Shown here: positions 1-33,549 of the stretch, piece after piece
Layout: each line of letters begins with the position of its first letter
Position numbering within the stretch: position 1 is the stretch's first letter
Assembly: GCA_023665935.1 (NCBI GenBank)
Contig: JAMPCZ010000012.1
Coordinates: 1-33,549 of the forward strand
Direction of reading: 5' to 3'
Source: Muribaculaceae bacterium
GTDB taxonomy: Bacteria > Cyanobacteriota > Vampirovibrionia > Gastranaerophilales > Gastranaerophilaceae
Length of the DNA: 33,549 nt
Notes under the pieces: model-generated
What the model saw: the letters and a program-made list of their open reading frames with translations, nothing else
Told to the model about the DNA's origin: nothing
The model's database searches: none
Made by a program: the position numbers and the translations under genes

Positions 1-31
1 GAGAAATAGGTTCTTCTCTTTTAACTATATT

Positions 32-286
32 CTACACAGCGTAAACACTAACTTGTTTTCTGTCACGTCTGTGTGGTTCAAATTTAACTTGACCATCGAT
101 TAGAGCGAACAATGTATCATCAGAACCGATACCTACATTGTTACCCGGATGGATTTTAGTTCCTCTTTGTCTAACAAGGATATTACCAGCTTTAACAACT
201 TCGCCGCCGAATTTTTTAACGCCTAAACGCTTCGCTTCGGAGTCGCGGCCGTTACGGGTAGATCCCATACCTTTCTTATGTGCCAT
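32..286 (-). CDS. rpmA: 50S ribosomal protein bL27
   Basis: Large-subunit ribosomal protein whose N-terminal tail reaches towards the peptidyl-transferase centre. The 84-residue product has the usual family length and starts [16 protein letters not shown], the canonical bL27 start, followed by the conserved [10 protein letters not shown] stretch. It begins directly with the mature-type sequence, so there is no Firmicutes-type cleavable N-terminal extension. An AAGGAG ribosome-binding site precedes the ATG. It lies 42 bases downstream of rplU on the same strand, the near-universal rplU-rpmA order, and is probably expressed from the rplU promoter. Very secure identification. Confidence 0.98.
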
Positions 287-328
287 TTTTCATTTTCTCC
301 TTTTTACTTTGTACTTATACGATTTAGA

Positions 329-688
329 CTATGCTTCAGTTGAAGTTTCCTCTGTTGAAGCAGATTTTTTAGCTGCTGAAGTTCTGATTTTAGAAATCAT
401 AACTCTAGTGAAGCCTTGTCTGTGGCCTTGTTTTTTTCTATAACCTTTTTTAGGTCTTTGTTTGTAAACGATAATTTTCTTAGCTCTGTCATGTAGAACG
501 ATTTTACCTTCTACAGAAGCACCAGCCACGTAAGGTTGACCTACTTTAGACTTTTTACCGTTAACAATCATAACGATTTTGTCAAAAACAACTTTTGAAT
601 CTTTTTCGCCTTCTAATAATTCGATATCAACGTAGCGACCTTCTTCAAGTTGATACTGCTTTCCGCCTGTTTCGACTATTGCGTACAT
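329..688 (-). CDS. rplU: 50S ribosomal protein bL21
   Basis: 23S rRNA-binding large-subunit protein. The 119-residue product starts [14 protein letters not shown], the bL21 signature start, and carries the basic [15 protein letters not shown] region near residue 95. The last 16 or so residues (Ser/Thr/Glu/Ala-rich, ending STEETSTEA) extend beyond the roughly 103-residue E. coli protein and are probably a disordered acidic tail. AAAGGA lies upstream of the ATG. It is first in the rplU-rpmA unit, with a consensus-like promoter and a small leader hairpin upstream. Confidence 0.97.
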
Positions 689-717
689 CTTTTTGTCCTT
701 TCATTTGTGGGTTTCGT

Positions 718-732
718 AACCCCGGCGGGGTT
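718..732 (-). promoter_or_regulatory. GC-rich hairpin in the rplU leader
   Basis: A perfect AACCCC/GGGGTT stem with a 3-base loop lies about 30 bases upstream of the rplU start, inside the leader predicted from the promoter at 768-796. It stands out in an AT-rich region. Many ribosomal operons use leader structures for autoregulation, so this could bind bL21 or act in attenuation. No T-run follows it, so it is not a simple terminator. Function is inferred. Confidence 0.35.
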
Positions 733-767
733 TTATAAACGATTGACCCGAGTAATCACGTACAAAT

Positions 768-796
768 ATTATCGCGCAGTCCAAAATCCCTGTCAA
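768..796 (-). promoter_or_regulatory. sigma70-type promoter of rplU-rpmA
   Basis: On the minus strand, a perfect TTGACA (-35) at 796-791 is followed after exactly 17 bases by GATAAT (-10, 5 of 6 matches) at 773-768. The predicted transcript starts near 761, leaving a leader of about 70 bases before rplU. Position and match quality make this a convincing housekeeping promoter. Confidence 0.75.
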
Positions 797-879
797 GTAG
801 TTTTTACATTTGTTAATCTTCATTTGTTCAGTGTTATGATTTGTACTCTGTCGGAGGTTGTTGTTCTAGCGTGCCGGTA

Positions 880-908
880 TTGACCTTTTAAATGTTTTAT
901 ATTATACT
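880..908 (+). promoter_or_regulatory. sigma70-type promoter of rpsU
   Basis: TTGACC (-35, 5 of 6) at 880-885, a 17-base spacer and TATACT (-10, 5 of 6) at 903-908. Transcription would start near 915, about 33 bases upstream of the rpsU ATG. It is divergent from the rplU promoter about 85 bases away. Confidence 0.75.
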
Positions 909-947
909 TAGCGTATAATACAAGCTATAAAGGTGGTGAAAATATAA

Positions 948-1121
948 ATGGCAGAAGTTAAAGTTGGCGAAAACGAAAGCATTGAAAGCGCATTAAGACG
1001 TTTCAAAAAGAAAATCCAAAAAGCAGGTATTCTTTCTGAAGTTAAAAAACGCGAAAGATATGAAAAGCCAAGTGTAAAAAGAAAACATAAATCTGAAGCT
1101 GCTCGTAAAAGAAAAGTTTAA
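948..1121 (+). CDS. rpsU: 30S ribosomal protein bS21
   Basis: Small-subunit protein located near the 3' end of 16S rRNA, involved in initiation. The 57-residue ORF starts [20 protein letters not shown] and is followed by a very basic stretch ([19 protein letters not shown]) ending RKRKV. Both the [11 protein letters not shown] motif and the Arg/Lys-rich tail are typical of bS21, and the length is normal. AAAGGTGG precedes the ATG with good spacing. It has its own promoter and a strong terminator, so it is a monocistronic gene divergent from rplU-rpmA. Confidence 0.95.
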
Positions 1122-1140
1122 GATTTTTAAATAAGTTAAA

Positions 1141-1176
1141 TAGGGCGAAAGTTTTTAAACTTTCGCCCTATTTTTT
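1141..1176 (+). terminator. Rho-independent terminator of rpsU
   Basis: A 14-base perfect inverted repeat (TAGGGCGAAAGTTT and its complement, 1141-1154 and 1157-1170) is followed immediately by TTTTTT. It lies 20 bases after the rpsU stop. The other strand has a weaker T-rich flank, so it may also act on the convergent operon that ends at 1215. Confidence 0.9.
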
Positions 1177-1177
1177 A

Positions 1178-1206
1178 CAATCGGGACAAATTTTTTGTCC
1201 CGATTG
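1178..1206. repeat. second inverted repeat between convergent genes
   Basis: CAATCGGGACAA (1178-1189) pairs perfectly with TTGTCCCGATTG (1195-1206) around an AT loop. It sits between the rpsU terminator and the end of the minus-strand gene at 1215. Neither strand has a clear T-tract directly after it, so on its own it is a weak terminator. It may protect the 3' end of the minus-strand transcript. Confidence 0.5.
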
Positions 1207-1214
1207 GGTCTATA

Positions 1215-1505
1215 TTAAATAATACTGAAACCTATAATTGAATTTGTATTGATGTTGAACCAATCATAGGCTACAAATACATCAATATTACATTCACAGC
1301 CGGATTTGTTATAGTTGCAGACCTCTTCAAGCCTTGCGATTTTTACATCTTTTAACGCGATGATACAGTCGTGGCAGTTTTTGCATTTTCCCTCGTAGTT
1401 ATGAATTCGTCCAAGAATCTGCAGATGATTTGTCAGAATAAGTACTTGTCTTGTTGCGTTTTCTTCCATAATATTGTTGATAATTTCGCCTAAATTTTTT
1501 GACAT
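1215..1505 (-). CDS. small Cys-rich hypothetical protein (possible Sm-like barrel)
   Basis: I do not recognise this 96-residue protein with certainty. It has a short N-terminal helix, then VLILTNHLQILGRIHNYEG, which resembles the first strands of an Sm/LSm-like barrel. A Cys cluster follows (C41-x2-C44-x2-C47), then the strand-like CIIALKDVKIARL, a second cluster (C63, C70, C72) and a strand-rich end. The two clusters suggest metal binding. The ATG has a perfect AAGGAGG site. It is last in the cdd operon and is followed by hairpins. The Sm-like idea is pattern-based and weak; the ORF itself is well supported. Confidence 0.75.
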   Translation of the reverse strand: MSKNLGEIINNIMEENATRQVLILTNHLQILGRIHNYEGKCKNCHDCIIALKDVKIARLEEVCNYNKSGCECNIDVFVAYDWFNINTNSIIGFSII

Positions 1506-1564
1506 ATAAACCTCCTTTTCGGATAGTTTAAGTCTTTTTTATTATTTTTTAATCCGCCCGGTTA

Positions 1565-1798
1565 TCATATTCTTTTGTTTTCAAATATATTTTTATTTTT
1601 TAATTTTTCTTTAGGAACGACAAGTCCGCAATATTTACACGCAAACAGTTGATTTGAGCTGTCAAGCGGTAAAAACAAGTGCTCACAATCATCTTCTCCA
1701 AGATTTTCGATGTTTGAATCCTGGAGCTCAAAAACGGGTATAGGTTTTGATGCACTTTTCTTTTTAAAGGCTCTGATTATTAGTTCAAGAATGTACAT
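1565..1798 (-). CDS. small zinc-ribbon-like hypothetical protein
   Basis: This 77-residue protein has an amphipathic N-terminus (MYILELIIRAFKKK) and a C-terminal half with C38-x-H40-x13-C54-x2-C57, in the context CEHLFLPLDSS and FACKYCGLVV. The spacing and the CxxCG knuckle indicate a single zinc-binding site. The start follows the cdd stop after one base and has no strong ribosome-binding site, so it is probably translated by coupling to cdd. The function is unknown. A second small protein with CxxCG knuckles is encoded at 14910. Confidence 0.75.
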   Translation of the reverse strand: MYILELIIRAFKKKSASKPIPVFELQDSNIENLGEDDCEHLFLPLDSSNQLFACKYCGLVVPKEKLKNKNIFENKRI

Positions 1799-1799
1799 T

Positions 1800-2186
1800 T
1801 TATAGAGTGAAACTTTCCGGGAGTAATTGAGCTAATGTATAAATTTTTAAATCATTTCCGATTTTTACTATGACATCAAGCTCTTCATCGTGTTCGCAGA
1901 ATTCATGTAAGACCTGGCGGCAAGCTCCGCAAGGCGTGCAATTATCTTGTTTTGGCGAAAAGATTGCAACTGCTTTAATTCTTCTTTCTCCGTTTGCAAT
2001 GGCGTTTCCGATAGCGTTTCGCTCGGCGCAAATAGTCATCCCAAGGCTTCCGTTTTCGAAGTTGCATCCGACGTAGGTATTATCCTTATCAGTTAATATG
2101 CAGGCACCTACCGGGAATTTTGAATACGGTGAATATGAGTTTTTTGAAACTTCTTCCGCTTTTTGCATTAACTCTTCGTATGTCAT
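1800..2186 (-). CDS. cdd: cytidine deaminase
   Basis: Hydrolytic deamination of cytidine/deoxycytidine to uridine/deoxyuridine in pyrimidine salvage. The 128-residue product matches the homotetrameric family length. It has substrate-binding NFEN at 42-45, the zinc ligand and general base in TICAERNAI (C53, E55) and the other zinc ligands in PCGACRQ (C86, C89). The SYSPYSKFPVGA stretch near residue 20 is also typical. AAGGAGG precedes the ATG. It is first of a three-gene unit with two small Cys-rich proteins. Confidence 0.96.
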   Translation of the reverse strand: MTYEELMQKAEEVSKNSYSPYSKFPVGACILTDKDNTYVGCNFENGSLGMTICAERNAIGNAIANGERRIKAVAIFSPKQDNCTPCGACRQVLHEFCEHDEELDVIVKIGNDLKIYTLAQLLPESFTL

Positions 2187-2341
2187 ACCCGCCTCCTTTT
2201 TATTCCATTATAACCACAATTTCAAAAAACGTATCCATTAATCAGATGATAGCATTAATATTTGTTAATATTTCCGATTATCTTTAAAGATTTTTGCTAT
2301 TTGGTCGTAAATATTAGTATAAGACAAACTAAGGACGTACT

Positions 2342-3397
2342 ATGGAAATTTCCGCAATAAGTGCCGTATCACCAAAACAAATTGATTGGCGCAAGCTTAC
2401 AGCAAAAGAAATAATTAAATATGATCAGCAGGGAGTTGAGGTTCCTGGTGAATATTTGCAGTGGGCAAAGCAGTTTCAGGCTGATATAAAGTCTGCGGAA
2501 AATGATGATACGACTTATGAAATGGCTGTAAGTGCCGGCGCTAATGTGGCAACTGCAAACATTTCTGCGAATGCAGAACAAGATGTAGAAGGTGATGAGG
2601 AGAAATTGACTGCAGCGCAAAGACGGGATAAAATGCTGCAAGATGGTGAAAATTATTATAAAGTTGCCAAAGTTTTTTCTGCTGAAAGTGTTGAAAAAGC
2701 CGCTCAATCAGAGGATTCTTCTTCTCGTTTGTCTGAAATTGGTTCAATTTCAGATGTTAGAACTCAAACCCTTGAATCGGAAATTGATACTCTGATGACT
2801 CAGGCTGACGAATTAAAAGCCCAAATAAATTCGCTGAAAACTCAAAAATCAACAAGCGGATTAGGTAATATAATTCAGATAAAACACCTTGAACGTCAAT
2901 TAAAATCTCTCGGTATCCAGGGACAAACAATGGCAGGTGCTGTTGATTCGGATTTGAATGAGTATAAATCAGATATTGGTTCTCAAGATGAACTTAACTC
3001 AGGGAATATTGAGCATGGCTCTGTTACAATGGAAATGGGTGATAGGATAAAGTCTATCTTTTGGTTCCATGCCGCAGGAGTAATTATTGAAAGAAACGGG
3101 AAAAAAGCCGTTGAAAAAGGTCAGGATGCTCAAGATATCGGAAAAGAAATTCAACAAAAAAATAATTCTAATCTAGTACAAGTTCGAAAATTAGAAAGTC
3201 AAATTGCGGCTAAAACTGGTGCTTCTGCTGCTTCTTCCGGTTCTGCAAAAAATAACGAGGAGGATGGTTCTGATGCAGATAAGAAAGATTCTGCAAACCA
3301 ATCAGAATCCGAACAAACCAAAGATATAGCCGCAATGGGTAACATGAACGAAATTCTCCAGTATAAAATCAGAAAAGGCGAAGAGGTCAGCACTTAA
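2342..3397 (+). CDS. coiled-coil hypothetical protein
   Basis: I recognise no family in this 351-residue protein. Its N-terminus (MEISAISAVSPKQIDWRKLT) has no signal peptide or membrane segment. Residues about 145-200 have heptad-like Leu/Ile spacing with Gln/Lys-rich positions, and a second helical stretch lies near 275-290, so it is probably a coiled-coil protein. The region near 295-325 is Ser/Asp/Glu/Lys-rich and low-complexity. AAGGAC lies 6 bases before the ATG, with a possible TTGCTA-18-TATAAG promoter at 2294-2323. Its stop overlaps that of the convergent rpe in the tetranucleotide TTAA. Confidence 0.8.
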   Translation: MEISAISAVSPKQIDWRKLTAKEIIKYDQQGVEVPGEYLQWAKQFQADIKSAENDDTTYEMAVSAGANVATANISANAEQDVEGDEEKLTAAQRRDKMLQDGENYYKVAKVFSAESVEKAAQSEDSSSRLSEIGSISDVRTQTLESEIDTLMTQADELKAQINSLKTQKSTSGLGNIIQIKHLERQLKSLGIQGQTMAGAVDSDLNEYKSDIGSQDELNSGNIEHGSVTMEMGDRIKSIFWFHAAGVIIERNGKKAVEKGQDAQDIGKEIQQKNNSNLVQVRKLESQIAAKTGASAASSGSAKNNEEDGSDADKKDSANQSESEQTKDIAAMGNMNEILQYKIRKGEEVST

Positions 3398-4044
3398 TTT
3401 CTAAGGCTTGAGATTGCTTTTTCTATATTTTCTGATTTGTAAATGTAGTTTCCTGCAACAAGCGACGTTGCACCTTTTTGCGTACAGATTTTCCCGGTAA
3501 TATCGTTAATTCCGCCGTCAACCTGGATTATAAGATTTTCGGGTGCGTTGGTTTTTATTGTTGAAATTTTATCGGCGCAATCCTGAATGAATTTTTGCCC
3601 GCCAAAGCCCGGTTCTACCGTCATTACAAGTAATAAATCCAAATCCTTTAAGTAAGGTAATATTTCATTTGGGGATGTTTTTGGCTTGATTGATAAGCCC
3701 GCTTTAACCCCGAACGATTTAATTAGGTTGATTATTGTTTTAATCTTATCTTGCTCAACTGCGGCTTCGTAGTGAAATGTTATAATGTCTGCGCCGGCTT
3801 TTGCAAAGTCTTCTATATATTTTTCGGGATTTTCTATCATCAAATGCACATCAAGCGGTAAGTCGGTAACCTTGCGCAAAGACTTTACAACCGGAATTCC
3901 GATTGTAATATTGGGAACAAAATGTCCGTCCATTACGTCAACATGTATCCAATCTGCGCCATTTGTTTCAACAAGTTTTATATCTCTTTCAAGATTAGCA
4001 AAGTCGGCGGATAAAATTGATGGCGAAATATAAGTTTTTGTCAT
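3394..4044 (-). CDS. rpe: ribulose-phosphate 3-epimerase
   Basis: Interconverts ribulose 5-phosphate and xylulose 5-phosphate in the pentose phosphate pathway (TIM barrel, metal-dependent). The 216 residues carry PSILSADF at the start, WIHVDVMDGHFVPN with H34, D36 and D39, DVHLMI with H67, the EPGFGGQKF loop and catalytic VDGG with D176. I chose the ATG at 4044 because MTKTYISPSILSADF is the family start. A 14-residue upstream extension would overlap rnc and lacks similarity. It is the last gene of the pyrH-frr-cdsA-rnc-rpe unit, 2 bases after rnc. Confidence 0.96.
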   Translation of the reverse strand: MTKTYISPSILSADFANLERDIKLVETNGADWIHVDVMDGHFVPNITIGIPVVKSLRKVTDLPLDVHLMIENPEKYIEDFAKAGADIITFHYEAAVEQDKIKTIINLIKSFGVKAGLSIKPKTSPNEILPYLKDLDLLLVMTVEPGFGGQKFIQDCADKISTIKTNAPENLIIQVDGGINDITGKICTQKGATSLVAGNYIYKSENIEKAISSLRN

Positions 4045-4046
4045 TG

Positions 4047-4730
4047 TTAAATTATTCCTAATTTCTTGCAGGCTGTATATGCGCATCTTTGCTCAGCTTC
4101 TTTTTTTGTGGAGCCTTTTTCGACAGCCAAGACTTCTCCGTTATAGCTGACTTCTATTTTAAATTCCTTTTTATGTTCAGGGCCTGTCGCTTCCAGTAAT
4201 CTGTATACAGGTGTATTTTTTGTAAGCCCCTGGGTATATTCTTGTAGAATCGCTTTTGCATTAAATTTTTCAAAGTGCTCTCGTACATCTTCAATATAAG
4301 GTTCAAAAGTCCTTTTTATATACTCAACAACTTCCGCGTATTTCCCGTCAAGGTAATATGCTCCTAACGTTGCTTCAAACGCGCATGCACAAATAGAATT
4401 AAGTTTTCTGCAGCCTTGCTTTTCTTCATGTCTGCCAAGTATTATTAACTGCTGTAAACCGTTTTTCTTTGCAATATCAGCCAATGTATTATCTGAAACA
4501 ATAATACTTCGGATTTTTGAGAGTTCTCCCTCCGGTGCTTCAGGATATTTTTTATACAAAACGTCCGAAATTGACAACTTTAAAACTGCATCCCCTAAGA
4601 ATTCAAGTCTTTCATAGCATTCAATTGCTGAAATATTCAATTCCTTAGTGTAGGAAGAGTGAGTAAGCGCGTATCTGTATAAATCTTTGCTAATTGTTTC
4701 TATTCCGAAAATCTCAGCAATAGTTTTCAT
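4047..4730 (-). CDS. rnc: ribonuclease III
   Basis: Cleaves double-stranded RNA in rRNA maturation and mRNA processing. The 227 residues (normal length) contain the signature ERLEFLGDAVL at 40-50 with acidic catalytic residues, a second acidic site in FEATLGAYYLDG, and a C-terminal double-stranded RNA-binding domain from about residue 154 ending GSTKKEAEQRCAYTACKKL. The start at 4730 is chosen over a longer one because the cdsA stop and this ATG overlap as TAATG and AAAGGG sits upstream. This implies translational coupling. Confidence 0.96.
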   Translation of the reverse strand: MKTIAEIFGIETISKDLYRYALTHSSYTKELNISAIECYERLEFLGDAVLKLSISDVLYKKYPEAPEGELSKIRSIIVSDNTLADIAKKNGLQQLIILGRHEEKQGCRKLNSICACAFEATLGAYYLDGKYAEVVEYIKRTFEPYIEDVREHFEKFNAKAILQEYTQGLTKNTPVYRLLEATGPEHKKEFKIEVSYNGEVLAVEKGSTKKEAEQRCAYTACKKLGII

Positions 4731-5617
4731 TAGAACAACCCTTTCACAAACCCTGCGAGAGTATCTATCCATTCTGTATGGAAAACAAAACATTTACAGA
4801 AATAATACATCACAGGAATTGTTAATATAAAACTGTCTGTTCTGTCTAAAAATCCGCCATGACCGGGCAAGCTTGTTCCTGAATCTTTCACCCCTGCATC
4901 TCTTTTTATTAATGACTCGCATAAATCTCCGATTTGTGCAAATACTGTGCAAATGATTGCTCCAAATACCATTACGTACCAAGCGACTTCAATATTCAAC
5001 AGGTAGTTCATATATGCCCAAATTAATAGCGAACCTCCAATTGCGAATGACATTCCGCCGATAGAGCCTTCAATAGTTTTATTTGGACTGATGACGGGAG
5101 CCAGCTTATGTTTTCCGAATTTGCTTCCTATATAGTAGCCTCCGATATCCGTGAGTAATACGGATGTGAACATTAAAACAATAAAGCCTAATCCGCTGTC
5201 ATATTTTGTATTAGACAGATTTCTTAAAAACATCAAATGCAGCGGGAACCATCCGCAATAAACCATTCCGAGCAAAGTTGTTGCGACGTTTGCAATGTAA
5301 GGCTGGCGACCCTTGAATAACACCCACATAAATGAACACATTGCACAAATCGTTAGAGTTATTGCAACCAAATCCACCCTGTTGAAGTATACAACCGCCG
5401 CCAAAATAGCTTCTGTCAGGTAAATGACTTTAAGGCTTGGATAAAAACCTTTATGGTTCAGCATTTTTACATACTCTTTTGAACCGGCTGCAAGCATAAA
5501 TATCAGTAATATTAATAAAGCTATTCCGCCGTACATTATGCACGATAATACAATCGTACCTAAAATCAGACCGGTCAGCATTCTTGTCGCATTTTTATTC
5601 AAGCCCAAATCCTTCAT
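4730..5617 (-). CDS. cdsA: phosphatidate cytidylyltransferase
   Basis: Makes CDP-diacylglycerol from phosphatidic acid and CTP, the precursor of anionic phospholipids and PE. The 295-residue polytopic membrane protein has SPNKTIEGSIGG at 177-188 and the complete CdsA signature at 235-261 (SLIKRD, then VKDSG, then LPGHGGFLDRTD). About eight hydrophobic segments are visible. Its ATG overlaps the frr stop (TAATG), and its stop overlaps the rnc ATG in the same way. No uppS is present between frr and cdsA, unlike in many bacteria. Confidence 0.96.
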   Translation of the reverse strand: MKDLGLNKNATRMLTGLILGTIVLSCIMYGGIALLILLIFMLAAGSKEYVKMLNHKGFYPSLKVIYLTEAILAAVVYFNRVDLVAITLTICAMCSFMWVLFKGRQPYIANVATTLLGMVYCGWFPLHLMFLRNLSNTKYDSGLGFIVLMFTSVLLTDIGGYYIGSKFGKHKLAPVISPNKTIEGSIGGMSFAIGGSLLIWAYMNYLLNIEVAWYVMVFGAIICTVFAQIGDLCESLIKRDAGVKDSGTSLPGHGGFLDRTDSFILTIPVMYYFCKCFVFHTEWIDTLAGFVKGLF

Positions 5618-6183
5618 TATACTGTCATAACCTCTTTTTCTTTTACTGCGACTGCGCTGTCAATATTTGCGGTATATTTATCTGTCAATTTTTGGATTTT
5701 ATCTTGATTATCTTTTACCAAATCTTCAGGCAGCTTTTCGCTTTTTTCAAGTTTTTTCAGGTTATCTGTCATATCGCGGCGGATATTTCTAACTGCAACC
5801 TTAGCGTCTTCACCCAATCTTTTTACATCTTTGGTGATTTCACGTCTTCTGTCTTCTGTTAGCGGCGGGAATGTCAGTCTGATACAAGTTCCGTCACTGT
5901 TAGGAGTGATTCCGATTTCAGCTTTGATAATAGCTTTTTCGATTTCTTTCATAATTGTTTTATCGTAAGGAGTGATAACCAATGTTGTACCGTCTTGAAC
6001 CGAAACTTGTGACATTTGTCTTAACGGTGTTGGTGCTCCGTAATATTCAACAACAACTTTATCTAAAATTCCCGGATTAGCGCGGCCTGAACGGATTGTT
6101 CCAAACTCTTTCTGCAATTGGGCAATCGCTTTTTCCATTTTTTCTTCTCCGAATAAAAATAATTCTTCTAAAGATTCTGACAT
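5617..6183 (-). CDS. frr: ribosome recycling factor
   Basis: Works with EF-G to split post-termination ribosomes. The 188 residues (family about 185) carry the conserved IRSGRANPGILD near residue 30, YYGAPTPLRQ near 48 and the RRREITKDVK and VRNIRRDM helical segments of the three-helix bundle. AGAGGT precedes the ATG. It lies 25 bases after pyrH, the classic pyrH-frr pair, and overlaps cdsA by one base. Confidence 0.97.
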   Translation of the reverse strand: MSESLEELFLFGEEKMEKAIAQLQKEFGTIRSGRANPGILDKVVVEYYGAPTPLRQMSQVSVQDGTTLVITPYDKTIMKEIEKAIIKAEIGITPNSDGTCIRLTFPPLTEDRRREITKDVKRLGEDAKVAVRNIRRDMTDNLKKLEKSEKLPEDLVKDNQDKIQKLTDKYTANIDSAVAVKEKEVMTV

Positions 6184-6208
6184 TTTTTACCTCTTTCGTA
6201 TTATTTAA

Positions 6209-6919
6209 TTAACTAATGTATGTTCCAAGTTTTTCTCCGTTCAAGATGCTTTTGATTCCGTCTTCTTTTTTGAAATCAAAAACAACAATCGGAATATTGT
6301 TTTGTTTACATAATGCACAAGCTGAAGTGTCCATTACTTTCAAACCGTTTTTAATAATTTCATCATAGTTGATGTTTTCAAGTTTTTTTGCTTCAGGGTT
6401 AGTATTCGGATCATCTGTGTAAACACCGTCTACGCCGTTTTTTGCCATAAGCATCGCTTCCGCGTTGATTTCAGAAGCTCTCAGTGCTGCAGCGGTATCT
6501 GTAGTGAAGAATGGATTGCCTGTTCCTGCCGCAAATATTACAACTCTGCCTTTTTCAAGGTGTCTGATTGCTCTGTGACGAATATACGGTTCTGCAATTT
6601 GGTTCATCGCAATTGCGGATTGAACCCTGCATTGAACGCCGATTTGATTTAACGCACTTTGAAGTGCAATTGCATTCATAACGGTGGCAAGCATTCCGAC
6701 ATAATCCCCTGATGCTTGATCCATTCCGAGTTTTGCGCTGTTTTTCATCCCGCGGAATATATTACCGCCGCCGACAACAACTGCAACTTGAGCACCATTT
6801 TCGGTTACTTTTTTTATCTCATTTGCAATCATTGCAACAGGAGCTTGGTCAATTCCGAATTGTTGGGTTCCAAGCAGTGCTTCTCCGCTTATTTTTAATA
6901 AAATTCGTTTATATTTCAA
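6209..6919 (-). CDS. pyrH: UMP kinase, TTG start
   Basis: Phosphorylates UMP to UDP (amino-acid-kinase fold, hexameric bacterial type). The 236 residues have KISGEALLG near the start, GGGNIFRG at 50-57, the GTGNPFFTTDTAA loop near 132-144 and a KNGVDGVYTDDP segment. The initiation codon at 6919-6917 is TTG: the first codons are TTG-AAA-TAT-AAA, the family start MKYKRILLKISGEAL. GGGAG at 6932-6928 lies 8 bases upstream, and no ATG alternative fits. It is first in the operon, so the weak codon may set expression. Confidence 0.95.
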   Translation of the reverse strand: MKYKRILLKISGEALLGTQQFGIDQAPVAMIANEIKKVTENGAQVAVVVGGGNIFRGMKNSAKLGMDQASGDYVGMLATVMNAIALQSALNQIGVQCRVQSAIAMNQIAEPYIRHRAIRHLEKGRVVIFAAGTGNPFFTTDTAAALRASEINAEAMLMAKNGVDGVYTDDPNTNPEAKKLENINYDEIIKNGLKVMDTSACALCKQNNIPIVVFDFKKEDGIKSILNGEKLGTYIS

Positions 6920-6984
6920 TTTTGTATCTCCCTTTATCCTTTGTTTTATCCTAGCTTAAACTTAACCTAAAGTAAAGCATTATC

Positions 6985-7728
6985 TTATTCCATGTACTCC
7001 TGAATTGTTATTGATTCTATACCTTCAAGGTCTTGGAATGCTTTGTATAAACTTTTTATCGGCTTGCGACCGGATATGTCGACAATACAACTGATTTTTG
7101 AGCTTTGATTATCTTCGTTTTTCAGATTCTTTTTGGAGAACTCTGAAATTTCATCGTATTTATCCAATATAAATGAATGGATTTTTTCTGCGTTATCTTT
7201 GCTGCATATTATGCTTAGTTTTACTCTTCGGGTTTTCTTAGTACTTGTCGGCAGAACATTTCTTTCTAAAACTCTTATTGATACGAGAGTCAGGATAGAA
7301 AGTATTGTGCCTGCAAAGGCGATATCGTACATCCCCGCACCGCAAGCCATGCCGATACTTGCCGCAATCCACAGTGTAGCCGCTGTCGTAAGTCCGAGTA
7401 CTATAGGACCGTTTCGCAACACCGTACCTGCACCGATAAACCCGATACCCGTAACAATTTGAGCAGCAACCCTTGATGTATCTCTTATGCCCGTTGCCTG
7501 ATCGATAATTACGTTATCTCCTGGCGCAAATGTCGGAAATCCGTAGATTGAAATCAATGTGAATACACACGCCCCCAAACAGACTAAAATATGTGTTCTT
7601 AGCCCTGCGTATTTGTTTGTTAGTTCCCTTTCCAGTCCGATACTGAATCCAAAGATAACTGCAACTGTTACTCTTATTATGAATTCCAGGTTTATCAGAT
7701 TTGATAAATTTTCAATTGGTATTGACAT
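6985..7728 (-). CDS. mgtC: MgtC/SapB-family membrane protein
   Basis: Inner-membrane protein of the MgtC/SapB family, linked in other bacteria to Mg2+ homeostasis and regulation of the F-type ATPase; the biochemical role here is not shown. The 247 residues contain the family motifs GLERELTNKYAGLRTH at 31-46, GIGFIGAGTVLRNG at 94-107 and LTTAATLWIAASIG near 113-126, with about five membrane segments. A soluble, ACT-like C-terminal domain follows from about residue 165. I chose ATG 7728 over GTG 7734 because the GTG lies inside the GAGGTG ribosome-binding site. It is last in the transporter operon. Confidence 0.9.
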   Translation of the reverse strand: MSIPIENLSNLINLEFIIRVTVAVIFGFSIGLERELTNKYAGLRTHILVCLGACVFTLISIYGFPTFAPGDNVIIDQATGIRDTSRVAAQIVTGIGFIGAGTVLRNGPIVLGLTTAATLWIAASIGMACGAGMYDIAFAGTILSILTLVSIRVLERNVLPTSTKKTRRVKLSIICSKDNAEKIHSFILDKYDEISEFSKKNLKNEDNQSSKISCIVDISGRKPIKSLYKAFQDLEGIESITIQEYME

Positions 7729-7740
7729 AATCACCTCTTA

Positions 7741-8421
7741 TTAGTGTTGTAGTTTATATAATTTTTCTTGTAGTTTTTTTTGATATTTTTTACCTTCATC
7801 AAACTTTCCGAGCTGTCTGCAAATTTCTACTTTATCTTGGAGTGCTTCAATGTTGTTTGGCGCAAATTCTAATGCCGTATTTATTGCAGTTTCAGCTTCT
7901 TTCCATTTGTTTTCTTTCATTTTGATACCGGCAATATATCTGTAATTTGCGGCACTTTTCGGGTTCTTTTTTATCCGATTTTTTAACAGGTTCTTTGCAG
8001 CTTTTAATTCGCCGGTTTTTGTATAAATTTGAATCAATAATGTATCGCTGTTAAGTTCTTTTGCAAGGTTCAGCGCGGCATTGTAATCTCCGGTTTTAAA
8101 ATAACTGTAGGCTGCCAAATATTGTATCCCTTTCCGATTTTCTCCGGTAGATATTTTTTCGTATTTCAGGTAATATTCTATTGCTTCATCGTAGTTTTGC
8201 GTAATTACCAGGATAGGCATTATCGCTTCCAGTGTATAAGTTTTTTGCGGTATAAAGACGGAGTATTTTACGGCTTTTCTAAGATAGTCAGCCTGTTCGC
8301 TTCCGTCTTGAATTGACCAAGCTTTCCACACAAGCAGAAACGGAGTTATCCATATTGCTATTAGTGCAAAAATTAGCACTAATACCGAAAAAATAAGCAT
8401 CCCTAAGTTAATCTTTTTCAT
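7741..8421 (-). CDS. membrane-anchored TPR protein
   Basis: The 226-residue protein has one strong N-terminal membrane segment (residues about 8-32), after which the rest is probably outside the cytoplasmic membrane or facing the cytosol. It has tetratricopeptide-type helical pairs: NYDEAIEYYLKYEK, GDYNAALNLAKEL, GELKAAKNLLKNRIKKNPKS and KWKEAETAINTALEFAPNN. TPRs mediate protein contacts. It lies 10 bases after the upstream permease gene and 12 bases before mgtC, so it is co-transcribed, perhaps as an assembly or partner protein of the transporter. The specific function is unknown. Confidence 0.85.
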   Translation of the reverse strand: MKKINLGMLIFSVLVLIFALIAIWITPFLLVWKAWSIQDGSEQADYLRKAVKYSVFIPQKTYTLEAIMPILVITQNYDEAIEYYLKYEKISTGENRKGIQYLAAYSYFKTGDYNAALNLAKELNSDTLLIQIYTKTGELKAAKNLLKNRIKKNPKSAANYRYIAGIKMKENKWKEAETAINTALEFAPNNIEALQDKVEICRQLGKFDEGKKYQKKLQEKLYKLQH

Positions 8422-8431
8422 ACTCTTCTTT

Positions 8432-9499
8432 CTACCTTACTTTCGATTTTGGATCCAGTATATCTCTAATAGTATCACCTATTAAATTAAATGCCAAAAC
8501 TGATACAAAAATTAAAAAACCGGGAGTCAGGAGCCAAGGACGATATAAAATATTTGTAAATTCTTGAGCTTCTTTGAGCATATTTCCCCAGCTTGCATCG
8601 GGCTGCTGGATTCCCAGTCCCAAGAAGCTTAGCCCTGATTCCGATAAAATATACGATGGGATTGACAATGTCATCGCAACTATAACAAAACTTGTTGTCT
8701 GCGGTAATAAATGTTTTGTTATTATTCGGAATTTTGAAGCCCCGATGGCTTGTGCAGATTGGATGTATTCCTGATTTTTGAGCGATAACACCATTCCTCT
8801 GACGACTCTTGCAAATCCTGCCCATCCTATCAGTGCAAGAATTATTACAATGAGCAGAAACCTTTGAGTACTTGTCATGCCGGGCGGCAGAATAGAGGCA
8901 AGAATTATCAGCAGATAAAAGCTTGGTATTGACATAATCCCTTCGGCAAATCTCATCATTATGCTGTCAATTTTTTCGCCGAAATATCCTGAGATTCCGC
9001 CGTATAACAAACCAATCGGAAACAGTATAAATAATGCTAAAAATCCTATTGTCATAGATATTCTTCCGCCAAAAAGCAGCCTTGAAAATACATCTCTTCC
9101 GTTTATATCTGTTCCTAAAATAAATATCCTGCCATCTTTGTCCGTTGTGAACAAATGTCTTTTCATCGGTATTAAGCCAAGGAATTTATACGGCTGTCCT
9201 TTTGAGAAAAATTTTATATGATGTTTTTTACTGCGGTCAAGATTATATTTTATTTCAAGATTTTCATTATCAAATTCTCTTACATAGTTATAGGTGTACG
9301 GTTTTGAGAGTTTTCCGTTTTCATCTATCGTAAAGATTTTTGACGGTGGAACATATGCCATGGTTCGGTCTGAAAAATCTTTGGTATATGGTGCAATAAA
9401 ATCTGCAAAAAATAATGCCAAATATATCACCCCAAGAACTATTAGAGCAATTCTTGCAAATTTATCTTTCCAAAGTTGTTTTATTATATCCTTAAACAA
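8432..9499 (-). CDS. peptide-type ABC transporter permease (DppC/OppC family), TTG start
   Basis: Second permease of an oligopeptide/nickel-type ABC importer. The 355 residues contain an N-terminal membrane segment (17-37), a large extracytoplasmic loop (about 40-128) followed by the family motif GTDINGRDVFSRLLFGGRIS, and an EAA cytoplasmic loop near 244-267 (EYIQSAQAIGASKFRII) that would touch an ATPase. GLSFLGLGIQQPDASWGNML is diagnostic of DppC/OppC. The only usable start is TTG at 9499, because an in-frame stop lies two codons upstream. Its ribosome-binding site is weak. A palindromic repeat separates it from the first permease gene. Confidence 0.92.
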   Translation of the reverse strand: MFKDIIKQLWKDKFARIALIVLGVIYLALFFADFIAPYTKDFSDRTMAYVPPSKIFTIDENGKLSKPYTYNYVREFDNENLEIKYNLDRSKKHHIKFFSKGQPYKFLGLIPMKRHLFTTDKDGRIFILGTDINGRDVFSRLLFGGRISMTIGFLALFILFPIGLLYGGISGYFGEKIDSIMMRFAEGIMSIPSFYLLIILASILPPGMTSTQRFLLIVIILALIGWAGFARVVRGMVLSLKNQEYIQSAQAIGASKFRIITKHLLPQTTSFVIVAMTLSIPSYILSESGLSFLGLGIQQPDASWGNMLKEAQEFTNILYRPWLLTPGFLIFVSVLAFNLIGDTIRDILDPKSKVR

Positions 9500-9520
9500 T
9501 TTTTAACTCGATTCTGTTAA

Positions 9521-9586
9521 GAGATTCTTCGGCTTGTTATCATCCTGAGAGTTAGCGAAGAATCTCATAAATACCGCCTCAGGATG
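9521..9586. repeat. intra-operon palindromic repeat
   Basis: Two interleaved inverted repeats lie between the two permease genes: GAGATTCTTCG (9521-9531) with CGAAGAATCTC (9556-9566), perfect over 11 bases, and CATCCTGAG (9541-9549) with CTCAGGATG (9578-9586), perfect over 9 bases. The two pairings are mutually exclusive as simple hairpins. This resembles common dispersed intergenic repeats with a CGAAGAATCTC core. No coding capacity. Confidence 0.75.
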
Positions 9587-9594
9587 ACTTTATC

Positions 9595-10566
9595 TTATCC
9601 TCCGCTTCTAATCCTCGGGTCTGTTATGACAAGGAGTATATCTGCTAACAGGTTGCCTAGAATTAACATAATTGCTCCCATCATAAGTGATGCCATAACA
9701 AGGTTTATATCAGATTTTAAAACAGCTTCTAAAATAAGTCTGCCAAGTCCCGGGTATTGAAATACATATTCTGTTAGAGCTGCACCTGACAGTAATCCTG
9801 CAAATTCAAACCCTAAAAGCGTAATCATCGGATTTATTGCATTTCTCAATGCGTGTTTGTATATTACCATACTTTCAGACAGCCCTTTTGCCCTTGCAAA
9901 TTTTACATAATCACTATCTAAAACATCAAGCATATTTGCTCTCATTTGACGCTGCAGCCCGGCTAAAGAAATCGTAAACAGTACAAATACCGGTAGAATC
10001 AGGTGATATGCTATATCTAAAATCTTTTTGCCAAAGCTTAAATCTGCGAAATTAGGGCTGGTTAACCCTCCGATAGGAAACCACCCGGTTTTGACCGCAA
10101 ATAATAGTAACAGTACAGCAAAGAAAAACGACGGAATAGCCATTCCTATACTGGTTAAAACTGTAAGAATTCTGTCAAATGACGTTTTCCATTTTACAGC
10201 TGCAATTATTCCCAGCGGAACCCCGACAAGCCAGGTTAACAGAATTACCATAGTTGTCAGCAGTAATGTATTAGGAATTCTCTCTTTTAATTTTTGGCTG
10301 ACTTTTTCTCCTGTTGAAGTTACACCTAAGTCACCCTTAATAAATGAGAATGCCCATTTACCGTATTGGATTATTATTGGTTTGTCCAGCCCAAGCCTTT
10401 GACGTTCTTTTTCTACTGTTTCCGGTGATATTGACGGGTTTAATTTTAATTCCGCCAATGGATCGACTGGTGAAAGTCTTATAATAAAAAAGCTTATAAA
10501 CGAAACTATAATGAGCAGTGGAATCGTTTGTATTATTCTTTTTGAAATGTATTTTAATATTTCCAT
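9595..10566 (-). CDS. peptide-type ABC transporter permease (DppB/OppB family)
   Basis: First permease of the importer. The 323 residues show the DppB/OppB N-terminus (YISKRIIQTIPLLIIVSF), the RLGLDKPIIIQYGKW segment near 57-71, six membrane segments, an EAA loop at 220-246 (YVKFARAKGLSESMVIYKHA) and the C-terminal family hallmark VFQYPGLGRLILEAV, ending TDPRIRSGG. It lies 47 bases after the substrate-binding protein gene with a repeat element in the gap. The EAA loop is intact, so it should pair with an ATPase, but none is encoded nearby. Confidence 0.94.
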   Translation of the reverse strand: MEILKYISKRIIQTIPLLIIVSFISFFIIRLSPVDPLAELKLNPSISPETVEKERQRLGLDKPIIIQYGKWAFSFIKGDLGVTSTGEKVSQKLKERIPNTLLLTTMVILLTWLVGVPLGIIAAVKWKTSFDRILTVLTSIGMAIPSFFFAVLLLLFAVKTGWFPIGGLTSPNFADLSFGKKILDIAYHLILPVFVLFTISLAGLQRQMRANMLDVLDSDYVKFARAKGLSESMVIYKHALRNAINPMITLLGFEFAGLLSGAALTEYVFQYPGLGRLILEAVLKSDINLVMASLMMGAIMLILGNLLADILLVITDPRIRSGG

Positions 10567-10573
10567 TATTGTT

Positions 10574-10607
10574 AAACCCTCACCCTAGCCCTCTCCCTAT
10601 GAGAGGG
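10574..10607. repeat. dispersed palindromic repeat, copy 1
   Basis: A 34-base element between the binding-protein and permease genes. It contains CCCTCTC (10589-10595) and GAGAGGG (10601-10607), a 7-base stem with a CCTAT loop. Its reverse complement recurs at 25482-25515, between atpB and atpE, with 30 of 34 bases identical and the 4 differences confined to the loop. Confidence 0.8.
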
Positions 10608-10613
10608 TATATT

Positions 10614-12449
10614 TTATTTGACATATATTTCTTCGATGTTATGTGTAAGTCCGCCAAGGCTTGACGGATATATGTTTTTAAACTTATTTCTTATTGCGAC
10701 GATTATTACAGGTGAATATATGTAGATAAACGGTTTTTCTTTATGTACGATTTCCTGATATTTGTCGTAATATTTTTTTCTGTCTTCAAATTTAGTTGCT
10801 AAAGCTCCTTTGGTAAAACATTCATCCAGTTCTTTTTCCCATTGTAAGATGTTAATTTTACCCTCGTCGGGGTTTCTCATATTAAACATATGAAGTCGTC
10901 CGTCAGAAAGCCAAACGTTTTTGCCGCCGTTAGGCTCAAGCGGAGAACCGGTAAGTCCCATTATAACCATGTCCCAATCAAAGGTACTGACAAGTTTATT
11001 TACCAGTGAATTGAATTCAATCGGCTTAAAGTTAACTTTCATTCCCAGGTCTTCAAGGTCTTGCTTTACCATGACTCCGATTGCTTCACGTTCGGTGTTT
11101 CCGGCATTTGTATAAAGATCAAATTCAACCCTGTTTCCGTTCTTATCGTAAAGGATTCCTTTTTGGGTATAAAATCCTGATTTTTGCAGGAGCGATTTAG
11201 CTTTTTCTATATTTTTGCCGTAAGGTTTGATATTTTTATTTAAGTAGATGGAGTTTAAGCTTTCCGGCGTAAACAGAGGCTCTGCGATTCCGTTAGCAAT
11301 ATTAAACACCATGTTTTTTCTGTCAACGGCTAAGTCGACGGCACTTCTAAAATTAACATCTCTGAACCACTTTTGTTTAATCGGATTTACGTAATATTTG
11401 CCGTCTTTTCCTTTACGGTCATTGAGATTCATTGAAAGGTATGTGGTGGAGGTTGTCGGGCCGAGGTTGTATAATTTAAAGTCTGAATGCGGTTCAAGTG
11501 ATTTGTACCTTGCAACCTTTGAGCCCTGCAATGTTATTGTATCAAGTTCCCTTGCTTCAAATTTTAAAACTTCGTTGTTCAAATCTCCTACTATCAGATA
11601 AATAAGCTTATCTAAGTATGGTAATTTTTCTCCCTTTTTGTTAATTTCGTAATAATTGGGATTTCTGTCAAATACTATTCTTTGAGCCGGTACATATTCT
11701 TTTAGTCTGAATGCGCCTGAAGTAACAAAATCCTTTGGCGGAGTGTTTGTTGACAGGAAGGAGTCAAAATAAGTTTTCCCCTTTTTTACTGCCGGCATGA
11801 AGATGTGTTTGGGAGCAATAGAGGTGGACAATAGTCTGATAAACGGGGCGTACGGTTTTGGTGTAATAAATTCCACGGTGTAATTATCGACTTTTTTTAC
11901 CTCGGGAAGTTTGTCATCTATAACTAATGAATCTCGTACCGATGTATCTCCAAATCCTGCAAAAATAATGTTTTTCCACGTAAAAATGACATCATCCGCG
12001 GTAATAGGTTTTCCATCAGACCATGTTATGCCGTGTCGAAGCTTTATTGTGTAGGTTTTTCCGTCTTCTGATATAGAGTATGATTTTGCAAGTTTTGGTG
12101 AAGGTTCTCCTGTTATCGGGTTTGTAGAAATCAGTCCGTCATACATAATACCTGCCATTGTGGAAGATGTATTATCTTTACTGTTAAACGGATTGAAGGT
12201 CTTTGGTCCTTCCCCGATTGTGGAGGAAATCAATTCGCCTCCAAATTTTCCTACAGGAGCTTTGGACTCCAGGTAATCAATCCCACCTATTGTTACATTT
12301 ACGGGGGCTGGGTATTCTGTGGTTATGTTGTTTGATTTTTTAGTCTGTTTGGTAAGTTTTTCCTGCGGAATGTCTTTTATCAAGCACCCTTTTAGTAAAA
12401 CTCCAATAACCAAAATTACTAATATTACCCTAAAAACTCTCCTAATCAT
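10614..12449 (-). CDS. family 5 extracellular solute-binding protein
   Basis: Substrate receptor of the peptide/opine/nickel-type ABC importer. The 611-residue protein has an N-terminal hydrophobic segment ending LVIGVLLKGC, where C22 could be a lipoprotein cysteine (the LKGC box is atypical because of Lys at -2). It then has the SBP_bac_5 pattern: FNPFNSKDNTSS, PKLAKSYSISEDGKTYTIKL and WSDGKPITADDVIFTW near 140-155, and later HIFMPA, RNPNYYEINKKG and a second lobe ending in HNIEEIYVK. It is the first gene of the operon. The ligand cannot be told from sequence. Confidence 0.93.
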   Translation of the reverse strand: MIRRVFRVILVILVIGVLLKGCLIKDIPQEKLTKQTKKSNNITTEYPAPVNVTIGGIDYLESKAPVGKFGGELISSTIGEGPKTFNPFNSKDNTSSTMAGIMYDGLISTNPITGEPSPKLAKSYSISEDGKTYTIKLRHGITWSDGKPITADDVIFTWKNIIFAGFGDTSVRDSLVIDDKLPEVKKVDNYTVEFITPKPYAPFIRLLSTSIAPKHIFMPAVKKGKTYFDSFLSTNTPPKDFVTSGAFRLKEYVPAQRIVFDRNPNYYEINKKGEKLPYLDKLIYLIVGDLNNEVLKFEARELDTITLQGSKVARYKSLEPHSDFKLYNLGPTTSTTYLSMNLNDRKGKDGKYYVNPIKQKWFRDVNFRSAVDLAVDRKNMVFNIANGIAEPLFTPESLNSIYLNKNIKPYGKNIEKAKSLLQKSGFYTQKGILYDKNGNRVEFDLYTNAGNTEREAIGVMVKQDLEDLGMKVNFKPIEFNSLVNKLVSTFDWDMVIMGLTGSPLEPNGGKNVWLSDGRLHMFNMRNPDEGKINILQWEKELDECFTKGALATKFEDRKKYYDKYQEIVHKEKPFIYIYSPVIIVAIRNKFKNIYPSSLGGLTHNIEEIYVK

Positions 12450-12611
12450 GTTTTCAATATATCATAAAAAGAATTAATTATATTATCTTGTCGGACAGAT
12501 TCAAAATTTAATTGTAACAAATTGTTAAGCGATAGCTTTACATTTAACAAGTTTTTTTTTGTTTGCACTTATAATGGACAATATCAAAACTATTATATAG
12601 GAGAAATTATT

Positions 12612-13211
12612 ATGAGAATTGCACCGGTTTCTTTAAATCAACAGAAATCACAATCTTTTGGTACTCTACATTTTGAATTGGATAAACCATCAAAACAACT
12701 ATATTACGACATGTGTAAGGAGCAAGGTTATAGCGAGTCATGGACTCTTGAATGTATAGGCGGGCTGAATAAAATCATTGCAGATATGGACGAAAAAACC
12801 GATAAGCAAGTTCAATGGTTTTTGAACCAAAGTCCTGCAACCCGTTATTTGCTGGCTAAGGATGTATGGCCGGAAAAAACAGTGGTTCCGTTATCTGTCA
12901 GAAGGGTTCAGGCAGATGAAAATAATCAGGATTTGGTTGCGACTATTGACGGTCGATATTCTGTTACTGCTGAAGATATAGAAGATATGAAGCCTTACAC
13001 CCCTCAGCGCAGATATAATGATATGGATTACAGAGCATTTTTGTACAGATTACCGAAAGTCGACTTTATTATTGATGAATTAATCATTCCGCAGGTTTTA
13101 GAAAAACCTCTTTACGTAAAGGCTGCTAATGAATTTGCCGAACGTGCGGATATGGATGATGAAACTAAGGTAAAAGATATTCGTAAAGATATCAATGAAT
13201 GGCTAGGCTAG
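12612..13211 (+). CDS. hypothetical protein with N-terminal SFG motif
   Basis: No family is recognised. The 199-residue product starts MRIAPVSLNQQKSQSFGTLH, so F16 lies in a Ser-Phe-Gly motif after a polar leader, as in several other hypothetical proteins here. It has no membrane segment. The body is charged and mixed helix/strand, with YDMCKEQGYSESWTLECIGG near residue 35 and an acidic/basic C-terminus ending DINEWLG. The start at 12612 is supported by AGGAG at 12599-12603. TATAAT at 12570-12575 could be its -10, and a terminator-like structure follows. It stands alone, divergent from the transporter operon. Confidence 0.82.
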   Translation: MRIAPVSLNQQKSQSFGTLHFELDKPSKQLYYDMCKEQGYSESWTLECIGGLNKIIADMDEKTDKQVQWFLNQSPATRYLLAKDVWPEKTVVPLSVRRVQADENNQDLVATIDGRYSVTAEDIEDMKPYTPQRRYNDMDYRAFLYRLPKVDFIIDELIIPQVLEKPLYVKAANEFAERADMDDETKVKDIRKDINEWLG

Positions 13212-13240
13212 AATAGTTAAATTTTAAATTTTACGTAAAA

Positions 13241-13301
13241 GTCGATACTTCAAACTAAGCTTTTAAAAGCATTTAGAGCTAACGGTTTGAATCGGCTTTT
13301 T
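13241..13301 (+). terminator. probable terminator after the 12612 gene
   Basis: GTCGAT-AC-TTCAAAC (13241-13255) can pair with GTTTGAATCGGC (13285-13296) with small bulges, followed by TTTTT (13297-13301). The loop contains a smaller AAGCTTTTAAAAGC palindrome. It sits between convergent genes. The imperfect stem lowers confidence. Confidence 0.45.
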
Positions 13302-13307
13302 GCGTGT

Positions 13308-13937
13308 TTAATCAAGCTGTAAGTTATGACAGTCTGTACCGCCGGTTTTAATCAGCTTATATTTGTCTGCGATTTCTTCTATTTGTTCAGGGTTAGAAAA
13401 TTTAATATATTTTCTCCATCTCGGGTACGGATAATAAACTTCAATTCCATCCAGTCCCATATCTGTAAGCTCTTTTACGAAGGTATCAAGTGATAAAGCC
13501 CAACAGCATGCCGGATGTGCTAAAACGGCAATTCCTCCTGCTTGATGAATTGAGTCTATTAATTCTTTAAGATTTCTTTTCGCAAAAATTCTTACTATAT
13601 CGGCTACTGTGCCTTTTTTATCTTTTGCATAAAATTTTTGCATTCCTGCGTTGTTGGTATCAAACCCGTAAGCAAGCAGGTGAAGAAATATATATTTGTA
13701 CCAAACATCAAATTCTGCGCCGATAATTACCTCTGTCCTGGGGTTTTCAATGTGTCCTTGAACCGTATTGTGATCTGTTATTGCAAAAGCCTTTATTCCC
13801 TTTTCTTTAGCCATTTTTACAATTTGGCGGAATTCGGCTTTCCCGTCAGAATATGTGGAGTGGATATGTAAATTAACTCTTCCGCCCTCATAATCTTCTT
13901 TTGTTAAGGTTTTTATTAATTCTATTTGGTTATTCAT
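13308..13937 (-). CDS. PHP-domain phosphoesterase
   Basis: Metal-dependent phosphoesterase of the PHP superfamily, possibly acting on 3',5'-nucleoside bisphosphate or RNA 5' ends like RNase AM/YciV (inferred from the family). The 209 residues carry the metal-ligand motifs in order: HIHSTYSDG at 24-32, ITDHNTV near 53-59, GAEF at 73-76, LHLLAYGF near 85, LAHP at 139-142 and GGTDCH at 199-204. All expected His/Asp positions are present. It is shorter than YciV (about 290), mainly in the middle insert. It is monocistronic and divergent from the 13986 operon. Confidence 0.88.
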   Translation of the reverse strand: MNNQIELIKTLTKEDYEGGRVNLHIHSTYSDGKAEFRQIVKMAKEKGIKAFAITDHNTVQGHIENPRTEVIIGAEFDVWYKYIFLHLLAYGFDTNNAGMQKFYAKDKKGTVADIVRIFAKRNLKELIDSIHQAGGIAVLAHPACCWALSLDTFVKELTDMGLDGIEVYYPYPRWRKYIKFSNPEQIEEIADKYKLIKTGGTDCHNLQLD

Positions 13938-13985
13938 TAAAAAATAGTCCTATTTGTTATAAAATTATATTACAAAGGAGGCTTT

Positions 13986-14906
13986 ATGTCCAAATATGAG
14001 ATAAAAAACAGTATATGGTTTACTTTGGCGGAAGGGATTAGGATTTATTTTACCAATATTGATAAATTCTTTTTATATATGTTGTTTCCTGTGTTTGGAC
14101 AATTGATTGGTATTGCGCTGGCGTTTGGGTTGACATTAGGCTTTTCAGATATAGTTGCGCAGCGCGCCGATAGTCTTACGCATGCTCTCCTGCTGATTAT
14201 TCTTTTGGCAATGCCGGGGTTGTTGATATTTGTTAAAGCATTTTGGGATTTTATGGTTGCATACGTGGCGATAAATTCAATGGCTGAAGGTGCTGTTAAC
14301 ACTGGCAGAGTTTATGATTTTCAATCACATAACGAAGTTGCCACAAGAAGATGTACTAATTTTATTTTGCTTCTTCTTGCCGTCGGGATAATGAGCGGAC
14401 TAGCCTCTAATATCTTACTTATGGTTCCGGGATTTATTTTGTGGATTTATTTTATCCTTGTTTATCAAGTTTTCACATTCGAGCCTGAACTGTCCACTGT
14501 AGAGTGTTTTAAGAGAAGTTTTAATCTGGTGAAAGGGCATTGGCTGCGTACGGTTATTTTGCTTGGGATTTTGTGGTTCTTCTCTATTTATATTATCTCA
14601 ACCGGAGTAAGTGTCGTTTTTGATTATTTGAACCTGACTGATAAAATTTGTTCAGCTTTCAATTTTATTACAAACACGATACCGCTGGATTCTTGCAACA
14701 GGGCTTTAACTTATTTTAATCAACCGATTATTACTCCTGATATGATATCAAAATCTATATTTTATTCGATATTAACAAGTATTGTACTGGGTTTGACATT
14801 GCCGATTAGAAGTATTTGCTGGACGTTGTGGTACGGGAATTTGGTCAATTTGGCAAACCGTAAAGAATCTCAGCCAAGAAAAAAGCGGGCTAAATATGAG
14901 GAATAG
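13986..14906 (+). CDS. polytopic membrane protein
   Basis: The 306-residue integral membrane protein has about six hydrophobic segments (near 28-50, 65-95, 122-150, 185-210, 258-280). It carries a cytoplasmic motif FKRSFNLVKGHWLRTVIL near residue 180, which resembles the repeated [FS]-x-LVKG-x-W segment of YciC/GPDPase-type membrane domains. The C-terminus is basic (RKKRAKYEE). AAAGGAGG precedes the ATG. It heads an operon with a zinc-ribbon protein, rph and two exported proteins. The function is not known. Confidence 0.82.
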   Translation: MSKYEIKNSIWFTLAEGIRIYFTNIDKFFLYMLFPVFGQLIGIALAFGLTLGFSDIVAQRADSLTHALLLIILLAMPGLLIFVKAFWDFMVAYVAINSMAEGAVNTGRVYDFQSHNEVATRRCTNFILLLLAVGIMSGLASNILLMVPGFILWIYFILVYQVFTFEPELSTVECFKRSFNLVKGHWLRTVILLGILWFFSIYIISTGVSVVFDYLNLTDKICSAFNFITNTIPLDSCNRALTYFNQPIITPDMISKSIFYSILTSIVLGLTLPIRSICWTLWYGNLVNLANRKESQPRKKRAKYEE

Positions 14907-14909
14907 CGA

Positions 14910-15125
14910 ATGTTTATTTGTAAGAATTGCAAATCTGTTGATAAATTTGAACTTATGTTTTCTCCTGATTATAACGGGGAGAAAAACTTTTCAAAGCGTT
15001 ATAACGACAAAGGCGAGATAGAAATAACCGTTGATGGGTATATTTTTGTTCCTGATTTGCAGTTTATGAATGACCATGCGGTATGTCGTTATTGCGGTCA
15101 GATTTATATTTGGGATTATGAGTAG
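14910..15125 (+). CDS. small zinc-ribbon protein
   Basis: The 71-residue protein has two knuckles, ICKNC (C4, C7) and VCRYCG (C59, C62), spaced as in treble-clef/zinc-ribbon folds, with a beta-rich middle (GEIEITVDGYIFVPDL). It begins 3 bases after the upstream stop, with GAGGA inside the end of the upstream gene. Zinc binding is inferred from the four cysteines; the partner is unknown. The second knuckle resembles that of the 77-residue protein at 1565. Confidence 0.82.
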   Translation: MFICKNCKSVDKFELMFSPDYNGEKNFSKRYNDKGEIEITVDGYIFVPDLQFMNDHAVCRYCGQIYIWDYE

Positions 15126-15154
15126 GGCAGCTGATAAATTTAAGGAGAATCATT

Positions 15155-15850
15155 ATGAGATTAGAAAACAGGGAAAATAACCAAACACGCGAGATTAGAT
15201 TTACCAAAAACTATACCAAAAACGCATTGGGGTCAGTTTTGGTTGAGTTTGGGGATACGAAAGTCATAACGACCGCCTCTGTAGAAGCGGGTAAACCAAA
15301 ATGGATGGATAAAGATGAAAAAAGAGGATGGTTAACTGCTGAATATTCCCTGCTTCCTTCTTCTACTTCTACTAGGTGTCAGCGTGAAAGAACAAAGATT
15401 TCAGGTAGAACTCAGGAAATTCAGCGTCTAATAGGAAGAAGTTTAAGAGCCTGTGTGGATTTAGAAAAAATGCCGGATTTAACAATAACAATTGATGCTG
15501 ATGTAATTCAAGCAGACGGTGGTACCAGAACGGCAAGTATTTGCGGAGGGTTTGTTGCGTTGGCGGATGCGGTAGAAAAATTGTTAGCAGATGGCACATT
15601 GGCAGAAAACCCTATAATTGAACCTGTTGCAGCGATTTCTGCGGGGATTGTTGATGGTGAAGTTCGATTAGATTTGAATTATGCGGAGGATTCTCATGCT
15701 CAAGTGGATTCAAATGTTGTTTTGACAAAGAGCGGCAAAATTATTGAGTTTCAAACAACGGCGGAGGGAGAACCTTATGAGTTTGATAAGATGATTGAAA
15801 TTTTTAATGTTGCTCAAAAAGGTATAAATGAAATTATTGAAAAATATTAG
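15155..15850 (+). CDS. rph: ribonuclease PH
   Basis: Phosphorolytic 3'-to-5' exoribonuclease that trims tRNA 3' ends and takes part in rRNA turnover. The 231 residues contain GWLTAEYSLLPSS near 58-70, SGRTQEIQRLIGRSLRA at 83-99 (phosphate-binding R85), IDADVIQADGGTRTASI near 113-129 and LDLNYAEDSHAQVDSN near 172-187 with the catalytic acidic residues. It ends a few residues short of the usual 238 but is complete. AAGGAG precedes the ATG. In many bacteria rph is followed by a rdgB/XTP pyrophosphatase; here it is followed by two exported proteins. Confidence 0.96.
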   Translation: MRLENRENNQTREIRFTKNYTKNALGSVLVEFGDTKVITTASVEAGKPKWMDKDEKRGWLTAEYSLLPSSTSTRCQRERTKISGRTQEIQRLIGRSLRACVDLEKMPDLTITIDADVIQADGGTRTASICGGFVALADAVEKLLADGTLAENPIIEPVAAISAGIVDGEVRLDLNYAEDSHAQVDSNVVLTKSGKIIEFQTTAEGEPYEFDKMIEIFNVAQKGINEIIEKY

Positions 15851-15871
15851 TTTTTAGGATAATCTTTTGTT

Positions 15872-16213
15872 ATGCGAAAATTTGGATTGTGTTTATCTGT
15901 GTTAATTTTGATATCGGGGACGATTGGTTATTGCCGCTCCGGTGCTGATGTTTCGGTTCAGTCTACCGTTGGTGTCGGTGACTCTACAGAGCGTGCCCTT
16001 GATGCTACAAAACCAACTAAAGCCGAGCGAAATGAACAAAAAGAGAGAGAAAATCGTTCTAATAAGTATATAAAGCTGAGAAAGAAAATTTCAAAGCATG
16101 ACAAAACAAGATTGCACAAAGAAAAAGAATTAGAATATTTAGAGTATAGGTTAGAATTAAAAAAACAAAAATTAGAAATGTTAGGCGTGGATTTGCCGAA
16201 AGGAGAAAATTAA
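15872..16213 (+). CDS. small exported helical protein
   Basis: The 113-residue protein has an N-terminal signal-like segment (MRKFGLCLSVLILISGTIGY) with likely cleavage near residue 22-25. A Ser/Thr/Val-rich stretch follows, then a very charged helix (residues about 50-105) rich in Lys, Glu and Leu with heptad-like spacing, probably a coiled coil. I recognise no family. Its stop abuts the next gene's ATG, so the two are co-expressed and probably functionally linked. Confidence 0.72.
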   Translation: MRKFGLCLSVLILISGTIGYCRSGADVSVQSTVGVGDSTERALDATKPTKAERNEQKERENRSNKYIKLRKKISKHDKTRLHKEKELEYLEYRLELKKQKLEMLGVDLPKGEN

Positions 16214-16558
16214 ATGAAAAAATTATTGATTTCAGTTATGATGTTAAGTGTTTTATTTGTTGGAACTGGGGCTTTTGCAGGTACACTTTCCGATAAGTTG
16301 AATAATGCTGCAAATGCTGTAAGTAAAAAAGAACAAGCTTTAACCCAAGCTCAAAAAGATGCGCAAGCAAGACAAAAAGCTCGCGAGCAAGAGATTCAAA
16401 AACAAAGAGAAGCTAATCAAAAAGCGGCAGAGCAAAGAAAAAAAGAATGGGAACAAAAGCAAGCTCAAGCTAAAAAAGATGCAGAAGCAAGACAAAAAGC
16501 TAGAGAAAAAGCGGTTCAAGAAAAGAAAGATGCTTGGAACACTTTAATCGGAAAATAA
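16214..16558 (+). CDS. exported Lys/Gln/Ala-rich repeat protein
   Basis: The 114-residue protein has a clear signal peptide (MKKLLISVMMLSVLFVGTGAFA, cleavage after AFA at residue 22). The rest is one long charged helix made of Ala, Gln, Lys, Glu and Arg. It contains a 40-residue internal duplication: DAQARQKAREQEIQ from residue 49 and DAEARQKAREKAVQ from residue 89. It is probably a periplasmic coiled-coil or cell-surface binding protein, but no family is assigned. It directly follows the preceding gene (spacing 0), and the operon terminator follows. Confidence 0.78.
   Translation: MKKLLISVMMLSVLFVGTGAFAGTLSDKLNNAANAVSKKEQALTQAQKDAQARQKAREQEIQKQREANQKAAEQRKKEWEQKQAQAKKDAEARQKAREKAVQEKKDAWNTLIGK
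16358..16519 (+). repeat. 40-codon internal duplication
   Basis: Within the exported-helix gene, the segments 16358-16399 and 16478-16519 are near-identical at the DNA level over the core and encode DAQARQKAREQEIQ and DAEARQKAREKAVQ. The offset is exactly 120 bases, so reading frame is preserved. This suggests a tandem duplication of a helical unit. Confidence 0.75.
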
Positions 16559-16583
16559 TTTGATTAAATAATACAGTGTCAGC

Positions 16584-16619
16584 GGCGGATTTTTACGAAT
16601 GTAAAAATCCGCCTTTTTT
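16584..16619 (+). terminator. strong Rho-independent terminator
   Basis: A 13-base perfect stem, GGCGGATTTTTAC (16584-16596) with GTAAAAATCCGCC (16601-16613), a GAAT loop and TTTTTT directly after. It closes the 13986-16558 operon and insulates it from the ilvB promoter, which starts two bases later. Confidence 0.92.
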
Positions 16620-16620
16620 C

Positions 16621-16649
16621 TTGCTATCAAAACATATCCGTGATATTAT
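16621..16649 (+). promoter_or_regulatory. probable promoter of the ilvB-type gene
   Basis: TTGCTA (-35, 4 of 6) at 16621-16626, a 17-base spacer and TATTAT (-10, 5 of 6) at 16644-16649. Transcription would start near 16656 and give a short leader of about 27 bases containing AAGGGA. There is no room for a leader-peptide attenuator, so branched-chain attenuation is not evident. Confidence 0.5.
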
Positions 16650-16682
16650 AGGCTAGTCAGATAAGGGAACTTTCAATTATTT

Positions 16683-18311
16683 ATGATAGTCGAAAACGAA
16701 ATAAAAATAGCAAAAGGTGCAAAAATTCTTGTTGAAACACTCAAAATTTTGGGTGTTGATACTATTTTTGGCTATCCTGGCGGAATCGTTTTGGATGTTT
16801 ATAATGAGTTATTTGACTGCAAAGATATTAAGCATATATTAGTTCGGCATGAACAGTCGGCGGTGCATGCTGCTGAGGGGTATGCAAGGACAAGCGGTAA
16901 ATGCGGTGTTGTTATTGTAACCTCGGGACCCGGAGCGACGAATACGGTGTCAGGAATCGTGAATGCTTATCTTGACGGTTATCCGCTTCTTGTTTTGACA
17001 GGGCAGGTTTCTAAAAGGTTAATTGGTAAAAATTCGTTTCAGGAAGCTGATATTTGTGATATTACTAAATCTTGTACGAAAAAAACTTACCAAGTTACTT
17101 CCGCAAAAGATATTCAGCCTGTTTTGAAAGAGGCTCTTTCTGTTGCGATGTCGGGGAAAAAAGGTCCTGTTGTGGTTGATTTGGTCAAGGATATTTTTAC
17201 CGAATCTGCTGAATTTGATTCGATTGATTATTTAGAATCGGCTTATAAAAGCAGCGTTTCTGATTTTGATATAAATAATTTAGCTGATAGAATAAATAAT
17301 TCTTTGAACCCGGTGATTGTTTGTGGCGGCGGGGTTCGTCATTCGGGAGCTGAGGATTTATTATATAATTTTATCCAAAAAACTTCTATCCCTGTTGTTG
17401 ACACAATGATGGGACTTGGGGCATATCATCAGGATGCCGAAAATTATTTGGGTATGGTTGGAATTTTTGGAGATAAAGCCGCAAATAAAGTTCTAAAGGA
17501 TTCTGATTTGATTATATCGCTTGGAGCAAGGTTTAACGATAGAATTACGTGCATGTTTGACGATGCGGATTTCGCGGGTAAGTTTTTCCAAGTTGATATC
17601 AATGGAGATGAAATTTCAAAAAATATTTCTGCGGCTGGCTTTATTATCGGAGATATTTTTGAGGTATTAAACAGGCTGAATCATAAAGAAATAAAGAATT
17701 TTTCTGATTGGCTTGATAGTGCAAAAAGTTTAAAAAGTTTAAATGTCAAAAGTCAAAAAACAACAAATCTGCTTCATTCATTTGAGGTTGTAAGCAAGAT
17801 TAATGAATTTACAAAGAATAAAAATGTTATTTTTACGTCTGAAGTTGGGCAGCATCAACTTTGGGCGGCAAGGAATTTGACGTTTAATAAAAATCGTAAA
17901 ATTTTAATGTCAGGCGGTTCAGGTACTATGGGATTCGGTTTCCCTGCCGCAATTGGAGCGGCTATTGCTAATCCTGATTCCGAGATAGTTTGTATTGCGG
18001 GTGACGGCTCTTTTCAAATGGGGCTTCAAGAACTCGCAACTTGCGCCGATTACGGCTTAAATATAAAAGTAATGATATTAAATAATGGGTACTTGGGAAT
18101 GGTAAGACAGCTCCAGGAAAAGAATTTTGGTGCGCGCTATTCTCAGACAAGTATCTCAAACCCTGATTTTGTACAATTAGTACAAAGTTATGGGCTGAAG
18201 GCAGTAAGAGTATCAACTTTAGATTGTGTTGATAAGGCTTTAGATACTGCGTTTTCAACAGACGGCACATTTGTTATTGATTTTGCCGTTGAACCGATGG
18301 AGATTCTATAA
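16683..18311 (+). CDS. ilvB: acetolactate synthase large subunit (IlvB-type)
   Basis: Thiamine-diphosphate enzyme joining pyruvate to pyruvate or 2-oxobutyrate, first common step of branched-chain amino acid synthesis. The 542 residues have FGYPGG at 29-34, catalytic E57 in RHEQ, TSGPGATN, an FQEADI segment, the FAD/RFDDR-like site GARFNDRIT and the C-terminal ThDP motif GDGSF with NNGYLGMVRQ. FAD-site conservation favours the biosynthetic form over catabolic AlsS. No ilvN, ilvC or ilvD is adjacent, which is unusual. AAGGGA lies 14 bases upstream of the ATG, a long spacing. It may serve another 2-oxoacid condensation. Confidence 0.88.
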   Translation: MIVENEIKIAKGAKILVETLKILGVDTIFGYPGGIVLDVYNELFDCKDIKHILVRHEQSAVHAAEGYARTSGKCGVVIVTSGPGATNTVSGIVNAYLDGYPLLVLTGQVSKRLIGKNSFQEADICDITKSCTKKTYQVTSAKDIQPVLKEALSVAMSGKKGPVVVDLVKDIFTESAEFDSIDYLESAYKSSVSDFDINNLADRINNSLNPVIVCGGGVRHSGAEDLLYNFIQKTSIPVVDTMMGLGAYHQDAENYLGMVGIFGDKAANKVLKDSDLIISLGARFNDRITCMFDDADFAGKFFQVDINGDEISKNISAAGFIIGDIFEVLNRLNHKEIKNFSDWLDSAKSLKSLNVKSQKTTNLLHSFEVVSKINEFTKNKNVIFTSEVGQHQLWAARNLTFNKNRKILMSGGSGTMGFGFPAAIGAAIANPDSEIVCIAGDGSFQMGLQELATCADYGLNIKVMILNNGYLGMVRQLQEKNFGARYSQTSISNPDFVQLVQSYGLKAVRVSTLDCVDKALDTAFSTDGTFVIDFAVEPMEIL

Positions 18312-18367
18312 AAATATTATCCCCCGCACAGTTTTGACACCCCTTTGGAAGAGGCTTGAACAATATA

Positions 18368-18532
18368 ATGAGAGATTCACAAATTAAGGAAATAAAGGCA
18401 TTTTACTCCTCTAAACTGAGAAAAAATACGCTGCCGGCAGGGAATGACGGTGGTAAAACTCCGAATGAGCCTGTTTCAAAACCGTTTTTCAATTCCGTTA
18501 TGGCCAAGTTGAAAACCCCTCCGCAAAGGTAA
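18368..18532 (+). CDS. possible 54-residue small protein
   Basis: An ATG-initiated ORF downstream of ilvB encodes a basic, polar peptide starting MRDSQIKEIKAFYSSKL and ending MAKLKTPPQR, with no signal peptide and no known motif. GGAAGAGG lies 13 bases before the ATG, rather far. It ends 1 base before the end of the convergent PurN-like gene. Its codon use resembles that of its neighbours and it fills an otherwise empty 220-base gap. Could be chance. Confidence 0.4.
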   Translation: MRDSQIKEIKAFYSSKLRKNTLPAGNDGGKTPNEPVSKPFFNSVMAKLKTPPQR

Positions 18533-18533
18533 T

Positions 18534-19037
18534 TTAGTGAGAGCAATGTGAGCAATTCCCACCGCAGGAGCCGCTGCAACCTCCGGTTATCAAGTCGCTG
18601 AAATCAAATACGGTATCGTTTAAAACTGTTGATATAACTTTCGGATAAACTTGGATGGCAAGTTTTATCAGCGAACTTTTTAGTTCGTCAAAGTGGGTTG
18701 AGTTACCGATAAGTATTGGAGCTTGAGCGATAATTTTGCTGTAAAAATTATCCTTTTCTACATTGTGGATAGTTATTCCGCTGACTTTTGCTCCGTATAA
18801 AAAGCTTTGTTGAATAGCATCTTCCCCCTTAAAAGATGGCAGTAATGAGGGGTGAATATTTAGGATTTGCCCCTCATAATCCAACTTTTCTTCATTGAAT
18901 CCTGTCAGAACCAAAAATTTATATTCTGATAAGTCTGCGTTTTTTTCAACAATTTCGCATTTATCTTCAAAATATTTTTTTATTGCCGAATTAAGTTCTG
19001 TGTTTTCGGAACTTATTATTGCAAATTTTTTGTTCAT
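18534..19037 (-). CDS. PurN-like formyltransferase homologue, probably not catalytic
   Basis: Related to glycinamide ribonucleotide formyltransferase: residues 58-71 (ILNIHPSLLPSFKG) match the PurN core, with N60 and H62 equal to catalytic Asn and His. VSGITIH and IIAQAPILIGNST follow the family pattern. The third catalytic residue, Asp144 in E. coli, aligns with F98 in KDNFYSK. The N-terminal glycine-rich GAR-phosphate loop is also missing (IISSENTELNSAI). A tail GGCSGSCGGNCSHCSH carries four Cys and two His. It is 167 residues long against about 200. It may be a pseudoenzyme, a diverged formyltransferase or a metal-binding regulator. It is monocistronic and no other pur genes are nearby. 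Confidence 0.75.
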   Translation of the reverse strand: MNKKFAIISSENTELNSAIKKYFEDKCEIVEKNADLSEYKFLVLTGFNEEKLDYEGQILNIHPSLLPSFKGEDAIQQSFLYGAKVSGITIHNVEKDNFYSKIIAQAPILIGNSTHFDELKSSLIKLAIQVYPKVISTVLNDTVFDFSDLITGGCSGSCGGNCSHCSH

Positions 19038-19120
19038 GTTAACCTCGCTTGTAAGATTTTAATACAAAAAGGCAAAAAATAAAATTCACGTGTATTAATA
19101 CAATGAAGGGAAAATTACGT

Positions 19121-19552
19121 ATGAAAATTTATTCGACTAAGCCGGTATCATTTGGGATGAAGATTCCTGTAAAAACTGCGATAGAAGCTGCAAGCGGCAG
19201 ATTTTTAAGAGATGCAAAAATTGCGCACCCTGCTCAATTGGATTTGTTATCAAAATTGGGTTCAATAGATGTCCGCCAGTTGTACTTAGGTGAAGTAGCG
19301 GATGGTTTGCGAAACATGTCGCATTTGATTCGTGCCCGTCATCCGGAAGTAGCTTCGGCAGCCGAGAGAATTAATAAAGAATGCGATATTATAAATCAGG
19401 ATAGAACATTTTTACCTGAAAGTGAAGAAATCATAAAAAAGCAAATATCTCAAATGTTAAACGGAGAAGCTAAAAAAATCGGTAAAAAGTTTATTGATAT
19501 AAGTTCAATGACCTTGGAAGAGTTAGGATTAGATAAATATGCAAATTTATAG
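19121..19552 (+). CDS. hypothetical protein with N-terminal VSFG motif
   Basis: The 143-residue protein starts MKIYSTKPVSFGMKIP, with F11 in the Ser-Phe-Gly motif seen in other hypothetical proteins of this window. I chose ATG 19121 over 19103 because AAGGGA at 19107-19112 has ideal spacing to it and TACAAT (a possible -10) overlaps the earlier ATG. The body is helical, with HLIRARHPEVASAAERINKE near 70-90 and a Leu/Ile-rich end. There is no membrane segment and no known family. Its last 14 bases overlap the next gene, so translation is probably coupled. Confidence 0.78.
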   Translation: MKIYSTKPVSFGMKIPVKTAIEAASGRFLRDAKIAHPAQLDLLSKLGSIDVRQLYLGEVADGLRNMSHLIRARHPEVASAAERINKECDIINQDRTFLPESEEIIKKQISQMLNGEAKKIGKKFIDISSMTLEELGLDKYANL

Positions 19553-19844
19553 TAATACTAAAACTATACCCCAAACATTTACCTCAAGGTTTAATCTTGA
19601 AGATTATCAGACTAAACGTTCGTTGCAAGCTCTTAATCGTATGTTGGCAGAAAAACGGGACGGTGCGGAGCTTTATGATTCTTTTATTAAAAAGGTTGAA
19701 TTGGACGGAAGTAATGATGTTTTTGATTTCCATCAATTTTATAAATATTTTGATATGATTAATGTAAAAACAAACAGAGTTACAAGATTTCATAACCGAA
19801 CTTTGATAAAGAAACTTTTGGAATTTATTAATGGAAAATTATAA
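19539..19844 (+). CDS. hypothetical protein, partner of the upstream gene
   Basis: The 101-residue protein starts MQIYSNTKTIPQTFTSRF. The first residues resemble those of the upstream protein (both M-x-IYS), and F14 follows the same polar-leader-then-Phe pattern. The rest is basic and helical (RSLQALNRMLAEKRDGAELY and RFHNRTLIKKLLEFINGKL). It overlaps the upstream gene by 14 bases in another frame. No family is known. A palindromic element follows 9 bases after the stop. Confidence 0.72.
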   Translation: MQIYSNTKTIPQTFTSRFNLEDYQTKRSLQALNRMLAEKRDGAELYDSFIKKVELDGSNDVFDFHQFYKYFDMINVKTNRVTRFHNRTLIKKLLEFINGKL

Positions 19845-19853
19845 TAAAAGTAG

Positions 19854-19908
19854 AACGAGGAAATCTTGTCATTCTGAACTAGTTTCAGAATCTTAAGATT
19901 TCCTCGTT
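19854..19908. repeat. nested palindromic repeat, copy 1, possible bidirectional terminator
   Basis: An outer perfect inverted repeat AACGAGGAAATCTT (19854-19867) with AAGATTTCCTCGTT (19895-19908) encloses a core (19867-19894) that recurs at 28895-28922 with 27 of 28 bases identical. The core is itself palindromic (ATTCTGAA and TTTCAGAAT). T-rich DNA follows on the plus strand, and it lies between convergent genes, so it may end transcription from both sides. Confidence 0.8.
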
Positions 19909-19929
19909 TTGACTTTATTTTATTTTTTA

Positions 19930-21135
19930 TTAGTGGCAAAGTGCAAGAAGTACTCCGGCTGCAACAGCTGAACCGATTACACCTGCTACGTTTGGCCCCA
20001 TAGCGTGCATTAGTAAGTAGTTTTGATTATTGTATTCAAGACCTACTTTGTTTGATACACGTGCTGCCATCGGTACTGCAGAAACACCTGCTGAGCCGAT
20101 TAACGGGTTGATAGGTTTAATTTCTTTGCCTGTGATTTTACCGATAATATTCGTACATACGTTCATCAATTTTGCCATCAATACACCTGCTGCGGTTGCA
20201 AACGAGAATGCAATGATACCCAAAACAAGGATGAACAGAGTTTGAACAGTCAAGAATTGTTCGGCTGAAAGTTTTGAACCAACAGATAATCCTAAGAAAA
20301 TAGTAACGATGTTAATTAAAGCATTTTGCATTGTATCGGATAATCTGTCAACAACGCCGCATTCTTTACAAAGGTTACCAAATGTTAACGCACCAACCAG
20401 CGGACAAGCATCAGGCAAGAAGATTATACATAGACCCAATACTACAAGCGGGAATATGATTTTTTCTCTTTTTGAAACTGTACGTAGTTGATCCATTTGG
20501 ATTTGACGTTCTTTTTGAGTTGTTAAAAGTTTCATAATCGGCGGTTGGATAACCGGAACCAAAGCCATATATGAATATGCTGCAACTGCAATCGCACCTA
20601 AAAGTTCAGGTGCAAGTTTTGAAGTTACATAAATTGAAGTCGGACCGTCAGCACCACCGATGATACCGATAGCACCTGATTGAGGCAGGGTAAACCCAAA
20701 ACAGCAAAGAGCCAATAATAATGCTCCGAATATACCGAATTGAGCGGCACCGCCTAAAAGTGCAGTTTTAGGGTTTGCAATCAACGGACCGAAGTCTGTC
20801 ATTGCACCAACGCCCATAAAGATTATTAATGGGAACAAACCTTTGTGAATACCTGCTTCGTAAATGATTCCCAAAAATCCTGTTGGGTCAGCTATACCTG
20901 CCATTGGAATATTTGAAAGCAATCCGCCGAACGCGATTGGAACCAACAATAATGGTTCGTATTGTTTTTTGATACCTAACCAAAGTAAGAACAAACAGAT
21001 AACAAGCATTATCGGGTGTCCGAATTGGTGCAGGAATTGTTCAAATCCACTTGTGATAGCCGGATCTGCTTTTTCTATCATGTTATAAATGCCTGTAGAT
21101 TGCCACAGTTGCATTAATCCTTCAGATAATATCAT
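19930..21135 (-). CDS. oadB: Na+-translocating decarboxylase beta subunit (OadB)
   Basis: Membrane subunit that decarboxylates carboxybiotin and pumps Na+ outwards. The 401 residues contain about nine to eleven hydrophobic segments. They carry the OadB hallmarks [17 protein letters not shown] at 160-176 with the essential Asp (D163), the [14 protein letters not shown] stretch and the C-terminal [20 protein letters not shown] perfect AGGAGG precedes the ATG, 14 bases after oadA. It is the last gene of birA-oadG-oadA-oadB. Confidence 0.95.
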
Positions 21136-21149
21136 TTTCTACCTCCTGA

Positions 21150-22955
21150 CTAACCTACTGTAACCAATACTTGACCTGTTTGAACTTTGTTACCGACTTC
21201 AATATCAACAGATGAAACAGTACCTGATACAGGTGATTTTATTTCGGTTTCCATTTTCATAGCTTCTACAACTGCGATAACGTCGCCTTCATTGATAGAA
21301 TCTCCGACTGCTACTAATACTTTTAGTACGTTACCAGGTAATGCGGCTTTGATTGGAGTGCCTTCGCCTGAACCTGATGATGCTGCGGCTTCAATACCTT
21401 CTTTAACGTTGTAGTCGTAAGCTTTACCGTTAACTGTAGCTTTATCGCCGTTAAATTCTACAGCGTATTTTTTACCGTTAACTGTTACGGTAAATTCATT
21501 TGCGTTTGAAGATACAGAAGATTCAGTAGGTTTGTTAGCTGTTTTGTTAACAGAAACAGTACCTTTACCTAATAAGAAGTCAATACCTTTATCAACATTA
21601 CCGTCTTTACATGCAGCTGCGATGAATAAGTTTTCATCTGTTACAGGAAGTCCTGCAGCTTTCAATCTTTCTTCAGCTGCTTTCAATCCTTTTTCAGGGT
21701 CTTTATCGTTTAAGTCAACAACTTTTTCTGTAGTTGGAGCCATACCGATTTTTTCTTCAGCCCACTTAACAAGTTCAGGATCAGGTTCACAAGGAGTTTT
21801 TCCAAAGTAACCCAATAACATTTTTGCATACCCTGGGTTAGCTTTTTCCCATGGTGTTTCTGAAATTGCGTTCAAGAATGATTGTTGTGCATAGAATTGA
21901 GAAACCGGAGTTACAGATGTTGCAAAACCTCCTCTTTCAACAACTTCTTTCATATTAGCAATAAGTTTAGGGAATTTATCCAGCATGCCCATGTCTTTTA
22001 ATTGGTTAACAGTTGTAGCTGTCGCGCCGCCCGGTAATGGAGCTTGAATAAGAATAGGGTTAACTGCAAGAGAAATAGGAGAAATCGGATAATCTTTCAT
22101 GCATTCTTTGAAGATTTCTTCTGTTTCCATGATTTTCTTAATGTCTAATCCTAAATCGTATTCAGTTCCCTTTAATGCGTGCCACATAGATATGATATCA
22201 GGTTGACCTGTACCGCCTGAAACAGGTTTCATTGCTAAGTCGATACCGTCAGCACCACCGTCAAGAGCAGCTAAATAAGCAGCTAATCCGGTACCTGCAG
22301 TTTCGTGAGAGTGGAAGCGGATGTGAGCATCTGAGCCAAGAATTTCACGGGCCATTTTTACTGTTTCATAAACTTTTCTAGGGTTTGAAGTACCTGATGC
22401 ATCTTTGAATGCCAAAGAGTCAAACGGAATACCTGCATCAAGAATATTTCTCAAAACTCTTTCATAAAATGCTACATCATGCGCACCTTCACAGCCGTAT
22501 GGAAGCTCCATCATTGTGATAGTTACTTCGTGCTGCATTCCGTGTTTTTTGATTGAATTAGCTGAATCAATCAAGTTGTTAACATCATTTAATGCGTCAA
22601 AGTTTCTAACAACGTTAACACCATGTTTTGCAAACATTTTTGCGTGCATATCAATAACATCACGAGGCTGAGAATTCAAACCTACAACGTTCACGCCACG
22701 TGCCAATGATTGCAATTTAACATCTGGTCCAACAGCTTCTCTAATTTTATCCATAGTTTCAAACGCGTTTTCATTACAGAAGAAAATCGGAGCCTGAAAT
22801 CTTGCGCCACCAGCTGTTTCAAAGTGGTTGATACCGGCATCTACAGCTGCCTTCAAAGCTGGAATAAAGTCTTCAACTAAAACTTTTGCCCCGTAAATTG
22901 ATTGGAAACCATCTCTAAATGAGGTATCCATAACTTTAATAAGTTTTTTACTCAT
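21150..22955 (-). CDS. oadA: oxaloacetate decarboxylase alpha subunit with biotin domain (OadA)
   Basis: Carboxyltransferase that moves CO2 from oxaloacetate (or a similar 2-oxoacid) to biotin. The 601 residues start MSKKLIKVMDTSFRDGFQS, which departs from the usual DTTLRDAHQS. They continue with LAFKDASGTSNP, FHSHETAGTGLAAYLAALDG and SGGTGQPDIISMWHALKGT of the transcarboxylase barrel. An Ala/Gly/Ser linker near 500-530 leads to a biotinyl domain with EAMKMETEI, biotin-accepting K567. The variant active-site motifs (DTSFRD, KDASG, HSHETAG) could mean a different 2-oxoacid, but fusion and operon fit OadA. GAAAGGA precedes the ATG. Confidence 0.93.
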   Translation of the reverse strand: MSKKLIKVMDTSFRDGFQSIYGAKVLVEDFIPALKAAVDAGINHFETAGGARFQAPIFFCNENAFETMDKIREAVGPDVKLQSLARGVNVVGLNSQPRDVIDMHAKMFAKHGVNVVRNFDALNDVNNLIDSANSIKKHGMQHEVTITMMELPYGCEGAHDVAFYERVLRNILDAGIPFDSLAFKDASGTSNPRKVYETVKMAREILGSDAHIRFHSHETAGTGLAAYLAALDGGADGIDLAMKPVSGGTGQPDIISMWHALKGTEYDLGLDIKKIMETEEIFKECMKDYPISPISLAVNPILIQAPLPGGATATTVNQLKDMGMLDKFPKLIANMKEVVERGGFATSVTPVSQFYAQQSFLNAISETPWEKANPGYAKMLLGYFGKTPCEPDPELVKWAEEKIGMAPTTEKVVDLNDKDPEKGLKAAEERLKAAGLPVTDENLFIAAACKDGNVDKGIDFLLGKGTVSVNKTANKPTESSVSSNANEFTVTVNGKKYAVEFNGDKATVNGKAYDYNVKEGIEAAASSGSGEGTPIKAALPGNVLKVLVAVGDSINEGDVIAVVEAMKMETEIKSPVSGTVSSVDIEVGNKVQTGQVLVTVG

Positions 22956-22982
22956 ATATTTTTCCTTTCATTTAATTAAATT

Positions 22983-23025
22983 CTTATTTTGTCATTCTAA
23001 GCAAAACGAGGAATCTCTTATTTTG
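22983..23025. repeat. short repeat element flanked by 9-base direct repeats
   Basis: Between oadG and oadA, TCATTCTAAGCAAAACGAGG (22992-23011, continuing to 23016) belongs to the same broad repeat type as the other elements (GTCATTCT at one end, GAATCT at the other). It is bracketed by perfect CTTATTTTG copies at 22983-22991 and 23017-23025, which look like a target-site duplication. Confidence 0.55.
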
Positions 23026-23040
23026 CCTAAATTTAACGTT

Positions 23041-23283
23041 TTATCTGCCTCTTCTTGCGGCAACTGCTGCAAGGGCAATTGCGATTGCTTCATCAACTCC
23101 TGCGCTGACTTTTTTTGCGGTAGTTTTCACTTCTTCAACCGCCTCAGGGAACAATTTGTTTAAATATGCTACTACATGTTTTAAAACAAACATTGCAAAA
23201 ATTAAGATTGTAAGGAACACAAGAACAAATCCCATGCCCATTCCGAGTAATACTAACCCGTTTGATAAATTTCCGTCTGTCAT
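23041..23283 (-). CDS. oadG: oxaloacetate decarboxylase gamma-type subunit (OadG)
   Basis: Small membrane subunit that assembles the alpha and beta subunits. The 80 residues show one strong membrane segment (about 10-35, GLVLLGMGMGFVLVFLTILI) with the family motif of Gly/Met spacing, then a short linker and Ala-rich helix ending in RRGR. Its ATG overlaps the birA stop by 4 bases (ATGA). Position between birA and oadA together with topology supports OadG although sequence conservation in this family is low. Confidence 0.88.
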   Translation of the reverse strand: MTDGNLSNGLVLLGMGMGFVLVFLTILIFAMFVLKHVVAYLNKLFPEAVEEVKTTAKKVSAGVDEAIAIALAAVAARRGR

Positions 23284-24002
23284 AAAATATCTCCTATTGT
23301 AAGTACCAGTTCATCATTCTTTTTGGTTTGCAAAACCAGGGCTCCGTTATCACTCACCCTTTTTGCAATTCCGTTTTCTATATTATTAAATATTTGCACA
23401 TTTAATTCTCTGTTTAAGAAACAGTTTCTCTCGATGTAATCGTTTTTTATAAATTCAAAACCTGTTTTCAAAAAATTGTCATAGTTGTTAAAAAATTCTT
23501 CAACCAATTGTTCTCTGAATGTATCAACATCAATTGTTTTTCCGCATTCAAGATTAAGAGCGGTTGCCAGTTTGTTTGGAATATTTTTAACATCTGTTTC
23601 ATTTGCGTTTAAATTTACTCCGATACCGACCACAAGTCCTTTCAGTTTCTTCCCGCTTATGACGGTTTCAGATAGTATACCTGCTATTTTTTTACCGTCA
23701 ATTAATACGTCATTCGGCCATTTTATTTGCGGTTTTACACCGTAAGTTTCTAAAACCTTACATAAAACAACAGACAAATACTGGGTGATATTCGGATAAA
23801 TTTCGTTAAATGTATCTGAGGGTTTTAAGATAAGTGACATGAAAAGGTTTCCTTCACCTAAATCTACCCAGTTTCGGTTCAAACGTCCTCGTCCTGAAGT
23901 TTGATGAAGAGCATGAACAACTGTGCGGTCAGGTAATGAATCAATGTTCATTTTCGCATAGCTATTCGTAGAATCTGTCTCCTCTAATCTTATATTTTTC
24001 AT
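23280..24002 (-). CDS. birA: biotin-[acetyl-CoA-carboxylase] ligase, monofunctional
   Basis: Attaches biotin to the MKM lysine of acceptor proteins. The 240 residues from ATG 24002 start MKNIRLEETDSTNSYAK and contain the biotinyl-AMP loop GRGRLNRNW at 37-45, KWPNDVLIDGKKIAGILSE at 94-112 and VVGIGVNLN. There is no N-terminal helix-turn-helix, so it cannot act as a BirA-type repressor. The start is preceded by GGGAG. A longer ORF upstream is rejected because it encodes unrelated hydrophobic sequence. A TATAAT on the minus strand at 24038-24033 is the likely -10. It is coupled to oadG by ATGA. Confidence 0.94.
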   Translation of the reverse strand: MKNIRLEETDSTNSYAKMNIDSLPDRTVVHALHQTSGRGRLNRNWVDLGEGNLFMSLILKPSDTFNEIYPNITQYLSVVLCKVLETYGVKPQIKWPNDVLIDGKKIAGILSETVISGKKLKGLVVGIGVNLNANETDVKNIPNKLATALNLECGKTIDVDTFREQLVEEFFNNYDNFLKTGFEFIKNDYIERNCFLNRELNVQIFNNIENGIAKRVSDNGALVLQTKKNDELVLTIGDIL

Positions 24003-24105
24003 GTTCTCCCCTGAGGTACAATATACACTTACATTATATAACAAACATAATAAATATATTAAAAATTTAGCGCAAATTTTATTTTGTTCATTCTTAATAT
24101 AGAAG

Positions 24106-24693
24106 ATGAATAATAATATATCTTTCCAATCCCGAATAAGAATAATCGGCAGTGATGCTTTTATGCAAAAGGTTACCAAGCGCAGACCGAGAAGTGTTGA
24201 TTATCCGTGGACAATCCGTCAAACGGTTTTTGATACACAAGCTTCAACGACCAAAGTTTACGATTGTACTGCAATGGGAATTAATGACGGTGAGAATGTT
24301 TTGTTATTTCATATTTGTCCGACAGAACCAAGAAATAAAAACCTGGATAAAATAAAAGAATTTGTAACAGCAAGCATTAAAGAAAAACTTAATCCGCAAG
24401 CTTTGCAAGGTTTTATACTCGGAGGAAAAAAGAATAATATAAACAGTCCGAAAAGTATTAATTTATTTTGTTTCCTGGAAGATATACTGAAAGAGTTAAA
24501 TATTCCGTATTCAAAATTCAAAGGCGGAGAGTTTGAAAATCATGTTTATTATAATTCAACGACGGATGAATGGCTGATAGGCAATTCGTTATTAGATGAT
24601 GTGCCTAACTCCGTTTTTGGTTCTCCTAAAAATGCCTTAAATAAAATTTTTGATGAGGTGAATATTGCTCAATGTGATGAGGTAACTTGGTAG
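24106..24693 (+). CDS. hypothetical protein with ISFQS motif and CheD-like residue pattern
   Basis: No family is assigned with confidence. The 195 residues start MNNNISFQSR (F7 motif). The middle resembles the CheD/CNF1-type deamidase layout: a Cys in VYDCTAMG (C54), a His 15 residues later in LLFHICP (H69; CheD has 17), then FILGGKK (G106-G107), a Ser/Asn-containing loop, LKELNIPYSKFKGG (G140-G141) and the strand VYYNSTTDEWLI. All are in the order and spacing expected for CheD. Alternatively this is chance convergence. Divergent from birA; AGAAG lies next to the ATG. Confidence 0.7.
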   Translation: MNNNISFQSRIRIIGSDAFMQKVTKRRPRSVDYPWTIRQTVFDTQASTTKVYDCTAMGINDGENVLLFHICPTEPRNKNLDKIKEFVTASIKEKLNPQALQGFILGGKKNNINSPKSINLFCFLEDILKELNIPYSKFKGGEFENHVYYNSTTDEWLIGNSLLDDVPNSVFGSPKNALNKIFDEVNIAQCDEVTW

Positions 24694-24730
24694 TAGAATC
24701 TTTTTGCCTGTTTAATAAAATGTAATTTGT

Positions 24731-24759
24731 TTGCGCAAAAAATTTTTTCGGTGTAAGAT
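24731..24759 (+). promoter_or_regulatory. possible promoter of the ATP synthase operon
   Basis: TTGCGC at 24731-24736, a 17-base spacer and TAAGAT at 24754-24759 (4 of 6). A start near 24766 gives a very short leader containing AGAGGGAG before the GTG of atpB. Match quality is moderate. Confidence 0.38.
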
Positions 24760-24782
24760 TGATTTTGTAGAGAGGGAGAAAA

Positions 24783-25472
24783 GTGGAACATTGGGTATAT
24801 ACAGCGACGGTTTTAGGTCATGATGTATCTGTTAATTTAGATACACTGATAACGATGTGGCTTTCTATGTTATTGCTGATTATATTGGCGTTGTTTACTA
24901 CAAGAAAGCTTGATATGGTGCCGGGCAAATTGCAGCTTGTTGGTGAGAATATAGTTAAGTATTTTAATGATGTTGCAAAGTCCAGTATGGGCAATGATGA
25001 AGCTCAAAAGCATCTTGCAATTATTTTAACGCTGTTTATGTTTATTTTGACCGCAAATTTAGTCGGTCAGTTCCCTTGGAAGCTTATCCATTTGCATACG
25101 GGTGAATTTGCTTCTCCAAATAATGATATAAATATGACTGCGGCAATGGCAATTGTTGTGTCTATTTATTATATATTTTACGGAGTAAAAAGGAACGGGT
25201 TTAAGTTCTTTTTCAAAGGATTCAGTATCGACGGTATAATTATTACGCTGGTTGATACTTTGGAGCTCTTTGTCAGACCGTTTTCGCTTGCTCTGCGGCT
25301 CTTTGCAAATATTTTTGCGGGCGAGGTTTTGGTTGCAACAATAGTTAGTCTTGTTGCAGTTGTGATTCCTCTTCCTTTTATGCTTTTTGAATTGTTTGTT
25401 GCGTTGGTTCAAGCTCTTGTGTTTACGCTTTTATCTACAACATACATTTCAATGGCAATTAAAGAAGAGTAG
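24783..25472 (+). CDS. atpB: F-type ATP synthase subunit a, GTG start
   Basis: Membrane stator half-channel for ions. The 229 residues begin at GTG with AGAGGGAG 6 to 11 bases upstream. The essential Arg is R172 in FSLALRLFANIFAGE, and the following helix ends in FTLLSTTYISMAI. It is first in the operon a-c-b'-b-delta-alpha-gamma. No atpI is present upstream (a hypothetical gene is there instead). Symbol follows the bacterial atpB convention, which in plastids means beta. Confidence 0.95.
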   Translation: MEHWVYTATVLGHDVSVNLDTLITMWLSMLLLIILALFTTRKLDMVPGKLQLVGENIVKYFNDVAKSSMGNDEAQKHLAIILTLFMFILTANLVGQFPWKLIHLHTGEFASPNNDINMTAAMAIVVSIYYIFYGVKRNGFKFFFKGFSIDGIIITLVDTLELFVRPFSLALRLFANIFAGEVLVATIVSLVAVVIPLPFMLFELFVALVQALVFTLLSTTYISMAIKEE

Positions 25473-25481
25473 TTTCGTATT

Positions 25482-25515
25482 CCCTCTCCCCCGGAGAGGG
25501 CTAGGGTGAGGGTTT
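25482..25515. repeat. dispersed palindromic repeat, copy 2
   Basis: Reverse-complement copy of the element at 10574-10607 (23 contiguous identical bases plus the outer 7-base arm). CCCTCTC pairs with GAGAGGG (25494-25500) to form a hairpin in the atpB-atpE gap, 9 bases after the atpB stop. TATAAT at 25534-25539 follows and might give extra atpE transcripts, though no good -35 is visible. Confidence 0.8.
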
Positions 25516-25559
25516 TATAATCTGAAAATTCGTTATAATATAATATAAGGAGAAAAATT

Positions 25560-25805
25560 ATGGCAGTAGAACAATTAGCAACTTTGGATTTAGCAAAATT
25601 AGGTGCAGGTATTGCAATCGGTTTTGGTGCAATCGGCGGAGGCTTAGGTCTTGGTATTGCGACAAAAGGTGTTTTAGAAGCAATTGCACGCCAGCCTGAA
25701 ATTAAAGATGAAGCTTTTAAAAACTTTATTTTGGGTGCCGGTCTTGCAGAAGCTACAGCTATTTATGCTTTGCTTATTGCGTTGTTGTTAATCTTTGTTA
25801 AATAG
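25560..25805 (+). CDS. atpE: F-type ATP synthase subunit c
   Basis: Forms the rotating ring. The 81-residue hairpin has TM1 with GFGAIGGGLGLGIATKG, the polar loop ARQPE (44-47) and TM2 with ion-binding E64 in LAEATAIYALL. Position 31, usually Gln in Na+ rings and many cyanobacterial ones, is Leu. The residues after E64 are Ala-Thr rather than Ser-Thr, so the sodium signature is absent and H+ coupling is inferred. A strong AAGGAG (25547-25552) fits high expression of c. Confidence 0.96.
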   Translation: MAVEQLATLDLAKLGAGIAIGFGAIGGGLGLGIATKGVLEAIARQPEIKDEAFKNFILGAGLAEATAIYALLIALLLIFVK

Positions 25806-25814
25806 GTACAGGTA

Positions 25815-26288
25815 ATGTTAGAATTTAATGCCACGTTCTTAATAGCGATGTTCAGTTTCGTAGTTTTCATTTTTATAATGAATGCGATATTTTATAATCC
25901 GATTTTGAATATTATAAGAAAGCGTGAAAACTATATCAATTCAAACTATGAAGACTCTAAACGATTTGATTCCTCCGCTAAAGAATATGCGGATACCAGG
26001 TCTGCAAAAATAGAACAAACCCAAAAAGAATGCCGGCATGATATCAGGATGATTATTTCAAAGGCGCACAGCGAAGCCAATGCAAAAATCAGTGAAGCCA
26101 GAGAAGCGACAAAAGAGATTGTTCGTAAGAAAAAAGAAACTTTAGCTGCTGATACTTCTGCTCTGAAGACTACCGTAAAAGATACTGTTGTAAAAGATTT
26201 GGCATCAGTTATTGCAACGCGGCTTTTGGGCAGGGAAACAACAATTGACCGAGTGGATTATGATGCGATAGATAAGGTGATGGACTAG
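25815..26288 (+). CDS. atpF': F-type ATP synthase subunit b'
   Basis: Peripheral-stalk subunit. The 157 residues have one N-terminal membrane segment (about 4-26) ending FYNPILNIIRKRENYI, typical of b', and then a long charged coiled coil rich in Lys, Glu and Ala. Having this in addition to a second b-type gene directly downstream is the cyanobacterial/photosynthetic heterodimeric stalk. Starts 9 bases after atpE. Confidence 0.9.
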   Translation: MLEFNATFLIAMFSFVVFIFIMNAIFYNPILNIIRKRENYINSNYEDSKRFDSSAKEYADTRSAKIEQTQKECRHDIRMIISKAHSEANAKISEAREATKEIVRKKKETLAADTSALKTTVKDTVVKDLASVIATRLLGRETTIDRVDYDAIDKVMD

Positions 26289-26290
26289 TT

Positions 26291-26800
26291 ATGCAGGAAT
26301 TTATTTCGATTTTAAAATACATTCTTCATTCAAATATAATTAACTTTGTATTGATGATGGTTATATTGGTTTGGCTTGTTCGTAAACTGAATTTGGGCAA
26401 GACTTTTGATGATTCGGTTTCTGTTGTTGAAGCTGGAATAAAGAAGTCTGATGAGGCTAAACAAAAGGCTCTTCAAAATCTTGATGATGCTAAGGCATTG
26501 ATGGAACGTCTGCCTGCTGATATCAAAGCGATGAAGCTTTCCGGCGAGAATAAAGGTGAAATTTTCAAACAGGAAATTGAAAATAACGCCCAAAAAACCA
26601 TCTCTAATATTAATCATAATGTAGAGCATACAATTGAGGTTGAAGAGAAAAAGTTTTCTAATGTCATGATTGATAAAACTTCAATTGCGGCGGTTGAACT
26701 TGCAGGTGCGCATATTATAGATTTGTTGAAAGCTGATCCCGAACTTCATAATAAGTTTATTCAGGACAGTTTAGACGAAATTGATAAGGTGAAATTATAA
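26291..26800 (+). CDS. atpF: F-type ATP synthase subunit b
   Basis: Second stalk subunit. The 169 residues have one membrane segment (about 16-31, NFVLMMVILVWLVRKLN) followed by a coiled coil. It lacks the FLNP-type motif of b', which distinguishes the two. It begins 2 bases after b' and its TAA overlaps the delta ATG (TAATG). Divergent but position-supported. Confidence 0.88.
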   Translation: MQEFISILKYILHSNIINFVLMMVILVWLVRKLNLGKTFDDSVSVVEAGIKKSDEAKQKALQNLDDAKALMERLPADIKAMKLSGENKGEIFKQEIENNAQKTISNINHNVEHTIEVEEKKFSNVMIDKTSIAAVELAGAHIIDLLKADPELHNKFIQDSLDEIDKVKL

Positions 26801-27348
26801 TGGAAAACAGTGTTTTTGTTTCAAAAATTGCAAAAGTATACGCCGGGGCGTTGTTTGATACCGCCGAGGAGAGTAATTCTTTGGAGCTCTTTAAATCTCA
26901 GATGGAAGAAATTTTAGAGGTTCTGAATTCTTCTGAGGATTTGCGTATTGTTGTTTCAAATTCATCAATTGCTTTGTTCAAAAAATTTGAAATCTTTGAG
27001 TCCGTATTTGCCGGAAAAATAGATAAAAAACTCTTAAATTTTTTAAAAATATTACTTGAAAAAGGTAGATTTTTTGAACTTGAGGGGATTTATTCGGCTT
27101 ATTGTGAGATGCTTGCAAAAAGAAGTAATTTGAAAGTTGTTGAGATATTTTCACCGATAAAGTTGAATTTTGAAAATAAATCAAATGTGTTATTTAAGCT
27201 TGAGCATAAATTCGGTTGTGACATCAGACCGATTTGGACGATTGATGAATCCCTGATTGCGGGATTAGCTTTTAAATTTGATGATACAATTATTGACACG
27301 AGTGTAAAAGCAAAACTAAAAGATTTAGAAAAGAATATTACAAGGTAG
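26800..27348 (+). CDS. atpH: F-type ATP synthase subunit delta
   Basis: Links the peripheral stalk to F1. The 182 residues show the OSCP/delta pattern: [16 protein letters not shown] near residue 10, [21 protein letters not shown] near 85 and a C-terminal [20 protein letters not shown] segment ending DLEKNITR. The TAATG overlap with atpF and the 16-base gap to atpA fix the operon order. Confidence 0.92.
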
Positions 27349-27364
27349 GGAGGTTAATTACATT

Positions 27365-28876
27365 ATGGTATTAATAAAACCTGATGAAATCAGCTCAATT
27401 ATAAAAAATAAAATAGATAATTATGAATTACAAACAGAAGTTGCAAATACCGGTACCGTACTCGAAGTTGGTGACGGAATCGCAAGGGTTTACGGTTTAG
27501 GCTCGGTTATGGCAAACGAACTTGTCCAATTTGAAGACGGACTTGGTACTTTGGGTATTGCAATGAACCTTGAAGAAGATAATGTAGGGGTTGTTGTTTT
27601 GGGTGAATGTACTCATATCAAAGAGGGTACAATTGTTAAAACTACAAACAAAATTGCTTCTGTTCCTGTAGGTGACGGGTTAATCGGCAGAATTGTTGAT
27701 CCGACAGGGAAACCTTTGGATGGAAAAGGAGAAATTCCTTATTCAATTGTTCGTCCGATTGAAAGAGTTGCACCGGGGATTGTTACAAGAAAATCCGTTC
27801 ACGAACCCTTGCAAACAGGTTTGACTGCAATTGATGCGTTGACTCCTATTGGCAGAGGTCAGCGTGAACTTATTATCGGTGACCGTCAAACAGGAAAAAC
27901 CGCCATTGCGATAGATACAATTATTAACCAAAAGGGTAAAGATGTTATTTGTATATATGTTGCAATCGGTCAAAAAGCTTCTACCGTAGCACATCTTGCA
28001 AAGACGTTGGAAGAGCATGGGGCAATGGCTTATTCAATCATTGTATCTTCTACCGCTAATGAGTCTGCTCCGCTGCAGTATATTGCACCTTTTGCAGGGG
28101 TTGCAATTGGAGAAGAGTTTATGGAACAGGGTAAATCAGTTCTGATTGTATATGATGATTTATCTAAGCATGCTCAGGCGTATCGTGCTATGAGTCTGCT
28201 GCTTAAAAGACCACCGGGACGTGAAGCATATCCCGGGGATGTATTTTATCTTCACTCAAGATTATTGGAGCGCGCGGTTAAGTTAAATGATGAACTTGGC
28301 GGCGGCAGTATTACGGCGTTACCTATTATTGAAACTCAGGCAGGTGACGTATCTGCTTATATTCCGACTAATGTAATTTCTATTACGGACGGACAGATAT
28401 TCTTGGAATCTAATGCGTTCAATGCCGGGGTTCGTCCTGCGATTAACGCTGGGATTTCTGTTTCCCGTGTTGGTGGAGCTGCTCAAACCAAAGCGATTAA
28501 GCAGGTCGCGGGTAAGTTAAGACTTGATTTGGCGCAATTTAGAGAACTTGAGGCTTTTGCTCAATTTGCTTCCGATCTTGATTCTTCAACTAAAAAACAG
28601 TTACTCAGAGGACAGAAATTGACGGAAGTGCTGAAACAACCTCAGTATAATCCGCTGAGTGTTGCAGAGCAGGTTTCAATCCTTTTTGCCGCAAATGAAG
28701 GCGTTTTGGATGATATTGATAACTCAAAAATTGCAAGATTTAAGAAAGAATGGTTTGTATACTTCAATGCGAATTTCTCAGAGTTGGCTCAACGTTTGAA
28801 TGAAGGAGCAGGCTTGTCCGATGAAGATAAGAAGGTTTTATCGGAAGGTTTAGCAACATTCAAAAGTACATTTTAA
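27365..28876 (+). CDS. atpA: F-type ATP synthase subunit alpha
   Basis: Non-catalytic nucleotide-binding subunit of F1. The 503 residues have the Walker A motif GDRQTGKT at 172-179, [20 protein letters not shown], the conserved [20 protein letters not shown] and the C-terminal alpha domain. Length is normal. AGGGAGG lies upstream of the ATG. An interspersed repeat occupies the gap to atpG. Confidence 0.98.
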
Positions 28877-28932
28877 CGATTTTGCAAAATCGTTTGTCAT
28901 TCTGAACTGGTTTCAGAATCTTTGAATTTTGC
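28875..28932. repeat. nested palindromic repeat, copy 2, inside the atp operon
   Basis: Starts in the last bases of atpA with a 20-base perfect palindrome (AACGATTTTGCAAAATCGTT, 28875-28894). It is followed by the core shared with 19867-19894 (27 of 28 bases), and a GCAAAAT/ATTTTGC outer pair encloses the core. There is no T-run. Potential mRNA hairpin between atpA and atpG. Confidence 0.78.
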
Positions 28933-28952
28933 AAGTTTATAGAGGAAAATCA

Positions 28953-29882
28953 ATGGCAAATTTAAGAAATATCAAAAACAGAATACAAAGTGTTGAAAGC
29001 ACTAAAAAAATTACAAGGGCGATGAAGATGGTTGCGGCTGCAAAGGTTAAAAAATCCGAAACGGCTGTTAAATCTGCCCGTCCGTATACAAGAGAGCTTG
29101 TCGGGATGTTTCAGAAGCTATTAAATTCTGTAACCGAATACAGCAAGGAAACACTTAAGATTAAGTCTGCAATTGATGATTACCCCGCACTGCTTGACAA
29201 ACGTGAAGTGAAAAATGTCGGTATACTTGTTATAACTTCAAATAAAGGGCTTGCCGGCGCGTATAATGCAAATGTCGTGCGCGATGCTCTGAAACGTATA
29301 AAAGATTATAAAGAGCAGGGTATCGGTGTTCATTTGTTTGTTGCCGGTCAAAAAGGAATTTCTGCGTTAAGAAAAAAATGTCAAATTTTAGGTTGTCCGA
29401 TTGTGAAAAAATATTACTCAGCTATTGATGAGCCTTCTCCAATGGAAGCGCGAGAAATTGCAGAAGATATGGCGGAGTTTTATGTATCCGAAAAAATTGA
29501 CAAAGTTGAAATTGTGACAACCCGATTCAAAAATATGATGACGTATTTTGTTGAAGATTGGCAGGTTTTACCTGTTGTCGGAGTTATGGATATTCATGAA
29601 AGGATTACGGATTCTGTTTTGGAGCCGTTGATGGAATTTTATCCTGATATGCACCATATTTTGCAAAAAATTGTACCGATGTATATGACAAATATTTTTT
29701 ATCAGGCGTTGCTAGAGGCGCAAGCCAGTGAATTGGCGTCCCGTATGACTGCGATGTCCGCAGCAACTGCCAATGCTGAAAAAATGATTCATGATTTGTC
29801 TATTCAGTATAATAAGACAAGACAGACCGCTATTACCCAGGAAATTATTGAAGTTGTTTCCGGTGCAAATTCGCTTAAGTAA
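28953..29882 (+). CDS. atpG: F-type ATP synthase subunit gamma
   Basis: Central rotor shaft. The 309 residues start MANLRNIKNRIQSVESTKKI, the gamma family start, which is why I chose ATG 28953 (AGAGGA upstream). SNKGLAGAYNANV near 90-102 and the C-terminal RMTAMSAATANAEKMI and NKTRQTAITQEIIEVV helix are diagnostic. No cyanobacterial-type Cys regulatory insert is seen. This is the last gene; beta and epsilon are not encoded in the window. Confidence 0.97.
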   Translation: MANLRNIKNRIQSVESTKKITRAMKMVAAAKVKKSETAVKSARPYTRELVGMFQKLLNSVTEYSKETLKIKSAIDDYPALLDKREVKNVGILVITSNKGLAGAYNANVVRDALKRIKDYKEQGIGVHLFVAGQKGISALRKKCQILGCPIVKKYYSAIDEPSPMEAREIAEDMAEFYVSEKIDKVEIVTTRFKNMMTYFVEDWQVLPVVGVMDIHERITDSVLEPLMEFYPDMHHILQKIVPMYMTNIFYQALLEAQASELASRMTAMSAATANAEKMIHDLSIQYNKTRQTAITQEIIEVVSGANSLK

Positions 29883-29970
29883 ATTAAGTTTACTATTGCA
29901 GATGACAGTCAATTCAGCAAGACAGCTTTAAAAAAGCTTGTCGGAATTTCCTATATAAGTCCAGTTAATT

Positions 29971-31644
29971 TTAGCCGTGAATCATCTTATAGCCTGTGAA
30001 ATTACTCAGGTCTTTTTTAGCTGCAGCAAAAGTTGAAATTTGTGCAGGATTTTTTGCTTCATTTTGAGCTTTTGCGGCTTCCTGTTTTGCCATACGGCGT
30101 TTAGTTAAGAAAATGTTTAGTTTTGGAATACCGACACCAAGAACAATTCCTGAGTAAGCATAACCCGCAAGCTGCGCGATAGTTAAGAATTTAAGTTGTT
30201 TTCTTGCTGCGTGGTTTTTCGGCAATTCCTTAATCATTTCTCTGATTGTCAAAGCTTCTTTTCCGTTGTTTCTGAAAGCTTTAGCACCCAACGCACTGTG
30301 TAAAACTTCTGATCTGGTTTTTAATGTAGAATTTTGAAGCCAGTTCAGAATTCCTTTACCGTTGTTACGGATAAGAGATTTATCTAAACGCTGGGCAACA
30401 AGTTTTTGAACAAAATTACCCAAGATTAACCAGTTTGCAAACCCAAGAGTATCCTTGATTGTGCATTCTTTTAATTCGTTATCGTTTCTTGAAGATAAGA
30501 ATCTTGACATAATGGTTATACCATAGATAAACTTGAATTGTTTAAGAGTTGGAGAATAATCTTTGTATTGAATGGCTTTAATCAAAAGTTTTGGATTTTT
30601 GATTAGTTTAAGCGGGTTTTCGATTGTGGATAGAACTCCGGCTCCGAATAATGCCGCAACAAGTCCTTTTTTAGCCTTGAATTTTGCTGATTTATCTTCT
30701 TCTCCACCGCCTACAAAACCGCTTTCTCCGGTTTTTAATTTTGTCAGGTACATATTAAGCGGCTGCGCTGAAACTCCGACAGCAGATGCAACACCGACAC
30801 CGATAAGTGAACGGTTTTTATTCATTGATTTTAGTGATTTTAAGAATGCGTTTTCCAAATAGTTTGAAGTCTTTTCAAAAGTTTCTTTAACTTTTGGTCT
30901 TGTGAATATTTTTGGAAGTTTATAAGCATTATCTACGATATAATCAATAGAATATGTTGAAGGGATTTCAGGTGAACCTTGCGGAACTTTTATTTTAAAC
31001 TTATCAGAAATTCCCTCTACAGATGATGCCAAAATGTTTTGGACATTTTCAGCAGCTTTTTTATTGATTTTCTTAGAGTCTGAGTTGATTTCGTTTTGTA
31101 ATATTTCTACTGCTTTATCAATTGCTTCAGGAGAGAAACTCAAGGTTCTTCCGTTCGGAGCTTCTACGTGATATTGACCCAATGTTCTTCTTAAATGGGT
31201 TTCTATCGGATTAGCTTCTTTTGATGCTTCTGTAAAAATTTTACCTTGCAAATCAACGGTTTCGGCATCTGCGAATATAGAACTTGCTTTGATGTCGTTC
31301 TTTGTTAATCCGTAGGCTCCGTTTAGTGCTGTTGCTAAAGCAAGACCTGCACCTGCACCGTAAAGACCTACAGAAGAGTGGTTTGCGGTGCCCAAACCTT
31401 CTCTGCGCATAGTTTCAAAACCGGCATTGGCTCCGCGTCCGAAATCTGTTACGGTTCTAGGCAATACCATGAAACCTAAGTCAACGGCACAAGCTCCCCA
31501 GGCTTGGTTTGTATCAAAAAAGTTCAAAACTGCAGTCGGGCTTACCCCTGTAAAACTTGTGGATTGTTTTGCCGGTTTTGAAATTTCGTTTTTTGCATAT
31601 TGAGGTTTAATTTGTCTAATCTTAATGTCGTTTTCTAATTTCAT
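29971..31644 (-). CDS. large hypothetical protein with SFTG motif, paralogue of the next gene
   Basis: The 557-residue protein has a 30-residue polar leader and then SFTGVSP with F31-T32-G33. Hydrophobic segments near 90-113, 280-300, 328-340 and 505-530 suggest membrane association. It shares ordered blocks with the 33373 protein: VDLGFMVLPR (54-63), GFETMRREG (75-83), AQPLN (293-297), SRFLSSRNDNELKECTIKD (380-398) and a C-terminal LGVGIPKLNIFLTKRRMAKQ. No known family. Starts 28 bases after its paralogue, so probably one operon. Weak AAAGG lies upstream. Confidence 0.82.
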   Translation of the reverse strand: MKLENDIKIRQIKPQYAKNEISKPAKQSTSFTGVSPTAVLNFFDTNQAWGACAVDLGFMVLPRTVTDFGRGANAGFETMRREGLGTANHSSVGLYGAGAGLALATALNGAYGLTKNDIKASSIFADAETVDLQGKIFTEASKEANPIETHLRRTLGQYHVEAPNGRTLSFSPEAIDKAVEILQNEINSDSKKINKKAAENVQNILASSVEGISDKFKIKVPQGSPEIPSTYSIDYIVDNAYKLPKIFTRPKVKETFEKTSNYLENAFLKSLKSMNKNRSLIGVGVASAVGVSAQPLNMYLTKLKTGESGFVGGGEEDKSAKFKAKKGLVAALFGAGVLSTIENPLKLIKNPKLLIKAIQYKDYSPTLKQFKFIYGITIMSRFLSSRNDNELKECTIKDTLGFANWLILGNFVQKLVAQRLDKSLIRNNGKGILNWLQNSTLKTRSEVLHSALGAKAFRNNGKEALTIREMIKELPKNHAARKQLKFLTIAQLAGYAYSGIVLGVGIPKLNIFLTKRRMAKQEAAKAQNEAKNPAQISTFAAAKKDLSNFTGYKMIHG

Positions 31645-31672
31645 TTTATTTTATTGCCTTTATATTTCTATT

Positions 31673-33373
31673 CTAACTGAAAAATGGTTTAAATACTTCC
31701 GAATTTTGTTTTATTAAGTTTTGTGTAAACGAGCCGCCGAATGGTTGCTGCTGGGCTAACTTTTCCTGAAGTCTTTTTTCCTTTTTGTTAGACTGGGTTC
31801 TTGTGTATATTGGGATAAATACTCCAAGTGAAAGAAGTGAGAATGCTAAGTTGCCAAGCTGGCAAATTGCCCTTAGATTTCTGGCTTTCATATGGGTTGC
31901 TTCGTTTGCTATAGCACTTAATTCATCAGTTGATTTAATTTTTGTATGTTTAGCCCAATGCCATAGTTTCTGTAGTATATTAGCATTTTCTTTCTTTGGA
32001 GTCAAAGTGTTAAGTAATTTTATGCCGTCTTTATTATGTTTTTCCAAATATGTTGCGATACCTTTTGCTGCGTAATCCCCTAAGAAATAGAAACTTGAGA
32101 ATGTTGCGATATCGCGGATAGTGCTTTCTGTAAGTTCGTTTCCATCTTCTGAGGCTGCAAGTCTGCTTGAGAAGGTTGCAGCAGAAATGAGTCTTGCCTG
32201 ATCCATAGTAGGGAAGATGTTTTTGAATTGGAACATCTTAAGACTTGGTCTGTCCATTAGCATTGACAATCCTGCAGTTGCCCACATCAGAGGTACTGCA
32301 ACAAATTTCTTTGCTGTTAGATTTTTCTTTTCTTCAGGTGTTAAAACTCTTTCCTTGTCATCATTATAAATAGGAGCACCTTTTTTACCTGCAACTTTGT
32401 GTGTAATCCATCTGTTGATAGGCTGTGCTGCAATTGCTAAAGGTATGATTATTCCGAGCCCTGTAATACTTTTCCAGTTAACAAGTTTTTTCGCTTTTGA
32501 TATATATTTGCTAAGATCAACGTGTTGACCTTGTTCGGTAATAAGACCTTCTTTGTGCGCCCCGTGAAGAATATCCCCTGCGCTTTCGCAAAGATGGCTC
32601 AAGCTGCTTGAGAAGAATTTTTCTTCACCGTTGAATCTAATATTTTCTGCAATACCGCTGTTTTTAACCAAATATCTGTACAAATCTGAGGCATAACCCT
32701 CTTTTGGTTTGTCGCTCAGAATCTGTTGTGACATTTTTCTTAGAGCTTTGTTGTACTCTTTGTTGCCTGCAAAAATATCGCTGAATTTTTTTAATCCGCC
32801 GTTTGAGATATCGCCATCAACACCTTCAATATTATCAAACATTGATTTCAGGGTGTTGAAGACACGTTCTTCTTTTGTAGCTCCTGTCGCTTGGTTAAAA
32901 TACGAATTTACTTTATCTATCGCATCACTGTTTGCCCAGCTTTTAGCAAGATTAGACTTGTTGAACAGTCCCATTATCGGTCTGTGTAAAAGTTTAGCTG
33001 CACCGTATACTACATAACTCGGTATTATACAGTTAATTAAAAGTCCAGAACCTTCACGTCTTAAAGCTTCAAAACCTCCGATAAAGTTCAATTTTCTTTT
33101 TGGTTTTTCTTGTGTTTCAGTATTCTTATCTTCTTTTTTTGAGCCGATAACTGTTTCAAATATTGATCTAGGAACAATTGCGGTTGATAAATCAAGTACA
33201 GCAACGTTAATCATCGGAGATTCTTCGCATTTTTGAATCCCTTTAACCGCCGCCGCGCCGAGTTTTTGTCCAAGCCCGGTGAAATTTGGCTGCCCCATAT
33301 TACGCGCAACATCGTGCTGCTTTTGGGGTTTGTTATTTATATTTACACTACCTAATTCAACTTTATTTATCAT
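31673..33373 (-). CDS. large hypothetical protein with NFTG motif, paralogue of the previous gene
   Basis: The 566-residue protein starts with a 30-residue polar leader and then PNFTGLGQKLG, F31-T32-G33. Ordered similarity to its neighbour: VLDLSTAIVPR (59-69), GFEALRREG (100-108), AQPIN (316-320), SRLAASEDGNELTESTIRD (403-421), ending LGVFIPIYTRTQSNKKEKR. Hydrophobic stretches occur near 110-126, 303-316 and 358-372. The function is unknown. No clear ribosome-binding site lies before the ATG, so the start may be leader-dependent. Confidence 0.82.
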   Translation of the reverse strand: MINKVELGSVNINNKPQKQHDVARNMGQPNFTGLGQKLGAAAVKGIQKCEESPMINVAVLDLSTAIVPRSIFETVIGSKKEDKNTETQEKPKRKLNFIGGFEALRREGSGLLINCIIPSYVVYGAAKLLHRPIMGLFNKSNLAKSWANSDAIDKVNSYFNQATGATKEERVFNTLKSMFDNIEGVDGDISNGGLKKFSDIFAGNKEYNKALRKMSQQILSDKPKEGYASDLYRYLVKNSGIAENIRFNGEEKFFSSSLSHLCESAGDILHGAHKEGLITEQGQHVDLSKYISKAKKLVNWKSITGLGIIIPLAIAAQPINRWITHKVAGKKGAPIYNDDKERVLTPEEKKNLTAKKFVAVPLMWATAGLSMLMDRPSLKMFQFKNIFPTMDQARLISAATFSSRLAASEDGNELTESTIRDIATFSSFYFLGDYAAKGIATYLEKHNKDGIKLLNTLTPKKENANILQKLWHWAKHTKIKSTDELSAIANEATHMKARNLRAICQLGNLAFSLLSLGVFIPIYTRTQSNKKEKRLQEKLAQQQPFGGSFTQNLIKQNSEVFKPFFS

Positions 33374-33405
33374 AATTTTTATTGTTTTATTTGCCGAATG
33401 ATTTT

Positions 33406-33434
33406 ATTATAACCAAACTACATGCTATTGAAAA
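33406..33434 (-). promoter_or_regulatory. probable promoter of the paralogue pair
   Basis: On the minus strand, TTTTCA (-35, 4 of 6) at 33434-33429, a 17-base spacer and a perfect TATAAT at 33411-33406. Transcription would start near 33400, 27 bases before the ATG. The remaining 115 bases to the window end show no gene I can support. Confidence 0.6.
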
Positions 33435-33549
33435 GTCCTCAAGATTAAAAATTGCGCGTTTTTGGCTAAATGTAAAATAATTGTAAAGATGAATTTTTGT
33501 ATAATTTTATAAAAATATGATTCTTTAAACCGTTTTCTGATAAAAAATG

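What the first reader, a model, noticed from the sequence alone, without database searches (positions are those of the whole stretch)
29971..33373. Undescribed paralogous family of about 560-residue proteins in tandem
The two proteins share blocks in the same order: PR preceded by VxDL, GFExxRREG, AQPxN, SRxxxSxxxNELxExTIxD and a basic C-terminal tail after LGVxIP. Both carry F31-T32-G33. They diverge elsewhere and have several hydrophobic segments. The conserved charged block (R, NEL, E, TI, D) suggests a functional site. I recognise no domain.
Basis: partly seen in the sequence, partly recalled or inferred. Interest (0 to 1): 0.6.

Follow-up and report, generated by a model that had tools for sequence, protein, structure and literature searches.

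The report
Tagged two-unit paired protein family
Two neighbouring genes of a gut-dwelling non-photosynthetic relative of cyanobacteria encode a protein family with no known relatives, made of two copies of one helical unit and marked with a short "FxG" tag that unrelated enzymes of these bacteria also carry, which hints at an undescribed protein-sorting code.

Summary
The two ORFs (A 557 aa, B 566 aa) are homologous (BLASTP E 6e-18). They belong to a family absent from Pfam, NCBIfam, PADLOC and PDB. It is widespread in Melainabacteria (Gastranaerophilales and two further families of the class), was not found in any oxygenic cyanobacterium sampled, and has up to about 13 profile matches per genome. 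B-A is a conserved tandem pair (57 of 61 genomes holding both). Function is inferred: a marginally hydrophobic, membrane-associated A/B pair positioned by a docking or sorting tag. Export by a flagellin-less type III-like apparatus found in these genomes is a live rival. AlphaFold models were too poor to reveal a fold.

The parts
31673..33373 (-). Protein B (566 aa), first gene of the tandem pair
29971..31644 (-). Protein A (557 aa), second gene of the tandem pair, 28 bases downstream of B
33275..33283 (-). B: N-terminal tag F31-T32-G33 after a polar variable tail
31546..31554 (-). A: N-terminal tag F31-T32-G33 after a polar variable tail
29992..30000 (-). A: second, C-terminal F549-T550-G551 in the variable C-tail, conserved in the A clade (19 of 21 tails; shuffled mean 3.3)
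31285..31527 (-). A unit 1, front part (res 40-120): hydrophobic helix, PR, GFExxRREG, hydrophobic helix
   Evidence: homologous to res 362-440: hhalign score 24.9 against a best of 11.7 in 100 column shuffles
30709..30861 (-). A unit 1, back part (res 262-312): hydrophobic helix ending AQPLNMYLTKLKTG
   Evidence: homologous to res 475-530: score 34.8 against a best of 15.2 in shuffles
30325..30561 (-). A unit 2, front part (res 362-440): SRFLSSRNDNELKECTIKDTLGF block
30055..30222 (-). A unit 2, back part (res 475-530): hydrophobic helix ending VGIPKLNIFLTKRRMAK

Best explanation
A and B are paired members of a Melainabacteria-specific superfamily. The building block is a short disordered polar tail ending in a linear tag F-[TKGNQS]-[GSA], followed by a helical unit with marginally hydrophobic helices and a conserved charged signature ([P/G/S]R ... 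E-x3-R-[E/D]-x2-G ... N-x2-[LF]-T-x-K). Each protein holds two homologous units, probably a fusion of two separate genes. Those parts are shown. Inferred: (i) B and A work together, as a heteromer or an obligatory couple, at or in the membrane; (ii) the FxG tag is a short linear docking or sorting motif read by a common receptor, which brings these proteins and some soluble enzymes (a second adenylate kinase, AAA ATPases, an acyltransferase and others) to the same place. The receptor, the place and the chemistry are not known.
For: Homology and family. Pair adjacent and same order in 57 of 61 genomes, gaps 25-341 bases; A and B clades each include families f1, f6 and f7, so the duplication predates those families. 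Internal duplication; unit 2 of the third paralog matches both the N-half (prob 98.7) and the C-half (98.3) of the family. Separate-gene form with a tag on each half. Tag: F in 57 of 58 diverse members, G in 50 of 57; a second copy at the C-terminus of the A clade; internal copy before unit 2 in the third paralog. Tag on unrelated proteins: 24/1053 non-family N-termini against 24/4993 interior windows in three Gastranaerophilales genomes, no clear excess in two controls, 9/606 against 32/3357; association with M[KNRQH][IV] starts, pooled p = 7e-4; tagged second Adk in 3 genomes, housekeeping Adk untagged; domains of tagged proteins. Hydropathy: six family-average segments of 1.07-1.48, between the soluble and the true transmembrane controls.
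Against: No experiment. AlphaFold models are poor (mean pLDDT 49 and 45), so fold and membrane topology are unknown; A has no segment above KD 1.6. The genome-wide tag excess is modest (about 2% of ORFs, ORF starts not verified), and one of the three genomes (G081) is weakly significant on its own. An A-B interaction is inferred from gene order only.
Confidence: 0.45

Rival explanations
1. The polar N-tail plus FxG tag is an export signal for a type III-like apparatus; A and B are exported proteins that insert into a membrane outside the cytoplasm, and the tagged second adenylate kinase and other enzymes are exported as well.
For: An FlhA/SctV-type export gate occurs in 111 of 117 relatives and in every family-bearing genome of that set, while the six genomes without it also lack the family. 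Genus g1 keeps a FliE-FliF/SctJ-like, FliH/SctL-like, FHIPEP cluster, yet 45 of its 46 genomes lack flagellin, so the machine must export something else or be a remnant. Tails are short, polar, N/Q/K-rich and lack a Sec signal; the helices are only marginally hydrophobic. A tagged ORF lies directly beside the FHIPEP gene in G022.
Against: FxG also occurs at the C-terminus and internally (96-98), which an N-terminal export signal does not need; tagged AAA and FtsH-like proteins make more sense inside the cell; families f10-f12 have the export gate but no family member was found; no secretin or needle was looked for.
Confidence: 0.3
2. Ordinary polytopic membrane protein pair (transporter-like, pseudo-twofold), with the tag merely a structural cap or assembly motif within the family.
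For: Internal duplication, six hydrophobic segments with positively charged ends, conserved charged residues in both units.
Against: Hydropathy is weaker than in the membrane proteins of the same window; it does not explain the tag on unrelated soluble enzymes.
Confidence: 0.17
3. The tag on unrelated proteins is a compositional accident of N-rich starts in AT-rich genomes; only the family-internal FxG is real.
For: Excess over shuffled N-termini is about two-fold with a loose regex.
Against: Family-trained PSSM excess over interior windows; independent association with M-x-[IV] starts; tag on the second Adk copies of three genomes, with a clearly different tail in the third.
Confidence: 0.08

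Closest known systems
Any Pfam / NCBIfam / PADLOC / PDB family
   Same: none at meaningful significance
   Different: no match for A or B, for 28 family members singly, for the split N-halves, or for profiles against PDB
Type III secretion substrates (signal type)
   Same: short polar unstructured N-tail without Sec signal; an export gate is present in the genomes
   Different: a defined F-x-G motif that also occurs at C-termini and internally; export untested
Short linear docking motifs / cargo-loading peptides in general
   Same: short conserved motif in disordered tails, found on unrelated proteins, sometimes at both ends of a chain
   Different: receptor unknown; no shell or scaffold protein was searched for or identified
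Internally duplicated membrane proteins (general architecture)
   Same: two homologous hydrophobic units in one chain, separate genes in some relatives
   Different: marginal hydrophobicity, no sequence relation to any of them found

Membership tests
   BLASTP E 6e-18 (7); family alignment with 17 invariant columns
Known curated family (Pfam, NCBIfam) | match above the curated cut-off | tested here: not met
Family with a solved structure | profile match in PDB sequences | tested here: not met
   best E 0.08-0.5
Known fold | confident structural match | tested here: inconclusive
   models of pLDDT 49 and 45; Foldseek found no hit with E below 0.8
Type III secretion substrate | export apparatus present in the genome | tested here: met
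   FHIPEP gate in all family-bearing relatives of the set; FliE, FliF/SctJ-like and FliH/SctL-like genes beside it in G022
Type III secretion substrate | secretion dependent on that apparatus | not testable with these tools
   needs experiment
Integral polytopic membrane protein | clear transmembrane segments (KD19 at least 1.6) | tested here: inconclusive
   A 0, B 2, family mean 1.6 segments
Anti-phage defence protein | PADLOC match | tested here: not met

The most novel reading that the evidence does not exclude
The F-x-G tag is a class-wide protein-sorting code of Melainabacteria: a receptor, possibly a flagellin-less type III-like export machine retained in non-flagellated gut species, recognises it and delivers a repertoire of tagged proteins, including the duplicated-unit A/B family and duplicated metabolic enzymes such as adenylate kinase.
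Probability: 0.25. Interest if true: 0.85.

Novelty: categorically new. Interest (0 to 1): 0.58.

Why it matters
Gastranaerophilales live in human and animal guts, are almost entirely uncultured, and are the non-photosynthetic relatives of cyanobacteria. An abundant lineage-restricted family with no known relative, carrying a linear tag shared with unrelated enzymes, points to a cell-biological system (a sorting site or an export route) that nobody appears to have described. It gives simple handles, the tag and the A/B pair, to test it.

Tried and rejected
Conserved link to ATP synthase: the pair lies convergent to atpG in many Gastranaerophilaceae but not in L062 or in f6 genomes, so it is neighbourhood, not function. 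Phage or defence origin: no viral contigs or phage hit, no PADLOC hit. A crude FxG regex over all N-termini showed no clear signal until a family-trained PSSM and an association test were used. Direct hhalign of split N-halves against split C-halves was not significant; the repeat rests. The start-codon DNA pattern was too unspecific to use.

Full report
What was checked. F31-T32-G33 is at identical positions in both, though that exact coincidence is particular to this genome: across members the tag sits at residue 8-48.

Where it comes from. The window is contig C33 of a 2.0-Mb assembly. Named relatives of A are MAGs of uncultured bacteria, one titled Candidatus Melainabacteria. Size and composition fit Gastranaerophilales as described in PMC4040986.

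Family. Single-sequence searches found A in 86 and B in 84 of 117 relatives. A profile of 28 members found the family in 205 of 289 genomes of the class, including families f9 and f15 outside the order at E 1e-11 to 1e-26. In the phylum-wide sample all matches were in the window's own order, and none of the sampled genomes outside the class matched. Genomes hold usually 2-5 matches and up to 13. No Pfam, NCBIfam, PADLOC or PDB relative was found.

The pair. In 61 genomes with clear A and B orthologues, the two are adjacent in the order B-A in 57, gaps 25-341 bases. The tree puts members from f1, f6 and f7 in both the A and the B clade, so the tandem duplication is older than those families. 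The atp operon next door is convergent and not a constant neighbour. Another subfamily (C) lies beside a GDSL-type hydrolase in several genomes.

Internal repeat. The N-half signature E77-x3-R81-E82-x2-G85 and the C-half E393-x3-K397-D398-x2-G401 match in pattern, as do AQPLNMYLTK and IPKLNIFLTK. hhalign on cut family alignments gave score 24.9 for the front parts (best of 100 column shuffles 11.7) and 34.8 for the back parts (best shuffle 15.2), while all cross-comparisons were nil. The third paralog settles it: in the window's own genome (L263 1507-3063) the two halves align directly with each other (score 68, 0 of 300 shuffles reach it), and its unit 2 matches both the N-half (prob 98.7, E 4e-16) and the C-half (98.3, E 2e-14) of the A/B family. 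Its unit 1 is closest to the C-half and unit 2 to the N-half, so the order of units is swapped relative to A/B. The third-paralog profile rests on only four sequences.

Split genes. In f9 and f15 many members are two adjacent genes, an N-half of about 470-560 aa and a C-half of about 200-315 aa. Profiles of these match the corresponding halves of the fused family (prob 99.6 and 99.3), and each half starts with its own tail and [RKV]F-x-G-like tag. The unit with its own tag is therefore the evolutionary module; independent fusions in both orders are the simplest reading (inference).

The tag. In 58 diverse full-length members F is present in 57, followed by T/K/G and G (50 of 57), after a tail that is otherwise unalignable. 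Complete A-clade proteins carry a second FT[GS] near the C-terminus (19 of 21 tails; shuffled mean 3.3), and the C subfamily mostly has FKS there. The third paralog has an internal SFKG/PFKG before unit 2. Outside the family, a PSSM trained on the family finds 24 of 1053 N-termini above threshold 9 against 24 of 4993 interior windows in three Gastranaerophilales samples, and 9 of 606 against 32 of 3357 in two controls. Proteins starting M[KNRQH][IV] have the motif more often (18/77 against 95/976, p 7e-4), with none in the controls. Clear cases are a second adenylate kinase in G022, G026 and G009 (housekeeping copies untagged), an AAA ATPase, an FtsH-like AAA-M41 protein, a metallophosphoesterase, an acyltransferase, an amidohydrolase, a CheR-type methyltransferase and an HNH protein.

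Membrane or not. Family-averaged hydropathy shows six segments of 1.07-1.48 on the KD scale, between soluble proteins and the membrane proteins of the same window. AlphaFold with the permitted shallow alignment was unusable. 'Membrane-associated' is an inference.

Export lead. A divergent FlhA/SctV-type gate is present in all family-bearing relatives of the 117-genome set. In G022 and G051 it sits in a cluster of FliE-like, FliF/SctJ-like, unknown, FliH/SctL-like and FHIPEP genes (the G051 neighbours were read by eye), and its FHIPEP protein falls below both the FlhA and the SctV curated cut-offs. 45 of 46 genomes of the window's genus lack flagellin. PMC4040986 reports that most Gastranaerophilales have only a subset of flagellar genes. 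Whether tagged proteins use this machine is untested; the tags at C-termini and inside chains speak against a simple N-terminal signal. The held library has no description of either the tag or a type III system in this group.

Verdict. Shown: real family, conserved pair, internal duplication, split-gene relatives, conserved terminal tag, the tag on a second Adk. Inferred: docking or sorting function of the tag, A/B cooperation, membrane association. Unknown: fold, receptor, chemistry. 'Categorically new' refers to the absence of any detectable known relative; a fold from a good model could still tie it to a known superfamily.

Noticed in passing
G022:C1 203690-209578 (L155 3690-9578); G051:C11 295080-301066; G000:C163:5892-7868 (gate only): Flagellar-like/type III-like cluster (FliE, FliF/SctJ-like, unknown 333 aa, FliH/SctL-like, divergent FlhA/SctV) in genomes of which nearly all in the genus lack flagellin: a candidate undescribed non-flagellar export apparatus of Gastranaerophilales.
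   Followed up: partly
L164 18885-19655, L259 1042-1767, L261 284-1066: Second adenylate kinase copy with an N-terminal FxG-tagged tail in three genomes; the housekeeping copy has no such tag.
   Followed up: partly
window 12612-13211 (+), 19103-19552 (+), 24106-24693 (+): Other window ORFs without a Pfam match that start with tag-like tails (QSFGTL, VSFGMK, ISFQSR).
   Followed up: no
L263 1507-3063 (G000:C97): Third, remote paralog in the same genome with the two units in swapped order and an internal PFKG tag.
   Followed up: partly
L077, L080, L081, L082, L084: Subfamily C of the family lies beside a GDSL/SGNH hydrolase gene in both f1 and f6 genomes, possibly an operon.
   Followed up: no
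G000:C63:2003-2413: The only flagellin N-domain hit in the window's genus is in the window's own assembly, which is 5.3% contaminated; possibly a foreign contig.
   Followed up: no
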